This document shows, one piece after another, positions 1-64,000 of a stretch of DNA of 64,000 nucleotides. Made by a program: the position numbers and the translations under genes. Source of the DNA: Rhizobium tumorigenes. GTDB taxonomy: Bacteria; Pseudomonadota; Alphaproteobacteria; Rhizobiales; Rhizobiaceae. The DNA lies in the NCBI RefSeq assembly GCF_003240565.2, contig NZ_CP117256.1:620001-684000 (forward strand), read 5' to 3'. The stretch's first letter is position 1, and each line of letters starts with the position of its first letter. The notes under the pieces were generated by a model. The model saw nothing but the letters and a program-made list of their open reading frames with translations. It ran no database searches and was not told the origin of the DNA.

Positions 1-1474
1 CGCGGGCAAATGCCTCCAGTCTTTCCGTCCAGTCGTCTTTCCACATCACGAAATGGGGAACGTAGAGCAATCTCAGCCGCGAGAGATCGTCCTCGGGATG
101 AATGAAGCCGCAGGCAATGCCGCGGTCATAGCAATATTGATGCAGCAGGACGGCGTCGTCCTGGGGGCTCGGCAGGCCGATCGGATAGGTCTTGTGGGCT
201 TCCTGATTGTCGAAATCCCCACCGGCTATGCCGACATCCATGCGCACGTGGGTTCCAAGAATTTTGTCCTTCAGTGCCGTCATCTCGGTCGCAAATCGCT
301 TTGCCTCGTCATAACGGTGACGGGGGACATCGTCGTGGTCGATAATGCCCATCCAGTAGATTTCCGCGCCGAAGTGGGCCGGTCGCCATCGGAAAAACAT
401 CAGGCCGTCAGCACCGCGCGCCACCGACGACATGGCCATTCTGCGCATCTCGCCGGGCTCCGGCGTCAGCGTACAGAAGCCTGGCTGACTGCCAAATCCA
501 GACTGCTGTTCCGGGACGATGTAGTTGCCGGAAAACCCACGGCAGATGTCAAGGTGAAGAGCCTGCACCTTGGCGTGACTGCCGATCCGCTGGAATTCGT
601 CATAAAGCATCGGGTAGATGTCGTAGCCGGCAAAATCGAGATCGGTGGAGAACTGGCCGCGGAAGTCAATGTCGCGCAGGCCGCCGAGATTGTGGAAAAT
701 GAACCATGTCGGGTTGGTCTCCCGCAGGATTTCGACCTGGTCATGCTGGAAACGGGCTGTCGCGAAGGCCAGGAAGCGGTGGTAGTCCTGGACATGGCCT
801 GGGCTCGGGAATGTCGGGGCGAAATCAAGCGGAAAGACGATCTGGCCGAAGTCATCGTAGGCCGTTGCCCAGAAGTCGCCGCCCCAGGCAAAGTTGAGTA
901 AGTCTATCGTACCATAGCGGTCTGCCAGAAAGGCCTGGAACTCCGGGAGTGCCGCCGCCGAATAGGTCTCCGGCATGCTGGTGTTGAGTTCGTTGTCCGT
1001 CTGCCAGCCGACGACATCAGGGTTGTCGCGATAGTGATCGGCCATTGCCCGCGTGATCCGTCGGCTATGGGTCCGGAAGACCGGGTTGCTGGTGTCTGCA
1101 TGCTGGCGCGAGCCGTGGCTCATGGTGCGCCCGTTGCCGTCGACCCGCAGGATGTCCGGATGGGCCTCAGTCAACCAGCGCGGCGGCGTGGCGGTGGGCG
1201 TGCACATGATGGTGCTGAGCCCGTGCCGACCCAGTTGGGCAATCGCACGGTCGAATAGATCGAAGTGGAATTCCCCTTCCCTCGGCTCGAACAGATGCCA
1301 GGCAAACTCCCCCATGCGCACCACATTGAAGCCCGCCGCCGCCATGCGCTCTGCGTCACGGGCCCAATAGCTTTCGTCAACATGCTCGGGGTAGTGCGGC
1401 ACGCCGACAAGAAAGCGATCGGTATCAATGGTCCGCCAGGCGGAGAGTTTCGAGATGCTGGTACTGGCTGTCAA
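1..1474 (-). CDS. Beta-galactosidase, GH42 family (C-terminus outside window)
   Basis: Minus-strand frame open to the left window edge, so the C-terminal part is missing. It predicts a cytoplasmic beta-galactosidase releasing galactose from the sugar imported by the adjoining ABC system. Visible GH42 features are the early barrel segment VGVPHYPEH, the acid/base region VVGWQTDNELNT (Glu after Asn) and IVPEQQSG, the usual setting of the nucleophile Glu. I chose TTG at 1474 because AGGAG lies 9 bases upstream and the protein then starts just before the conserved barrel. It follows the ATPase gene by about 20 bases and is probably the last gene of this operon. Family is well supported; the substrate is inferred. 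Confidence 0.85.
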   Translation of the reverse strand, partial: MTASTSISKLSAWRTIDTDRFLVGVPHYPEHVDESYWARDAERMAAAGFNVVRMGEFAWHLFEPREGEFHFDLFDRAIAQLGRHGLSTIMCTPTATPPRWLTEAHPDILRVDGNGRTMSHGSRQHADTSNPVFRTHSRRITRAMADHYRDNPDVVGWQTDNELNTSMPETYSAAALPEFQAFLADRYGTIDLLNFAWGGDFWATAYDDFGQIVFPLDFAPTFPSPGHVQDYHRFLAFATARFQHDQVEILRETNPTWFIFHNLGGLRDIDFRGQFSTDLDFAGYDIYPMLYDEFQRIGSHAKVQALHLDICRGFSGNYIVPEQQSGFGSQPGFCTLTPEPGEMRRMAMSSVARGADGLMFFRWRPAHFGAEIYWMGIIDHDDVPRHRYDEAKRFATEMTALKDKILGTHVRMDVGIAGGDFDNQEAHKTYPIGLPSPQDDAVLLHQYCYDRGIACGFIHPEDDLSRLRLLYVPHFVMWKDDWTERLEAFAR

Positions 1475-1497
1475 GATATGGCACTCCTGGATCGAGG

Positions 1498-2640
1498 TCA
1501 CGCGTTGAGAATGGATTTACGGGCGGTGATGGTGTGCTTGCCGTCTTCGGAAAAGAGGTAGATTTCCTGCGGGTCGACCTGAAGGCCGATGGGAGCTTCG
1601 GCATTGACACCAGCGACATGGCCGATCTGCACCGTGATGTTTCCGGTCCCGCTCTCGGAGCTGACGCATTGAAGGCGACCGGCATTGACGTAGAGGATCG
1701 TCTCGCGGCCGAGGTGTTCGACGAGCTGGACATGCCCCTGGATTGGCGCGCTTAGAGGATCGGGCGAAACGGCAATGCTTTCCGGGCGTATACCCAGCGT
1801 CAGCACCGCGCCCTTTTGGACAGTCGTGCCGCTCACGAGTTGGGCCGACACGGGCGCCAGACCCGGCGCCGACACCGTGGCCATAGACCCCGACACTTCA
1901 TCGACGGTCACGAAAAAAAAGTTCATGCGGGGAGCGCCTAGAAATCCCGCCACGAACCGGTTCTGCGGATTGCGATAGAGCTCAAGCGGCGATCCGACCT
2001 GCTCGATTACGCCGCGGTTGAGCACCACGATGCGGCTAGCCATGGTCATCGCCTCGACCTGGTCATGGGTCACGTAGACCATGGTTGCGCCGAGCTCCGC
2101 ATGCAGGCCGCTGAGTTCGACGCGCATCTGGGTACGAAGCGCAGCATCGAGGTTCGAGAGGGGCTCGTCGAACAGGAACACTTCTGGAGAACGCGTGATG
2201 GCACGACCGATGGCGACGCGCTGACGCTGGCCGCCCGATAGCTGTTTCGGCCGCTTGTCGAGCTGATCGGCAATCCTCAGGATCTTCGCCGCACGCAACA
2301 CCGCAGCCTCGATCTCGGCTTTAGGCCGCTTCGCCATCCTCAGCCCGAACCCCATGTTTTCGGCCACCGTCATGTGCGGGTAGAGCGCGTAGGATTGGAA
2401 AACCATGGCTATGCCGCGCTCGCCTGGTTCGGCGGTGGTGACGTCCAGTTCGTTGATGAGAATTCCACCGGAGGAGATCGTTTCGAGCCCGGCAATAGAT
2501 TTCAGCAGGGTCGACTTTCCGCAGCCGGAGGGGCCAACCATCACAATGAATTCACCCTTTTCAACGGTGAGGTCGATGCCGCGCAGGGCATGGTAGGCGC
2601 CGTAACTCTTGTTGACATGTCGAAGTTCTAGACTGGTCAT
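1498..2640 (-). CDS. Sugar ABC transporter ATP-binding protein (MalK/UgpC type)
   Basis: 380-residue cytoplasmic ATPase that powers sugar import. Walker A GPSGCGKST at residues 36-44, Q-loop Gln near 82, signature LSGGQRQR at 134-141, Walker B VFLFDEP at 154-160 and switch His in VTHD near 192. About 140 residues follow the ATPase core, which matches the C-terminal regulatory domain (TOBE/MalK type) of the CUT1 family. The length is normal for UgpC/MsmK/MalK proteins. It lies between the permease genes and the beta-galactosidase gene, all on the minus strand. The exact sugar cannot be read from the ATPase; the neighbouring GH42 enzyme suggests a galactoside. Confidence 0.93.
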   Translation of the reverse strand: MTSLELRHVNKSYGAYHALRGIDLTVEKGEFIVMVGPSGCGKSTLLKSIAGLETISSGGILINELDVTTAEPGERGIAMVFQSYALYPHMTVAENMGFGLRMAKRPKAEIEAAVLRAAKILRIADQLDKRPKQLSGGQRQRVAIGRAITRSPEVFLFDEPLSNLDAALRTQMRVELSGLHAELGATMVYVTHDQVEAMTMASRIVVLNRGVIEQVGSPLELYRNPQNRFVAGFLGAPRMNFFFVTVDEVSGSMATVSAPGLAPVSAQLVSGTTVQKGAVLTLGIRPESIAVSPDPLSAPIQGHVQLVEHLGRETILYVNAGRLQCVSSESGTGNITVQIGHVAGVNAEAPIGLQVDPQEIYLFSEDGKHTITARKSILNA

Positions 2641-2694
2641 GATTGCGCTTTCTGAAAAGAGACAAGGGGCTTGTGCACCGTTGACGCTTGCTGC

Positions 2695-3546
2695 TCATCC
2701 CTTGACGGCGCCGACAGTCAGGCCGGCGATGAAGTGCTTCTGCATCAGGAAGAACATGAGAACCGGCGGGATTGCGACGATGATCGTACCGGCGGAGATC
2801 AGGTTCCAGGCCGACACCCACTCGCCGCGGAGATTGGCCAGCCCCGCGGTCACCGGCTTGACGCTGTCGCTGATGGTCAGCACCACCGCCCAGAAATAGT
2901 CGTTCCAGACGAAGGTGAAAATCAGGATGGCCAAGGCAGCCAGGGCCGGACGGACCAGAGGAATGACGACATGCCGAAGGGTCTGGAACGGACTTGCCCC
3001 TTCCGCCCGCGCAGCCTGGAAAAGTTCGTCCGGCAAGGCGGCAATGAAATTGCGCATGAAGAGCGTGGCAAACCCGGTCTGGAAGGCGATGTGGAAGATG
3101 ATGAGGGCAGTCTTCGTGTCGTACAGGTCGAGGCGCACCATCAGGTTACGAACCGGTATCATCATGATCTGATAGGGCAGGAAGTTTCCGCCGACGAAAA
3201 GGGCGAACACCAGCATATTGCCGCGGAAGCGATAGCGGGCCAGCACGAAGCCTGCGAGCGTGCTCATGACCAGCACTCCGAAGACGGAGGGAATGGTGAT
3301 GATCAAGCTGTTGAGGAAGTATCGGGCCATGGGCGTCTGCGTGAAGACCGAGGTGTAATTGTCGATAAGGCCGAACTGGGTTGGCCAGCCCCAGAGATTT
3401 CCGCCCATGACGTCCTGTGTCGAGCGAAACGAGGTGAGGATGACGGCGAAGAGCGGGCATAGCCAGACAATGAGAATGGCAACGACCAGAACGACATAGC
3501 CACGGCGCTGCCAGAAGGCATTCTCGGGAATCGGACGGGGATACAT
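2695..3546 (-). CDS. Sugar ABC transporter permease (MalG type)
   Basis: Inner-membrane permease of the CUT1 family, 283 residues from ATG at 3546. The start is set by a TGATG overlap with the stop of the upstream permease; the frame stays open further upstream but that part is the shadow of the neighbouring gene. The N-terminus MYPRPIPENAF precedes a first membrane segment (VVLVVAILIVWLCPLFAVIL). The EAA loop that contacts the ATPase is visible as AARAEGASPFQTLRHVVIPL. It ends in the typical MQKHFIAGLTVGAVKG. It pairs with the MalF-type permease next door. Confidence 0.93.
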   Translation of the reverse strand: MYPRPIPENAFWQRRGYVVLVVAILIVWLCPLFAVILTSFRSTQDVMGGNLWGWPTQFGLIDNYTSVFTQTPMARYFLNSLIITIPSVFGVLVMSTLAGFVLARYRFRGNMLVFALFVGGNFLPYQIMMIPVRNLMVRLDLYDTKTALIIFHIAFQTGFATLFMRNFIAALPDELFQAARAEGASPFQTLRHVVIPLVRPALAALAILIFTFVWNDYFWAVVLTISDSVKPVTAGLANLRGEWVSAWNLISAGTIIVAIPPVLMFFLMQKHFIAGLTVGAVKG

Positions 3547-4430
3547 CAGGCGCCCCTCTCTTCGATGCGGACGATCCGCGTGAGGTACCAGACGATGAAC
3601 ACCGCCATGATCGCGAACAGCACCGACGCGATGGCAGCACCGTAGCCGAAGCGGTATGAGAAGATGGATTGCTCGTACATTTGATAGGCGAGGACGTCGG
3701 ATGAGCCGAACGGACCGCCCTGCGTCATGACCGAGACCATGTCGAACGAACGCAAAGCCCCGACAACCGTGACGGCAATGGCTATGAAGGTGACCTGCGT
3801 CAGCTGCGGCAGCACGATGTGGCGCAGCATGTGCCACCCCCTGGCGCCGTCGATGCGACCGGCGCCGATCAATTCCTCATTGAGATTGTTGAGGCCGGCG
3901 AGATAGAGAACCATGCAGAAGGCGATCTGCGGCCAAAGCGCCGCAATGACAACGGCAAACGTCACAAGATGCTCGTTGGACAGCACAGCCGGAGCCGTGG
4001 TTCCGAATGCACTGAAGACAAGGGCCAGCAGGCCAATTTGCGGCGTGTATAACCAGGTGAAGACCACGCCCACAGCCACCGAGGCGAGCACCAGCGGAAC
4101 GAAGAACAGCGACTTCAAAAAGCGCATGCCCTTTATTTTCTGGTTGACCAGCAGCGCAATGGCCAGCCCAATCGGCGGCGCTGCCATGAACATCACCAGC
4201 CAGATGAGATTGTTCTTGAGCGACACGTAAAATTGCGGGTCGCCGACAAGTTCGACGTAATTGCCAAGGCCAACCCAGACCATCGGACTGAAGCCGTCCC
4301 AGTCGTGCAGGCTGATCCAGACGCTGTCGACGGCAGACCAGAGGATCACGACGGAGAAGAGTGCGGCGGCGGGTAAAATCAACAGAATAGGGGTCAGCCA
4401 CCAGCGATGCTGTCGCCAGAGTAGGGTCAT
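3546..4430 (-). CDS. Sugar ABC transporter permease (MalF type)
   Basis: 294-residue inner-membrane permease. First membrane segment follows a short basic N-terminus (LLWRQHRWWLTPILLILPAAALF region). The EAA loop GAGRIDGARGWHMLRHIVLP is clear, as expected for UgpA/MalF proteins. It lies 68 bases after the binding-protein gene, and its stop overlaps the ATG of the second permease by one base, so the two are probably translationally coupled. Confidence 0.93.
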   Translation of the reverse strand: MTLLWRQHRWWLTPILLILPAAALFSVVILWSAVDSVWISLHDWDGFSPMVWVGLGNYVELVGDPQFYVSLKNNLIWLVMFMAAPPIGLAIALLVNQKIKGMRFLKSLFFVPLVLASVAVGVVFTWLYTPQIGLLALVFSAFGTTAPAVLSNEHLVTFAVVIAALWPQIAFCMVLYLAGLNNLNEELIGAGRIDGARGWHMLRHIVLPQLTQVTFIAIAVTVVGALRSFDMVSVMTQGGPFGSSDVLAYQMYEQSIFSYRFGYGAAIASVLFAIMAVFIVWYLTRIVRIEERGA

Positions 4431-4453
4431 TCCAGAACCTCTTTCGTTTCGGG

Positions 4454-4483
4454 GGAGAAGCGGAACGGCTGCTCCGCTTCTCC
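4454..4483 (-). terminator. Intercistronic hairpin between binding protein and permease
   Basis: A perfect 11-bp stem (4454-4464 with 4473-4483) and 8-base loop sits between the binding-protein stop and the permease start. There is no U-run on the minus strand, so it is more likely an attenuating or mRNA-stabilising stem than a full terminator. Such a stem would leave the binding protein in excess over the membrane parts, which is common in binding-protein ABC operons. Confidence 0.6.
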
Positions 4484-4498
4484 ATCGCTGGGAGGAAA

Positions 4499-5770
4499 CT
4501 AGATCTTGTAGATGCGCTTGCGTGTGCCCTCGAGGCGTTGCAAAATCGCGTTTCGGCGCTCCGGCTTGGCCATGAACTCCTGGAACCCGACAAGTCCGGC
4601 CTGCGCCATGTCGGGGTCGCTGTCGCGGTCATAGTACTGCGAGGTCCCATGCAGGGTCTTCAGCACTTCCACGGCGGCGTTGACAAGCGGGTCCTTGCTC
4701 GGCGGCAGGTCCGTGCGCGGCGGCACGTTCCCGCCGGGCTCGAGATAAGGTCCGAGATTTTCCGGCTTGTAGAAATAGGCGAGAAAATCGCGGGCGCCCT
4801 GCTTGTTCTTAGCATTCGCAGGGATATGCACGGAATTGAGCGAAAGCTCCTCGAAACGGCCGATTTTCGGCTCAATCGTCGGGAACCGCGCGAAGGCCAG
4901 CTGTTCGAGATCTTCCTTCGGAAAGGACGAGCGCACGAAGGCACCGAGGTTCATCATGCCCGCCTTCTTCTGGGAGAGCAGGGCGCCCGCCTCCTGCCAG
5001 CCAAACGAGGTGTTGTCAGGAGTAAAGAAGCCCTGCTTGATCAGCAGTTCCCAATTGTCGAACACAGGCGCCAGGCTCGGATCGAGATAACTCATTTCGC
5101 CATTCATCAGCGCCATATGCTTGTCGAGGCCGTTAATGCGCAGATTCATCTGGTCGAACCAGCCTGCTGCCGGCCACAGTTCCTTGGTGCCGATGGCGAT
5201 GGGGGAAAGGCCTGCGCTCTTGCACTTGGCTCCGTAAGCGAGGAAGTCGTCCCAGCTTGCCGGGACAGTCAGGCCGTGCTGACTGAACACGTCCGTCCGG
5301 TAGAACATGCCCCAAAGCGTGCCGCCCGTCGGCAAGCCGTACTGTTTGCCGTCCACAGTCACGGCTCCGGCCGTGGCGCCGAGAACGTCCTTATATTTCT
5401 CCTTCTCGAACAGATCTGAAATGTCGTCGAAAAGGCCACGCTTAACGAAGGCCCGCATCCGGTTGCCGGAAAACCAGAAGCAAATGTCGGGCGCGCCGGC
5501 CACCAGGTAGCTGCGAATTGCCGTCTTGTGCGCTTCATGGTCCATATTGTTGACAACGACGTTGACACCCGCCTGCTTGCCGAAGTCGGCAGCGATCTTG
5601 CGCAGAACAGCCAAGGCTTCTGTGTTGTTCTCGTCGGCAATAATATTGATGTCCTGAGGCTGCGCGATCGCGGGCATCGGCATCCCGATAAAGGCCGCGG
5701 CCGATACCGTGCCTGCCGCTTTGAGAAAGCTACGTCGGTCCGGCCTCTTTCCAAGCTTATTGAAAGTCAT
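4499..5770 (-). CDS. Sugar ABC transporter substrate-binding protein, Tat-type signal
   Basis: 423-residue periplasmic family 1 solute-binding protein. The N-terminus has a twin-arginine motif (DRRSFLKAAG, residues about 12-21), a short hydrophobic stretch and a likely cleavage site after PAIAQP, so export is probably by Tat. The body has the family look (ADENNTEALAVLRKIAADF, SWDDFLAYGAKCKSAG, KKAGMMNLGAFV). It is the first gene of the minus-strand operon, diverging from the ROK repressor gene. Ligand is unknown; operon content suggests a galactoside or galactose-containing oligosaccharide. Confidence 0.92.
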   Translation of the reverse strand: MTFNKLGKRPDRRSFLKAAGTVSAAAFIGMPMPAIAQPQDINIIADENNTEALAVLRKIAADFGKQAGVNVVVNNMDHEAHKTAIRSYLVAGAPDICFWFSGNRMRAFVKRGLFDDISDLFEKEKYKDVLGATAGAVTVDGKQYGLPTGGTLWGMFYRTDVFSQHGLTVPASWDDFLAYGAKCKSAGLSPIAIGTKELWPAAGWFDQMNLRINGLDKHMALMNGEMSYLDPSLAPVFDNWELLIKQGFFTPDNTSFGWQEAGALLSQKKAGMMNLGAFVRSSFPKEDLEQLAFARFPTIEPKIGRFEELSLNSVHIPANAKNKQGARDFLAYFYKPENLGPYLEPGGNVPPRTDLPPSKDPLVNAAVEVLKTLHGTSQYYDRDSDPDMAQAGLVGFQEFMAKPERRNAILQRLEGTRKRIYKI

Positions 5771-6031
5771 GTAATCTCCTCCCGGTTACTGCCTTGTCCT
5801 TTCGCCAGCGGCAAACGCCTGCGCTGCCCTCCTCGGCTGCGCCTGCATCGCCTGATCGCAATACCTTTCGACTGCCGGGGCGTCGATAGACGCTTCCTAC
5901 ACCGATTTGTTGATATCTGGTCTGCTGACTGATCGCGCTTTGCGCGAGCCGGATGTTGATCGGCAGTCAAAGTTATGCATAAGATCTTGGCGCATGCAAT
6001 AATTAATTTACAAAATTAAGAAAGAGGTCGA
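5771..6031. promoter_or_regulatory. Divergent promoter region of sugar operon and ROK gene
   Basis: 261 bases between divergently read genes. The half near the ROK gene is AT-rich and holds the 10-bp palindrome TTATGCATAA at 5973-5982, a candidate operator for the ROK repressor. No promoter boxes could be assigned with confidence. Confidence 0.4.
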
Positions 6032-7234
6032 TTGAAACTCAAAGGGGACCAAGGCACTTCGCGTGCCATAAACAGACGGCTCATTCTCAATCTCCTCCGC
6101 CAGGAAGGAGCAAAGAGCCGCGCCGAGATCGCCTCCCGCACAGGCCTCAGTCCAGCCGCTGTCACTTTTGTCGTGAGCGACCTCCTCGAGGAGGGCCACG
6201 TCCTGGAGGGCAATACAGTTGCTGGTACCTCAGGCCGCCGGCCCATTCCCATTTCCATCAACTATGCCAACGGCCTGGCGATCGGTTTCAAGATTATGGT
6301 AGGTGCTGCCGAGTGCGTCATTACCGACCTCGCGACCAACCCGCTGGCCTCGATGCGACTGTCCTTCGAGGACCGCGATCCTGTCCAAATCATCAGGACG
6401 CTGGCGGATGCTGTCCCCGAACTCTTGAAGGCGGCGGCCCGACCCCAGGCAAAGCTAGCGGGCATCGGGATTTCCGTACCGGGCGTGATCGACAATGACC
6501 AGGCAATTTGCGTAAGAAGCCACCGGTTCAACTGGGACAATGTGCCACTTGCGGCGATGCTCGCTGCGGTCGTTAAAGTGCCTGTCTGGCTGGAAGACGA
6601 TACGAATGCCTACGCCATCGCACAGCAGCTTTTCGGACTTGGTCGACAGCATCGAAATATGGCGGTCCTGGCCATTGGCGTTGGGATCAGCTGCGCAATG
6701 GTCGTGGAGGGTAAGCTCTATCGAGGCGCCCACGGCGCTGCTGGAAAATTCGGGCACACCTTCATTGAGGAGGACGGCCGCCTTTGCGAATGCGGTAAGC
6801 GTGGGTGCCTGATGGCCTACTATTCCCTTCCATCGCTTTCTGCATCGCTGCGTGCCGCAAGCATCGCCGATGGGCCCTTTGACGCAGCTTGGATGCAAGG
6901 AGAACTGGCCGCTGGCAATCCGTCCGTGACGGCTTTGGTGCAGGAAGCCGGCCGCAGCATCGGCCGATGCCTTGCCAACCTGACCAATGTTACGGATCCT
7001 GAAGTCATCGTGGTCGGCGGAGAAGCCGTCGTTCTCGGCGACTTATTCCTCGGCGAAATACGTGCCGCGCTCAAGGACCATTCGTTCAGGGCTCCCCCGC
7101 CCCTGCTGCCCGACTGGGAGGACGATTCTTGGGCCCGAGGAGCAGCTGCTCTGGTGACGCAGAGATTTTTCGATTTTGAAAATACCGCCGGCACGATTGG
7201 CCAGGAGTCCAGTGCTTTCTCGTTCGCGCATTGA
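6032..7234 (+). CDS. ROK-family transcriptional repressor
   Basis: 400-residue regulator: N-terminal winged helix (residues about 10-65, NRRLILNLLRQEGAKSRAEI then GLSPAAVTFVVSDLLEEG) and a sugar-kinase-like ROK domain. The ROK zinc motif is visible near residues 239-260 (GHTFIEEDGRLCECGKRGCL, with His and three Cys). The start is TTG at 6032 with GAGG just upstream; no better ATG lies nearby. It diverges from the sugar operon, so it is probably its local repressor released by the sugar or a derivative. The ligand is not identifiable. Confidence 0.92.
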   Translation: MKLKGDQGTSRAINRRLILNLLRQEGAKSRAEIASRTGLSPAAVTFVVSDLLEEGHVLEGNTVAGTSGRRPIPISINYANGLAIGFKIMVGAAECVITDLATNPLASMRLSFEDRDPVQIIRTLADAVPELLKAAARPQAKLAGIGISVPGVIDNDQAICVRSHRFNWDNVPLAAMLAAVVKVPVWLEDDTNAYAIAQQLFGLGRQHRNMAVLAIGVGISCAMVVEGKLYRGAHGAAGKFGHTFIEEDGRLCECGKRGCLMAYYSLPSLSASLRAASIADGPFDAAWMQGELAAGNPSVTALVQEAGRSIGRCLANLTNVTDPEVIVVGGEAVVLGDLFLGEIRAALKDHSFRAPPPLLPDWEDDSWARGAAALVTQRFFDFENTAGTIGQESSAFSFAH

Positions 7235-7310
7235 ACATGGACAATGCGAGGTTCCAGGTGACAAGTTTTTGCGATAGAAAAAGCGGTAGGCCGCTGGTGC
7301 TCGTGAGCGG

Positions 7311-7404
7311 GTGTGATTAAGTGTACAGAATTGACCCCGTCAACATGAGAAATAACAGGGCCTTATAACGCGTATCGGGCATCGGGACACACAGCTGATT
7401 TACA
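7311..7404 (+). repeat. Diverged ~94-bp repeat, copy 1
   Basis: Non-coding block matching 12553-12646 in the same orientation at roughly 80% identity by eye. Shared blocks include TGTGATTAAG, GTACAGAAT, CCGTCAAC, GAGAAAT, GGCCTTATAA, GCGTATCG and TGATTTACA-like ends. It lies 76 bases after the ROK gene and 74 bases before the end of the Imm8 gene. A relic of an insertion-sequence end is the simplest reading; identity is unknown. Confidence 0.75.
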
Positions 7405-7478
7405 GATGGCCTGTTGCCGTGAAATAGCTACTGGCGAACAAACGGGGGTAGCCGGCTGCCCCTAAGCAGACCATATTG

Positions 7479-7874
7479 TCATTCATTAAAGCTAGCATAG
7501 TCCTCGAACTCCCATGCCAGCTCTCTACTCAAACGCAGCGCAAGACTGCGCCAATCGTCCCCAGTCTGAGCTGCAATGAATTGTTCGATTGTCTCACGGA
7601 TAATGTGTTCGTCGAAAGATTGCACGAACAGATGGTGTCGACCAAAAAGGGGACGTGAATGTATTTCATGGGTTTCGTGAATTGGCTTGGGACTTAAAAC
7701 GTTATCCGCAAACCATAATGGAGTGCACACGATAGCAGAAAAATTGTCTCCGCCTTCGCTGTCGAGGGGGCCGATTACAAGGTCCAACAACGCTCCAAAA
7801 TATTCAGTATGGTCTGGAGAAAACCATTCGCCGTTCATTCCCACTATATCGAAGTTCTTGAGTTCTGCTTTCAT
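7479..7874 (-). CDS. Imm8-type immunity protein (orphan)
   Basis: 131-residue cytosolic protein resembling the Imm8 family of polymorphic-toxin immunity proteins. Supporting features: start MKAELKNFDI, then LLDLVIGPLDSEGGDNFSAIVCTPLWF, later FGRHHLFVQSFDEHII and the C-terminal AWEFEDYASF. I took ATG at 7874 because the family normally begins MK.ELK; an in-frame start 21 bases upstream is possible. No cognate toxin gene is next to it: upstream on the same strand are a gap of 277 bases and a PAAR gene. It may be a self-protection orphan left after toxin loss. Confidence 0.8.
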   Translation of the reverse strand: MKAELKNFDIVGMNGEWFSPDHTEYFGALLDLVIGPLDSEGGDNFSAIVCTPLWFADNVLSPKPIHETHEIHSRPLFGRHHLFVQSFDEHIIRETIEQFIAAQTGDDWRSLALRLSRELAWEFEDYASFNE

Positions 7875-8151
7875 GCACTTCAACCGTTTTCGCAAATATT
7901 ATGATAAAACGAAGTGTTCACGTCCGCAATTGGCATGTTCTTCAGCAAATTTCGCATTGGTGACCCTCGCAATGGCCAATGGTGCTTAGTCGAATGTGCA
8001 AGGAGAACACCGCTTACCGAGTACCACGACGAACGGAATTATCATCTCAGACCCAATCCCGAAATTCCGCAGCGGTAAATCGACGACGCTTCTTTACTCA
8101 AAGGTGATCCAAAATACGCCTTGCGTCAGTTGTTCGCCGTGATCGCAAGGA

Positions 8152-8412
8152 TCAGCTTCGGGCGACCTTACGACCGTCGATATTGGCTACAGACGAACCG
8201 CCAGCGATGCCATCGGTCGTTGGCACACCTTTGCAAATACAGGTATCACCGACCGTGGCAATCGGAATGCCATCAACCGTGACATAGCTTCGCTGCGTCG
8301 AAGTCACCGGACCGCCAATGTGCGGTTTCGGTTCGGCCATCGGGCAGATGTGCATGTGACCTTTGAGAGAAACAGGTGATCCCAATGTAATTGTCCTATG
8401 CTCGTTGTGCAT
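8152..8412 (-). CDS. PAAR-domain protein (type VI spike tip)
   Basis: 86-residue protein that is almost entirely a PAAR-like repeat domain: GSPVSLKGHMHICPMAEPKP, then TVDGIPIATVGDTCICKG, ending GGSSVANIDGRKVARS. PAAR proteins form the sharp tip of the type VI secretion spike and carry effectors. No fused toxin domain is present. The gene overlaps the end of the upstream ComJ-like gene by 17 bases, so the two are in one transcript. No other type VI secretion genes are in the window. Confidence 0.85.
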   Translation of the reverse strand: MHNEHRTITLGSPVSLKGHMHICPMAEPKPHIGGPVTSTQRSYVTVDGIPIATVGDTCICKGVPTTDGIAGGSSVANIDGRKVARS

Positions 8413-8869
8413 CCCGACTTAGGACTTTGTCCGTCGTCAGCTCAGCGCCTTGCTTCAAAATCTTAAATTCGGGCTCTTCACTAGGCACGAAAATGAGCTT
8501 CAGCACAAAAGCATAGTCACCTGCTGACGCTCCCAGAAGCGCCTCGAACACCAGATTATATTTCCCTAGCGGAATTCGCACATCCTTCATGGTTCCAATC
8601 GTGCCAATTTTAAGCGGAGTAGCAGAGAGCTCAAAGGGTGTTTGCACCGCCCATGCAGCAGAACTGTCCACCTGAATAGAAACAGCTGTATCGACCCTAA
8701 TAAGGCATTGGCCATCATGATCTGGGACTCCAAAACTTACAATTCCTTGCGACCAAGCAAAGCCTTGCGCCACATGATCGTCATTCCACAACAGGCCAGG
8801 ACGCGGAAGGCCGGGAAGGTGAACCACGACCTGAGTGTGAAGAACGGTGATCGGAAATTCTGCTATCAT
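8396..8869 (-). CDS. ComJ-like nuclease inhibitor, likely immunity protein
   Basis: 157-residue protein resembling Bacillus ComJ (Nin), the inhibitor of the DNase NucA. The core pattern is present: a start with TVLHTQVVV, then LLWNDDHVAQGFAWSQGIVSF (W-[NT]-D-[DE] and G-[FY]-A with G.VSF), then TPFELSATPLKIG and VRIPLGKYNLVFEAL. In a PAAR context such a protein most likely neutralises a NucA/NucB-type nuclease effector. It starts one base after the stop of a short frame that looks like a nuclease tail, and it overlaps the PAAR gene. The assignment rests on remembered family sequence; about 25 extra residues at the C-terminus are not explained. Confidence 0.7.
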   Translation of the reverse strand: MIAEFPITVLHTQVVVHLPGLPRPGLLWNDDHVAQGFAWSQGIVSFGVPDHDGQCLIRVDTAVSIQVDSSAAWAVQTPFELSATPLKIGTIGTMKDVRIPLGKYNLVFEALLGASAGDYAFVLKLIFVPSEEPEFKILKQGAELTTDKVLSRDAQRA

Positions 8870-8870
8870 C

Positions 8871-9068
8871 TCAGGGTCCTACCGTCATTGTTACCTTGCA
8901 GCCTTCTGTAGCGCCATTCAACTGCGCACACAGTTGACCGCCAGCACTCCTATTATCACTTCTCAGTATAGTAACCCGTCTCCGAGGCGACGAAGAAATT
9001 GTCACGAAATGACATCTGGGTAACGTGCGCCGCATTATTTCATATCTATAATATAAAGCGTCAAGCAC
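8871..9068 (-). pseudogene. Possible C-terminal remnant of a NucA/NucB-like nuclease
   Basis: Short frame ending one base before the ComJ-like ATG. Its last 30 residues (SDNRSAGGQLCAQLNG and CKVTMTVGP) recall the end of NucA/NucB nucleases, where an N-S-x-GG segment is followed by a G.KV.V strand. The catalytic C-D-E-Y-P-F motif is absent, and the first half overlaps the end of the next gene in another frame. Best read as the 3' stump of a toxin whose inhibitor gene follows. Alternative: a fortuitous frame. Confidence 0.35.
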
Positions 9069-9472
9069 TTTTCGATGTTGTTAGCGCCAACGCCAAACTG
9101 TCTATAGCCAATCGACCGGACACCATAGACATCGAATTTTTCAGCGATCCGTTCCGGCATTTGCACGAAATCGTCGACGTCTGATTTTTGAACAAACTTG
9201 GAATCGAAAAGGCTCTGCAATATCGCTGGCGTCAGCCCACACCACTTTGATTCGATGGCACCGTCCAACTCTCCCTGTTCTTCGGCCCCCACAAACTCAA
9301 GCGATGCGAAGACGCCCCTGGCGAAATCATCGTCGATAAGCTTCAGCAGGCGTTCGCGTTCAGGCGGCGCTCGTATGACTTCCATTGACAACCCTCGATC
9401 TATGGCGAAGGAAAAAGTGGCCGATAGCGACATGACGACAGTGGCCACAATGAATGATATGATTTGCTTCAA
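9035..9472 (-). CDS. Small exported protein of unknown function
   Basis: 145 residues. The N-terminus is a signal peptide (KQIISFIVATVVMSLSATFSFA, cleavage probably after FA). The mature part has no motif I know; it has an acidic middle (LKLIDDDFARGVFASLEFVGAE) and three late elements (GLTPAILQSLF, FVQMPERIAEKFDV, GANNIEKCLTLYIIDMK). The start is TTG at 9472, overlapping the upstream stop as TTGA. Its position in a small-gene run next to PAAR and immunity genes suggests a periplasmic immunity or effector-accessory role, but that is only context. Confidence 0.6.
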   Translation of the reverse strand: MKQIISFIVATVVMSLSATFSFAIDRGLSMEVIRAPPERERLLKLIDDDFARGVFASLEFVGAEEQGELDGAIESKWCGLTPAILQSLFDSKFVQKSDVDDFVQMPERIAEKFDVYGVRSIGYRQFGVGANNIEKCLTLYIIDMK

Positions 9473-9681
9473 GACAGCCTCCCGCTTCGTTGGCTGGGGT
9501 AAGTCGTTAAAAAGAAACGCGTGACGACTTCCTGGCTTTCGCCGACCATATTGTAACTGCCGAACCTAGTGTCGTAAGAATGCCTACCTGCTGCGACCAT
9601 GTCCGGCGTGCTTGTTCCCGGCATGACACTTGTATGCCGCTCCAAAAATGTGAAGAGCCCGGCATCTTGTGCATCGCTCAT
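9469..9681 (-). CDS. Small unknown protein, overlapping neighbours
   Basis: 70 residues, no recognised domain, no signal peptide. It overlaps the upstream gene as ATGA (9678-9681) and the downstream gene as TTGA (9469-9472). Two tight overlaps argue that it is translated, although it could also be a fragment of a longer decayed gene. Confidence 0.5.
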   Translation of the reverse strand: MSDAQDAGLFTFLERHTSVMPGTSTPDMVAAGRHSYDTRFGSYNMVGESQEVVTRFFLTTYPSQRSGRLS

Positions 9682-9968
9682 TGGTTTCCTGTGAGCGATA
9701 CAGACGACACCAGTTTCAAATTCGAACGCTGCTCCAACGAAGAAGGTGGTGCCGGGACCTTGGGAAAGAATTCGAAAGAGGCAAGGTCGACGTGCTCGTC
9801 GCTTCCTATAACTGCGACAGTCCAGAACTCGGATGCGGCGCCGAACACTGTCGACACCTGGACAATTTCCATGCCATTCGGGTAGAAGGCCGGCATACCC
9901 TCTACCGGCAAGCGGCGGGCCCAGTAGCTTTGATTATGTTCCAGCCGCTCGATGCTAATCGTGTTCAT
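9678..9968 (-). CDS. Small unknown protein, first of an overlapping trio
   Basis: 96 residues from ATG at 9968, which has AGGGG 6 bases upstream; a TTG start 27 bases further up is less likely. Contains RLEHNQSYWARRLPVEGMPAFYP and a hydrophobic strand FWTVAVIGSDEHVDLASFEFF. No known family. It starts the run of three overlapping small genes that leads into the ComJ-like and PAAR genes. Confidence 0.5.
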   Translation of the reverse strand: MNTISIERLEHNQSYWARRLPVEGMPAFYPNGMEIVQVSTVFGAASEFWTVAVIGSDEHVDLASFEFFPKVPAPPSSLEQRSNLKLVSSVSLTGNQ

Positions 9969-10474
9969 GCGCGTGCCCCTGAGACCTCGAGGCAAAAGTT
10001 AACGCAGAACCTTGGAAGTGTCTCCAGGGCTGGGCGGAATTCACAGAAATGGTTATCCATACGATCGAACCGCTCGCGATGGGATCCAGCCGCCGATCGA
10101 CAAGGTTTGGGGATACCTGGCGGCGAACGGCATTGCTGCCAAGACCGCAACGTTGAAGGCGAAATACGCCGATTTTAACCAGATCGGCCTCAGCAAGACC
10201 GTTTCGGTGCCATTCCGCGAGGGTCCTAGAGCTGCAAATGGTCGTTAATGCGCTATTGGAGCCGGTGTTTCCGATGAGCAAGAGAATAGGGCTGCCGGGA
10301 ATTACCCTACCTCACTGGAAAGGGCTGCCGGCTCGATCAACCTCAATTGGCGCTCCATCTTTGAACCACCCTCCCTCTGGCCGCTCCCACAGGCGAATTC
10401 TGCATCCTTGTCCTTGCCTTTGTTGATCGGCACGCCACCTCGACGGATGTGCATGGAGAATAGGAAGGGTCAAA
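9969..10474. other. No supported gene
   Basis: About 500 bases with only short conflicting frames on both strands. No motif, repeat or start signal convinced me. Probably decayed sequence. Confidence 0.5.
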
Positions 10475-10849
10475 ATGGCTTTGCGATTTGGAAGTTGCAG
10501 ATGCGGTCAAGTCGGCTTTCAGGTTGACGCCGAGCCCAAATATGTCGGGATCTGCCATTGCACGGATTGTCGCCAGGAGAGCGGATCGGCGTTTACGTTC
10601 TTCGGTGTTTGGGATGCTTCGTGTTTCGAGACGACAGGATTGACCATCGACTGGGAAGGCAGAGAGTTTTGCCCAGCTTGTGGGTCGCGGCTTTTTTCGG
10701 TCGACGACAAGGAAGTGGAGATCAAACTCGGCGCACTCGACGAAGCCCCGACCACTTTGACCCCTACCTACGAACTCTGGGTCAAGCGCCGCGAGGCCTG
10801 GTTGCAACCCGTTGCCGGCGCCGAGCAATTTGAAGAGGATCGGCGTTAG
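10475..10849 (+). CDS. GFA/CENP-V family zinc protein
   Basis: 124-residue cytosolic protein of the glutathione-dependent formaldehyde-activating enzyme (GFA) fold. Zinc-binding cysteine sets are in place: GSCRCGQVGF near residue 7, GICHCTDCRQ near 27, and FCPACGSRLF near 65. Length is normal. Most single-domain members have no proven substrate, so a formaldehyde role should not be assumed. It stands alone on the plus strand. Confidence 0.9.
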   Translation: MALRFGSCRCGQVGFQVDAEPKYVGICHCTDCRQESGSAFTFFGVWDASCFETTGLTIDWEGREFCPACGSRLFSVDDKEVEIKLGALDEAPTTLTPTYELWVKRREAWLQPVAGAEQFEEDRR

Positions 10850-11035
10850 AAAATAAGCGGCAAGAAAACTTCCCGGCCTATATGATGCGCCTCATCATAG
10901 CAGCGAACGGGACTGGAAACTGCGGATTGCCGCAACCTGTCACATCTGCTCCACGCAAGCTCCTTAACTTCTTGTTAACCAGATGGGTCCAGCCTTGAGC
11001 GGATTGGATACCACTTGCGAGATATGGAGGCGGCC

Positions 11036-11272
11036 ATGCGGCTTGTTGCAATTCCCGATAAGATTATTCCCCAGGGCGGGCACACACTCATCATCATGGC
11101 GGATGGAGAGACCAAGCATGCAGTCTGCGTTCAATGTGAGACAAGCGAACTGGCGAGCGGTGACCACGACATCGGTATGATCGAGCACTTGGCGAGCATG
11201 AAGACCGAGCGAGGAGAGCGTGCCTACGACGGACGCGTTTGGATTTCAGCATCTGAGCTACGCCGACAGTAG
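11036..11272 (+). CDS. Small conserved-looking unknown protein
   Basis: 78 residues starting MRLVAIPDKIIPQGG. The ATG at 11036 is preceded by GGAGG at a 5-base spacing, the best ribosome site nearby; two in-frame starts lie just upstream. Composition is ordinary, with two cysteines in AVCVQCETSE that could bind a metal. No family recognised. Confidence 0.55.
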   Translation: MRLVAIPDKIIPQGGHTLIIMADGETKHAVCVQCETSELASGDHDIGMIEHLASMKTERGERAYDGRVWISASELRRQ

Positions 11273-11330
11273 GTCGTCGTTCCAGATGGCCAAATGCCTT
11301 TGCGAGCAATCAGCCCGCCAAAGCTTTCCT

Positions 11331-11600
11331 TCACAGACGTTCGGCGAGGTCCATGATCGCGGCGTTGTCTTGAACCTCGTGGAGACCCTCGTAGGACGCC
11401 TTCCCAAGCTTGCCACCATCGTCCATTCCCGATATGCGATCTCGGCGATGAGCGTCGGCTGGACCCAGACGATGTCTTTCCCGCGGCTTTCGAAGGCAAC
11501 GAGAGCTTTCTTCGTCTTTAAAGTATCCAGGGCTTTTCGGAGTAGGTCGCGTCGCTTTCGTTGAAGCCAGTGCCGACGTTGCCGATATACAATTCCCCTG
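11331..11600 (-). pseudogene. Relic of an ATP-dependent DNA ligase (LigD-type C-terminus)
   Basis: Three reading frames together restore the C-terminal OB domain of a LigD-type ligase. Frame one gives GELYIGNVGTGFNESDATYS, frame two ALDTLKTKKALVAFESRGKD followed by IVWVQPTLIAEIAYREWT, and frame three DDGGKLGKASYEGLHEVQDN then a TGA at 11331. At least two frameshifts separate them. The polymerase, nuclease and adenylation domains are missing. The relic begins about 30 bases after the ureohydrolase stop on the same strand. Confidence 0.8.
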
Positions 11601-11631
11601 CGGGAGAGGGCCAAATCCTGCGCTCAATTTT

Positions 11632-12543
11632 TCAACCCTGTCGAACGATGGAACCGATCGTGTTGACGACAATACGGGCAGCAGTCAGCGCTGACATGCC
11701 ATCAATGTCAGTGGGCGGATAGAGCTCGACCAGGTCGAATCCTACGATCTTTGCCCTGCTTGCGACACCTGCAATCAAATCTATCACCTGCGTATAGGTG
11801 AGGCCGCCGGGCGTGCGCGCCGCCACACCCGGCATTATGCTGGGATCGAGGCTATCGCAGTCGAGACTGACGACCACCCGCGCTTCTTCCGGAATATGCT
11901 GTAGTGCGGCTTCGACGCCACGTGTGTGAACTTCACGAGCCGTTACAAAGTGGCTGCCATAGTTGAGCGCCGCATCGATGTCGGTGATGCGAGCGCTACC
12001 AACGCTACGCAGGCCGACCTGCACCAAGCCCGCAACATGCGGCATCTCGCTCGCCCTGCGCATAGGACTGGAATATCCGTAACGTTCGCCATGAACCTCG
12101 TCGCGCCAGTCGATATGGGCATCGATCTGCAAAACCCAGATTGGGCCTTTGTCCGTGAAGCTGGCGAGAAAGGGACATGTCACAGAACAATCGCCGCCGA
12201 GCAATATCGGGACGGCATGCGATGTTGGGGCTTCACGCGTTTTCGCCTCGATACGGGCTCGGTTTCCCTCATTATCATGCATCGTGGTCTGTATGTCACC
12301 AACATCCACGCAGCATCCCGGCCCGCCGTTAAAGAGCGGGCCTCCCAGATCGAAATCCCAGTTCTCGACAAGCGTGGCATCGTCTTGGCTTGCGGAGCGA
12401 ATGGCATTAGCGGCTAAGGTATAGCCGCTGCTATCCTTGCCCGGATAGGTGCTACCGTGAACCACGCCAAACATCACTATGCGAGGAATGCGGTCGCCGT
12501 CCAAGTGGGCAGGGAAGTCAAGAAAAGAGGGAGATGTGTTCAT
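11632..12543 (-). CDS. Ureohydrolase (agmatinase/arginase family)
   Basis: 303-residue manganese hydrolase of the family that splits guanidino compounds into urea and an amine. Metal motifs: LQIDAHIDWRDE near residue 139 and VSLDCDSLDPSIMPGV near 228. The first motif reads LLGGDCS near residue 117 where most members have GGDHS, so a metal-ligand His appears replaced by Cys. Length is normal and the frame is intact. Substrate (agmatine, guanidinobutyrate or another) cannot be told from this. A diverged repeat copy lies directly upstream. Confidence 0.85.
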   Translation of the reverse strand: MNTSPSFLDFPAHLDGDRIPRIVMFGVVHGSTYPGKDSSGYTLAANAIRSASQDDATLVENWDFDLGGPLFNGGPGCCVDVGDIQTTMHDNEGNRARIEAKTREAPTSHAVPILLGGDCSVTCPFLASFTDKGPIWVLQIDAHIDWRDEVHGERYGYSSPMRRASEMPHVAGLVQVGLRSVGSARITDIDAALNYGSHFVTAREVHTRGVEAALQHIPEEARVVVSLDCDSLDPSIMPGVAARTPGGLTYTQVIDLIAGVASRAKIVGFDLVELYPPTDIDGMSALTAARIVVNTIGSIVRQG

Positions 12544-12552
12544 TTCGACTGT

Positions 12553-12646
12553 CTGTGATTAAGAGTACAGAATCGACGCCGTCAACGCGAGAAATGACAA
12601 GGCCTTATAATGCGTATCGCCATTGAGACCCCCTGTCGATTTACAA
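12553..12646 (+). repeat. Diverged ~94-bp repeat, copy 2
   Basis: Same-orientation partner of 7311-7404. It sits 10 bases upstream of the ureohydrolase start codon, so it overlaps the promoter area of that gene. The two copies bracket about 5.1 kb holding the Imm8, PAAR, ComJ-like, GFA and ureohydrolase genes. Confidence 0.75.
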
Positions 12647-12847
12647 TCTAACCAAGCCGCATATGTCAACGACCCCGGAGCCAAGCGAAACTGATCGCCA
12701 CACAAAATATGACAAGTTTACTCAAAGCCAACATATTCCTCGGCGAAATTGTCCGTTATTGCTTATCGGAGGTGAGATGTACGTGGCTATTGTACACATG
12801 ATGGTGTCGTGATATTGTCGCTTTCAGACTTGAGAGCGGAGCTGTCG

Positions 12848-13141
12848 ATGCCCCAAACGCACTACAAGATCAGTGAGGCGCGTAAGAATTTTGCCGAGGT
12901 TCTTCAGAGAGCGAACCAGGGTGAAGAGATCATCATCATGCGAGGCAATGAGGTTTATGCCCGTGTCGGTCCGGCAGAACTTTCCGGCAAGCGAACCTTC
13001 GGCCTCCTGGCGCAGCGGGGCTTTCCGGACGACTTGTTTAATGAGCATGACGCCGAGCAAGCTACAATCGACGCCGGTGACTGGAATGATGACACCGGCA
13101 TCTTTTGTGGTGCACCTGTCGATAGCGCAAAACGCTCTTGA
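12848..13141 (+). CDS. Phd/YefM-type antitoxin
   Basis: 97 residues from ATG at 12848, giving the family start MPQTHYKISEARKNFAEVLQ. The Phd fold motif continues with RANQGEEIIIMRGNEVYARV. The C-terminal half is acidic, as expected for the part that wraps the toxin. Its stop overlaps the toxin start as TTGA (13138-13141). It should repress its own promoter; the upstream region 12647-12847 is AT-rich but I could not define an operator. Confidence 0.85.
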   Translation: MPQTHYKISEARKNFAEVLQRANQGEEIIIMRGNEVYARVGPAELSGKRTFGLLAQRGFPDDLFNEHDAEQATIDAGDWNDDTGIFCGAPVDSAKRS

Positions 13142-13515
13142 AGCTCCTGCTTGACAGCCATGCCATCTATTGGTGGATGATTGGCAGTGCACGCCTATCG
13201 CCGCATGCACGTACACTGGTCGAGGACAGGAGCAACACCGTGCTTGTCAGCGCCGTCTCTTTCTATGAACTCGACAACAAGGTGCGGCTGAGGAAGCTTG
13301 ATCTCAAACCACAGGAATTGCGTGCTGCTGTCGCCGCCAGCGGATTGCAGACCCTTGCTATAAGTGACTTGCACGCCGAACTGGCGGCCGCCTTCGACTG
13401 GGAACACCGGGACCCCTGGGACCGGATCCTTGCTGCACAGACACGACTGGAGCACTGCGCCTTGGTCTCAACGGACGTGGTCTTCGATTCCGTGCTGCAG
13501 GAGAGGATCTGGTGA
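13138..13515 (+). CDS. VapC-type PIN-domain toxin
   Basis: 125-residue PIN ribonuclease. Acidic active-site residues are visible: Asp in KLLLDSHAIYWW, Glu in SAVSFYELDNKV, the pair in HRDPWDRILAAQ and Asp in LVSTDVVF. Start TTG at 13138 inside the overlap with the antitoxin stop. Such toxins cut RNA, often initiator tRNA, and are held inactive by the partner antitoxin. Intact in length and motif. Confidence 0.9.
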   Translation: MKLLLDSHAIYWWMIGSARLSPHARTLVEDRSNTVLVSAVSFYELDNKVRLRKLDLKPQELRAAVAASGLQTLAISDLHAELAAAFDWEHRDPWDRILAAQTRLEHCALVSTDVVFDSVLQERIW

Positions 13516-13525
13516 GGAGAGAGCC

Positions 13526-13770
13526 ATGAAAGTCCTTATTGAAGTGGCAGAAGCAACGGTCCGACTCGAGGAGTTGATTGAGCTGGCGATCCGCGGAGAT
13601 GAGATTGTGATCTATCGCGACAAGCGTCCAATCGCCTCATACCGATAGCTCAAAACGCCGACGCTTATGACAAATTCCTCGCTCTTGCAGCAGACGGTGG
13701 GAAAAGTGTGCCGTCCGGGACCACCTTCGACCATTTGGATCTTTATGATGAAAACGGGCTGTCGCGATGA
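13526..13770 (+). pseudogene. Frameshifted Phd-type antitoxin
   Basis: ATG at 13526 follows the VapC stop by 10 bases with a good purine-rich site. It encodes KVLIEVAEATVRLEELIELA and GDEIVIYRDKRPIA, then hits TAG at 13646. In another frame the antitoxin tail continues (LIPIAQNADAYDKFLALAAD then FDHLDLYDENGLSR) to TGA at 13768. The two parts fit a ~78-residue antitoxin broken by one frameshift. Its stop overlaps ATG at 13767, but the frame after it stops at once, so the partner toxin is gone. Confidence 0.7.
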
Positions 13771-13909
13771 GTGTCGTCGGCCGCCTTGCTTCGCCTATGA
13801 CCAGCTAAATGGACGAAACTTGTTGTACTCCAAATATTGTGGCAAGATGTCAAAATTCTGGACGCAAACGGGCCTCTCGTCCATTCAATTGAACAAAGCA
13901 GGTGAAGCT

Positions 13910-14242
13910 GTGCCGCGTCAAAGAAGCTACTCCCGAGTAACCCACCAGGCGCTCGCCATCCTCGGCAAGTTGATCCGCGTCGGCCGCGCCGGACGCGGCC
14001 TGACCGCGCAAGAACTGGCCGACCGCGCCGGTATCAGCCGCACGACCCTGTCCAGTATCGAAAGAGGCGCACCAAGCCCTGAAATCGGCATCGTCTTCGA
14101 GGTCGCCGCCCTTGTGGGCGTGCGCCTCTTTGAATACGACGAGCGCACACTCCAGATCCACCATACCCGCCTTGACGAAAAACTGACCCTGCTGCCCAAG
14201 AGCGTCCGCCATAGCCTCAAAGAGGCAGATGATGATTTCTAA
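13910..14242 (+). CDS. HipB-type XRE regulator/antitoxin
   Basis: 110 residues from GTG at 13910 (AGGTGAA just upstream). The helix-turn-helix is clear: LTAQELADRAGISRTTLSSI then ERGAPSPEIGIVFEVA. The frame extends upstream but the earlier residues look non-coding. It overlaps the hipA start by 14 bases. By family it binds operators in its own promoter and restrains the HipA kinase. Confidence 0.85.
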   Translation: MPRQRSYSRVTHQALAILGKLIRVGRAGRGLTAQELADRAGISRTTLSSIERGAPSPEIGIVFEVAALVGVRLFEYDERTLQIHHTRLDEKLTLLPKSVRHSLKEADDDF

Positions 14243-15548
14243 GGCGGAGGCTACGCAGGCTTTTGTCTGGGTATGGCTGCCGCGGGCAGCTGAACCGGTA
14301 GTGGCCGGCCGCCTCGATAAGGATGGCGAGCGCCTGCTGTTCACCTACGGCGCCAGTTACCGCCGTCGTGACAATGCCATTTCCATCTATGATCAGGAGC
14401 TGCCGCTCAAGGAAGGCATCATTGCGCCCATAAATGGTCTGCAGATGGCAAGTTGCGTTCGCGACGGCTCGCCCGATGCGTGGGGCCGGCGGGTCATCAT
14501 AAACAGGCTGACGGGCAAGAGGCCCGACGCTGCCGGCGTACCCGAGATCGGCGAGCTGACCTTCCTGCTTCACTCAGGCTCCGACCGGATTGGCGCCCTC
14601 GACTTTCAGGTATCGGCCACAGAGTATGTCCCGCGCCTTGCCGCGCAAGCCTCCCTTGACGAACTCATGGAAGCTGCCGCCCTTATCGAAAAGGGGATGC
14701 CGTTGACTCCAGCGCTCGACCAGGCTCTCAATCACGGCACCTCCATCGGCGGCGCGCGCCCGAAAGCGCTCATCGAAGCCGGCACCAGGAAATTCATCGC
14801 AAAATTTTCGGCGACCAACGACACCTACAGCGTCGTCAAGGCCGAGTTCATCGCGATGAAGTTGGCAGGTGCTTGCGGTCTGAATGCAGCCCCGGTGTCG
14901 ATGACCAGTGCAGCGCATAAGGACGTCCTGCTTGTCGAGCGCTTCGACCGCACCCGGACAGACAATGGCTGGATGCGGCACGCCATGATCTCGGCCCTGA
15001 CCATGCTGGGCCTTGATGAGATGATGGCCCGCTACGCCTCTTACGAGGCTCTCGCCGAACTCATCCGGCACCGCTTCACCAATCCGAAGGGTACGCTCAA
15101 GGAACTCTACGGACGAATATGCTTCAACGTGCTGTGCGGCAACACCGACGACCATGCTCGGAATCATGCCGCTTTCTGGGACGGCAGAATGCTCACCCTG
15201 ACACCTGCCTACGACATCTGCCCGCAAGGCCGTACCGGCAACGAAGCCACGCAAGCCATGCTCATAAAGGGCGAGGCGCGCGCCAGCACACTCGCCACCT
15301 GCCTCGCCGCCGCAGGCGACTATCACCTAAAAGAGGCCGAAGCCGCTTTGCTGATTGAAGGTCAGCTCCACGTCATCGCCGCACGCTGGCAAGAGGTCTG
15401 CGACCAAGCGGAACTCAGTGCCGTCGACCGCAAGCTGTTTGCCGGACGTCAGTTCCTAAACAACTACGCTCTTCAAGGGCTCGAAGGCCACAAGGCGCTG
15501 CAGGATGCATACGGCGCCGCACGGGAGACGCTGATCGCCAACCAGTGA
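14229..15548 (+). CDS. hipA: HipA-type serine/threonine kinase toxin
   Basis: 439-residue kinase. N-terminal HipA subdomain (VVAGRLDKDGERLLFTYGAS), glycine-rich segment GTSIGGARPKALIEAG near 170-183, catalytic NTDDHARNHAAFW near 303-315 and metal-binding YDICPQG near 329. HipA of E. coli phosphorylates glutamyl-tRNA synthetase and causes dormancy; the target here is inferred only from family. Length is normal and all motifs are in place. ATG at 14229 or the next ATG at 14232 could be used. Confidence 0.9.
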   Translation: MMISKAEATQAFVWVWLPRAAEPVVAGRLDKDGERLLFTYGASYRRRDNAISIYDQELPLKEGIIAPINGLQMASCVRDGSPDAWGRRVIINRLTGKRPDAAGVPEIGELTFLLHSGSDRIGALDFQVSATEYVPRLAAQASLDELMEAAALIEKGMPLTPALDQALNHGTSIGGARPKALIEAGTRKFIAKFSATNDTYSVVKAEFIAMKLAGACGLNAAPVSMTSAAHKDVLLVERFDRTRTDNGWMRHAMISALTMLGLDEMMARYASYEALAELIRHRFTNPKGTLKELYGRICFNVLCGNTDDHARNHAAFWDGRMLTLTPAYDICPQGRTGNEATQAMLIKGEARASTLATCLAAAGDYHLKEAEAALLIEGQLHVIAARWQEVCDQAELSAVDRKLFAGRQFLNNYALQGLEGHKALQDAYGAARETLIANQ

Positions 15549-15599
15549 GCTGGGACGGGCGCGCACAGGCTCCCTGACCGCGCCTTGTAGGAAGAGACC
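15549..15599. other. Short spacer after hipA
   Basis: Nothing recognised between the hipA stop and the remnant of the PAAR gene that runs in from the right. Confidence 0.3.
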
Positions 15600-15937
15600 G
15601 CGGCGTAGCCAGTCGCGCTTCAGGTTCCCGCAGGAGCGTGCCTGATCGGGGTTCGGCACATCGACGAGCAGCTCTTGACGAAGGCTGCCATTCGCGGCGT
15701 TGCCCTTCCGACGCCATGGAACAGTGGAGTAGAACACGGTGGCCGAACCGGCCTCCAGCTCACCTCCATCTGCAGGCTCCGGGCAACTGGGGCAGCCATG
15801 CAGCACGTCAGCGTCACCGACACGTATCAATAAGCGGCCGTTGACGAAAAAATCGAGGCTGCCGCCAATTGCTGGCATCGTCGGGAATGGTAGGAATGGG
15901 CCGAACCGATGTCAGCCTTGCGATGGGCTTGTGACAT
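15600..15937 (-). pseudogene. Frameshifted PAAR-domain gene
   Basis: ATG at 15937 gives MSQAHRKADIGSAHSY, a typical PAAR start. After a frameshift the PAAR repeats follow: TMPAIGGSLDFFVNGRLLIR, VGDADVLHGCPSCPEP and LEAGSATVFYSTVPWRRKG, then VDVPNPDQAR. The parts are in family order and only the frame is broken. The gene continues from a decayed stretch and a lipoprotein gene to its right on the same strand. A second PAAR locus therefore existed here. Confidence 0.7.
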
Positions 15938-16232
15938 AACATGTTCCCGATTTTAACCCTACGGCATCGCGCTTCCCTGCCGTTCTTTTACCTAGACGAC
16001 ATCTTTGTGTAGCCTCCAACCGCGAACCCTTCTTCCCTTCACGTCGTGCGCGGGTCGGAAATCGGGCGGCCGGAGACGACTATGGCCTCCGTCAGATACT
16101 CTCAACCATGTGTTTGTTGCGTGGCGTGGAGGTCGGACGGGAAATCGCGGTTGTCGCCGTGGAAGAGGAGGCCTCCGGCACCGCCATTCTCTTGTGGGTG
16201 GAAAGAGCGAAACCAAAAGGTGAGTTCCATCA
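15938..16232 (-). pseudogene. Decayed frame between lipoprotein and PAAR genes
   Basis: The lipoprotein stop overlaps ATGATG at about 16235, opening MMELTFGFALSTHKR. A neighbouring frame then reads GGAGGLLFHGDNRDFPSDLH before stops. Glycine-rich FHGDNR-type segments occur in some secreted toxins, so this could be a shredded effector, but no family can be named. Confidence 0.3.
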
Positions 16233-16853
16233 TTGCGCAGCTCCAGATGCATCGCACGCAATGGCAAGCTCATAATAGCGGCAGGGATAACGGGATCGTA
16301 ACGCGCCGATCTTGATGACCGACTCGACAGAGCGGCTGTCGGCCTCCGTCACCTCCGTACCGAGAACATGGATATGCGCGGCAGACCCCACCTGGATAAC
16401 CTGGCCTGTTTTCTCGTCCATTTCCTCGCCTTCTCCTCCCGTGCCTATCTCCTTTGTCTTGAGCCTCTCCCAGGGGAAGTCCGAGCCACGTGCGGGTGCA
16501 AACCGAAAGGTGAACGTTCCTCCTTGCGGATAATCAAGTTGCACGATGCTGACTTTGTCGTGCAAAACGACGCCCAGCCGCCGGCCATTCGGCGGCAGAG
16601 GCTTCAAGGATGCGGGATAAGCGTCGCTCCGGGCAGGATTTTCCGCCTCGGGTTGCGATTGCCACTGGTCGATTGTCACCTCCTGCGGCACGATGATCAC
16701 CGTCCCGCCTTGTCCGAGAAGCGGCCACTGAAGATAGATGGTTAGATCGGACAGCATGTGCCTGTCGTCCTCTGCACTGGAGCATGACGACAGGGCGATG
16801 CCGAGGCACAGCAGAATGAGCAGATGCGCGTTTCGAAGCCAGGCACTACACAC
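16230..16853 (-). CDS. Lipoprotein of unknown function at the decayed PAAR locus
   Basis: 207 residues from GTG at 16853 (AAGGTGA upstream). Signal peptide with lipobox: LLILLCLGIALSSCSS, lipidated Cys at residue 24. The mature part contains VIIVPQEVTIDQWQSQPEAE, DKVSIVQLDYPQGG and a C-terminal ALRSRYPCRYYELAIACDAS. No family recognised. Lipoproteins coded beside PAAR effectors are often periplasmic immunity proteins; that is the likely role here by context. Confidence 0.65.
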   Translation of the reverse strand: MCSAWLRNAHLLILLCLGIALSSCSSAEDDRHMLSDLTIYLQWPLLGQGGTVIIVPQEVTIDQWQSQPEAENPARSDAYPASLKPLPPNGRRLGVVLHDKVSIVQLDYPQGGTFTFRFAPARGSDFPWERLKTKEIGTGGEGEEMDEKTGQVIQVGSAAHIHVLGTEVTEADSRSVESVIKIGALRSRYPCRYYELAIACDASGAAQ

Positions 16854-17062
16854 TTGTCACCTTGGGAGTTGAGATCGATCCGGACGCAGTCCTATAATGT
16901 TGCAGTATCGGACGTTAAAGCATGCCACGCCCTGAGGAAAAGCTGCGGAGAAGCGTTCCCAAATCCTCGCGCCGCCTGTCATCTATCCTATAAACCATAT
17001 CATGTCCGCGATTAGGAATAGCTGTCATCGCAGCCTCTGTATCGGAATGAGAAAGGAATGCC

Positions 17063-17266
17063 ATGCGCCCAGCAGAAGTAACGACCTCAATAGGCTCTCT
17101 CCTTTTGGCGCTCCCTTTGGCAGTGATGGCATTCGCCCCCGTCGCAATGGCCGAGACCGAGCGCGAAAGCGTGGCAAGAACGCTCGTGGAGCCAGCCTAT
17201 CCCATATGGCTGGCCCAAGCGAGGGCTTGGACCACCGACATTCAGCTTATGAAAGCGATGATATAA
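17063..17266 (+). CDS. Exported N-terminal part of an interrupted signal-peptidase-like gene
   Basis: 67 residues: signal peptide SIGSLLLALPLAVMAFAPVAMA, then a short mature part ending at TAA (17264-17266). The same frame continues after the stop straight into the signal-peptidase-like frame at 17282, so this is probably the 5' part of one gene split by a nonsense change. It could also be an independent small periplasmic protein. Confidence 0.5.
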   Translation: MRPAEVTTSIGSLLLALPLAVMAFAPVAMAETERESVARTLVEPAYPIWLAQARAWTTDIQLMKAMI

Positions 17267-17281
17267 GACGCGATCGGTGGT

Positions 17282-17890
17282 TTGGCCGCACAACTGCCGT
17301 CGGATTGCAATGTGGCCCGCATGAAGCGCGACATATGCGGCATAAAACTCTTCAACGTTCCTTCGTCCTCGATGTCGCCGACTATACAGGAAAACGAAAT
17401 GATCGCCGCACAGGTATTGGACTATAAAACTGTCAGACGCGGAGATCTCATCGTGCACAAGGCGAGGTTCCAAGGTGGTGACGAAACCGTTGCCCTTACT
17501 CGGATCATCGGTCTGCCAGGCGAAACGGTGAAAATGCGAAACGGTCATGTCTTCATCAACGGAAAGGAAATGATCGTGGCCGCTACCGGCCAAGTCATTA
17601 AGGAGGAGTTTTTCGCCGGACAAGTCTATTTGGAAACCACGCCCGAAGGCCGCAGTTACGCGACGCTGCTGTCATTCAATACGCCTCCAGGCGTGGTGAA
17701 CGACCTTGGGCCTGTGACCCTTCCGGAAGATAGCTATTTCGTGCTCGGCGATAATCGCGACAACTCTGTGGATAGCCGCTATCGGCGTGACTTCAACCGC
17801 GATGGCCTGGTTAGGAAAGAAGGCATCTTAGGGGTAGCCCTGTCGGTTTTGGTATCTAAGGACCCGGATCGGGTCGGCAAGCAACTATGA
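17282..17890 (+). CDS. Signal peptidase I (S26)-like protein without catalytic lysine
   Basis: 202 residues in the same frame as the piece just upstream. S26 features: Ser motif VPSSSMSPTI near residues 26-35, box RRGDLIVHK, box TRIIGLPGETVKMRNGHVFI near 73-92, and the C-terminal box YFVLGDNRDNSVDSRY. In active enzymes a Lys stands directly before the Arg of the R-[VI]-[IV]-G-L-P-G motif; here it is Thr. With no membrane anchor and no general base it is probably not a working signal peptidase. The start is uncertain (TTG at 17282, ATG at 17324). Confidence 0.7.
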   Translation: MAAQLPSDCNVARMKRDICGIKLFNVPSSSMSPTIQENEMIAAQVLDYKTVRRGDLIVHKARFQGGDETVALTRIIGLPGETVKMRNGHVFINGKEMIVAATGQVIKEEFFAGQVYLETTPEGRSYATLLSFNTPPGVVNDLGPVTLPEDSYFVLGDNRDNSVDSRYRRDFNRDGLVRKEGILGVALSVLVSKDPDRVGKQL

Positions 17891-18151
17891 AGCAGGGCTT
17901 TTACGATGAGACACTGCGCACCGGACGGCCTGCCAGGCTGCCTTAAGGGGTGGGGGTCACCGACTGGGCCTGAGAGAAGCAAGAAACTGCAGGGCGCTGT
18001 TGCTTCATGGAGGGTATAAGTTGGGTATTGTTGGAGTGCTTATGTGAATTTTTAGAAGAGGTTACATCTGGACTGAAGCCTTTGCTATCGTGCCGTCAAT
18101 CCGTGGATTGTTGAAAAGTCTGGAACTGGGAGAACTCATTTGTCGCGGTTC

Positions 18152-18174
18152 GAAGGCGCCCGTGCGGCGCCTTC
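18152..18174 (-). terminator. Hairpin after the M20 amidohydrolase gene
   Basis: Perfect 9-bp stem (GAAGGCGCC with GGCGCCTTC) and 5-base loop, 23 bases past the stop of the minus-strand gene. No long U-run. The remaining part of the gap 17891-18151 shows nothing else. Confidence 0.6.
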
Positions 18175-18196
18175 AGTAGGGATCTAGACATCTGCC

Positions 18197-19378
18197 TCAT
18201 GCGTCAAGGTAGCGTTCTGTCAGGCGCGCCCACATCGCTGCGCCGGCGGTCAGGCTATCGTCGGCAAAATCATACCTTGCACTATGGAGAATAGCCGAGT
18301 TCATGCCGTTGCCGAGACGCAGGAAACTGCCGGGCTTATGCTGGAGGAAATGCGAGAAGTCTTCGCTGCCTGGAATGAGCGGGCAAAGAGCAACATTTCC
18401 CTTACCAACCAGCTCCTCGGCCACCATCTTTGCAAACTCCGTTTCCTTCTCGGAATTGACCACTACTGGATTGCCATAGGTGTAGTCCGTTTCGACGGTT
18501 GCGCCGAAGCCGTCGACGAGGGACTGGGTGAGCTTCTTGATGCGATTTTCGAGGGTCTCTCGAACCTTCGGATCGAACGAGCGAACCGTCATTAGCATCC
18601 GGGCGGATTCAGGTATGACGTTGGCGACCTCGCCGGCGTGGATGGCGCCGACTGTGATAACGGCCGTCTGGGTCGGATCGATATTGCGGGAAATAACCGA
18701 CTGTAGGGCAACGACCAGATTGCAGGCAACCAAGACCGGGTCAATAGTGAGATGCGGGCGCGAGGCGTGGCCGCCTTTGCCGGTGATCCGGACTTCAACA
18801 GTGTCGGCTGCCGCCATCAACGGTCCGGAGCGCATCAGCCAACTGCCTTCGGGGGCGCCGGGGTGGTTGTGGAGGCCGAAGATGGCGTCGAACGGGAAGC
18901 GCTCGAAGAGGCCGTCTTCAATCATCGCCTGGGCACCACTGAAGCCACCGGCCTCTTCGGCCGGCTGGAAAATGAGGTTGACCGTGCCGTTGAACTTTCG
19001 CGTGCGCGCGAGATATTCGGCAGCGCCCAGCAATACCGTGGTGTGGCCGTCATGACCACAGGCGTGCATAGTCCCCGGCACCTGGCTGGCATACGCCTTG
19101 CCGGTCTGTTCCGTGATCGGCAGGGCGTCCATATCGGCACGAATGGCGATGCTTTTCTTGCCGGCTCCAGCCGTCATACGGGCAACGATCCCGTGGCCAC
19201 CGACATTGCGTGCCACCTCGTAGCCCCAGCCTTCCAACTTGTCAGCCACGAAACGTGAAGTCTCCGCCTCCTCGAACGACAGCTCGGGATGCGCATGAAG
19301 ATGCTGGCGGATAGCGCGCAGTGCCGCGTCCATTGGCTCAAAATCCGAAAGGCGGGCGAAGTCGTTATCGATGGTCAT
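18197..19378 (-). CDS. M20-family amidohydrolase (hippurate/N-acyl-amino-acid hydrolase type)
   Basis: About 393 residues; ATG at 19378 gives MTIDNDFARLSDF, an in-frame ATG lies 21 bases upstream. Metal-site motifs of the M20D amidohydrolases are complete: IRADMDALPI, HACGHDGHTTVLLGAAEYL, FQPAEEAGGFSGAQ, GLHNHPG and the late His in ILHSARYDF. The dimerisation domain segment GKGGHASRPH is also present. It cuts N-acyl amino acids or auxin-type conjugates in the cytoplasm; the substrate is not decidable. Last gene of the minus-strand transporter operon. Confidence 0.9.
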   Translation of the reverse strand: MTIDNDFARLSDFEPMDAALRAIRQHLHAHPELSFEEAETSRFVADKLEGWGYEVARNVGGHGIVARMTAGAGKKSIAIRADMDALPITEQTGKAYASQVPGTMHACGHDGHTTVLLGAAEYLARTRKFNGTVNLIFQPAEEAGGFSGAQAMIEDGLFERFPFDAIFGLHNHPGAPEGSWLMRSGPLMAAADTVEVRITGKGGHASRPHLTIDPVLVACNLVVALQSVISRNIDPTQTAVITVGAIHAGEVANVIPESARMLMTVRSFDPKVRETLENRIKKLTQSLVDGFGATVETDYTYGNPVVVNSEKETEFAKMVAEELVGKGNVALCPLIPGSEDFSHFLQHKPGSFLRLGNGMNSAILHSARYDFADDSLTAGAAMWARLTERYLDA

Positions 19379-19413
19379 GTTTGTTCCAATTTTTTGCATG
19401 CTCTGTCCAGAGA

Positions 19414-19432
19414 CGGCCGCACGATGCGGCCG
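19414..19432 (-). terminator. Intercistronic hairpin before the amidohydrolase gene
   Basis: Perfect 8-bp stem CGGCCGCA with TGCGGCCG and a 3-base loop between the ABC ATPase stop (19478) and the amidohydrolase start. It may tune expression of the last gene or partly end transcription. Confidence 0.55.
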
Positions 19433-19477
19433 GTTTGTCTATTAGACCCGACGTGAGCAACCGTTGGCCAAGTGACC

Positions 19478-20272
19478 TCACAGGAATCGCGACAGGAAGG
19501 CCTGCGTGCGCGGGTGCTGCGGATTACTGATCACATTCTCAGGTCTGCCCTGTTCGACGATGTGGCCACCATCCATGAAGACAACCCGGTCGGCAGCTTC
19601 GCGGGCGAAGCCGATCTCGTGAGTAACCACGATCATCGTCAGGCCCTGCTTTGCCAGATCCTTCATCGCTGCCAGCACTTCACCGACCAATTCGGGATCA
19701 AGCGCCGAAGTCGGTTCATCAAAGAGCATCAGCTTTGGTCTGATCGCCAAGGCGCGGGCAATCGCCACGCGCTGCTGCTGGCCGCCGGACAACTGGCGGG
19801 GATAGGCATGGGCCTTCTCAGACAGGCCGACACGTTCCAGCAGCCGCTTGGCGCTCTCGATCGCCGTCTTGCGGCTCTCGCCGTGAACGCCGACTGGCGC
19901 CTCGATGATGTTTTGCAGCACTGTCATGTGCGGGTAGAGGTTGAACTGCTGGAACACCATGCCGATCTTGCGCCGCTGGCGAGCAATCCCATTGGGGGAA
20001 AGCTTCTCCAGCCGATCGTTGCGGACCGTGTAGCCGATCTGCTCACCATCCACCTCTATGTATCCCTGCTGGATGGCTTCGAGGTGGTTTATACAGCGCA
20101 GAAAGGTGGATTTCCCCGAGCCTGAAGGACCAAGTACGACCACGACTTCGCCCGGCATGATGTCGAGGTCGATGCCCTTCAGCACTTCGAGCTCATCGAA
20201 GGACTTGTGGACGTTACGGGCCTGCACGAGAGGTTTTGCGGTAGCGCCAGCTGCACTGGATACTGCGGTCAA
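19478..20272 (-). CDS. Polar amino acid ABC transporter ATP-binding protein (GlnQ/HisP type)
   Basis: 264 residues. Walker [16 protein letters not shown] near 53, signature [16 protein letters not shown] near 155, Walker [16 protein letters not shown] near 178 and switch [16 protein letters not shown] near 212. The [20 protein letters not shown] start of the PAAT family is typical. Its start overlaps the end of the permease gene by 4 bases. It drives import by the adjoining permease and binding protein. Confidence 0.93.
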
Positions 20273-21198
20273 TGGCTCGCCTCCTCTTTGGGAACTGCGA
20301 CAGGCCTTGTCGTGCCGCTGGGCCGACGGTCGCTTCGGCCGTAATAGGCTTCGATATAGCTCTGGCCGATATTCAACACCGACGTAATGAGGAGGTACCA
20401 GACGACGGCGACCATCAGCATGGGTACGATCTCGAAAGTGCGGTTGTAGATCGACTGTACCGAGTAGAGCAGGTCAGCCATGGCAATGACGCTGACCAAG
20501 GACGTTGCCTTGATCATGCTGATCAGCTGGTTGCCGGTCGGCGGTACGATCGAGCGCATCGCCTGCGGGATGACGATCCGCCGCAGGGCACGCGCCTTGG
20601 TCATCCCGAAAGCCTCGGCGGTTTCAGCTTGGCCGCGATCAACCGACAGGAGACCTCCGCGAATGATTTCCGCCATATAGGCCGCTTCATTGAGCGCGAG
20701 GCCGACGACCGCCGCCGTCATCGGAGTGATGACCGAGTTGGTGTCCCAGCTGATCAGCGAGGGACCGAAGGGGATCGCAATCGACAGCTGCGGGAATAGC
20801 GTCGACATGTTGTACCAGAAGATCAACTGCACCAGCAGCGGAGTGCCGCGGAAAACCCAGATGAACAGCGACGCAAAACCACTTGCCAGCCGGTCATCAG
20901 ACATTCGCATGATGGCGATCAGGAGGCCGAGCACGACGCCGATGGCCATGGCGACGACGGTCAGTCCAAGGCTGACATAGAGGCCACTGATGACGGTTGG
21001 ATCGAAGAAATACTGGGCGACCACAGGCCACCCAAAATTCTTATTGTTGGCAACGATCCAGGCGAAATCCGCAACAAGGATCGCGATGACCACCCAAAGG
21101 GCAAAGCGTCCTGTCCTAAACGGTGCGTGGGCCGTCGCCACATCGCGGAAGTCTGCACCGTCCGAAGGCGGTGCATGGGGTTCGATATCGGTGCTCAT
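20269..21198 (-). CDS. Polar amino acid ABC transporter permease
   Basis: 309 residues from ATG at 21198, which overlaps the binding-protein stop as ATGA; an open stretch further upstream belongs to the shadow of that gene. Membrane segments include [16 protein letters not shown] and the HisM/GlnP domain with [17 protein letters not shown] and the EAA loop [21 protein letters not shown] single permease gene suggests a homodimer in the membrane. Confidence 0.92.
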
Positions 21199-22091
21199 TT
21201 GGGAAGCTGTCCGCCGAGATTGATGCCGGGCGCTTTGATGATATTGTTCTCGAGGCCCCACTTCCGCATGATTGCGACATAGGTCCCGTTATCCATCAGC
21301 ACTTTCATCGCATCCACCATGATAGGACCGAGCGGCGACCCCTTCGGCACGACGGCACCCTGGAAAATATCCTCAAAGCCGTTCTTCTGTCCAACGCCGG
21401 TCAGTTCGAGCTGGCCATTGGCCTGGCTAACGAAATAGGTGAGCGGCGCCTGCGAGGAGAAAAAGGCATCGGCACGCTTGGAACGGACGGCCAAAATCGA
21501 GCTCGGCTGGTCGGTATAGGACTGTACCTCGACAGCGCCCTTGCCGTCGGCATTGCATTTGTCGGACTGGGACTTGATCACGCGTTCGGCAGACCCGCCT
21601 GCCATCACCGATATACGCCTCCCACAGGCTGTATCCAGTGAGGTGATACCCTTTGGGTTGCTCGTCTGAGTGGCGAACACAACGAATTCCTGTACCCAAT
21701 CGACGAAATCATTCGACGTTTCACGATCTTTGTAGTCGCCGACAGGCCCGAAGGCGAACTGGTAGCGGCCGGAATTCACGCCGGCGAGCAATGCCGGAAG
21801 ACCGCCGACGGTTTCGTGCTCGATTCTGACGCCGAGCACTTGCCCGAGTGCTTCCGTCAGATCGGCGCTGGCACCGGTCATAACGGTGCCGGTCACGATC
21901 TCGTAGGGAGGGAACGAACCGTTGTTGACCGAGATCATCTTGCCTGACGTCTTGATGGCATCCGGCAGTTTGGCGTGCAGGTCCGCGTCGACCGATAGCT
22001 TAGGCATAGCAGCGTCCTCAGCCATCGCGGTGCCCGAAATGATCATGCCTGCCAAGGCAAGGTAGGTCATTTTCTTCAGCGACATGTTCAT
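21195..22091 (-). CDS. Amino-acid-type ABC substrate-binding protein
   Basis: 298-residue periplasmic family 3 binding protein. Signal peptide MTYLALAGMIISGTAMAED. The mature part has family signs: SVNNGSFPPYEIVTGTVMTG, ADLTEALGQVLGVRIEHETV, and VRSKRADAFFSSQAPLTYFV. It is followed 33 bases earlier in the transcript by the NMT1-like gene, so all genes from 23105 to 18197 are probably one operon. Confidence 0.92.
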   Translation of the reverse strand: MNMSLKKMTYLALAGMIISGTAMAEDAAMPKLSVDADLHAKLPDAIKTSGKMISVNNGSFPPYEIVTGTVMTGASADLTEALGQVLGVRIEHETVGGLPALLAGVNSGRYQFAFGPVGDYKDRETSNDFVDWVQEFVVFATQTSNPKGITSLDTACGRRISVMAGGSAERVIKSQSDKCNADGKGAVEVQSYTDQPSSILAVRSKRADAFFSSQAPLTYFVSQANGQLELTGVGQKNGFEDIFQGAVVPKGSPLGPIMVDAMKVLMDNGTYVAIMRKWGLENNIIKAPGINLGGQLPK

Positions 22092-22124
22092 TCCCCTTCT
22101 TTGATTGCGGTACTGGTTGTCGAA

Positions 22125-23105
22125 CTACGCTCCAAGGCCAAGTCGGCTGCCATCGGTATCAAATTTGAAGAGCTCCAGCGGCGAAAGCTGCCGCGGCAGG
22201 ATGCCCTGCGCATGGAGTTCGCCGGCGAAATCGACAATCATCTTGTGGTTTGCGGCAAGACCGCTGGCGTCCCACCCTTCCGGCAGTTCAAGCGAGGTCT
22301 TAAGCAGTTCATCGAACATCCAGGGCGAGGTCTCGGCATATTTGCGGCGCTTGCTCAGCCAGACGCGCTGGGATTCGTCAATGACCTCACTCAGTTCGGA
22401 GATGATCCAGGGATTTTCTTCCACGATCTCTGCCTTGATGCCGATGAGGTGCATGCCGGGTACATATCCCACCTCTGCGAAATATTGGCGCTCGGCACCC
22501 CTGAAATCGGAAAGAACCTGCCGAAAGGGGGAGCTGTTGGCAAAATAACCATCTGGCATGAAAGGCGTGAAGATGGCGTCGAGCTTTCCTGCAATCAGCA
22601 GATCGATCATCGCTTGCTCGCCGGGAGCGGCCTCGATGCGGCCTTTCCGTCCAAAGCCATCAAGACGATCTGTGATCGGGTGCGCTTCGGTGAGGCGCCC
22701 CGCATACCACATCACGTCCTCGATATCGACACCTTCGCGGCGAAGAACGGCACGCGTCCACGTGTTGCCCGAGTCACGCCAGCCCGTCACTCCGACACGC
22801 TTGCCGGCGAGTTGCGAAAACTCGGTAATCGGGCTGCCTTTCAGAGTGATAACGCAACGATGACGAAAACCGCGCATGATAAAATTCGGAATGCCCACCA
22901 CGCTCGTGTCCCCGTCGATGCAAAGCTGCGCATAGCGGCTGAAAGACATTTCGGCAGCGTCGCATGTATCGCTTTTGCCCACATGGGGGACGAGGGTGCT
23001 GACGCGCTCGACATGGATATCAAGCTTCGACGACGAAACATCGCCGAGGATGAGGGGCGTCATATAGTCCCAGTCCCGTAGGGCAAGTCGAAGGGCAATC
23101 GTCAT
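22125..23105 (-). CDS. 4,5-dihydroxyphthalate decarboxylase/NMT1-like protein
   Basis: 326 residues without signal peptide, a periplasmic-binding-protein-like fold of the Pht5/NMT1 type. Recognisable parts: MTIALRLALRDWDYMTPLIL at the start, then SFSRYAQLCIDG, SVVGIPNFIMRGFRHRCV, GKRVGVTGWRDSGNTWTR and GYVPGMHLIGIKAEIVEENP. The family includes 4,5-dihydroxyphthalate decarboxylase, but most relatives lack a proven reaction. As first gene of an uptake and hydrolysis operon under a MocR regulator it could process the released acyl (perhaps aromatic) part. The role is uncertain. Confidence 0.75.
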   Translation of the reverse strand: MTIALRLALRDWDYMTPLILGDVSSSKLDIHVERVSTLVPHVGKSDTCDAAEMSFSRYAQLCIDGDTSVVGIPNFIMRGFRHRCVITLKGSPITEFSQLAGKRVGVTGWRDSGNTWTRAVLRREGVDIEDVMWYAGRLTEAHPITDRLDGFGRKGRIEAAPGEQAMIDLLIAGKLDAIFTPFMPDGYFANSSPFRQVLSDFRGAERQYFAEVGYVPGMHLIGIKAEIVEENPWIISELSEVIDESQRVWLSKRRKYAETSPWMFDELLKTSLELPEGWDASGLAANHKMIVDFAGELHAQGILPRQLSPLELFKFDTDGSRLGLGA

Positions 23106-23144
23106 CGTTTATCCACTCAAAAATTCCTGTACGACCGATGATTA

Positions 23145-23190
23145 AATGTTCAATTTATGCTGATCAAATGGTATTACGTTATTGAACATT
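23145..23190. promoter_or_regulatory. Perfect inverted repeat in the MocR divergent promoter
   Basis: AATGTTCAAT at 23145-23154 and its exact complement ATTGAACATT at 23181-23190, centres 36 bp apart, lie in the 100-base divergent promoter between the transporter operon and the MocR gene. The spacing (about 3.5 helical turns) fits a dimeric regulator bound to two sites. The right arm includes a TTG that could be mistaken for the start codon. Confidence 0.65.
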
Positions 23191-23205
23191 AAAAATGATG
23201 GAAAA

Positions 23206-24534
23206 ATGAGCGAAGTTCTGGACGTAGCCTGGTTTGCTGAAAAAATAACCGATCGGACGATCCGTGGGATTGGGATGGAGACGAGCGCCCTGATCCGCAG
23301 CGGCGCGCTGCCTGTCGGCACCAAGCTGCCTGCCGTGCGCGATCTCGCCTTTGCGCTCGGCATCAGCCCTGCAACAATTTCTGAAGCCTGGAGCGAGTTG
23401 CGACGGCAGAAAATCATCAGCGGCCGTGGACGCAACGGCACATGGGTGAGCGGCGATCGCTTCGTCGCAAAACCCGAACGGCTTGCAAGCTCCGGCAACT
23501 ACGGCGTGGACGTGCTGAACCTGACGGCGGCTGTACCGGATGTAACCTTGCTGCCGAAGCTCACCGAAGCGATGGTCTATGGGGCATCTGCGGAAAACCT
23601 GAACAGTTATGAACGCAGCCGTATCCTGCCGGAGCTGGAAGCCGCCGTCCGGGAAGGCTGGCCCTACGAGCCCGAGGCATTTCTCGCAACCAACGGCGGC
23701 TACAACGCCGTTTATACGATGATGAACGCCCTGGTCATGCCAGGAGCCGCCGTAGCGATCGAGAACCCGACCGCAATGAGGCTTTTGGATATTCTCGAGG
23801 ATCGTGGTGCCCGCATTGTTCCCGTCGAATGCGATCGCCACGGCCCCCTGCCCGCCTCCCTTGAGGCCGCTATGAAGTACCGTCCCGTTGCCTTCGTCTT
23901 TCAGCCGCGCGTGCACTCGGTCACCGGCCAAAGCGTCAGCACCGAGCGAATGGGCAGCCTTGCCGAAATCCTCCGGAACACCGATACGCTGATCGTCGAA
24001 GACGATGGCATTGCCGACATTGCCGACCAGCCTCGGCAGTCGCTTGGGCGTCTCTTTCCTCAGCGGGTCATCCATATCTTCTCTTTTTCGAAGACGCATG
24101 GACCGGATCTGCGCCTCGCCGTGCTTTCGAGTTCGCAGGCCATCGTCGAACAGATCCAGTCCTACCGCAGCTTTAGCGCCGGCTGGACAAGTCGCATTCT
24201 GCAAGCCGCCGGCGCTTGGCTGATCCGCGATCCTGCAACACAAGAAACTCTCCAGCGGGCCAAGGCGATTTATGCGCAGCGGCGCGGTGGCCTCGTCCAG
24301 GCGCTGCAGGATCGGAACATAGATGCAGCACATGGCGGTGGCCTTTGCGCGTGGGTTCCTGTTTCATCTGAACCTTTCGCGATGGTCACACTCGCCGCAC
24401 GCGGGATCGCCGTTTATCCCGGCAACAAGTTTTCGCTGTTGCCGGGCAACTACCTGCGGGTTGCGACGGCCACGCTCTCCGATCGCTGCATCGAGGTCGC
24501 AGATGCGATCGCACTTGGAGTGTCTCATGACTAA
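23206..24534 (+). CDS. MocR-type regulator (GntR winged helix plus aminotransferase fold)
   Basis: 442 residues from ATG at 23206; a TTG at 23182 would extend it into the inverted repeat. N-terminal GntR helix-turn-helix: LIRSGALPVGTKLPAVRDLA then GISPATISEAWSELRRQKII. C-terminal class I aminotransferase domain with YGASAENLNSYE, IVEDDGIADI and the PLP-lysine segment FSFSKTHGPDLRLA. Such proteins sense PLP or amino-acid adducts. It diverges from the transporter and amidohydrolase operon and probably controls it. Confidence 0.92.
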   Translation: MSEVLDVAWFAEKITDRTIRGIGMETSALIRSGALPVGTKLPAVRDLAFALGISPATISEAWSELRRQKIISGRGRNGTWVSGDRFVAKPERLASSGNYGVDVLNLTAAVPDVTLLPKLTEAMVYGASAENLNSYERSRILPELEAAVREGWPYEPEAFLATNGGYNAVYTMMNALVMPGAAVAIENPTAMRLLDILEDRGARIVPVECDRHGPLPASLEAAMKYRPVAFVFQPRVHSVTGQSVSTERMGSLAEILRNTDTLIVEDDGIADIADQPRQSLGRLFPQRVIHIFSFSKTHGPDLRLAVLSSSQAIVEQIQSYRSFSAGWTSRILQAAGAWLIRDPATQETLQRAKAIYAQRRGGLVQALQDRNIDAAHGGGLCAWVPVSSEPFAMVTLAARGIAVYPGNKFSLLPGNYLRVATATLSDRCIEVADAIALGVSHD

Positions 24535-25260
24535 GCGTCAACCGGGCACACCAAGCAATTCCGTCCCGTAGGTTCCTGGCCACACCCCTGACGTCTGTCG
24601 TTCCTTGGGTAAAGCTCTCCGAAACCGCGCTTCAGGACGCGGCCTCTGTGGCCTTCCTTGAAGGAAACGCAAGGGTGCCAAGGCGGTGACTGATGACGCC
24701 CTGTCAAAGCGACTGGCAACCCTGGCACCGACGGCCTTCGTGACATCCGCGACCGTGCCATTTTGATAGTGGCATTCGCGTCTGGCGGACGGTGTCGCAG
24801 CGATAGTGCCAGTTTGCGCAGAGAGCAGCTCACGGTCGAGACGCCATTCACTGTCGAATGCACCCCGCCTGCCCTCTCTCGCAATCGGTCGCACAAAACG
24901 TCAAAGCTGAGCACGATGAAGCAGTCTATCTGAGGGAGCGAGCCGTAGATCCGCTCAACGCGTGGCTTTCTGCTGCCAGGATCGATTGCGGTAACCTGTT
25001 TCGGGCACCGATCGTTGAGGCAATATTTCGAAGCGGGCACCGGAGCCACAGGCGCTCAACGCATCGTCAAGTCCACAACGAAGCGGGCAGTTTTGGATCC
25101 GGGAAGCTTTTCTCGCACGGACTGTTATCACCGAGGCTGCCAACCGCTCCATCCCCTCCCCGAGGCAATGCTGCAGTCGCGCCATCGGTCAGTGCAGAGG
25201 CTTCCCAGCTACGACGACCGCATAAGACGCAGGGGCAGAGCGACACGCCCTGCTTGGTTA
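24535..25260. other. No supported gene
   Basis: 726 bases with several overlapping frames on both strands, none with a recognisable protein pattern or good start signal. Possibly decayed sequence. Confidence 0.5.
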
Positions 25261-25632
25261 TCATGGCGAGCGTAACGGTAGCTTTTGCTTTTGCAGAAGA
25301 ACCGCGCCGGCCGCAGCCTGGCTCGCCCCGCTCGCAATCGTAGCCCCAACGACGTCAAGCAGGCCAGGGAAGCGCTCGTCCAGCTCAGTGCGCCGAAGCG
25401 CGTTCATATGGGAGACGCCCTCGTTACGGGTCAACACGAGGCCCGCTTCACGCAAGACCCGGAAGTGATGCGACACGCTCGATTTGGGGCGACCGCCGTC
25501 CAGCGCACTGCAAGTTGCCTCGTCCGTGACGCAAAGCTTCTGGACGATTTCAAGACGCACAGGGTCACTGAGCGCGTAGAACACTTGCTCGATGCTGATC
25601 TCGTGCATAGCCGGATGCTTCATAATTCTCAT
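25261..25632 (-). CDS. ArsR-family transcriptional regulator
   Basis: About 123 residues; ATG at 25632 or 25623 are both possible. Winged-helix features: FYALSDPVRLEIVQKLCVTD, then KSSVSHHFRVLREAGLVLTR and NEGVSHMNALRRTELDERFP. No Cys pair of the classic metal site is seen (single Cys residues only), so the signal may not be a metal. It diverges from the Old Yellow Enzyme gene 101 bases away and probably represses it. Confidence 0.9.
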   Translation of the reverse strand: MRIMKHPAMHEISIEQVFYALSDPVRLEIVQKLCVTDEATCSALDGGRPKSSVSHHFRVLREAGLVLTRNEGVSHMNALRRTELDERFPGLLDVVGATIASGASQAAAGAVLLQKQKLPLRSP

Positions 25633-25733
25633 ACGGCGTCGTTTAGCACCGATATCGCTTTATTGCTATTGTTCTATTGTATTCGAACTAACGAAGGGGT
25701 AGACCGGCCTCGACAATTCACCGGAGTGCACGA

Positions 25734-26834
25734 ATGCCGAAGCTTTTTGATACCTTCACTCTCAAGGGCGTCACCCTGCGCAATCGCATTGCGGTCTCGC
25801 CCATGTGCCAGTACATGGCGACGGATGGCGTAGTTTCCGACTGGCACCTTCCCCACTATGCAGGACTGGCGCGCGGTGGCGCGGGCTTGGTCGTCCTGGA
25901 GGCGACCGCCGTTTCGAAGGAAGGTCGCATCACGCCCGGCGATCTCGGCATCTGGAACGACGCGCAAGCCGAAGCGCTTCGCCCAATCGTAGAGGCCATC
26001 AAGGCTGCGGGTGCTACGCCGGGCATTCAGATCGCCCATGCTGGCCGCAAAGCCAGTGCCAATCTCCCCTGGGAAGGTGACGACCATATCATTGATGGCG
26101 ATCCACGCGGTTGGCCCACCATCGCACCGTCGGCGCTCGCTTTCGGCGGAGACCTTAGGAAAGTGCCCGCCGAGATGACGAAGGAAGACATTCGTCGTGT
26201 ACAGCGGGATTTCGTTGCGGCTGCCGAACGCGCGCGCGACGCCGGGTTCGAATGGCTGATGCTGCATTTTGCGCACGGTTATCTGGCACAGAGCTTCTTC
26301 TCCGTTCATTCCAACCAGAGACAGGACGACTATGGCGGGAGCCCCGAAAATCGCGGCCGATTTCTCCTGGAAACCCTCGCCGCCGTGCGCAAAGTCTGGC
26401 CTGAAGACCGGCCGTTGACCGCTCGTTTCGGAGTGGTCGAGTTCGACGGACGCGACGAAGAGACCCTCAAGGAATCGATCGCCCTTGTCAGCCGTTTCAA
26501 GGACGAAGGTCTTGACGCCATCGATGTCAGCGTCGGGTTTTCAACACCCACCGCACAGATCCCCTGGGGCCCGAATTTTTTAGCCGAGACGGCCGCACGC
26601 GTCCACGCCGAAACCGGTCTGCCGGCATCGACAAGCTGGTTTATCAGCGATCCCGAGCAGGCTGATGCGATCATCCAAAGCGGAAAGACGGATCTCGTGA
26701 TGTTGGCCCGTCCCCTTCTGGCCGATCCCCACTGGCCCTATGCCGCTGCAAAGAAGCTCGGTATCGAGGACCCGGCCTGGGCGACATTGCCGCCACCCTA
26801 TGCTCATTGGCTGGCGCGCTACCGTCCCGAGTGA
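25734..26834 (+). CDS. Old Yellow Enzyme (NADPH dehydrogenase/ene-reductase, YqjM type)
   Basis: 366-residue FMN oxidoreductase that reduces activated C=C bonds or nitro compounds. TIM-barrel marks: FDTFTLKGVTLRNRIAVSPM with CQYMATDG (thermophilic-like subclass Cys), QIAHAGRKAS (active-site His pair region), HFAHGYLAQSFFSVHSNQR, DDYGGSPENRGRFLLET and VMLARPLLADPHWPYAAAK. Start ATG at 25734. The upstream ArsR gene suggests induction by an electrophile or similar stress. Confidence 0.93.
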   Translation: MPKLFDTFTLKGVTLRNRIAVSPMCQYMATDGVVSDWHLPHYAGLARGGAGLVVLEATAVSKEGRITPGDLGIWNDAQAEALRPIVEAIKAAGATPGIQIAHAGRKASANLPWEGDDHIIDGDPRGWPTIAPSALAFGGDLRKVPAEMTKEDIRRVQRDFVAAAERARDAGFEWLMLHFAHGYLAQSFFSVHSNQRQDDYGGSPENRGRFLLETLAAVRKVWPEDRPLTARFGVVEFDGRDEETLKESIALVSRFKDEGLDAIDVSVGFSTPTAQIPWGPNFLAETAARVHAETGLPASTSWFISDPEQADAIIQSGKTDLVMLARPLLADPHWPYAAAKKLGIEDPAWATLPPPYAHWLARYRPE

Positions 26835-28228
26835 AGTTCGACATAGCGCTTCGCATGCCTCGAACCGCTAGGAGTTCGGCGCATGCGTCCTGTTCGAGAC
26901 AAATTGAAGCGGCAAATTCGTGCATCCTCCGCCCGAGGCGATGCAACAGTCGTCACACGATCCTTCCACCAAGCGTCGGTTTGGGAGGGCAGCACAACCA
27001 GGCGGACAGGACGGAGCGTGCCGCTTTAAGGAGGCAACGGCTCTTGCGTCGCCCATCCCGAATGCTGGGGCGCAGGCGTTGCCCGGTCGAGCGCGAACAG
27101 CAGCTGGAACCAGAAAGCTGCTCGGCCCGGAGTGCCCCGTCATTGTCGAATGTCGCCTCCGTTCGGTGGGCGCGGACTATCCTGTCGACCCCACAGTGGT
27201 GGCCTTCGCCACGACGTTTTCAATCGACTGCTTGGCGACTTAATCGTTCCACGATGGCAGATTGTCAGCCACCGATGCCGCGCTGGTCCGAAGGGTCATG
27301 GCAATGGCGGCAAAGGAGAGGTTCTTTGATAGTCGCATTCTTTGCATCTACGATCTCCGTGCTCTGGCCGTTTTCGGCGCCGGTGCAGAATTATAGCCGG
27401 TCACAGACGGTGGCTTCTGTTGGCGTCAGTCTGGACGTGACCGAGAGCCGCAGAGAAAGGATGCCTCGCCCATCGCAGTGACCCTGCCCTGTGCGTGTGA
27501 GCCGGTGTGGATATTTCGCCGGGGTACGACGCTGCAGAAAGAACAGGTCACGGTGACGATCTGAGCTTGTTTCAGGCCGGCAATGTCGCGATAAACCGGA
27601 CCGCCATTGAGGCTGGCCTGCCTCCTCGATAGGGGATGATTTCGCAGCCGGCATCATGGCCTATGCGGGCGATTGGCCGGGTGGTGAAACCTTCGTCGCG
27701 TCCGACGAGCAGGCGGTCGACTTGGTGATACACAGCGCCAGGCGATGCAGTTCTTGTCCTGATGGACATTCTTGGCACGGCTTCCGTCGTAGCCCGCCGC
27801 GTCATTCGTCTCGCCGCTTGCCGCGGCGCCATCATAAAAAGCAGGTATTCGGGTCCTGACGCTCACTGTCATTCATCGGAGGCCATCCTTTGCCGTCCAT
27901 GCGCCCTGTCCCTCGTTTGGGCCGCGTCCATCGCAGGGATCGCCTCGCCTGCCAAATCTGCTCAGGCATATAAGGTAATCCTGATCCACAAGATGCGCAA
28001 AGCCTGACGCAAGGTATAAGGTTTAACCTGAGGCAGAGACCGGAATGAGGCAACCGCGTTCAATCTCAAACGACACTCCGTTGACGGCAGAACGAAGAAG
28101 GCCGCAACAGCGGTTCTATTCGGTAACGCAACGCCAATCGCGCTGGATCCTTCTTGCGATAGTCTAAGAGACACCTGTCCATACGTGCGCCTCTCTGCAA
28201 TTGCGGTTCGAGAAAATAAGGAAGAGAT
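26835..28228. other. Long stretch without supported genes
   Basis: About 1.4 kb. A plus-strand frame of 224 residues (26807-27481) exists but is rich in Arg, Ser and Pro and resembles antisense of GC-rich sequence rather than a protein. Frames elsewhere are short and conflict. The last 100 bases hold the promoter of the fliK-like gene, with AAGGAAGAG just before its ATG. Confidence 0.5.
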
Positions 28229-29770
28229 ATGGTGAACGCAGGGCTGGCAGCGGATTCAGGACGGGCAGTCGGCGTGAATTCTTCAAAGACCGGAAGTGGC
28301 GGCAATGCGAGGCCAAGCGACAATTCGCATGGTTTTAGCGATGCTCTCGGCCAATCGGGAAGTGATCGGGATAGCAAAAACCTGATGACAACCGGCGACG
28401 CAAAGGCCACTGCTGCAGGAGGCGCATCGCAAGATCAAGATCCGGCGAATGCAGCGGCGCTGCCAGCGCCGCCACTGGCAGAGAAATGGTCGGGCAAAAA
28501 TGGCATGAATGCCTCTGCGCAATTTCTTGCCCAGGCCGTCAACGCCGTCGACGACGAGACATCCACAGCCTCGGTGAAACCGGGCGACCTCGCGGCAGCG
28601 TCGCCAGTTGGGCTCGCCCAACAGCTGGCTGACGTGGTTGCCGGCGCTGCGACCGGGGAGCCTGTCACGCCGGTCAAAGGTGACCTTTCCGGCGTCAAGG
28701 GTAGCAAAAATGGCACCGCCGCCGACGACGGCAAAGACGGCGATGCGAATACATCCGACGTCTCCGACCCCAATGCCGCCAGCGGTGCCGTGACCGACGT
28801 GCTGTCGCTGCTCGGCGCCGGCTTGTCGGCCGCCGTCATCCCTGCGCAGACCTCTGCCAGCGTTCTTGCCGCAGCCGGGCAACTCCACACCGGCAGTGGC
28901 AAGGTTGATCCCGGCGCGGCCTCAGTTGCAAATGCCCTTCCGGCCGACGCCGCAGACGACAGCGGCGACGCCGTTGCCGTAGGCATGGCCATGCTGGCGC
29001 CGTCGATGGGCAGCGCTGGCCAGGGCAATGCCGCTGCGGGCACCTCGACGGACGGGGACGCCCCCGTGACGTTCAACGTCGATCGGATGAGTGGCAAGGT
29101 ACAGTCGCTCGATCTCGCTGCGAGCAGGAATGCGGACGATACGCCTCAGCTCGATATCAAATCGGCAAGCGGCGATAGCGGGGCAACCGTCACTGTCCTC
29201 GACTCGCGACGCTTCGTCGGCCTCGCCGATGGCTCGAATTCGGCACTGGTCGCCAATTCGCTGACGGGCAACAAGGACTGGGCCGCAGCCATGCAGCCCA
29301 ATGCGGCGCTGACCGGAGCATCGGCGACAACCAGTGCCAGCAAAGTTATGAACACTCTGAAAATTCAGATGAATCCGGATAATCTCGGGATCGTCACCGC
29401 GACCATGCGGCTCTCGGGCGAGCAGCTTTCCGTCGATCTCAAGGTCCATTCCGCAGAAGCCTACAGGCAGCTCAGCAATGACCAGAGCGCGATGATCGAT
29501 TCACTGCGCCAGCAGGGTTACAGCGTCGATCGCATGACCGTGACCTATACCGCGCCGGACACATCGAGCAACAACCAGCAGAGCCCCCAGGGCCAGCAGC
29601 ACCAACCCGGCACGAGCCAGGGTCAGGGCAGCGATGGCCAGGCTCGCAGACAGAATTCAGGACGACAGGCCGGTGATCAAGATGGTGTCTCGCGCACGGG
29701 GAACGTGGGTACGGACGATAGCGTTGCTGGCGGTGCTCAGCGGGCTCGTGCCGGGGGCGTCTATCTCTGA
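28229..29770 (+). CDS. Flagellar hook-length control protein, FliK/MotD type (orphan)
   Basis: 513 residues. The first 340 are low-complexity, rich in Ala, Gly, Asp and Ser, as in FliK proteins. The C-terminal Flg_hook domain is visible: TLKIQMNPDNLGIVTATMRL then SGEQLSVDLKVHSAEAYRQL and SLRQQGYSVDRMTVTY. A Gln- and Ser-rich tail follows. FliK measures hook length and switches export specificity. In rhizobia it is normally inside the flagellar gene region; here there are no flagellar neighbours. ATG at 28229 has a good ribosome site. Confidence 0.85.
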   Translation: MVNAGLAADSGRAVGVNSSKTGSGGNARPSDNSHGFSDALGQSGSDRDSKNLMTTGDAKATAAGGASQDQDPANAAALPAPPLAEKWSGKNGMNASAQFLAQAVNAVDDETSTASVKPGDLAAASPVGLAQQLADVVAGAATGEPVTPVKGDLSGVKGSKNGTAADDGKDGDANTSDVSDPNAASGAVTDVLSLLGAGLSAAVIPAQTSASVLAAAGQLHTGSGKVDPGAASVANALPADAADDSGDAVAVGMAMLAPSMGSAGQGNAAAGTSTDGDAPVTFNVDRMSGKVQSLDLAASRNADDTPQLDIKSASGDSGATVTVLDSRRFVGLADGSNSALVANSLTGNKDWAAAMQPNAALTGASATTSASKVMNTLKIQMNPDNLGIVTATMRLSGEQLSVDLKVHSAEAYRQLSNDQSAMIDSLRQQGYSVDRMTVTYTAPDTSSNNQQSPQGQQHQPGTSQGQGSDGQARRQNSGRQAGDQDGVSRTGNVGTDDSVAGGAQRARAGGVYL

Positions 29771-30063
29771 CAAAATGCTATCAACCGCAAACCTCGACCA
29801 AAGTCCGCCTGGGGCCGGTGAACTGCCCGTTTCGCAATATGCTGGTATCGAGGCGCGAATTTGAAAGCGCGCAGAGCGGGTGATCCCTCCATACCATGTT
29901 GAGGCAACCTGCCTAGCGTGCGCTCGAGACCTTCGCTTGCTTGACGGCTTTCGGCGCAATCTCCCCGACGCCAACCGCCGAGAATGTCTCAACACTGTGT
30001 CCCGATCCACGAGGAAAAACGGCCTTGATGCCCTCTCCCCTCAGTGCCAGACGAAGACGACGG

Positions 30064-30672
30064 TTATGTCGTGAGATCGAATCGGTCTGCGTTCATGACC
30101 CTCGTCCAGGCGGAGACGAAGTCCCTCACGAAATTTTTCGCCAGAATCGGACTGCGCATAGACTTCGGCATCGCCCTGAGCTGCGAATGAGAACCGAAAA
30201 TCAGGTCGACACGCGTTCCCGTCCACCGAAGTTCGCCGGTCTTGCGGTCCCTGGCTTCGTAAGCGCCTTCTGCAGATGACCAGACCGTGTTCATGTCGAG
30301 CAGGTTGACGAAGAAGTCGTTGGTCAAGGTCTCCGTCCGCTCGGTGAGCACGCCATGGTGCGGCTGGCCCACCTTCAATACCCTGAGCCCGCCAACCTGA
30401 AGCGCCATCTCCGGCGCGGTCAGCGTCAGCAGTTGCGAGCGATCGACCAGAGCTTCTTCCGGCCGCATGTCCTGCCGGCCGGCGACATAATTGCGGAAAC
30501 GTCGGCGCGTGGTCGCAACGCCGCGAAGGAAGCCGCATCCGTCTGGTCCTGCACGCGTCCATGCGGCCGGGCGTGAAGGGGACGGTGATATCGTGACCGC
30601 CAGCCTTCGCCGCCCTTTCGACAGCGACAGAGCCCGTCAGGACGATCAGGTCCGCCAGCGTCACGCGCCGCT
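30064..30672 (-). pseudogene. katG: 3' relic of catalase-peroxidase gene katG
   Basis: C-terminal KatG sequence spread over frames: [20 protein letters not shown] then [31 protein letters not shown], and a longer frame with [35 protein letters not shown] and [20 protein letters not shown]. At least two frameshifts. The N-terminal haem domain is absent. The relic stops abruptly near 30672 where a mannosidase relic begins on the other strand. Confidence 0.85.
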
Positions 30673-30675
30673 CCA

Positions 30676-31222
30676 CCCATGATAACACCTCGTGGCAGAA
30701 AGCCCAGTTCGAGGCATGCGGCCACCGCTTGGTGTCGCTACCGGAGACGGGCTGGGGCGCGGCGCTGCTTTCGGCCGACAAACACGGCATCTCAGCCAAG
30801 GGCAACGTCCTGACGATCAGCTTGGTCCGTGGTCCGATGTTCCCGGACATGCTGGCCGACGAGGGCGCCAGCACTTTACCTACGCCCTGGTGCCACACGA
30901 CGGGCGCTGGTGAAGCACCGATGTCCAGGCGGAAGCCGATCTGCTGAGCGACCCGCTCCGCTTTGCTGCGGCCACCGCCGATCAAGACAACGATCTGGCG
31001 CCGGTTAAAATCTCCGGCCAGGACGTGCGCCTGCACGCACTGAAGCCGGCAGCGGACGGCAACGGCTATGTGCTTCGTTTTTCAGAAATGGCAGGCAGGC
31101 GCGGAAAATTCCACATGCCCTTGCCCGAAGGCTATTCGGGACGAGCAAACGCCCTCGAGACGGACGGACACGATATTCCGACCACCGTCACGCTTTTTCA
31201 CTTCGTGAGCATTCGGATCTGA
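30676..31222 (+). pseudogene. 3' relic of a GH38 alpha-mannosidase gene
   Basis: Begins mid-gene with [20 protein letters not shown], then [40 protein letters not shown], a frameshift, [13 protein letters not shown], an in-frame TGA at 30911, and [16 protein letters not shown] onward to the end near 31222. These are consecutive parts of the C-terminal beta domains of bacterial GH38 enzymes. The catalytic N-terminal part is missing. Confidence 0.8.
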
Positions 31223-31312
31223 CGTGTGGAGGGATAAAAGCTGCATTCATGCTGGGCGGCAAACTCGATAGGTCGAACACGCAATATCGGGCATGAATGA
31301 CTGGCAATCCAT

Positions 31313-31561
31313 CTAGGGGGTCGTTCCAAGCGTTGGCTCGGGCTTTGATTCCGACCCCATCAAGGACGGTGGTTGCCGCAGGCACTTCGCTCGGTGCGCG
31401 CTCAGGTATTCCTCCATAAACAGGGCGTGCTCCACGGCGCTCCGGATGAACTCATTACCACCTTCGGCGCCAACAAGCCGGTCAATCCGTCTAATGACCT
31501 CCACCGGCAAAGGCCCATCACTACGATGTCTCATGCGTGTCTTCTTGCCAGCCATACCCAT
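31313..31561 (-). CDS. Small ribbon-helix-helix-like protein
   Basis: 82 residues. The middle reads PLPVEVIRRIDRLVGAEGGN then EFIRSAVEHALFMEEYL, a pattern of one beta strand and two helices as in CopG/Arc-type DNA-binding proteins. The basic N-terminus GKKTRMRHR fits. The last 20 residues look disordered. Possible lone antitoxin or regulator; no partner toxin is beside it. Confidence 0.55.
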   Translation of the reverse strand: MGMAGKKTRMRHRSDGPLPVEVIRRIDRLVGAEGGNEFIRSAVEHALFMEEYLSAHRAKCLRQPPSLMGSESKPEPTLGTTP

Positions 31562-31978
31562 ACTCTCTTATTGACAAGCGCAATCACTCTTACCACTTCT
31601 GCGCGCGCAAGCCAGCCTTTCGTCTGTCGCCAGTTATACTGAAATTGCAAAAACGATATAACAGATGGTTATGGGGCGACCTGATAGGTCGCCAGCTCAG
31701 GGTCTTGGTCGAATCGGTTGTTGTGGCGCCACAATCTTCCCAGGCACATGTTCAACACCAGCGCCCAGGGCGAATTCAGCCATCGTTTTCCGGTTTTGAA
31801 AACGACCTCACGGGCTGTGCGTGCCGTCTATTTTTGATGGTCCAGGCTCGACCATTGAGGGTCGGGACGGAAAGGCCGTTTCCAAAATGATGATCAATGG
31901 CATCCCTCGAGGGCCATGCGCGCGGCTTGATCCTCAGCAAGGTTGTGCGCCATTTCCAATGCGTCGACGAGAGTAGCC
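31562..31978. other. No supported gene
   Basis: 417 bases without a convincing frame. A very short minus frame ending near 31890 (MAHNLAEDQAARMALEGCH) could be a gene tail, but nothing supports it further. Confidence 0.4.
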
Positions 31979-32266
31979 TCAGACCGCTTCCGCCTGACCC
32001 TGTTCGCTGTCATCGAACCAAACCTCGACCTCGGGAAAATTGTCGATTTTCATAAGCTGACCTTCAGCGTCAGCCGTCACCTCCACGGTGAAGGTCCCTT
32101 TGCATGCCGCGCATGTCACCGCCGTGCGCGAATAATTGGAATGAGCATCCTGCCCAGCCGTTTTTGCGCGATAATCAGACCGCAACACCGAGGCGTCGAT
32201 CATCTCATCGCATCCAGCTGTTGGGCAATCAAAACCAACGTCGATGAGGGTGCGTGCAGCGGCCAT
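31979..32266 (-). CDS. Small zinc-ribbon-like unknown protein
   Basis: 95 residues with two Cys groups: DVGFDCPTAGCDEMI near residue 13 and TCAACKGTFTVEV near 51, which could bind one zinc. The C-terminal third is acidic (DNFPEVEVWFDDSEQGQAEA). No family recognised. Clean start ATG at 32266. Confidence 0.6.
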   Translation of the reverse strand: MAAARTLIDVGFDCPTAGCDEMIDASVLRSDYRAKTAGQDAHSNYSRTAVTCAACKGTFTVEVTADAEGQLMKIDNFPEVEVWFDDSEQGQAEAV

Positions 32267-33241
32267 ACTGTGTCCTACCTATATCGGCGCCGCAGATTAA
32301 CCGCGATCGAGTGCCGCGAGTAGGCGGTGCCGCCCGTTTCTGATTATATCCTATAGATCTCCGTTGATCTCTCCTACTAGCGACGGCGAACTTTCAGGAT
32401 GACCTTCACCTGCGCAATCGTCTTTCTTTTTGGCCGGCTGGCAGAGGCGATACCCATGACCCTGTGACGGGATCGCCGAGCCTCCTGGTGGAGTGGATCG
32501 CGATGGCGATTACAAACCGCTCGGCCGCTAGGAACTCGCCGAGGATGGATTGGAGGACATCGGAATACCGGTTCAGATTGGCGACCTTATCTCGCGCTCG
32601 ATCCGCGCCAATCCACCGCGCCGCAGCCTCCGCCATATCCTGGGGACGGGTATTGAATGCGATCGCCGCCTTTGGTGCAACTCACCGCCGAGCTTTCGAG
32701 GCGCAGAGATAGGCCAACCCCATGTGGAGCCATTCAGACCGTAGCACCCAGCCGGAAAACAGCCTGAACGCTATCATGGCGTTCAGGGTTTTAGCGGGTC
32801 AATATGTGTCGTAGTTGCGCCCGATCCGGTGGTGCGTTCACGGGCAACATGAAATCAGTCTAAGTTGATGTATCACTGAAAGCAGCAGCCCTTGCGACAA
32901 GCATTCACATCCCTACCAGCATAAGGGATAGCTGATCTCCGACAGGATCTGCGCCTTAAAGGGGCCTCAGCTTGGCAAACTGCCAGAACAATCAAAATTT
33001 TCAATTGTCATTTCTACTGAATATACAGCCAATGGCTCCTTCCTTCTCGATTGATGGAAGTATTTATATTTCATTTTCAGCTCATTTATACCTATCCGAA
33101 TTCCCCATATTTACGGTAAGTTTCAAGTGTCCTAAGTTAATATGTTCTTATTTACCAAATTGTCAGTTTTAAATTCTAGTGTTTGTAACGCGGTAGCTGT
33201 GCCGTCATGTGCAACGAGCGATCAACGGATTTAAAACCAAA
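32267..33241. other. Gene-poor stretch before the chemoreceptor
   Basis: About 975 bases. A minus frame at 32406-32636 (76 residues, with ARDKVANLNRYSDVLQSI) is possible but unsupported. From about 32980 the sequence turns AT-rich and should contain the chemoreceptor promoter; no exact boxes assigned. Confidence 0.45.
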
Positions 33242-35245
33242 ATGGCCTTCCTTCAAAATGCGAAGATCCGCATCAAGATATTGTCAGTGCTGATTCCAAT
33301 CTGTGTGATCGCGGCCGGCGGCGTGTTGCTGATGTCACGCAATTTCCAAAAAGCCGACGACAACTACTCAGACCTAATTTCGCAAGACGAAGTGGCAACG
33401 GTTGCTATGGCTCGAGCAAGCCAAAGAGTCGCAGCCGTCAGCTACAATGCCTATCAGATCCTCGCATACAGCTCGAAGGATCCGGAGATGGCAGGCTTAA
33501 ATGACGATTATATCCAGAATAGAAAGACGCTGTTCGAATTCTTCGTCGCGGCAAAGGCGCACGCACAAGACGACGCTCCGAGCGTGGATACTCTCGTCAA
33601 TGCCGCCAACGAAATTGTTGCCATCACAGACGAAGCCGTGAAGGCGGGTTTGGCTGACGACAATGATAGAGCGAAGTCGCTGTTAAAGCAGGCGGACGTG
33701 AAGGTCAAAGAGGAGATCCTGAACGTTCGTGGCTGGATCGAGCACAAAAACAAGAGTGTTGAAGACCAAAGCAACGCGCTAACGGCCGTCACGGAGGACA
33801 CCATCTTCTATACATTGACGACACTCGGCCTGGTTTTCGCTGCCGCGCTTGCTGCAGGACTTGTTGTTTCGTCGCGCGGCATTACCACGCCCATTGTCAA
33901 ACTAAAGAGCCGCATGGAAGCTCTGGCGCGCGGAGAAACCGAAGAGCCTATTGCTGGGCTGGAACGCGGTGATGAAGTCGGCCAGATGGCTGCAGCTGTC
34001 GCCGTGTTTCGCGACAACGCTATCGAGCGCATCCGCCTTGAACGGGAGGCGCAATCCAACCGTACCCTGTCAGAGCAGGAGCGAGCAGAGCGAGAGGCCC
34101 AGAAGACGCAGGACGCCGAAGCTACTCGCCTGGCCGTCGACAGCTTGGGAACTGGATTAGGCGAGCTTTCCAGCGGCAACATGTCTTACCGCATTGAGAC
34201 GGCGTTCGTTTCACATCTCGACGGGTTGCGGAAGAATTTCAATGGCTCGATGGACAAGCTTCAGCATACCCTGAGAGCCGTTGCAGCTAATGCTCAGGCA
34301 ATCGATGCCGGCGCCAACGAGATCCGTGCGGCCGCCGATGATCTGTCTAAGCGCACGGAGCAGCAGGCCGCCTCCGTGGAGCAGACGGCCGCCGCACTGG
34401 AAGAAATCACGACGACGGTGAAGGATTCCACCAAACGCGCTGAAGATGCGGGGCAGTTGGTCGGGCGTGCGAAACTGGGTGCGTTGAAGTCGGGCGAAGT
34501 CATGCGCGACGCAGTTGCCGCCATGCAGGGCATCGAGAAGTCCTCCAGCGAGATATCCAACATCATCGGAGTCATCGACGAGATCGCCTTCCAAACAAAC
34601 CTGCTGGCGCTCAATGCCGGCGTGGAAGCCGCACGAGCAGGTGAGGCCGGCAAGGGATTTGCTGTCGTTGCGCAGGAAGTGCGCGAGTTGGCGCAGCGCT
34701 CCGCCCAAGCCGCCAAAGAAATCAAGGCGCTGATCTCGACATCTGGATCTCAGGTTAAAAATGGTGTCGAACTTGTGGGACGAACTGGTCAGTCGCTTGA
34801 ACAGATCGTCAAGGAAGTTGAAGAAATCGACCAAAACGTCCGTGCTATCGTGGAAGCGGCACGCGAACAATCGACCGGGCTGGCGGAGATCAACACGGCT
34901 GTGAACACGATCGATCAGGGCACCCAACAGAATGCGGCGATGGTTGAGCAGTCGACGGCCGCCAGCTACAGCCTTACCAAGGAGGTGGCTGCGCTGAACG
35001 AGCTGCTCGGCCAGTTCAACCTGAGAACCAGCTTAGTTAGTTTGGTATCAACTGCATCCCCGGGTTCAAGGGGTGCAAGCCCCTCAGTTGCTGCCTCTGG
35101 GCGCGGCGCTCAGGGAAAGCCCGCCCATGGGGGGGTGGCGCCATTTGCGTCCCCGGCCCGATCCCTGCGCTCGAAACTTGCTGGTGCCTTTAGCGGCGCC
35201 ACTCAGGCAGTGGCGACGGCCAACGAAAGCTGGGAGGAGTTCTAG
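33242..35245 (+). CDS. Methyl-accepting chemotaxis protein with C-terminal tether
   Basis: 667 residues from ATG at 33242 (a GTG at 33209 is in frame but has no better signal). Order: membrane helix [20 protein letters not shown], a helical periplasmic sensor of about 150 residues, second membrane helix [23 protein letters not shown] ([20 protein letters not shown]), a second HAMP-like linker, and the signalling domain with the hairpin tip [20 protein letters not shown]. The protein ends ESWEEF, an aromatic-acidic pentapeptide like the CheR/CheB docking tails. It stands alone, far from any chemotaxis operon. Confidence 0.93.
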
Positions 35246-35412
35246 GCCCCGTCAAGATATGGTACGCATATCTTTGCGGCGGCTTGGGATCGTAAGCTCG
35301 AAGATGAGGATGCAATAGCTGCAACTGATGTCGAGGAGCCCAACGGTAGGTCCCTCTTCCAGTAGACCGGTCGTCCCGAACGGAGAAGGCTTCGTCAAAA
35401 TCCACTTTCTGC

Positions 35413-35451
35413 GGAACGGACAGAGTTTCCGATCTCGTCCGTTCCCCTTTT
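35413..35451 (+). terminator. Rho-independent terminator downstream of the chemoreceptor gene
   Basis: GGAACGGAC at 35413-35421 pairs with GTCCGTTCC at 35437-35445, and CCTTTT follows. It is about 170 bases after the stop codon. Confidence 0.75.
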
Positions 35452-35473
35452 GTTCATCTTTCAAACAGAAAAG

Positions 35474-35582
35474 TGGTCTTCATGTATTCGAGACCTGCGG
35501 CCACCGATGTGACGGAACAGTCAATATCATATTCAAATGTGTCACTTAATGTGACCAAACCTGCGAACATTGTTGGGAACTG
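35474..35582 (+). repeat. Dispersed ~105-bp element, copy 1
   Basis: Non-coding block resembling 50327-50436 in the same orientation. Identical core ACAGTCAATATCA (35517-35529), then ATTCAAA and a small palindrome GTCAC-TTAAT-GTGAC (35541-35555). It lies between the chemoreceptor terminator and an IS21 relic. Confidence 0.6.
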
Positions 35583-35587
35583 GTCGG

Positions 35588-35792
35588 TCAACGCAGATTA
35601 GAGCGGTTCCATGACTGGAAAGATTCGCCGGGCTCGAACGCAAGCGCCACGAACGTACCACGGCCAGTGGTCCGCAGCACGATCTGCGAATCGGCCTTTC
35701 CCTTGTGAGCGAAAGCTGCCGCGTTATTGTACGAGCCTTCATAACCAGTGCTCTTCAGTTCGGCGTGCAGCTGCTTTAGGGGCCGCAGCCTC
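35588..35792 (-). pseudogene. IS21-family transposase (IstA) fragment
   Basis: About 65 residues with the conserved IstA segment: LKQLHAELKSTGYEGSYNNA, AFAHKGKADSQIVLR, TTGRGTFVALAFEPGESFQ. In intact IS21 transposases FQ is followed by FDWSE and the catalytic domain; here the frame ends at once in unrelated sequence. Both ends of the element are missing. It directly follows the stop of the ArsR gene. Confidence 0.75.
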
Positions 35793-36119
35793 TTAGGCGT
35801 TGCGGCGGGCACCTTCATGCTCACCTTCGAAAGACTCGGCAAGTATGTCGAGAAGCTTGACGACCGGCTTGGAAGGGCACGAATAATAGACATTTTGCGC
35901 ATCACGGCGCCTCTGGACGAGATTGGCGTTGCGAAGCTTTGCAAGATGTTGTGACAGAACAGACTGGCTGACGCCGATGGTTTTGGCGAGATGCCCGACA
36001 GACATCTCGGTGCGGCTCAGTATATCGAGAATATGAAGTCTGTTGGCGTTCGCCATGGCATCGAGAAGTGCAGCGGCCTGCTGGATATCCAAAACATGTT
36101 GGTATCGTCTCGTAGCCAT
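35793..36119 (-). CDS. ArsR-family regulator, NolR-like
   Basis: 108 residues from ATG at 36119 (MATRRYQHVLDI). Winged helix: AALLDAMANANRLHILDILS, then SVGHLAKTIGVSQSVLSQHL and NLVQRRRDAQNVYYSC. This pattern, without a metal-site Cys pair, is like NolR of Sinorhizobium/Rhizobium, a global repressor of nodulation and other genes. Whether it is a true NolR ortholog cannot be told. The C-terminus may have been altered by the IS21 insertion that starts directly at its stop. Confidence 0.85.
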   Translation of the reverse strand: MATRRYQHVLDIQQAAALLDAMANANRLHILDILSRTEMSVGHLAKTIGVSQSVLSQHLAKLRNANLVQRRRDAQNVYYSCPSKPVVKLLDILAESFEGEHEGARRNA

Positions 36120-37125
36120 AGATATCCTATCCCCTAGGCCACCAATTGTATGATCGCTGCTTGTCCCGCGCGAACTGGCAATGATCACACACGTAACGCT
36201 GTGCAAGCCTAAGAGAGCTTACATTAAAACTCAAAGTTATGAAGTGCGAGTTTTCACATGTCTGGCCTGATTTCGATCATTTAATCGATTGAAAGTTGCG
36301 CTGCCTTGAGGAACCGCGCGGGCATCGTTGCAGAATGACCGCTAGCGCCATCTGCCTCCAGCCCTCAACGACATCGCGATTTATGAAACCTCAAGAGTCA
36401 AAGACTGCGCCGACCGGTATAAGACGCCCAATCGACACGTCGCCAGCGAGGCAGCAAGAGGTCTTCTTTCCAGTATCGCCGTCTCGATGGCCAGAAGGAT
36501 CCGATATCAAGCAGGCTATTTCGGACCTCGACTTGGCAAATGAACGGTTTCGGTCATGCTCGGCTATGCCCTTCACAGCGGCAATAGAGCGGTTGACTGC
36601 CGCGCCTTGGATTGGCATTCATCAGAAAAACGATCCGCATTCCGATGGTTCAACGTCAATGGCCGACCATTTAGAAACGAAAGCCAAACTCGATCCGAGC
36701 GCATCGCACTGATCGAAATCTTGCAGGACGACGAACGCACCTGCGAATGTCCACCACACAGCGCCCTATCTGCTAACGGCAAAACGAGACAATAACTCAT
36801 GTTCAGCCACAGTTGCCGAGGGTAACGCTTGGACTAACTTCAGGCTGACAATGGGGCAACGTGATGTGCAATCTGTCCAATCTGACGAGCAACCGAGCAA
36901 GCCATTCGAACGGCTTCGGCCTAAGACGGAGCTGATGACCGGGCGGAGTAAGAGTGGCGATGCGGCGATCGGCCGGCAGGGGCAATGCTTGCCATCTGCG
37001 CCATGGCTGGTGCCGTTGGTTCTGCGCGGCTCGTCGATGCCCCCGCGCTGTTGGAGGAGGTTTTGGGCACGATCAAAGGCGAATTGCGGAAAATCACCGG
37101 TCCTAGTGAGACGCAGGCCCAATAG
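36120..37125. other. No supported gene
   Basis: About 1 kb with short conflicting frames. The region next to 36119-36290 is AT-rich and should carry the ArsR promoter. Frames at 36296-36712 and 36556-36795 have no recognisable content. Confidence 0.5.
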
Positions 37126-37150
37126 AAAACGGCCGATGCTTTACCGGCCG
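37126..37150 (-). terminator. Terminator of the azoreductase gene
   Basis: CGGCCG at 37130-37135 pairs with CGGCCG at 37145-37150 around a 9-base loop, followed on the minus strand by TTTT. It lies 27 bases after the azoreductase stop. Confidence 0.75.
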
Positions 37151-37176
37151 CTTCCTCGTCACAAAAATCCGATGGA

Positions 37177-37791
37177 TCAGGCAGCCGCCGCCAGTTCGTC
37201 AGAACGGGTGCGGGCAGCTGCAATGGCTTTCTCAGCCGCTTCAGGACCATAGGCGAGGCCTTCGACCACCACCGTCTCGACGTCGGTGACGCCGATGAAG
37301 GCAAGAATCGACTTCAGGTAGGGCGTGGCGTGGTTCAGCGCCTCGGCCGGGCCGGACGAATAGATACCGCCGGAGGCAAGCACGATATAAGCCTTTTTAC
37401 CGCTGGTCAGGCCAATCGGGCCGGTCTCACCATATTTGAAGGTCAGGCCGGCACGGGCGATGTTGTCGATCCAGCTCTTCAGTGACGAGTAGATGGAAAA
37501 ATTGATCATACCGGTACCGATGATCAGCGTGTCGGCGGCAAGCAGCTCTTGGGTCAGCAAGTCTGACGTCTTCGTCACTTCATTCTGCGCGGCAGTGCGG
37601 CCGTCGGCTGGGGTGCGAATGGCGGTTGTGAACACTTCGTCGATGTGTGGGAGCGCCGTCGCCGTCAAGTCGCGGTGCACAAGCGTTGCGCCGGGCGCCT
37701 GTGCCTTGAGCTTTTCGGCCAGTTCAGTGGCGATCTGGGTCGAAAGAGAATCGGAGCGTGGGCTGGATGTCAGGAGAAGGATGGAGGACAT
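37177..37791 (-). CDS. azoR: FMN-dependent NADH-azoreductase (AzoR)
   Basis: 204-residue flavodoxin-fold enzyme. FMN phosphate loop SSPRSDSLSTQIA near residue 9, active-site segments GTGMINFSIYSSLKSWIDNI near 92-111 and LASGGIYSSGPAEALNHATP near 139-158. The reaction is NADH-driven two-electron reduction of quinones or azo dyes. It diverges from a LysR gene with shared inverted-repeat sites, a common arrangement for quinone-stress control. Confidence 0.93.
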   Translation of the reverse strand: MSSILLLTSSPRSDSLSTQIATELAEKLKAQAPGATLVHRDLTATALPHIDEVFTTAIRTPADGRTAAQNEVTKTSDLLTQELLAADTLIIGTGMINFSIYSSLKSWIDNIARAGLTFKYGETGPIGLTSGKKAYIVLASGGIYSSGPAEALNHATPYLKSILAFIGVTDVETVVVEGLAYGPEAAEKAIAAARTRSDELAAAA

Positions 37792-37802
37792 GAAGCATTT
37801 CC

Positions 37803-37908
37803 TTTTTCGATAGGTGGCGGTTCAGTCAGGCAATCGATGCCATTCCCCAGACAGATAGGCCGGCGTGACTATCGAAAAAACTGTGATAATATGGATCGGA
37901 GCTATCGA
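37803..37908. promoter_or_regulatory. CTATCGA sites in the azoR-lysR promoter
   Basis: TTTTTCGATAG at 37803-37813 and its exact complement CTATCGAAAAA at 37869-37879 form an 11-bp inverted repeat; CTATCGA recurs at 37902-37908. These are likely binding sites of the LysR protein, with the last site close to its own start codon. Confidence 0.65.
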
Positions 37909-37923
37909 TGAAGTGGATGGATC

Positions 37924-38892
37924 GTGCTTCCCAAACCGACATTGGACCAATTGCAGGTATTCCTGGCCGTCGCCGAGGCTGGTAGCTTCTCAGCCGCCTC
38001 CCGCTCCCTCAACCGCGCCCAGTCGGTGATCTCTTATACGATCGCCAATCTCGAGGCACAGCTTCAAGTCGGGCTGTTCGAACGCTCCGGCGCCCGCCAG
38101 GCAAAGTTGACCGATGCCGGTGCCGCCATGCTCGAGGATGCCCGCCGCATCCTCTCCGATCTGGAGGTCATGCGCGCCCGCGTCCGCAGTCTCAAGGAAG
38201 GGCTCGAGGCCGAGGTCGCCGCAGCCATCAGCGTCATGGTGCCGACCGCCCTGATGGTCGAAGTGCTGCGGGAGTTCCGCGATCGTTATCCGTCCGTCTC
38301 TATGCGTCTCAATGTCGGCGAACTCGGAGCCGTCATGGAACTGGTCTCCAGCGGTCAATCGACGATCGGCATCGGCGGTGCGATCTTCAAGCAGGACGAT
38401 TCGCTGGTGGTCGAGCGCATCGGCCATTCCTTCTTGATGCCGGTCGCCGCCGCCAATCATCCGCTCGCCGCCATCGACCGGCCGTTGACGATCGCCGATG
38501 TCCGCGAAGAGGTGCAGCTTGTCGTCACCGATTCCACGGCGATGACCAAGGGGCGTGATTTCAACGTTTTATCCTACCGGACTTGGCGCGTCAGCGACGT
38601 CGCCACCAAGCATCATCTGGTGCGGGGTGGTCTGGGCTGGGGCGGGTTGCCGGCGTCGCTGATCCGCGAGGACCTGTTGAGCGGCCGCTTGGTTCATCTC
38701 GACCTCGAAGCATACGAGCAGGGCGAATATCCGATCTATGCGATCCGCAAGCTTGCCCATCCGCCCGGTCCGGCGACCGTTTGGATGGTCGATGCGTTCC
38801 GCTCGCGGCTGACCACCTGTCCGAGCCGCACAGATTTCATGGAAGGCCGGATGCCCTTCGACAGGCCGGAAGACGCCATCGCCGCGGAATGA
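37924..38892 (+). CDS. LysR-family transcriptional regulator
   Basis: 322 residues from GTG at 37924. N-terminal helix-turn-helix FLAVAEAGSFSAASRSLNRA then SVISYTIANLEAQLQVGLFE; the remaining part is the effector-binding domain (VGELGAVMELVSSGQSTIGI, GGLGWGGLPASLIREDL). Divergent from azoR, which it probably controls. Length is normal. Confidence 0.93.
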   Translation: MLPKPTLDQLQVFLAVAEAGSFSAASRSLNRAQSVISYTIANLEAQLQVGLFERSGARQAKLTDAGAAMLEDARRILSDLEVMRARVRSLKEGLEAEVAAAISVMVPTALMVEVLREFRDRYPSVSMRLNVGELGAVMELVSSGQSTIGIGGAIFKQDDSLVVERIGHSFLMPVAAANHPLAAIDRPLTIADVREEVQLVVTDSTAMTKGRDFNVLSYRTWRVSDVATKHHLVRGGLGWGGLPASLIREDLLSGRLVHLDLEAYEQGEYPIYAIRKLAHPPGPATVWMVDAFRSRLTTCPSRTDFMEGRMPFDRPEDAIAAE

Positions 38893-39241
38893 ATGGACGC
38901 CATCGGCGCTCATAAGATGCTTTGACGTGTGGCTTCTACAGCACCAGCCTGAAGGTTTGAAAACGTCGGCGACGGCGCCGACTTCTTCGATCTTGACGCT
39001 TTTCAGGTCAGCGATGAGAACGGCGGTTCAAAAGTCGGCCGCGGTATTGGCGGGATAGCCGCGCTTCGCCGTAGTAAAACTCCGCCACCTGTTTAACCTT
39101 CTGCGATGAATGCAGTAGTGTCAGAGGATCTACACCGCGCAACCGAGGTTCGCAAACTGAAGACTCAACTCCTGCGGCACGATCAAGACTACAAATCTCG
39201 TAACTTCCATAAATGGGCGCTACGCAAATTGCGAGCCGCCA
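38893..39241. other. No supported gene
   Basis: About 350 bases after the LysR gene; no frame, repeat or terminator of note. Confidence 0.45.
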
Positions 39242-39541
39242 CTAGAGGGCAGCCGTCGATGCCGACGGTCCCGTGACAAATCCCAGCACGAAAGCGACGA
39301 CCTTCTGCGAAGACATCTCGCACGGCTTTAGTGCCAGTCTTGCGTCATTCAGACGATAGAGATTGAAGCTGACGATGTCGGATCCGGCCAGGTCCTCGGC
39401 ATAGAACCAGACGCGTTTGCGATCGGCGGAGCGCTTGACGGTGACCCCCCATTTTCGACCCTCGAACAGGCCTTGCGCATAGCCGTCTGCAAATCGCTCA
39501 AGTGCGTGCCGGAAGGGATGGTGTAGCGGATCGGTGATCAT
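39242..39541 (-). CDS. Small unknown protein
   Basis: 99 residues from ATG at 39541 (MITDPLHHPFRHALERFADG). It continues YAQGLFEGRKWGVTVKRSAD, YAEDLAGSDIVSFNLYRL and a hydrophobic end KVVAFVLGFVTG. The composition looks like a real protein but no family is recognised. The frame stays open upstream, so the start could be earlier (for example ATG near 39658). Confidence 0.55.
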   Translation of the reverse strand: MITDPLHHPFRHALERFADGYAQGLFEGRKWGVTVKRSADRKRVWFYAEDLAGSDIVSFNLYRLNDARLALKPCEMSSQKVVAFVLGFVTGPSASTAAL

Positions 39542-39814
39542 TGCTGGACCATAGGGTGAGACCCAACGGCAGACAAGCGGATGACGTTCACTGGACTTTC
39601 GCGGCATTCTGGGAAAGCCGTGTGCCGATCCCTGCTTGGCCCACACCACACGGCCCATCAGCTTCAATCGCAAGAGAGCGCTACGTCGAAACAGCGCCGG
39701 AAGCGGAAACAGCGTCGCTGGCAACGACGATTTCGCATGTCGTCGTTGTGCAACGTGGCTGCCTCGACCTTGTCGTCGTCGACCGCTGCCCACGAGCGCA
39801 TTTCGTCCGCCACT

Positions 39815-39873
39815 GGCCATCTCCTTTGAGTACCAAAGGAGATGGCCGGGCAGACCAGAGGATATGCCCGGCC
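39815..39873 (-). terminator. Two overlapping perfect hairpins after the DUF4142 gene
   Basis: A 14-bp perfect stem (39815-39828 with 39834-39847, 5-base loop) and a 9-bp GC-rich stem GGCCGGGCA/TGCCCGGCC (39844-39852 with 39865-39873). They share GGCC at 39844-39847, so both cannot form fully at once. The GC-rich stem begins 12 bases after the DUF4142 stop. Together they probably end that transcript. Confidence 0.65.
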
Positions 39874-39885
39874 GGTCGCGTCGGA

Positions 39886-40419
39886 TCAGTGTGCCGCGAC
39901 GAGCCCGAGAACATGCATCTTGTGCATCTCGAGCTTCGGCAGCGTCTTCTTGGCGAAAGCTTTCACTGCCGCATCGTCCCCACCCTTGGCATAGGTGGCA
40001 AACAGCGTAACGGCTTCCATGTGCGCCGACGTCTGCATATCGATGTAGAGCGGCTCGAATTCCTGGTCGGTCGCGCCCTTGAGCAATTCCAGCATGGCTG
40101 CATGCTTCGGCGACAGCACAGGTGCGCCATCACCGAGCCTAGCGGCCTTCTTCAAACCTTCGGCTGCCGCGGTGTGGTCGGAGATCATCTTTTTGGCGAA
40201 GTCCTTTACATCGGCATCCTTGGCCTTTTGCGCGGCAAGCTTGCTCGATTCAATCTCGAACTCATTGGAACTGGTGACCACCTTCACGAAGGATGCCTTG
40301 TCTACGGACATCGCTGGGGCCGCCGTATCGGCGCTCGCTGGCATCTTAGCCATCGAATACGAAGCGGAAGCGGAAAAAATGGCAACGCTCATAAGGGCTG
40401 CTTTGAGTGTTCTGTTCAT
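39886..40419 (-). CDS. DUF4142-family exported protein
   Basis: 177 residues from ATG at 40419, which follows AGGAAA. Signal peptide LKAALMSVAIFSASASYSMA. The mature part is a helical ferritin-like DUF4142 domain: SVDKASFVKVVTSSNEFEIE, KDFAKKMISDHTAAAEGLKK and MQTSAHMEAVTLFATYAKGG. Function of the family is unknown; in rhizobia such genes are often stress-linked. Its start lies 11 bases after the esterase stop. Confidence 0.88.
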   Translation of the reverse strand: MNRTLKAALMSVAIFSASASYSMAKMPASADTAAPAMSVDKASFVKVVTSSNEFEIESSKLAAQKAKDADVKDFAKKMISDHTAAAEGLKKAARLGDGAPVLSPKHAAMLELLKGATDQEFEPLYIDMQTSAHMEAVTLFATYAKGGDDAAVKAFAKKTLPKLEMHKMHVLGLVAAH

Positions 40420-40430
40420 GGTCGTTTTCC

Positions 40431-41480
40431 TCACTTTGCCTTGTCGAAGGCGGACTTCAGATCGGCGATTGCCATGTCGTTGGCTTCCTTCGCCTGCGGC
40501 ACGACCTTGGCCATCCCGAAGAATTCGTGCGTGACGCCGGGGAATGTCTTGGCATCGACCTGAACGCCGGCGTCCTTCAGCTTTGCGGCGTAGGTTTCGC
40601 CTTCAGAGCGCAATGGGTCGATCTGCGCCGTGATAATGGTTGCGGGCGCGACACCCGCCAGGTCGGTACGGCCGACCAGGTTCAGACGGGGATCGGACGT
40701 CTGATCCATCGAGGCGAACGTGTTCTTGACGAACCAGGCCATGTCCGCCTTGCCAAGCGGCTTGGCGTCGGCATTTTCCTTGTAGGACGGTGTATCCATA
40801 TCGTTGCCGGCAACAGGGTAGACGAGCAACTGGTAGACAGGCTGCCTTGTCTTCTTCTCTTTTGCCATCAGGGCAACATTGGCGGCCAGATTGCCACCGG
40901 CGCTTTCGCCGGCCACGGCGATCTTGTGAGCATTCCCATTCAGCTGTTGGATGTTCTTGGTGACCCACTCGTAGGCGTTCCAGGCGTCTTCGTGGGCTGC
41001 TGGAAACTTGTGTTCCGGAGCGTGACGATACTCGACGGAGACGACGACAGCATTCACGCCGAGGGCGAGACCGCGCGGCGCGGCGTCATACACGTTTAGG
41101 TCCGCAACGACCCACCCGCCGCCGTGGTAGTAGACGATGACCGGGAATGGGCCTTTGCCGCCTGGGATATAGACACGGGCGGCGAGCTTTCCATCTTGCG
41201 TCGGGATGGCGATGTCCTTGGTGGTGACCTGGGCCTCGGGGTTAGAGGAGATGCGCTTGTCCCACTGGACAGCCTTGGCGGCGTCGGCAGCGCTTGCCTG
41301 AGTCCGGGCTTCTGGCACCGTCAGCGTTGCGAATGGCTTGGAGCCGAGATCGGTCAGCTTGTCGAGGACGGCCTGCATCTCGGCCGATGGCTTGGCCATC
41401 TCCTGGGCAAAGACCGGGACGGCTATGGTGGATGACAGCAGCAACGCTGCAAGTGGGGCGACAAGTCTCTTCATATGCAT
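40431..41480 (-). CDS. Exported alpha/beta-hydrolase (HSL-type esterase)
   Basis: 349 residues from ATG at 41480 with AAGGAG 7 bases upstream. Signal peptide RLVAPLAALLLSSTIAVPVFA. Hormone-sensitive-lipase-family marks: oxyanion HGGGWVVADLNVYD, nucleophile elbow VAGESAGGNLAANVAL, Asp region TAQIDPLRSEGETYA and catalytic His in FPGVTHEFFGMA. It should hydrolyse short-chain esters in the periplasm. Probably co-transcribed with the DUF4142 gene. Confidence 0.9.
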   Translation of the reverse strand: MHMKRLVAPLAALLLSSTIAVPVFAQEMAKPSAEMQAVLDKLTDLGSKPFATLTVPEARTQASAADAAKAVQWDKRISSNPEAQVTTKDIAIPTQDGKLAARVYIPGGKGPFPVIVYYHGGGWVVADLNVYDAAPRGLALGVNAVVVSVEYRHAPEHKFPAAHEDAWNAYEWVTKNIQQLNGNAHKIAVAGESAGGNLAANVALMAKEKKTRQPVYQLLVYPVAGNDMDTPSYKENADAKPLGKADMAWFVKNTFASMDQTSDPRLNLVGRTDLAGVAPATIITAQIDPLRSEGETYAAKLKDAGVQVDAKTFPGVTHEFFGMAKVVPQAKEANDMAIADLKSAFDKAK

Positions 41481-41712
41481 TCTCGGGCTCCTTGGATGTG
41501 AGGCCGTAGAACTTACAAATTTTTCCATTGTTCCAATTACTTGGTGAATCGCCGAGTTTGACCACGCATTCGGTATCCGCGGACGAACTTGGCCCAAAAA
41601 TTCGTACGTTTGGTGCCACTATCTCTTGAACACGCGCCAACCGACATCGATGCCATTCAGGCGGTCCACGGGAAGTGGTATCGATCATCCTTGCACCACG
41701 TGCGACGGCACC

Positions 41713-42042
41713 GTGCTCTTGACCTAGCGATATGGCGAAAAGGTCCGGCCTGAGGACAACCACTTCGAAAGCATTGATGGCGCGGCCGAGCCGGAAATGA
41801 TGCCGTTCGTGCAGCGGATCATCACACAACGGAAAAAGGACTGGTCGCCGGCGATGGTCGAAGATCCGGCCCGGGAGGGCCTGCTCGCCATGATTGCCGA
41901 TAACGGGCAGCATTGAAGCTTGTGAAGAAGGGCAAGCCGGCAGCCTCTCCTCCATTCAGCCGGCAAGCCATGTCATCAACATTATGGATACGCTGCGCCG
42001 GCGCATCGAGGCGACCGGATCTGGAAAGCGCGCCTGTGCGCG
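41713..42042 (+). pseudogene. Relic of a Ku-type DNA end-binding protein
   Basis: C-terminal Ku pieces in several frames: VLLT, an in-frame TAG, RYGEKVRPEDNHFESI, then AAEPEMMPFVQRIITQRKKD, WSPAMVEDPAREGLLAMIAD and a stop. Next come KLVKKGKPAASPP and QPASHVINIMDTLRRRIEAT in other frames. These match the order of the C-terminal part of rhizobial Ku. The N-terminal ring domain is missing. Confidence 0.7.
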
Positions 42043-42424
42043 AGGAGACCGATCATGTGACTTATGCCCGTTGGGGAGAACGGTCATTTCTCCGTGACCG
42101 ACGGCACTGTGACCAGACCGTTGTGGTGACGCGGAAGCTTTGACAGCTAAGACAGGGGAAAGGTTGCTTCGGTGGCAGAGACCGAGCAACTGATTGATAT
42201 GTTCCCAAACATTGCCGAAGAAAACCTCGCGAGCCAGAAGCAGCCCGGAGATGGCCGCATCTGGGTGCCGGATGCGGATGTCAGTCGGTGGCAAGACGTT
42301 CAGTCTTTGAGGTGGAGGCTTCGGCGTCCGGCGAGCGCCCCATGAACGATAGGAACAGAGGCCATCCATGTTTCAAGCTGAAGCTTGTCCATCTGCATCT
42401 GAAGTTCCTGCGGACCGCGTTGCC
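42043..42424. other. No supported gene
   Basis: About 380 bases after the Ku relic. A short plus frame near 42180-42330 reads AETEQLIDMFPNIAEENLAS but has no start or known relative. Confidence 0.4.
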
Positions 42425-43342
42425 TCAGCGTCCGTCCAAAGGAATGGCTTGCCGAATGTCCTCGCCTTTGAGGTTTTTTCGGTGGAAGATAAACAGGCCG
42501 GCAAAGACGATGATCGCCGCGCCAGCGAGAAGTTGGGCGTCAGGAACGTCGCCGAAGAACACAAACCCGAACACGACCGCCCACAGCAAGAGTGTATATT
42601 GCAGCGGGGCAAGCAGCGAGGCCGGAGCGAGCTTCAGTGCACGCGTCAGCAGAAGATGGGCGCACGTACCGACAATACCGAGGAAAAGCATTGCGATCCA
42701 AATATCAAGCCCGGCCTCCCGCCAGTCGCTGACCGACAGGATTATGCCCACGACCATGACCACCAGCGTTTGCGAGGTGACAAGAACGGTGTCGCGTGTC
42801 GATCGAAGGTAGCGGCTAGATATAATGGTCAGAGCGAAACCGACGCTCCCGGCGACGGCAAATAAAGAAGGCAGGGACAACATCGCGGTCGACGGCCTCA
42901 GAGCGATCACCACACCGGCAAACCCGACCCCGACAGCAAGCCAACGCCTCCATCCGATCCTCTCGCCCAGGAGGAAATGCGACAGAGCAGCGACATAGAT
43001 CGGTGCCGCCATATAGAATGTGATCACGTCGGCGAGTGGCAGATAGGCCACCGCCGCGTAGAACAGGGAGACGTCCGCAGTGGCCATGACGGCTCGGCCG
43101 AGCAGCAGGCCTGGTTGTCGAACATCCAGCAACGCGCTCGGCCCCTGCCGTGCTATCATCGGTATCAGGACGATGAATGAGCCCAGCGACCTCATCACGA
43201 GTACCTGGCCCAAAGCAAAGCTCGCAAGAAGCCACTTTCCGACGGCATCGTTTACGGCAAAGAGAAGGTCGCCAAAAAGCATCAGGACCACGCCGAGCAT
43301 CACGGCATTGCCGAGATTCCCGGCGGTTGCTGCAGGCTTCAT
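42425..43342 (-). CDS. DMT/EamA-family transporter
   Basis: 305 residues from ATG at 43342, preceded by GGGAGG. Ten hydrophobic segments in two EamA repeats: GVVLMLFGDLLFAVNDAVGK, YLPLADVITFYMAAPIYVAA, ALKLAPASLLAPLQYTLLLW and LLAGAAIIVFAGLFIFHRK. Members export metabolites or amino acids; the substrate is unknown. Confidence 0.9.
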   Translation of the reverse strand: MKPAATAGNLGNAVMLGVVLMLFGDLLFAVNDAVGKWLLASFALGQVLVMRSLGSFIVLIPMIARQGPSALLDVRQPGLLLGRAVMATADVSLFYAAVAYLPLADVITFYMAAPIYVAALSHFLLGERIGWRRWLAVGVGFAGVVIALRPSTAMLSLPSLFAVAGSVGFALTIISSRYLRSTRDTVLVTSQTLVVMVVGIILSVSDWREAGLDIWIAMLFLGIVGTCAHLLLTRALKLAPASLLAPLQYTLLLWAVVFGFVFFGDVPDAQLLAGAAIIVFAGLFIFHRKNLKGEDIRQAIPLDGR

Positions 43343-43702
43343 ACGAATTCCTCCCAAAGAGCCGTCGGTCACCATCAGATCACGCAACACTATCGGCTGC
43401 GTGCGCCACTACCATCAAATAAGGTAGCCGCGCCAGCCCATCTGGCGACCTCGGCAAGGCGACAGAAGAAGGGTTTGGATCCCGGATTCCGTTCGGCAAA
43501 GGAAGCCCAACGCCACACGATTATCGGTTTGAGAACCGCCAGCCTTTGCTGGACACATTGACGACGAGGGGAATGGCACTACATCCGGCGGCAAATGCCC
43601 GTAAGGCCAACCACGCGGGGTCAGTGTTGCATTATCGATAACGGCCACGCTGGGAGCGGCTAGGCTAGGTAACAATCTTCGTTTCTGCCGGGAAGCATCG
43701 AT
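43343..43702. other. Promoter region between divergent genes
   Basis: 360 bases separating the DMT gene from the 2H phosphoesterase gene. A minus frame here (43415-43819) overlaps the phosphoesterase and lacks recognisable content. Confidence 0.4.
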
Positions 43703-44224
43703 TTGAAAACACGAAAACCACTCATCCTGACCGCGCGGATAGCCGACGAAGATCTCCAGCCATTCGACGTTCTGCGAAGACGGCATTTCCCTTCGGATCG
43801 CAATTTTCTTCGCGCTCATCTAACGATGTTCCACCGTCTGCCGGGAGAGCATCTCGAGGAAGTACTACTACACCTCGGCCGCGCATCACGAGATGCCTCC
43901 GCCATTTCCGCCGACGTCACTGGCCTTCGTCATCTGGGCGCGGGTGTGGCCTTCGCCGTCGATAGTCGGGAACTCCAATCGACACGCAGCAGTCTGAAAT
44001 CGGCCTTCGCGCCATGGCTGAATTCGCAGGACATGCAGAAATGGCAACCGCACATCACCATTCAGAACAAAGCTACACGGGCCGCCGCCGACGCTCTCTG
44101 CAAGAAGCTGGGGGAGACCTTTCACCCCCATTCGATCGAGATCACAGGACTAGACGTATGGCAGTATCTTGGCGGCCCGTGGAAGCATGAGGCCTCCGTC
44201 CTCTTTGCCGAAGCTAGTGAATAA
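43703..44224 (+). CDS. 2'-5' RNA ligase/2H phosphoesterase family protein
   Basis: 173 residues from TTG at 43703, with GGGAA upstream. The two H-x-T/S-x motifs are RAHLTMFHRLPG near residue 39 and WQPHITIQNKAT near 113. These form the two-histidine site that acts on cyclic phosphate or 2'-5' bonds. Its natural substrate is unknown. Length is normal for the LigT-like group. Confidence 0.85.
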   Translation: MKTRKPLILTARIADEDLQPFDVLRRRHFPSDRNFLRAHLTMFHRLPGEHLEEVLLHLGRASRDASAISADVTGLRHLGAGVAFAVDSRELQSTRSSLKSAFAPWLNSQDMQKWQPHITIQNKATRAAADALCKKLGETFHPHSIEITGLDVWQYLGGPWKHEASVLFAEASE

Positions 44225-44324
44225 GTGGTTGTCGAGAATTCCAAACGGTTCGTCTGAAACGTTTTGACCAGATCGGCATTTCTCCGGAGTGGAACGATGC
44301 GGCCACTTCCAGTAGGAGGATATA

Positions 44325-44549
44325 GTGAATACCGATCGCGACGAATTGCTTCGCAAGAATGCGTATCACAAATGGGAAGCGGAAGGCCGACCAGACGGCC
44401 AACATGACAAACATTGGCGCGACGCTGAGCGCGAGTTTTCTACGGTGGCAGAGGAGGAACTGACTGACAAGGAAGCCCATCGGGGTGACGCTCCCACTCC
44501 GTCCACCGAATTGCCAAAGGTCGGCGAGTTCTCGTCCGTGAATAAATAG
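44325..44549 (+). CDS. DUF2934-domain small protein
   Basis: 74 residues from GTG at 44325, with a strong AGGAGG site. The short DUF2934 motif is at the start: IRKNAY-like LLRKNAYHKWEAEGRPDGQ then HDKHWRDAEREF. The tail is acidic and disordered. Common in Rhizobiales; function unknown. Confidence 0.85.
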   Translation: MNTDRDELLRKNAYHKWEAEGRPDGQHDKHWRDAEREFSTVAEEELTDKEAHRGDAPTPSTELPKVGEFSSVNK

Positions 44550-44677
44550 CCTTGCTTCCCTGACCGCTGGACCCTGTACTCTTGTGACAGCGATCGCCAT
44601 CGGCATAGGCCGTCACGGTCGTCTGGCTACCTTGAAGGACTGCGTAGCGTTAAGCGGATTCTGCATAGGACATCCGA

Positions 44678-45181
44678 ATGCGAACAAGGCAGATACTGCT
44701 TGCGCAGAGTGGTTGGATCCCAAACAACAAAACACTGCCAGTCTTGATTTATGACAACGCTGTAGGTGCCGCCGACGCGCCCGAAACCTTTGAGCGCCTT
44801 TTCTCGGATAACGGTTGGCAAGGCATTTGGCATAACGGGGTGTTTGATTATCACCATTATCACAGCGGCGCACATGAGGTGCTCGGGATTGCCAGTGGGA
44901 ACGCCCGATTGCAGATCGGCGGGCCAGGCGGAGAGACGCTGGACGTCCAGGCCGGAGATTGTCTCGTGCTGCCGGCTGGTACGGGACACATGAACCTCGG
45001 CTCTAGCTATGATTTTCGTGTCGTCGGCGCATACCCGCCGGGGCAAAGCGCAGACATCTTGACGTCGGCACCTTCCAAGGAACAGCAGGTTCGGATCGAC
45101 CGATTGCCGCTCCCTCAGACAGATCCCTTGCAGGGAGCCACCGGCGCGCTGATTTCGCTATGGCATCGCGGCAGCGACTAG
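44678..45181 (+). CDS. Cupin-domain protein
   Basis: 167 residues. Cupin motif 1 region GIWHNGVFDYHHYHSGAHEV then LGIASGNARLQIGG, and motif 2 region AGDCLVLPAGTGHMNLG. The histidines fit one metal site. Resembles the YjlB group, whose role is unknown. It lies between DUF2934 and the L,D-transpeptidase but has its own spacing. Confidence 0.88.
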   Translation: MRTRQILLAQSGWIPNNKTLPVLIYDNAVGAADAPETFERLFSDNGWQGIWHNGVFDYHHYHSGAHEVLGIASGNARLQIGGPGGETLDVQAGDCLVLPAGTGHMNLGSSYDFRVVGAYPPGQSADILTSAPSKEQQVRIDRLPLPQTDPLQGATGALISLWHRGSD

Positions 45182-45360
45182 CGCCTCACAATGCATCGGC
45201 GACCTTCAATCTGCCGCTTTGTAGGGCCAACGTAGCTTCGATTGGTGGCGCAATCATTCGAGGGGTTGAGACTTGCCGTGATTGCGACCTCGTAATGCGA
45301 CCTTGAGCGAGGGCGCTGGCGGCACAAAGTCACCTGTCGTACTTAATCCTAGGACAAGAA

Positions 45361-46875
45361 ATGCAACGATTTCCGATTCCCTGCGCCGCGCTGTCCTTGT
45401 TGAGCTCGCTACTCCTCACTGGACCTACCGTTGCAGCACCGACGAACCCGGCCAAGCCGCCTTCGACGACGCAAGGCGACGCAACTCAGGTCGCGGCAGT
45501 CTACCCAGCGCCAGCGCGCCGGGTCGCTCGCATCGCGCCGCAAATCGAGACGTCTGCCCTCGCCGCTTTGTTCGATCCTGTCGCGGCCGGTCAGGCAAAG
45601 GTCTTTCATGAGATGGCCGAACTGCAGGTGCCGATGAATATCGACATAGCCGACACTGTCGAGGCTTATTACAGCCAGCCAAAGGCCAAGCTCATCTGGG
45701 TCGATGGGAAGGGACCAACGCTGAAGGCGGCGCAGGCGATCAGTCTGATGAAGCAGGCCGGCGACTGGGGTCTGAGCCCAGAAGACTATAGCCTGCCAGC
45801 GACATTCGAGGCATTGCCGGCAGGCTCGGACGAGCGGACCAAAGCCTTGGCGCTTTTCGAGGTATCGCTTTCCAGCAAGATGCTCATGTTCCTGCAAGAC
45901 AATTTCCGTGGTCGCATCGATCCGAACCAGTTGTCGCATTACTACGATTTCAAGAGGAAGCCGGTCGACCTCAAGGCAACGCTGGCCCAGCTATCCACTT
46001 TGCCCGAGCTGATGCCGGTTTTTGAAAGATTGCTTCCTGGAAACCCCAAATTCACGCAGCTCGCCCTGGAACTTCATTTCCTGCGGACATCTGAGCAAAG
46101 GCCCGACACCAGCACCGATATCAACAAGGTGATTGTCGCGATGGAGGAGATCCGCTGGCTTCCACAGCAATTCCCACAGCGCTACGTCTTCATCAATCAG
46201 CCGGCCTACATGACCTATTACAACGAGAACGACGCAACGGCGCTTTCGATGAAAGCCGTGATCGGGCAACAAGATCATCAGACGAACTTCTTTGAGGGTT
46301 CGATCAAGACGGTCGAGTTCAATCCCGATTGGGGGGTGCCGCAATCGATCATTCACAACGAAATGCTGCCCCATCTGAAACGCCACCCCGCCTATCTCGA
46401 CAAGGAGGGCTATGTGGTGTCGGTGAAGGGCAAGCAGATGCCTTCCGCGAAGGTCGACTGGTCACAGCCGCTCGAAAACATTTCCGTCGTCCAGCCGCCG
46501 GGCCCGGACAACGCACTTGGGCAATTGAAGATCCTCTTTCCCAACGCGCACGCCATATACATGCATGACACGCCGGCTCGTGGAAAGTTCGCGTCGCAGG
46601 ACCGGATGTTCAGCCATGGCTGCGTACGCTTGGAAAACCCCCGCGCCATGGCTGCCGCCGTCCTAAACCAACCCGTCGACTTCGTCAGCCAACAGATCCA
46701 GGGTGGCGAGAAGAAGGATATGCCGGTGCCCGAGCAGATCCCTGTCTTTGTGGCCTATTTCACCGCTTGGCCGAATACGCAGGGGACTGTCGAATATTTC
46801 GACGACATCTATGGACGGGATGCGCAGACGCTGACAGCCATGTCGGCGACGACCGCGAGCCGGACCCAGCCCTGA
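45361..46875 (+). CDS. L,D-transpeptidase (YcbB/LdtD type)
   Basis: 504 residues. Signal peptide RFPIPCAALSLLSSLLLTGP then TVAAP. A scaffold and peptidoglycan-binding-like region (WVDGKGPTLKAAQAISLMKQ, LSPEDYSLP) precedes the YkuD catalytic domain. The catalytic signature SHGCVRLENP has its Cys at residue 421, with YMHDTPARGKF before it. It makes 3-3 crosslinks in peptidoglycan in the periplasm. Rhizobiales use these enzymes heavily. Confidence 0.93.
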   Translation: MQRFPIPCAALSLLSSLLLTGPTVAAPTNPAKPPSTTQGDATQVAAVYPAPARRVARIAPQIETSALAALFDPVAAGQAKVFHEMAELQVPMNIDIADTVEAYYSQPKAKLIWVDGKGPTLKAAQAISLMKQAGDWGLSPEDYSLPATFEALPAGSDERTKALALFEVSLSSKMLMFLQDNFRGRIDPNQLSHYYDFKRKPVDLKATLAQLSTLPELMPVFERLLPGNPKFTQLALELHFLRTSEQRPDTSTDINKVIVAMEEIRWLPQQFPQRYVFINQPAYMTYYNENDATALSMKAVIGQQDHQTNFFEGSIKTVEFNPDWGVPQSIIHNEMLPHLKRHPAYLDKEGYVVSVKGKQMPSAKVDWSQPLENISVVQPPGPDNALGQLKILFPNAHAIYMHDTPARGKFASQDRMFSHGCVRLENPRAMAAAVLNQPVDFVSQQIQGGEKKDMPVPEQIPVFVAYFTAWPNTQGTVEYFDDIYGRDAQTLTAMSATTASRTQP

Positions 46876-47159
46876 TGGCGCGCTTTGGCTTTTGAATTGA
46901 CGGATATGCGCCTACGAGCGCGCAGATAGTCTGTGTCGTGTTTGTGATCAGCCACGCGCTGCGCGATGCCAAGATTATCGGGAGGACCGACCTAGCGACG
47001 TCCGTACCGCCATGTTCCTCCGGGATGTCGAAATACCAGTATCGGTGCCCTTTGACGTTAACCGGGGTAAACCTGCGTTTCGAAATTAAATTCGGCTGTA
47101 CACGAAGCACCGATTGAGCTCTGTCCTAGGCCGGATCGACATTCAGGATTGAACTAAGC
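46876..47159. other. Spacer before the IS91-type element
   Basis: No gene supported. A minus frame here overlaps the transpeptidase end and has no recognisable content. Confidence 0.4.
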
Positions 47160-47253
47160 CGCTGATCGCGGCGATTTGCGGCGGGCTTTGACGAGAGCGC
47201 CCTGACTGAGAGGATGGTTGTGTTGCAACCCACCCTTCAGACAGGAGGCCCCG

Positions 47254-48117
47254 ATGGCTGAGATAAGCCCTCTTCGCCGCCGGATGATTGAGGACATGAC
47301 GATCCGCAATTTGTCCCCGGCAACCCAAAGATCCTACATCAGTGCAGTCCGGAAGTTCAGCCGCTATTTCTCCCGATCACCTGATCGGCTTAATCTCGAC
47401 GACATTCGCACGTTCCAGGTTCACCTTGTCTCGACGGGGATATCGTGGGCATCGTTAAATCAGATCGTGTGTGCTCTCCGATTTTTCTATGGCATTACCT
47501 TGGCCCAAGACGATGTCCCTGAGCGGATTCCATACGCGCGCAAACCCCGCAAGATCCCCGTTGTTCTGTCGGCGGACGAGGTGGCCCAATTTCTTGAGGC
47601 CGTCTCCAGTCTCAAGGCGCGTGTAGCGCTGACCACAGCTTATGCCGCTGGCCTCAGGGTCGGCGAGGTCTGTGGTCTGAAGATCGAGGATATCGACAGT
47701 TCCCGGATGGTGATCCATGTTCGTCATGGCAAAGGCGCCAAAGCCCGATACGTCATGCTGTCAAACGAGCTGCTGGGCATTTTACGCAGTTATTGGCGTC
47801 TATCGCGACCCACCGGGTTCCTTTTTCCAGGGCGCGATGCCGACAGGCCGATCGAACCGACCGTTTTGAACGCCGCCTGTCGTTCAGCGGTTGCCGCTAC
47901 TGGCCTTTCAAAGCGGGTCACCGTCCATACGTTGCGGCATTCCTTTGCAACGCACCTTCTGGAGAACGGCACCGATATCCGGATCATCCAGGTCTTGCTT
48001 GGCCATGCCTATCTATCCAGCACTGCGCATTATGCACAGGTGTCCACCGACACCATCAGGTCGACCGCCAGTCCCCTTGACCGTTTGCGATTGGAGGTGA
48101 CCCCGCCGGAAGCGTAG
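47254..48117 (+). CDS. Tyrosine recombinase of the IS91-type element
   Basis: 287 residues from ATG at 47254 with AGGAGG before it. N-terminal SAM-like domain (SPATQRSYISAVRKFSRYFS) and catalytic domain with Arg in YAAGLRVGEVCGL, HTLRHSFATHLLENG (His-x-x-Arg), and late LLGHAYLSSTAHYAQV with the Tyr nucleophile. All catalytic residues are visible. It is followed by the transposase 4 bases later. Confidence 0.92.
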   Translation: MAEISPLRRRMIEDMTIRNLSPATQRSYISAVRKFSRYFSRSPDRLNLDDIRTFQVHLVSTGISWASLNQIVCALRFFYGITLAQDDVPERIPYARKPRKIPVVLSADEVAQFLEAVSSLKARVALTTAYAAGLRVGEVCGLKIEDIDSSRMVIHVRHGKGAKARYVMLSNELLGILRSYWRLSRPTGFLFPGRDADRPIEPTVLNAACRSAVAATGLSKRVTVHTLRHSFATHLLENGTDIRIIQVLLGHAYLSSTAHYAQVSTDTIRSTASPLDRLRLEVTPPEA

Positions 48118-48121
48118 CAGG

Positions 48122-49309
48122 TTGCGTCCCGCCTTCGAAGTCGCCGACATCTTTCGGTGGCATGGTGGCCCTTACAGACGCGAGAACGCCGGTCATCTTG
48201 GCCGCAGCGAACGACGCGTCATGGGAGCAATAGAAGCCTGCCGGACACCCAGGCTCGGGGGTCATGTCGATGCTTGCGATCAGTGCGGCAGAACCCGCAT
48301 CTCCTATAACTCATGTCGTAATCGCCACTGCCCAAAGTGTCAGGGAGCCGCTCGCAAGGATTGGGTCGACGCACGCATCGCCGATCTCTTGCCGGTCCCC
48401 TATTTCCATGTGGTCTTCACGCTACCACGTGATGTCGCTGACATCGCCTTCCAGAACAAGGCGGTCGTCTATGCATTGTTGATGCAGATCTCGGCCGAGA
48501 CCCTGCAGACCATCGCAGCTAACCCCAAGTGGCTAGGCGCAGAGATCGGCGTCACCGGCGTACTTCACACCTGGGGCCAGGCGATGACCCACCATCCCCA
48601 TGTCCACTGCGTCGTACCGGGCGGAGGCCTCTCACCAGACAGAACAAGGTGGATCAATTGCCGATCGGGCTTCTTTCTACCCGTGCGCGTGCTGTCACGT
48701 CTGTTTCGCCGACGCTTCCTGACAGCTCTCGCTGAAGCCTTTGCCAAAAACGAACTCCAATTCTTCAACGAACTCGCTCATCTCAACGATAGCAAGACAT
48801 TCGCCCGCCATCTTGCCCGCGCTCGCAGCATCGAATGGGTGGTCTACTCAAAGCCCCCATTCGGCGGTCCAGATCAGGTACTTGCCTATCTTGGCCGCTA
48901 CACCCATCGTGTTGCCATCGCAAACAGCCGCATCGTCCATGTCGATGACGACCATGTCGCCTTCAGATGGAAGGATTATCGTGGAGACGGTCGCGACCGT
49001 GAGAAGATCATGCGTCTTCATCCCCACGAGTTCATCCGGCGCTTTCTCCTTCATGTGCTTCCGGATGGCTTCCACCGCATGCGCCACTTTGGCTTCCTCG
49101 CCAATTGTCATCGGCGCGATCGTATCGCTCTCTGCAGAAGCCTCCTCGGCCAACCATCACCGACAGGCGAGCGATCCCATTCGACAAAATCTCAGCAGGC
49201 CCATTCCTTCGAATGCCCCGATTGTCAGCGTCCCATGCGTCGAACTGGCGTCACCGTTGCCCCTGTACCACCGCCTCGGCCATCATCCTTCTGGTGCGAT
49301 ACTTCATGA
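48122..49309 (+). CDS. IS91-family HUH transposase
   Basis: 395 residues from TTG at 48122. N-terminal zinc-binding set HVDACDQCGRTRISYNSCRN and RHCPKCQG. HUH site TWGQAMTHHPHVHCVVPGGG. The Y2 region YLGRYTHRVAIANSR carries the catalytic Tyr. These enzymes drive rolling-circle transposition and can carry flanking DNA along. Intact in length and motifs. Confidence 0.92.
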   Translation: MRPAFEVADIFRWHGGPYRRENAGHLGRSERRVMGAIEACRTPRLGGHVDACDQCGRTRISYNSCRNRHCPKCQGAARKDWVDARIADLLPVPYFHVVFTLPRDVADIAFQNKAVVYALLMQISAETLQTIAANPKWLGAEIGVTGVLHTWGQAMTHHPHVHCVVPGGGLSPDRTRWINCRSGFFLPVRVLSRLFRRRFLTALAEAFAKNELQFFNELAHLNDSKTFARHLARARSIEWVVYSKPPFGGPDQVLAYLGRYTHRVAIANSRIVHVDDDHVAFRWKDYRGDGRDREKIMRLHPHEFIRRFLLHVLPDGFHRMRHFGFLANCHRRDRIALCRSLLGQPSPTGERSHSTKSQQAHSFECPDCQRPMRRTGVTVAPVPPPRPSSFWCDTS

Positions 49310-49705
49310 TGTCAGACAACCGCAAACATCACAGCATATTCCCACTCGTCCAGCGCTGTGCCGGCGATCGATATCGCTCGACCCCCGCAAGATCGAACCG
49401 CTTCAGATCCCGGTACATTTGGCCCACAGGTTGCAAGGTCTCCGGCAAAACGCTCCCGAATGTCCATTCTCAGGATCAGCGACACCCTCGGAGCAATCGG
49501 GACGGCATGGTTCCGGCTCCGCCGACATAGGGCCGCTTCTCAATTCCCCATAGCAGCGTCCAACAACCCGCGTCTTAGTTCAATCCGGCTTACATGAGGC
49601 CGCCCGAACCCGCCGCGCTGTCCCATGCGACCTCAAATAACCCTCCAGATTCCCGAACGGGCAGAGATCGTGATTCATAGACGCCCATGTTCTGCCGTGG
49701 GGTTT

Positions 49706-50309
49706 ATGAGGGCGATGAAGCGGTATGAAGTGAACGAGGCGCAATGGGCGAGGATCGCGCCTCTTTTGCCAGGCAAGGTCGTCGATCCGGGTCGAACCGG
49801 GTCGGATAACCGATTGTTCGTGAACGGACGTTTGTGGGTGCTGCGGTCGGGGGCGCACTGGCGTGACCTGCCGGAACGCTATGGTAAGTGGAAGACGGTG
49901 CATCGCCGCTTCAGCCGTTGGTGCCATGCCGGCATATGGGAACGGGTGTTTGACACGCTGACGGTTGACCGGGACAACAAATATCTCATGCTTGACAGCA
50001 CCATCGTGCGCGCGCACCAACAGGCAGCGAGCGGAAAAGGGGGGCCAAGGATCAGGCGCTGGGGCGTTCCGGAGGTGGATGGACCACCAAGATCCACATG
50101 CTCGCCGACACGTTCGGCCGACCTTTACGGTTTCGCATCATGCCTGGGCAGGCCAGCCGACCGATGCGGTGCTGGCCGATAAAGCCTATGACAGCAATGA
50201 TTTACGCGACAGGATAGAAGCCCTGAAGGCCGAAGCGGTATGGAACACCAAGGTCGTTCATCGAACCGGAGGCGCGTTGAGTATCGGGTTGGACCTCTTC
50301 GCAGTATAA
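49706..50309 (+). pseudogene. Broken IS5-family (IS427-type) transposase
   Basis: Starts MRAMKRYEVNEAQWARIAPL, then SDNRLFVNGRLWVLRSGAHW, LPERYGKWKTVHRRFSRWC and LDSTIVRAHQQAASGKGG. A run GGAAAAGGGGGGCC near 50033 then shifts frame, as in IS elements that use programmed frameshifting, to DQALGRSGGGWTTKIHMLAD. A further shift leads to AVLADKAYDSNDLRDRIEAL, after which the match ends near 50230. The C-terminal Y-(2)-R-(3)-E region is missing, so it is dead. Confidence 0.8.
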
Positions 50310-50326
50310 CTGAAAAAAACGGACTT

Positions 50327-50436
50327 CAGGATCTCGAACCCTACATGCGATCGGTGCACCGGACAGTCAATATCACTTCCAAAGGTCTCATCTAATGAGA
50401 CGATACATGCAAAGACTGTCCAGGAATTCATGTCAA
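50327..50436 (+). repeat. Dispersed ~105-bp element, copy 2
   Basis: Partner of 35474-35582. Same core ACAGTCAATATCA at 50363-50375 and a palindrome GTCTCAT-CTA-ATGAGAC at 50385-50401. It follows the broken IS5 transposase and lies about 180 bases upstream of the flavoprotein gene, in an AT-rich promoter-like region. Confidence 0.6.
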
Positions 50437-50611
50437 ACGAAAAATTGACGTTTAAAATCGATTAACTTCCATTTTATTTGAAAAACGCTTTGATAAAATG
50501 AATATTTTCGTTTGAAACGTAGCTTTATATAGACTGCATAGTTTCATTTTTATAGGATATAAAAGCGTATTTAACTTCGTAGCAATCGTAGAATCTGTAT
50601 TTGGGTAGAAT

Positions 50612-51850
50612 ATGGTATATATATATGATGGCTTCAAAACGTTTTCTCCAACCAAGGTAATACATGCGCGGTCAACAGATGATGTTATTCGCGCAGTATC
50701 TTTTGCCGTATCGTCAGGTTTGAAAATTCGGCCTATGGGCCTTGGATACTCTTGGTCTGAACACTGCTTCACAAACGGCATTTCTCTGCAATTGGATGGA
50801 TTGCGGAGGCTCTGCGTCATTGATCAGGTTGCGAAGACCATAACGGTCGATGCCGGAGTGCGCATGGGGGATGTCACACGTGCGCTCGGTCGGCGAGGCC
50901 TATGTCTCCCATCACTCGCCTTTCTTCCGGAAATGACCGCAGGCGGTGCGGTGGCGACAGCAACGCACGGCACAAACCACAGGAGCGGTACGATGTCCGA
51001 TTCCGTTGTATCGATGGACGTCGTCCTTGCCTCCGGCGAGCTCAAGACTTTCGACAGCAAACTGGTGTCTGAGGCCGAGATGTGTGCGGCCCGGGTCTCA
51101 GTCGGAATGCTCGGGGTCATCACCAAAGTCGTCTTTCAAGCAATTGATATGCCGTGGGTTCACTACACCAAACTAGAGATCGACCTCGACGAATTTATGG
51201 CGACCCGCGATGCTGTGTTGTCTCGATATGCGCACGTTTGGGCGCACTGGTCGCTAGGCGCAAACAAGATTAAGGTCGATTGCCTGGAAGAGCGGCAAGA
51301 TAGGTATTTGGGCTTCAATCCCTATGTCATGCACCGAAACGCAGTTTGGGAGCCAAGACGGCAGTCAATGCTGAGATCGATGATACGCCCGGCGGTCCAT
51401 ATGGCTCGAGACATAGTACGCTCAAACGGGCCAGCGACAAAAGCACGATCAAAGACTCACGTTCAGATCAGTATGCAATATTCGGTTCACACGAAGGATT
51501 GGGAGCGCGTTGTCGATCGCATCGCGGCAAGTCAATTTGCTCGCAGCAATTTCGGAAAAATTATGGAAATGAAGTTCGTCAAGGGCAATAACCTGTCCTA
51601 CCTTGGCCCAAATGCAGGACAGGACGCTGTCTGTTTCAATGTCTATTGGCTGGTTACGCGAAGCGAGCAAGATGAGATCCTACGCCCTTTCGAGGAGCTC
51701 ATGCGTTCCTTTTCTGCCCGCCCGCATTGGGGAAAGGATCACAAGCTTCCGGACGAAACCTATATGAAATCAGCGTTTCCTCAATGGGAAGCATTTAATT
51801 GCGTCAGGCGTTCGCTAGACAAAAATAACCTCTTCTCAATCATCCGTTAA
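50612..51850 (+). CDS. FAD-linked aldonolactone-oxidase-like protein
   Basis: 412 residues. N-terminal PCMH-type FAD domain: STDDVIRAVSFAVSSGLKIR, GLGYSWSEHCFTNG, AGGAVATATHGTNHRSGTMS and VSVGMLGVITKVVFQ. The C-terminal part ends with RPHWGKDHKL and YPQWEAF-like FPQWEAFNCVRRSLD, as in L-gulono-/D-arabinono-lactone oxidases (ALO family). It should oxidise a sugar lactone or related polyol. Opening the polysaccharide region, it might modify a sugar precursor; that link is inferred. Confidence 0.85.
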   Translation: MVYIYDGFKTFSPTKVIHARSTDDVIRAVSFAVSSGLKIRPMGLGYSWSEHCFTNGISLQLDGLRRLCVIDQVAKTITVDAGVRMGDVTRALGRRGLCLPSLAFLPEMTAGGAVATATHGTNHRSGTMSDSVVSMDVVLASGELKTFDSKLVSEAEMCAARVSVGMLGVITKVVFQAIDMPWVHYTKLEIDLDEFMATRDAVLSRYAHVWAHWSLGANKIKVDCLEERQDRYLGFNPYVMHRNAVWEPRRQSMLRSMIRPAVHMARDIVRSNGPATKARSKTHVQISMQYSVHTKDWERVVDRIAASQFARSNFGKIMEMKFVKGNNLSYLGPNAGQDAVCFNVYWLVTRSEQDEILRPFEELMRSFSARPHWGKDHKLPDETYMKSAFPQWEAFNCVRRSLDKNNLFSIIR

Positions 51851-52086
51851 GGCGGCACGCACCACCGTGCCATCTTCCGGGTGACACATCTTGCGACTGT
51901 TGGAATGCGCGATTTGACCGACCAGATTGCTTTCAAGCATTGTCGGTGGGCCAATTGTCAACTTCCATCGCAACCAGCGAGAGCTATGGGTGGCTGTATT
52001 GAGGGCTTGACGGATCCAAGACCCACATCTTCACCAGATTGCGAAAAACAAGATCACGTCATGCGGCATTTATCCGAGCAGCCCAT
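51851..52086. other. Spacer
   Basis: Nothing recognised between the convergent flavoprotein and small membrane protein genes. Confidence 0.35.
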
Positions 52087-52380
52087 TTAATCCGGGGAAG
52101 GTCCGCGGCGAATTTTTGGTCTGGACAAGCGTCGCTCTTTGGCCGCCGTTCTAATATACATGAGGTAAAAGATACAGTGTGAGCACACATACCCAAACTG
52201 CAAAAGCGCGCCGTAGATGAGGCACCAAACCAGCAGTTGTCCGGCGGAATCATAAGACGAGTGAAAAAGGACTGCATAGACGCAGACACCGGCAATCACG
52301 ACGAGCGTGAAATGGAGTATTGGAAGTCTGATGGCGCACAACATGCCCACCAAAATCCACACTAAAAAACTCCAATGCAT
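52087..52380 (-). CDS. Small membrane protein, possibly an exopolysaccharide repressor (ExoX/SyrA-like)
   Basis: 97 residues with three hydrophobic segments: FLVWILVGMLCAIRLPILHF, TLVVIAGVCVYAVLF and LLVWCLIYGALLQFGYVCSH. The last segment with LLQFGY resembles the L-L-Q-x-G-Y motif of small rhizobial exopolysaccharide production repressors, which act on the ExoY-type transferase. The charged tail KERRLSRPKIRRG would be cytoplasmic. Identity is tentative; location inside the polysaccharide cluster supports it. Confidence 0.6.
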   Translation of the reverse strand: MHWSFLVWILVGMLCAIRLPILHFTLVVIAGVCVYAVLFHSSYDSAGQLLVWCLIYGALLQFGYVCSHCIFYLMYIRTAAKERRLSRPKIRRGPSPD

Positions 52381-52502
52381 CAGCAGTTAGCTCCGAGCCC
52401 CGCCAAAAATGACAACGCCGTCATGTCTATAACAGTCGCCCCGTTTATGCAAATCTCTGCCAGCGCGCCGCGATAACAATCGATGACTTTTACACAATGG
52501 TT

Positions 52503-53885
52503 CTAGAAACCATCCCGTTTTTGATCTGATGGGCCTGGCCTGCGAGAATTTGTCTGTAGCACACCTAGGTTTGTTTCGGGTATTTTCTCAACCCGAATTA
52601 GGTCGCCAGGTTCGACGGCATCATTGTCGCCAACCGCCAGGGTTCTGGTATGACCACTCGCCAATCGATCGATCGTTGTCTCAAATGAATGTTGCCCGTC
52701 TTCGACGGCTGAATTTGCAACCATGGGCGCTTGCAGCGCAATATTGTCTAGGAGGGCGCGCGTTGTCTGCATTTTCTCAGTATTGGCTCCAAGCTTTGCC
52801 CTGACGTCCGCTGCTTCCGTCAACGCATCGATGCGGTAGCGATTGCGTGAATCCGTGATGTCGCGATCAACCTTCGCAACGTCTTGCTGCGCCTTCAAAT
52901 TGGCCAGCGAAACATCAAGGTTTCGACTTTCGAGATCTGCCAGATTCTGACTGGCGCCCAAGGAGCGCGCCGACACGCTCAGTCCGGCGGATACCAGCTT
53001 GTTGACGGTCCCAAGATCCTTACTTGCCAAGTCAATCTGCTTTGCCAGCGACGCGGCTTTGGACTTCAGAGTCTCGATCTGGTTGGAAGCAAGAACTCTT
53101 GCTTCATTGAGGGCGACGATCTCAGCGTTTATCGAGCGCTGGCGGGTATCGAAGAGGTCGGCCTCTTCTTTCATGATGCGATCGACAATTGCCTGACCCG
53201 AATGGGTCGTTAGCTCTGAGGGAAAGACGACAGAAGGCCGATTGTTGATGATCGCATCGACCCTCGCTTGGCGAGCAAGGAGCCCAAAACGTTCGACATT
53301 CAAAGCACGAAGATCACCCCGCATGGTGAGCACATCGCGTTGCAGACCCATCACATTCACATCGACAGGACCTGTCATCCCCCCTGCCATGGAAAGCGCC
53401 TGAACCACCGTCAGGCCAGGACTGTAGGCGTATTTTCCAGGCTTGGTCACAAGACCTGCAATGAAAAACGGCCGATATTCCGACACTTCAACCGAGGCGT
53501 TTGGTCGCTTTTGCATACCGACTTGGTTCTTCAATCGCTCGCCAATCGAATCTGAAATCTGATCGACAGTAAGCCCACTCGCCGGTACCACTCCGACAAT
53601 CGGCAGCGATAGGCTTCCTGCGGCGGAGATCACGAACTCGCCGTTCAAAGGAACCCATTCAAATGCGGTGCCGGTCACCGGCCGCCATTCGAACACCCGG
53701 ATTTTCAGTTTGTCTTGAGGACCTAGGATGTAATCTTCCGCGAGGGCAGAATGCCCGCTTAGGATCGCTAGGCCGACAAGGGATCCGAGAAGCTGGCGCC
53801 AGGATGCGGTTACACCGAGCCGTCGCAATGGCTGGCGCAACCTTAAGAAGTCAGAAGCGGATCTCTCCAAAACTGCCGAACGCAT
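52503..53885 (-). CDS. Polysaccharide export protein, ExoF/OPX type
   Basis: 460 residues from ATG at 53885 (GGAG 7 bases upstream). Signal segment LLGSLVGLAILSGHSALAED. Polysaccharide export (Wza-like) domain YILGPQDKLKIRVFEWRPVT and SLSLPIVGVVPASGLTVDQI, then SLBB-like region FIAGLVTKPGKYAYSPGLTV. A long coiled-coil stretch (about residues 240-390) follows, as in ExoF of Sinorhizobium. It forms part of the periplasmic/outer-membrane export route. Confidence 0.9.
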   Translation of the reverse strand: MRSAVLERSASDFLRLRQPLRRLGVTASWRQLLGSLVGLAILSGHSALAEDYILGPQDKLKIRVFEWRPVTGTAFEWVPLNGEFVISAAGSLSLPIVGVVPASGLTVDQISDSIGERLKNQVGMQKRPNASVEVSEYRPFFIAGLVTKPGKYAYSPGLTVVQALSMAGGMTGPVDVNVMGLQRDVLTMRGDLRALNVERFGLLARQARVDAIINNRPSVVFPSELTTHSGQAIVDRIMKEEADLFDTRQRSINAEIVALNEARVLASNQIETLKSKAASLAKQIDLASKDLGTVNKLVSAGLSVSARSLGASQNLADLESRNLDVSLANLKAQQDVAKVDRDITDSRNRYRIDALTEAADVRAKLGANTEKMQTTRALLDNIALQAPMVANSAVEDGQHSFETTIDRLASGHTRTLAVGDNDAVEPGDLIRVEKIPETNLGVLQTNSRRPGPSDQKRDGF

Positions 53886-53938
53886 GGCTACACTCCAATT
53901 CAAAACTTGTTTTGTCGTAATATTCGCACTCAGTATCT

Positions 53939-55060
53939 CTATGCTGGCCTCAACACATGGGCGTCACTGATCGTCTCGTCGACAAATGCGCCAAACCTCT
54001 GCACAAAGGCATCGGTCGTGAAGTCTCCGGCACGCTTGACAGCAGCCGCGGGATTGAAATTGATCTTTTCGAGCCTCTCGATGGCGTCTATCAGCGCCTC
54101 CGTGGTTTGCACATCGAAGAAGACCCCACTTTCGTCCGCGACGACCGTTTCTGTCGCTCCTCCCCTCCCGTAGGCAATCACAGGACGACCGCTGGCCATA
54201 GCCTCCACAGGAACGATCCCGAAATCCTCCTCCCCCGGAAAGATGAGCGCGCGGCAATGAGCGTAGTGGTACCTCAACACGTCAAACGGCTGCGGTCCCA
54301 AGATCGTCACAGTCGGTCCAGCAAGTTTTCTTATTCGCTCGAGCATCTCTCCTCCGCCAATCACAACAAGCTTTGCCTTAAGGAGGTTGCAGGCAATCAC
54401 GGCCAAATCTGGCCTCTTGTAACTGACCAATTCTCCGACCATCAGATAATGATCTCCGACCTCGTGCATGGCGACCGCCTGAAATGCATTGGTATCAACC
54501 GGAGGATGGATCACCTGGGCGTCGCGCCTGTAGTAGGTTTTGATACGCTGAGCAACGGTTGCGGAATTAGCAGAAAAGCGATCGACCCTGTTCGACGTCG
54601 CAACATCCCAATTCCGCAAGTAGTGAGCAAGCGGAGGCATCACCATTCGCGTGATCAATCCAGAGCTGTCATAATATTTATTATACATATTCCAGATGTA
54701 TCTCATGGGAGAATGACAGTAGCAGACATGAACGGCGCCCGGCATCGGCAGAACTCCCTTTGCAGGTCCGGATTCACTGCTTATGACAAGGTCATAATCA
54801 CTTAAATCAAGTTGCTCTAACGCCATGGGCATTAGTGGAAGGTACTTTTTATATAGCTTTGGAGAATATGGAAGCCTATTTATAAATGTAGTGAAAATTT
54901 TATGTTTCTTTATTACTTCTGAAATAACGGCTGGATCATATACGTGCGTGTATATATCTGCAGACGGATACATATTGCAGAGTGCCTCAAGCACCTTTTC
55001 GCCACCACGCATTCCAACAAGCCAATAATGTATTATAGCTACCCGCAATCGCAACCCCAT
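53939..55060 (-). CDS. Glycosyltransferase, GT4 family
   Basis: 373 residues. GT-B fold: N-terminal RVAIIHYWLVGMRGGEKVLE, acceptor-side CYCHSPMRYIWNMYNKYYD, donor-side HYLMVGELVSYKRPDLAVIA and E-x7-E motif FPGEEDFGIVPVEAMASGRP. Resembles mannosyl- or related transferases of exopolysaccharide clusters. It acts at the cytoplasmic face on the lipid-linked unit. It lies 53 bases upstream of the ExoF-type gene on the same strand. Confidence 0.9.
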   Translation of the reverse strand: MGLRLRVAIIHYWLVGMRGGEKVLEALCNMYPSADIYTHVYDPAVISEVIKKHKIFTTFINRLPYSPKLYKKYLPLMPMALEQLDLSDYDLVISSESGPAKGVLPMPGAVHVCYCHSPMRYIWNMYNKYYDSSGLITRMVMPPLAHYLRNWDVATSNRVDRFSANSATVAQRIKTYYRRDAQVIHPPVDTNAFQAVAMHEVGDHYLMVGELVSYKRPDLAVIACNLLKAKLVVIGGGEMLERIRKLAGPTVTILGPQPFDVLRYHYAHCRALIFPGEEDFGIVPVEAMASGRPVIAYGRGGATETVVADESGVFFDVQTTEALIDAIERLEKINFNPAAAVKRAGDFTTDAFVQRFGAFVDETISDAHVLRPA

Positions 55061-55326
55061 TGATTATATTGTCGAATTTTCTTTTGCAACCGCTAAGCAA
55101 AGGATCACGCAGCGTACTTTGCGGAAGAATACATGCAGCTTTCGTAATCTAACTATCTATAAGTATTGCGTATTTTGGCTAACCGCATGTTTGCCGTTAC
55201 ATATCCCAATGAAATGATGCTGTTTAATTATGTTATTGTCAAACCCTTTACTACTTGTTAATCTATCTCACCATGTAAAAGCCAGCCTTACTAGTTGGTT
55301 AGAGATGCCTAATTGAGGAGTGTCGA
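55061..55326. promoter_or_regulatory. AT-rich divergent promoter region of the polysaccharide genes
   Basis: 266 bases between the divergent GT4 and ExoY-type genes, clearly AT-rich compared with neighbours. No operator could be defined. Confidence 0.45.
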
Positions 55327-56049
55327 ATGAAAAACGTCGATCTGGTCACTGGTTTTGAGGCATCGGAGGAGCCCACTGCGCATTTTGCTTCTATCCCGCC
55401 TCCGGCGCCTGTGGATTACCGCAAGGCGGAGGATAGGTTGGGAAGCTTTTTCAAATACCCGATAGATGCCTGTTTGGCCTTGATAGCTTTGGTGGCATTG
55501 CTACCATTGATCACAATGGTGTCCCTGATTTTACTGGCGACCCAGGGGGCGCCGATCCTGATAGCCCATCGCCGCGTCGGGAAGCGCGGCGTGCCGTTTC
55601 ACTGCTTCAAGTTTCGAACGATGGTGAGAAACGGCGACGAGGTACTGGAGAAACACCTGAAAAATAATCCGGAAATACAGGCAGAGTGGAATGCAAATAG
55701 AAAGCTCAAGAAAGACCCTAGGGTAACGGCATTTGGGCGCAGTTTGCGTCGCAGCAGCATCGACGAGCTTCCGCAGCTGCTGAACGTGCTTCGTGGGGAC
55801 ATGAGTTTGGTCGGTCCTCGTCCGATCACACAAAGCGAGACTTTATTCTACGGAACTCACATTGCCGATTACATGGCCGTTCGACCGGGATTGACGGGTC
55901 TCTGGCAGGTCAGCGGCAGGAGCGAAACAAGCTATTCCGAGCGTGTCGAGATTGACGTGCGCTACGTTGCAGAGCGAAGTCTGGTTGGCGACTTCGTCAT
56001 TATGGCAAAGACTATCCCGGCGGTTCTAAGCACGCGTGGCAGCTATTGA
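55327..56049 (+). CDS. Undecaprenyl-phosphate sugar phosphotransferase (ExoY type)
   Basis: 240-residue membrane-associated initiating transferase. One long membrane segment PIDACLALIALVALLPLITM then VSLILLATQGAPILIAHRRV. Conserved catalytic block: PFHCFKFRTMVRNGDEVLE, then RSLRRSSIDELPQLLNVLRG, DMSLVGPRPIT and RPGLTGLWQVSGRS. It transfers the first sugar phosphate to undecaprenyl phosphate. Start ATG with GAGGAG upstream. First gene of the plus-strand cluster. Confidence 0.95.
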   Translation: MKNVDLVTGFEASEEPTAHFASIPPPAPVDYRKAEDRLGSFFKYPIDACLALIALVALLPLITMVSLILLATQGAPILIAHRRVGKRGVPFHCFKFRTMVRNGDEVLEKHLKNNPEIQAEWNANRKLKKDPRVTAFGRSLRRSSIDELPQLLNVLRGDMSLVGPRPITQSETLFYGTHIADYMAVRPGLTGLWQVSGRSETSYSERVEIDVRYVAERSLVGDFVIMAKTIPAVLSTRGSY

Positions 56050-56386
56050 CAGGGGAGATGACCTCGATCTCCTCTGTCTTCTCTCAATAATACGTGCTGT
56101 CGCAGATGAGCGCTGATGCTGGTGCGACCTGCGGTTCATATGACGACCAATCGGTAGACGTTCCTGTTGGCGCGCGGTCGCATTCTAAAGGTTGGCAACA
56201 GAGATGTACCGATGTCGACCTCTGGTAGGCTAGGTCACCAGACATGCACGCGTCGACGTGAGGCACACTGCCCCCCTGAAATACCGTGTTTAATAGAGTA
56301 GAGTTGATGGCGGTGGTTCGAAACGATTTCGGCAGATGTGTCTGGCTTCGGCATCAAGCTGTGGCAATACCATTGCGTGTGCTGGT
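56050..56386. other. Leader before the polymerase gene
   Basis: About 340 bases with no supported gene. The polymerase frame is open from ATG at 56336, but the first 17 residues are polar and lack a good ribosome site. Confidence 0.4.
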
Positions 56387-57790
56387 ATGAGCTTCGAGCC
56401 GATCGGCATCGCAACGATCTTGATAGGGTTTTATTGCCTCCTTCGCGGAAGTAACACAACAATCATTGCGGCTGCCATTGCTTCCATTTTCGGCGCCTCT
56501 GCGGCAATGTTCATTGGCGCAGCGAACATCCAGCCAGGGCACGTTATTCTCGTTTTTCTGGCACTGGGTGTCATCACTCGGCGCCACGAGGCGCGCGCCC
56601 TCGTTCAGGGGTTGCACTCCTCCGAGCCTGGCTTTTGGCTCGCTGGCTTGGTCATCTACGGATTGTTCAGCGCCTACTTTCTACCGCGTCTGTTGGAAGG
56701 CGCTACACAGATCGTCCCTCTCGGAAGCACAGCCTACGGCGAAACTCGATCAGCCGTCCCCCTGACCACTGTCTCGAGCAATTTGACGCAAAGCGTTTAC
56801 ATGGTTGGTAACTTTATTTGCTTTACCGTCACTGTTGCCGTCGCATCAACTTATCGTGGCTTCAATTCTCTCGTCGTCGGCTTGTTGGCTTGCTCGGTGC
56901 TCATTGTCGTGTTTGCGTTTCTCGATATCGCAACCTTTAGCACGGGAACTCAAGCGGTTCTTGGCTTCATGAGAAACGCACGATACACCCTTCACACGGA
57001 TGATCAGGTTGCGGGTGTCAAGCGTATCGTCGGATCATTTACGGAAACGTCATCGTTCGCACGCACGGCGCTTGGTACGTTTGCTTTCTGCACAACGCTC
57101 TGGCTGTGTGGCAGACGCCCTTTTCTCACCGGGATCACCGGGTTAATCTCGCTTATCCTTGTCGTTATGTCTACCTCATCGACAGGCCTGGCCGGCGCTC
57201 CTGTTATCCTCGTTCTTCTTTATGTCACAGCGCTGTCGTTGAGTGGTCGTCAGAAAACCCGCAGTTTAACAACAGCGGCCATCGTGTTCCTTCCTATCAT
57301 CATGCTAGCGGTTTGTCTCTGGGTCGCCATCGACCCTGTTTTATCGAAGATCATCTACAATTACGCAGACCTCGTCGTGCTTGGGAAAGCGTCGACCGAT
57401 TCAGGTATTGAGCGCAATTCTTGGAACGCGCTCGGAATTCAAAATTTTTCAGATAGCTATTACTTGGGTGTTGGCCTGGGGACAGCGCGTACTTCGAGCC
57501 TTCTCATTGCTTTGCTCTCGAATGTCGGACTACCGGGATTTTTTTTCTATTGTGCTTTTGCTTACGGCGCTTTGCTCAAGCGCCGCGGCCTTCCTGGAAG
57601 TTTTACCGCGGATGTGCGGCTTTCGGCGCGTAACGGCTGCCTCGGATTGATGTTCGGAGATCTTTTGGTGTCATCGGCAATTGACCAAGGCTTGTTCTTC
57701 TATCTGCTGGCAGCCTTAGCCACAGCAGAGCCAGAGCGGGCGACGCGGAGAGCCGCAGTGCCCTATCCTTTATTAGGAGTTAAGTCATGA
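56387..57790 (+). CDS. Wzy-like polysaccharide polymerase (membrane protein)
   Basis: 467 residues from ATG at 56387 (ATG at 56336 is an alternative). About eleven hydrophobic helices, e.g. GIATILIGFYCLLRG, HVILVFLALGVITRR, ITGLISLILVVMSTSSTGLA and GLPGFFFYCAFAYGALLKRR. A large periplasmic loop with DSGIERNSWNALGIQNFSDS and GVGLGTARTSS fits O-antigen polymerase proteins, which join repeat units. It overlaps the next gene as ATGA. Polymerase identity is by topology and context. Confidence 0.75.
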   Translation: MSFEPIGIATILIGFYCLLRGSNTTIIAAAIASIFGASAAMFIGAANIQPGHVILVFLALGVITRRHEARALVQGLHSSEPGFWLAGLVIYGLFSAYFLPRLLEGATQIVPLGSTAYGETRSAVPLTTVSSNLTQSVYMVGNFICFTVTVAVASTYRGFNSLVVGLLACSVLIVVFAFLDIATFSTGTQAVLGFMRNARYTLHTDDQVAGVKRIVGSFTETSSFARTALGTFAFCTTLWLCGRRPFLTGITGLISLILVVMSTSSTGLAGAPVILVLLYVTALSLSGRQKTRSLTTAAIVFLPIIMLAVCLWVAIDPVLSKIIYNYADLVVLGKASTDSGIERNSWNALGIQNFSDSYYLGVGLGTARTSSLLIALLSNVGLPGFFFYCAFAYGALLKRRGLPGSFTADVRLSARNGCLGLMFGDLLVSSAIDQGLFFYLLAALATAEPERATRRAAVPYPLLGVKS

Positions 57791-59826
57791 GTGAAACGGC
57801 ATCCTTCACTATCAACGGTCGCTTCTTGGTCCAGAATGCAACTGGCGTACAGCGCTACGCGACAAATGTGGTAAGAGCGATCGATGAATTGCTGGCGACA
57901 TCTGCGAAGCGTGGGCAGATTATATCGCCACGGGGCGCTCTCGATCTCGGCTTGGCGAAACTGAGCCTCGTTGAGGCTGGCCCACTTGCCGGCCACTCCT
58001 GGGAGCAAATCATACTGCCAGCGCGATGCCACGGGCGTCTTTTGAACCTGTGCAACACAGCGCCGATTTTAAAGAGCGATCAAATCGTGTGTATTCACGA
58101 TGCAAATGTCTTCGCGTCGCCAGAGAGTTACGGGCGCACCTTCCGCACACTGTATCAGACGCTGCAGCCGGTTCTGGCGCGACGATCAGCCCGCGTGGCC
58201 GCTGTCTCTCACGCTGCAGCTCGGCAAATTGCGCGGCATTTACCTGTCTCTCTCAAAGATATTGCCGTTATTCCCAATGGACATGAACATGCTTTGCGAT
58301 GGGATCCAGCAACAGCCCAAATTGCGCCCGACTTCATTCAAGCCCTCAAAGCGACGACAGAACGGCCGTTTGTGCTAATTCTTGGATCACGGGCGCGCCA
58401 CAAAAATCTGTCGTTGCTCGTCAATGCCGCGTCAGATCTGGATGCGATTGGATTAAATCTTGTGGTTGCGGGTGGCGGAGATGGAATTTACGCGGCCGAC
58501 ATTATTCAAAGCCGACCCAACGTAAAATTTATCGGGCGTGTGACGGATAACGATCTAGCGTTTTTGCTCGACAATGCTCTCTGCTTAGCTTTTCCATCGT
58601 TTACGGAAGGCTTCGGCCTTCCGATTATCGAAGCTATGGCGCGCGGCTGTCCGGTTGTCGCGTCCGACTGCGCCAGCATGCCCGAAGTCTGTGGAGATGC
58701 GGCGTTAATGGCGTCGCCGAACGATGGTAAGGCTTGGGTCGACAGTATTCGAGCCCTGCTGCTTTCGCCCGAATTGCGCACCGATCTTGCCGGGCGCGGT
58801 CACGAGCAAGCGCAACGCTTTCGATGGTGCGACGCAGCTGCAGGTTATCTCGATTTGCTTGAGAGCCCCTCGTCGCAGGCACAACCCTATCGTCCGCCGC
58901 TATCACGCCTCCCGCGCACGGCGGTGGTTGTCGCAACGCGAGGACGGCCTGAGGTTGTGGAAGCAACTGTTAAATATCTGCTTGGCACACAGACATTCGC
59001 GCCTGAAGCGTTGATCGTCTCCTGCGTCAATCTTGCAGACGCCGGCGATCTCGTTGACAACCCAGCGGTGACCGTGTTGACAGGACCGCCAGGTCTTGCG
59101 GCACAGCGCAATACAGCGCTTGGCGCATTGCCGCCGACTGCCGAGGTCGTGGCCTTTTTTGACGATGATTTCCTCGCAGATAAAGATTGGCTAATGAAGG
59201 CCGCCGCGACGTTTCGCGACGAAAGCCAGGTCATTGGCTTTACCGGTCGCGTCCTCAGGGATGGCATCAATGGACCTGCCGTCTCCTTCGACGAGGCCCT
59301 CCGTCTCATCGATTTCGCGCAGGCTTGCGATTGGACATGGATGGAACCCTACAGTCCTTACGGCTGTAATATGGCGTTTCGCGTGAGCGCCATCGGCGAC
59401 ACGCGCTTCGATGAGCGGCTGGTGCTGTACGGCTGGCTGGAGGACCGGGATTTTGCAGCCGCCATTTCAAAACCGGGCGGTCGGCTCGTCAAGGGCGCTG
59501 ATGCTTTCGGAGTCCATATGGGTGTCAAAAGCGGCCGGGTTGCGGGAGACCGCCTCGGCTACTCGCAGATCGCCAATCCCATTTATCTCATGTTGAAGGG
59601 CACGATGTCGTTAAAGCGGGTCTTTACGCACATCGGTGGAAACATGCTGAGCAATTTCGTGAAAGCCCTGAAGCCAGAGCCGTATGTTGACCGACGCGGG
59701 CGAGCCAGGGGTAACTTGATCGCCATCGCGGATGTGGTGTGCGGGAAAATCACGCCGGAGAAAGCCGCAACGCTGTCCTCAACAAGCAATGCGCTTAAAG
59801 TCAATGTAGGAGCGAAGTCGAGATGA
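57787..59826 (+). CDS. Fused GT4-GT2 glycosyltransferase
   Basis: 679 residues with two catalytic domains. Residues about 1-370: GT4 with NGRFLVQNATGVQRYATNVV, LILGSRARHKNLSLLVNAAS, FPSFTEGFGLPIIEAMARGC. Residues about 380-600: GT2 with RTAVVVATRGRPEVVEATVK, GLAAQRNTALGALPPTAEVV and the DXD-like FFDDDFLADKDWL, plus YGWLEDRDFAAAI. Two transfers of the same repeat unit could thus be made by one protein. Start and stop overlap neighbours as ATGA on both sides. Confidence 0.88.
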   Translation: MSETASFTINGRFLVQNATGVQRYATNVVRAIDELLATSAKRGQIISPRGALDLGLAKLSLVEAGPLAGHSWEQIILPARCHGRLLNLCNTAPILKSDQIVCIHDANVFASPESYGRTFRTLYQTLQPVLARRSARVAAVSHAAARQIARHLPVSLKDIAVIPNGHEHALRWDPATAQIAPDFIQALKATTERPFVLILGSRARHKNLSLLVNAASDLDAIGLNLVVAGGGDGIYAADIIQSRPNVKFIGRVTDNDLAFLLDNALCLAFPSFTEGFGLPIIEAMARGCPVVASDCASMPEVCGDAALMASPNDGKAWVDSIRALLLSPELRTDLAGRGHEQAQRFRWCDAAAGYLDLLESPSSQAQPYRPPLSRLPRTAVVVATRGRPEVVEATVKYLLGTQTFAPEALIVSCVNLADAGDLVDNPAVTVLTGPPGLAAQRNTALGALPPTAEVVAFFDDDFLADKDWLMKAAATFRDESQVIGFTGRVLRDGINGPAVSFDEALRLIDFAQACDWTWMEPYSPYGCNMAFRVSAIGDTRFDERLVLYGWLEDRDFAAAISKPGGRLVKGADAFGVHMGVKSGRVAGDRLGYSQIANPIYLMLKGTMSLKRVFTHIGGNMLSNFVKALKPEPYVDRRGRARGNLIAIADVVCGKITPEKAATLSSTSNALKVNVGAKSR

Positions 59827-61556
59827 CAAACAACAGTCCCCAGCCTTGGGAGCGCGCTTCGCGATTATGGCGCTTTGATACTGCGCCCGCAGAAACCCTC
59901 AATGAAGGACCTCTTGCGCTTCTACGCTCCGCTCGGGTGCTTGCAACTCGTCATAAGTATAAGCTTGTCGTCTTCACCGCAGTCGGTCTTGCGTTCGGAG
60001 TGGCCTATGCGCATTCGCTGCCGAAAGTTTACACAGCGACGGCGACCCTCCTACTGGAACCTCGGCGTCAAGCTGCCGTGTCTGGCCAGGACGGCGGTGC
60101 ACAGGGGCTTGATTTGAACCGCGCCGACAGCGAGTTGCAAATCATTCGCTCCGAGCGTCTTCTGAGTACTGTCTTCGACACGCTTGATCTGCAGAATAAT
60201 CCAGAATTCGGTCCACGCCCTCCATCTCAGGTGAGCGGCATCTTTTCCAACTTTAAGGCTGTGGCGGTAGGCTGGTTACGGTCCGCGCTTCCCTGGGCTT
60301 CGACGGCACTCGACTTAGCGGAGGCCCGTGCCACCGCTGTCGGCTTGGGGTCAGAGGCAGAGCTCAGAAAGACAACCGACGCTCGCCAGGCGGCGTTTTT
60401 GAATTTTGCCAGACACATCGAGGCTCGCCGACTTGGTCAATCCTATGTAATAGAGATCGACTTTTCATCATCTGAGAGAGATTTGCCGGCGGTTGTAGCG
60501 AATGCTGCCGTCTCGGCCTACATCCTGCAATCCGTCGCCTTCAAATTGCAGATGGCAATTTCAGGTACCGAGGCCTTGCAGTGGCGTCTCAATGCACTCA
60601 CCGCGCAGGTTGACGCTGCCACGACAGCGATCAAAAACGGAGCCTTACCAGCAATCGGCACGCCAGACGCTGATGCCCGCGTTATTGGAGCGGCCTTGAC
60701 GCCATTGAGCCCATCCGGGCCCAGGACCTCGCTCATCATCGCTTTGGGAGGAGTGTTGGGTCTATTGATCGGGCTGTTCAGCCTTGCACTCAACCTGGCC
60801 TTCAATCGCAAAATTGGGAGTGCCAAGGAGCTGGCACGAGAGACAGGTGTAGTCTGCCTCGGCATCCTGCCGGATGCAGGCAGTCGCAGCAATGCCACCT
60901 GGCGGTCAGATGGCTACAGAGCTGCGATGGTTGTTGGCCAACCCCGCAGTCCATACGCTGCTGCAGTTCGCAATCTTCGAACGTCCATCGAGATTGCTTG
61001 CTCCTCGGTGCGCAGTGAACGAAGCGTCGTCGTTGCCATCGCCAGTTGGGACGCACCGAGCGGAGCGTCGACACTTTGCTTGAGTTTGGCCCAGTTGATC
61101 AGCCATAGCGGCCGCCATGTGACACTCTTCAAAGCTGATGTAAACGAAGTGCCTGACGATGCCACGCAAGAGACTTCCATGGCCACGAATCTCGCTGATA
61201 TTTTGATCGCCGACGTCAAACCCGAGCAGGTCATATTTACCCATGGCGACTGTGATGATATCGCGGTGCTCCCTATTCACTCTAAGAATGCGGAATCTAA
61301 TCTGTTCGCCGACTTCAGAGATCGTCGAGTCTCCCGTCTCGTTGAAACAGCTCGCGCCTCCAGCGATGTGTTGTTAGATCTGCCACCCCTGACAGGATCG
61401 ACGGACGCGTTGGCGCTGGCCATACACGCTGATGCTGTTGTCGTGGTCGTTACTGAGGGACGAACGACAATCGATGAAGCCATTGACACAATTCAACAGC
61501 TGCGCAGAGCTGGAGCAAATGTAATTGGAACCGTCATAAACCGTGCCAAGGCATAG
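59823..61556 (+). CDS. Wzz/ExoP-type chain-length protein with degenerate ATPase site
   Basis: 577 residues. N-terminal Wzz domain with first membrane helix KLVVFTAVGLAFGVAYAHSL and VYTATATLLLEPRRQAAVSG, second helix LIIALGGVLGLLIGLFSLAL. The coiled-coil part between is unusually short. C-terminal BY-kinase-like domain: RNLRTSIEIACSSVRSERSV, but the P-loop reads SWDAPSGASTL (residues ~404-416) without the Lys, and Walker A' reads TLFKADVN. Walker B-like DVLLDLPPL remains. No C-terminal Tyr cluster. Probably a length regulator without kinase activity. Confidence 0.85.
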   Translation: MTNNSPQPWERASRLWRFDTAPAETLNEGPLALLRSARVLATRHKYKLVVFTAVGLAFGVAYAHSLPKVYTATATLLLEPRRQAAVSGQDGGAQGLDLNRADSELQIIRSERLLSTVFDTLDLQNNPEFGPRPPSQVSGIFSNFKAVAVGWLRSALPWASTALDLAEARATAVGLGSEAELRKTTDARQAAFLNFARHIEARRLGQSYVIEIDFSSSERDLPAVVANAAVSAYILQSVAFKLQMAISGTEALQWRLNALTAQVDAATTAIKNGALPAIGTPDADARVIGAALTPLSPSGPRTSLIIALGGVLGLLIGLFSLALNLAFNRKIGSAKELARETGVVCLGILPDAGSRSNATWRSDGYRAAMVVGQPRSPYAAAVRNLRTSIEIACSSVRSERSVVVAIASWDAPSGASTLCLSLAQLISHSGRHVTLFKADVNEVPDDATQETSMATNLADILIADVKPEQVIFTHGDCDDIAVLPIHSKNAESNLFADFRDRRVSRLVETARASSDVLLDLPPLTGSTDALALAIHADAVVVVVTEGRTTIDEAIDTIQQLRRAGANVIGTVINRAKA

Positions 61557-62129
61557 TAAAGGCGAGCCGCCGCTACCTGAGAACCAACAAAATGCTACGA
61601 TGAGGGCACTCGACCAGGTGGCAGACGAAACCTAATCGCGCGAGCGCTACCCACGCTCGACTGCTTCAAGGCGTGGCTGCAGCATCAAAGCAGCGCGGTG
61701 TGCGTGTGATGCGGCGCCCTAAACGGCGCTGTTTAAAGTCAAGGAATAACGGGGGCCGTCAAATCGCAGCCAACTATTTGGTGTCCTAGATTAACGCTTT
61801 ACGTCACCATAAAAATCCTGAGAATGGAAAAGTAATCTAGCGCTCTTGGCGGCCTCAACCCATTGCACTCCGGTAGTCTGTCAAGCGAAACGAAAATTGA
61901 TGTCCGCCAATTTTTCATTTCGCATGACACAATCGCCAGGGTGAACGATCAACGCCTACTGACGAACTTGCTGACCAGACTGGTGGTGGTCAATCGGCTG
62001 CGACGGACAAACAGCGTGAGCCCCACATGTCACAAAGTGTGACTCATCGTACTCTCCATCTTCTCGCGCCGGTGGGTGATGCGGAACTGAACGATTTCCG
62101 AGCGCTTCAACGTTGGCCCAACAGCATGT
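61557..62129. other. Non-coding region between convergent genes
   Basis: About 570 bases with no gene supported. It contains one large near-perfect inverted repeat, listed separately. Confidence 0.5.
61879..61929. repeat. Large inverted repeat, operator- or IS-end-like
   Basis: Left arm 61879-61899 begins TGTCAAGCGAAACGAAAATT, right arm 61908-61929 is its near-perfect complement (one substitution pair-set and one extra A), with an 8-base spacer. It sits between the convergent ExoP- and Wzx-type genes. A similar half-site, TGTCAAACGAAAAATTG, lies at 50431-50447 in front of the flavoprotein gene. Confidence 0.65.
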
Positions 62130-63569
62130 TCATGCGTGGTCAACAATTTCGAACCTGCCGCGGCCGACGGAAATTCTCATCCCCAATGTCAGAAGGGAAA
62201 GCGCGTAGGTGACTGCTCCCGCGCCAGACACAAACACCAATTCAACGGCATGGTTCAATGGATACCCGACCAGTTGGTGACGCAATGCTAGAACGATAAC
62301 CGCCATGCAGCCGGTGGCTACCCCCACCTTCCAGAGATTCTTTAATTGAGCACCTATGTCGAGCGCCAGCAATCGGCGGGTCTCCGCAACGTAGAAACCG
62401 AACATGATGACAGACAGGAGCACCCTGGCAATGCTCGCGCCAATGTAGGAATAGAGGAAGATTCCAGTCGAAATTAGAATAACCCGCAATATCAGGTCTA
62501 TCGCGTTAAGCTTGAAGAGAATATGGGGGCGGTTCAGCGCCAACTCCACCGAATAAAGGGTTTGGAAATACGGCATTGTGATCACTGACAGGGCGAGGAT
62601 GCTTAGTGCTGGGCCAGCAGCTTCCCATTTTGCACCAAGCAGTAAATTCGTCAGCAAATCTGCCGTTAGGGAAATGCCCACGCAGATCGGCAACGATATC
62701 AACATCGCAAAACGGGCAGCTTTTAGAAATGCAAGCTTGAGGCGCTCCCCATCGCCAGAAATACGCGAAAATGCTGACATAACGGACTGCATGGCAGGCC
62801 CAATCACACTCTGTGATGGCAACCCAGCCAAGTCGCTTGCGACAGCGTATCGGCCAAGTGTTGCATTATCTGTGGCCGCTCCGATGAAAACGCGATCGAA
62901 TTGCCAATTCAATGCGGAGACAAGCTGAGAGCCACTGAACCAACCTATAAAACTGGAAAAGTCTGAGAAACGTGCCAGTGAGAGAGCCGGCCTGTAGGGT
63001 GCAAGCACATAGGATACGATCGCAGCAATGATGCAGTTTGACACAAAATTCGCTGCGATCGCCCAATATCCACCGCCCAATAGAACAATAGAAATCGTCA
63101 AAAAGAACGAAAAAAATTTGCCGCTGAACTCCATCAGGAAGGTCCGTCTAAAGTCCAAATCACGCGCAAAATGAACCATCGCGGGGCTGTTGAAACCCTT
63201 GGCGAAGGGACCAACAGTCAAGACTGCGACAAGGGGTACAAGCGCGCTGTTATCATTGAAGAATGAAAATGGCCATGCAGCGCAAAAGACGATGATCGCA
63301 ATCAGTACGCTTCTGAGGATGCTCAATGTAAAGCCAGTATCGAGATGCGTTTTGTCGATTGTTTCTAAGCGCAGGAGCGCTTGGGTCACGGGCATCTCGA
63401 GCACAGTGTCGACCACTGCAACGAGAGACATACCTAAGGCGGCAAGCCCGAAGTCCGACGGTGTTAAAATCCGTGCCAAAACCAGCAATGTGAAGAAATC
63501 GACTATTTTCCCTGCAAACCGCGAGACGATCAGCCAGCTGGCACCCTGAACCGCTTTAAAGGCAAGCAT
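62130..63569 (-). CDS. Wzx-like polysaccharide flippase
   Basis: 479 residues from ATG at 63569 (GTG at 63608 is in frame). Twelve or more hydrophobic segments of the oligosaccharide flippase (MATE/MVF) superfamily: ASWLIVSRFAGKIVDFFTLL, LARILTPSDFGLAALGMSLV, GRYAVASDLAGLPSQSVIGP, GAGAVTYALSLLTLGMRI. It moves lipid-linked repeat units across the inner membrane. It is convergent with the main cluster but fills its missing flippase role. Confidence 0.9.
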   Translation of the reverse strand: MLAFKAVQGASWLIVSRFAGKIVDFFTLLVLARILTPSDFGLAALGMSLVAVVDTVLEMPVTQALLRLETIDKTHLDTGFTLSILRSVLIAIIVFCAAWPFSFFNDNSALVPLVAVLTVGPFAKGFNSPAMVHFARDLDFRRTFLMEFSGKFFSFFLTISIVLLGGGYWAIAANFVSNCIIAAIVSYVLAPYRPALSLARFSDFSSFIGWFSGSQLVSALNWQFDRVFIGAATDNATLGRYAVASDLAGLPSQSVIGPAMQSVMSAFSRISGDGERLKLAFLKAARFAMLISLPICVGISLTADLLTNLLLGAKWEAAGPALSILALSVITMPYFQTLYSVELALNRPHILFKLNAIDLILRVILISTGIFLYSYIGASIARVLLSVIMFGFYVAETRRLLALDIGAQLKNLWKVGVATGCMAVIVLALRHQLVGYPLNHAVELVFVSGAGAVTYALSLLTLGMRISVGRGRFEIVDHA

Positions 63570-63984
63570 TATGGCTCGCTCGGCTGTTACGTGACGAAAT
63601 TCGGCCACCCAACGTTACTTTCAGAAGATAGTGGCGGACAACTCTCGGCAAAAAACAGAAATCAGAACAAATCTTCGAATGCGACCTCTGTAAGGAGGAT
63701 CCCACGGACAGAAAGACCGGTGTCGCCCGAAGTCGAGCTTTGGAACTGGGGGCATCAAGGCGTTGGCGCTGCACTTATCCATCCTTTAATCGCGAAAAGA
63801 TCAGTCAAGTACGAACAGAGACGTCGAAGAGCGCTGGAAATGTATCGCCGAGACGTATCACATATGTCAACATATAGGCCAGCGGATATCAATCCGTCTA
63901 CTCGGCATAGTCACAAAGAATTTCGAATATTACGACAAAGTTCGTTGCTGCGCACGACAATAAATTAAATAGCAGGAAAGATAT
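63570..63984. other. Right-end intergenic region
   Basis: About 415 bases. A plus frame (63591-63968) of basic composition is not convincing. The last 60 bases are AT-rich and lead into a start signal. Confidence 0.4.
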
Positions 63985-64000
63985 ATGTCTTGTTGCGGCA
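63985..64000 (+). CDS. Possible start of a gene running off the right edge
   Basis: AGGAAAG at 63973-63979 precedes ATG at 63985 by 5 bases; the first codons read MSCCG. Too short to name, only the start signal supports it. Confidence 0.35.

Follow-up and report, generated by a model that had tools for sequence, protein, structure and literature searches.

An orphan ComJ-type immunity gene beside the remnant of a nuclease gene in Rhizobium tumorigenes

Introduction

Is the intact ComJ-type gene of Rhizobium tumorigenes an immunity gene that has outlived its toxin and still works, or is it the last unbroken part of a decaying type VI secretion system (T6SS) module? The gene lies in the window, by which we mean the whole stretch of 64,000 nucleotides that was analyzed; the window is part of contig 2 of a genome of 5.98 Mb in six contigs. 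A preliminary description, made from the sequence alone, had read the locus as a T6SS-linked DNase effector module in which the toxin had been cut down while the immunity and PAAR genes remained. ComJ immunity to this nuclease family, with T2SS and T6SS as export routes, was put forward by Zhang et al. (2012; PMC3482391), and the Bacillus pair was proposed there to stem from a Tox-ComI/Imm-ComJ toxin pair. The earlier remark that use of a competence-type inhibitor as immunity would be uncommon does not stand, because this pairing has been in print since 2012.

Results

On the minus strand, the locus consists, in order, of two small frames, a 145-aa gene, a nuclease tail, ComJ, a PAAR relic, and Imm8. 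The features are listed below in ascending coordinates.

7479..7895, minus strand: Imm8 immunity gene, apparently intact (PF15586)
8152..8385, minus strand: PAAR relic with the motif in frame and the C-terminal approximately 20 residues out of frame (PF05488, alignment)
8396..8869, minus strand: ComJ-type immunity gene, intact, 157 aa (PF11033, E 6.1e-11, 42.5 bits)
8871..8966, minus strand: 3′ remnant of a NucA/NucB-type nuclease gene, approximately the last 31 codons and the stop (alignment with R. paknamense, seven-nuclease profile)
8967..9034, minus strand: stretch joining the upstream gene to the nuclease remnant, with the break inside or adjoining it (end of blastn similarity)
9035..9472, minus strand: 145-aa gene of unassigned function, with a signal-peptide-like N-terminus by inspection (open reading frame)
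9469..9995, minus strand: two small overlapping frames of 105 and 70 aa (overlaps read in the sequence)

Positions 4000–16000 of the window matched plasmid pRt932 of R. tumorigenes strain 932 at 98.6%, and strain 932 carries the same truncated locus. A tblastn search of the window with a single VgrG query and a single DUF4123 adaptor query, both from locus L018 of genome G149, gave no match at E ≤ 0.01, so the window as it stands does not qualify as a T6SS effector–immunity locus. Across the genome, contig 4 was found to carry T6SS sheath genes as well as the other PAAR gene, and VgrG was matched on contigs 4 and 2. For R. tumorigenes, paar has been reported in single copy and vgrG in several copies, with a T6SS cluster located on chromid 1 (PMC10064268). 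One VgrG of the genome (L027 1916–3303; contig 4, about 76.9–78.3 kb) lacks approximately the first 155 residues compared with that of L018, and was read in two pieces closely after a PAAR gene.

The ComJ-like protein was confirmed by a Pfam profile search (42.5 bits to PF11033, cut-off 25). Its frame is open and of full length, and a ComJ fold was confidently predicted for it. The search of the minus frames that the preliminary description had proposed thus recovered ComJ, but the nuclease profile PF14040 gave no match to the 65-aa frame preceding it. PF14040 had no match anywhere in the genome at E ≤ 0.001 either, and the same profile finds all seven intact nucleases of relatives. ComJ is therefore an orphan in the sense that it is intact in a genome with no PF14040 match at that threshold.

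The short frame had been said to resemble the end of NucA/NucB nucleases, and this held up with a more closely fitted query. A profile built from the seven intact nucleases of relatives scored 41 bits (E 3.6e-11) with the open frame 8874–9080 (minus strand) and 39 bits with the strain 932 copy of the relic; the next-best other frame of the window had an E value of 0.47. In tblastn against a small sequence set, a 32-residue segment of the tail was 81% identical to R. paknamense (E 2e-13), and 25 of the last 31 residues of the R. paknamense nuclease are identical in it. At the DNA level, a continuous blastn similarity of 870 bp (72%; window 8095–8962) to the R. paknamense locus (L002) spans PAAR, ComJ, and the tail. 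This similarity ends at 8962, and beyond approximately 8972 the alignment is unconvincing. Judged by these sequence scores, the homology of the tail is far beyond chance.

The intact R. paknamense nuclease, a protein of 245 aa encoded directly before ComJ, matched PF14040 (33.9 bits, cut-off 23.8) and the solved NucB structure 5OMT (E 1.6e-25). Its D195, E196, N219, and H155 align to Asp93, Glu94, Asn117, and His53 of BlNucB (numbering offset of 32, calculated in this analysis), which are active-site and supporting residues (PMC5758888). The tail in R. tumorigenes retains the Asn aligned to N117 and lacks equivalents of D93/E94 and H53; with these catalytic residues gone, no nuclease activity would be expected. 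As the Asp-Glu pair that accompanies the metal-binding Asn in NucA/NucB nucleases is missing, the tail is a remnant and not a working member of the family. The reading of a T6SS-linked DNase module with a cut-down toxin is borne out.

The survival of both immunity gene and PAAR, which formed part of the same reading, holds for ComJ but not for PAAR. The PAAR frame 8152–8412 (minus strand) matched PF05488 (E 9e-14, 51.9 bits, cut-off 27), but it is not a full-length PAAR gene: alignment with the intact PAARs of L002, L018, and L036 placed the C-terminal approximately 20 residues in another frame, at 8097–8156. The same frame loss was found in both R. tumorigenes records, and in strain 932 an IS5 copy within the start of the gene splits it. 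The overlap of PAAR with ComJ proved to be an effect of choosing an upstream ATG, since the PAAR genes of relatives use a start codon that corresponds to TTG 8385 and lies after the ComJ stop. The strand of the ComJ locus also carries, at 15696–15940, the decayed remains of a further PAAR, which is of another type; its pieces are 56% and 61% identical to the PAAR of L020, which lies upstream of the adaptor in that locus. It is another T6SS relic, and a lipoprotein-like frame lies upstream of it at about 16230–16757.

A search with the window protein recovered ComJ from 10 of 394 genomes of the family. The Pfam profile recovered it from 3 of 148 genomes in the genus, 2 of 397 in the order, and 1 of 385 in the class. 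The genome of the window is counted in each survey, and with R. paknamense added there are 14 distinct genomes. Stretches of 8.5–19.5 kb around ComJ were compared. An intact nuclease gene directly precedes ComJ in seven of the 14 (R. paknamense, G008, G120, G149, G335, G467, and G488). VgrG and DUF4123 matches were present in six of these seven stretches (with Pfam on some), G008 being without them. In six others (G126, G257, G306, G316, G372, and G730), no nuclease profile, VgrG, or DUF4123 match was found in the stretch, and the remaining genome is that of the window. The preliminary description had staked its reading on a significant ComJ match and on a nuclease adjoining ComJ in homologous loci of related strains; both were found.

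In R. paknamense, the order is VgrG, DUF4123 adaptor, nuclease, ComJ, and PAAR, interspersed with two extra genes and another copy of the adaptor. An intact PAAR gene follows ComJ in four of the seven intact-nuclease loci (L002, L018, L035, and L036), and L017 and L020 have a PAAR of another type located upstream. In G120 (L017), nuclease 1 and ComJ 1 are intact; the nuclease 2 behind them is broken, with a premature stop, and the second ComJ that comes next contains one stop within its matching region. In G335 (L020), of the same genus as G120, nuclease 2 and ComJ 2 are intact and are followed by a type-1 ComJ without a nuclease. The arrangements in G120 and G335 indicate that the nuclease was lost in front of a retained ComJ more than once. 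The second ComJ of G149 is broken into two frames, and the damage to the extra copies in G120 and G149 shows that an orphan ComJ is not always preserved.

Three further observations were made on the relatives. L017, L018, L020, L035, and L036 are vgrG loci of Rhizobiaceae between which nuclease/ComJ types, at least two or three in number, are exchanged. By inspection, a GNAT-like gene lies between ComJ and PAAR in L018, L035, and L036. In L024, a ComJ-like domain at about 9082–9528 is part of a longer 275-aa frame among genes that appear phage-like by inspection, with no nuclease found around it in the stretch.

On the other side of the PAAR relic, Imm8 matched PF15586 over the whole profile (1–114/114; 91 bits, cut-off 27), and relatives of it were found in nine plasmid records. 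Two annotated records were opened, from Paraburkholderia and Pantoea; in both, the gene directly before Imm8 is named filamentous hemagglutinin, and in the unannotated R. rhododendri sequence a long filamentous hemagglutinin-like frame precedes it by inspection. When the toxin ends of the Paraburkholderia and Pantoea genes (L038/L039), the only ones compared, were searched against the gap before Imm8 in the window, no convincing match was obtained (best E 0.92).

On the upstream side of the nuclease tail, the 145-aa protein had no Pfam or NCBIfam match. A search of 5.8 billion proteins, which depends on shared short words, yielded one homologue, from R. tumorigenes, and the single-sequence structure model (pLDDT 39.6) gave no usable fold. 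From its position, the gene is possibly a newer immunity gene. In tblastn at E ≤ 0.01, 102 plasmid records, 94 of them from Rhizobium, matched the 105-aa frame (9678–9995, minus strand), which belongs to a family of hypothetical proteins common on Rhizobium plasmids; in one of two regions inspected, a transposase lies just upstream. No recognizable toxin gene was found in the upstream segment, which may possibly hold a newer effector–immunity pair.

Divergence between the two R. tumorigenes records was compared gene by gene. ComJ differed at 1 of 474 bases (one nonsynonymous and no synonymous change). The corresponding counts were 2 of 416 for Imm8, 10 of 437 for the 145-aa gene, 4 of 213 for the 70-aa frame, and 16 of 318 for the 105-aa frame. 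The broken PAAR, compared in two overlapping pieces, differed at 0 of 215 and 1 of 52 bases; it is about as unchanged as ComJ, and low divergence is therefore not specific to ComJ. Over a longer time scale, the R. tumorigenes ComJ is 77% identical to the cognate ComJ of R. paknamense. With L017 as the outgroup, 12 of the differences at 156 compared residues were specific to the window, 12 were specific to R. paknamense, and 12 were of ambiguous lineage. The toxin-less lineage thus seems to show no sign of faster ComJ evolution, although the 12 to 12 balance may mostly predate the truncation.

In all nine ComJ starts inspected, including those of both R. tumorigenes records, an AGG, GGA, or GGG run lies 6–10 bases before the start, within the codons of the final residues of the nuclease. 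The nuclease tail may have been kept partly as the carrier of the ribosome-binding sequence of ComJ. This reading is weakened by the conserved final Gly-Pro of the nuclease, which by itself would also yield GG.

Discussion

The locus is best explained as the decayed end of a T6SS vgrG locus whose ComJ most likely remains functional as an orphan immunity protein, a reading to which we assign a probability of roughly 0.78. The ancestral locus would have run from VgrG through the DUF4123 adaptor, the nuclease toxin, and the ComJ immunity gene to PAAR, as in R. paknamense. In the R. tumorigenes lineage, everything before approximately the last 31 codons of the nuclease would have been lost or replaced by other DNA, namely the 145-aa gene and the small frames, perhaps by effector displacement rather than plain deletion. 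PAAR would have lost its frame, and ComJ remained whole. If expressed, ComJ would bind and inhibit the NucA/NucB-type DNases that rival Rhizobiaceae with the intact pair inject, and so protect the cell. Its relatives that lie beside a DNA-cutting toxin probably neutralize that toxin.

The strongest competitor, which we consider unlikely but well short of negligible, is that the module is decaying without selection and that ComJ is simply its last unbroken gene. The out-of-frame PAAR with its IS5 split in strain 932, the second PAAR relic as a sign that T6SS parts of the region are decaying, and the damaged second ComJ copies of G120 and G149 are all consistent with such decay, and a single nonsynonymous change between strains has no power to show constraint on ComJ. 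The full length of ComJ with its confidently predicted fold, its lack of acceleration relative to R. paknamense, and the presence of another intact immunity gene, Imm8, nearby argue against it.

Much less probable is another role for ComJ, for example in controlling the degradation of DNA while it is taken up, as in Bacillus. ComJ of B. subtilis does inhibit the competence nuclease (PMC3482391), and some ComJ proteins may serve elsewhere, given the six of 14 genomes with no nuclease or T6SS match in the stretch. However, the R. tumorigenes genome has no NucA/NucB nuclease at E ≤ 0.001, and the tail and PAAR mark the gene as a derivative of a T6SS-type locus. That the 65-aa frame encodes a working small protein, such as a partner of ComJ, is scarcely credible: it is open up to the ComJ start in both strains, but what is conserved in it is homologous to the end of a longer nuclease, whose catalytic pair it has lost, and the part before the tail differs by four gap positions between strains, so that different N-termini are read in the two.

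An orphan immunity gene with a toxin scar is a known pattern of bacterial warfare and not a new system. The B. subtilis nucleases NucA/NucB with ComJ (Nin; structures 5OMT and 4MQD) are tied to DNA uptake and not to a T6SS locus. ComI is presumably the B. subtilis nuclease that is now called NucA. The Tox-ComI/Imm-ComJ pairs (PMC3482391) share with the window the nuclease and immunity families, the order of nuclease and then inhibitor, the T6SS link, and the occurrence in proteobacteria; unlike in those pairs, the nuclease of the window is reduced to approximately 31 codons, PAAR is broken, and an orphan immunity gene survives. In Vibrio cholerae, the immunity gene is kept after effector displacement (Kirchberger et al. 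2017; PMC5361080), and the arrays described there resemble the window in the old effector 3′ end that is shifted back and in the several immunity types side by side; they differ in the toxins and bacteria concerned, and in the window no new intact effector was identified upstream. Recombination in agrobacterial vgrG loci gives rise to orphan immunity genes (Wu et al. 2021; PMC8546570), and these loci share with the relatives of the window the order VgrG, adaptor, effector, and immunity gene, the within-locus recombination, and the immunity clusters. The terms ComJ and NucA are absent from the main text of that paper, in which five effector families are called potential nucleases. The nuclease losses in front of ComJ fit both the V. 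cholerae effector displacement model and the agrobacterial recombination. Rhs2 of Aeromonas hydrophila AH54 is a T6SS effector with a C-terminus predicted to belong to the NucA/B superfamily (PMC12396204); it differs in its Rhs-type carrier, and ComJ is absent from the main text of the report. In the open-access literature searched, we found no experimental test of a T6SS ComJ and, besides PMC3482391, no work combining ComJ with effectors and immunity proteins.

A broader scenario is tentative and, in our view, rather doubtful: ComJ genes would have piled up in Rhizobiaceae through repeated nuclease loss, with the tail kept as a translation leader, and ComJ, Imm8, and the 145-aa protein would form a mixed shield against differing delivery routes. 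If ComJ and Imm8 both work, the island would cover toxins from two delivery routes.

ComJ-type immunity in this family had previously been predicted from gene neighborhoods. The locus provides a clear example of an immunity gene outliving its toxin, with the intact counterpart in a related species and a plant-associated Rhizobium as host, and it links the Bacillus competence inhibitor to T6SS loci through concrete examples. The nuclease of R. paknamense and the orphan ComJ of R. tumorigenes form a ready pair for asking whether orphan immunity protects.
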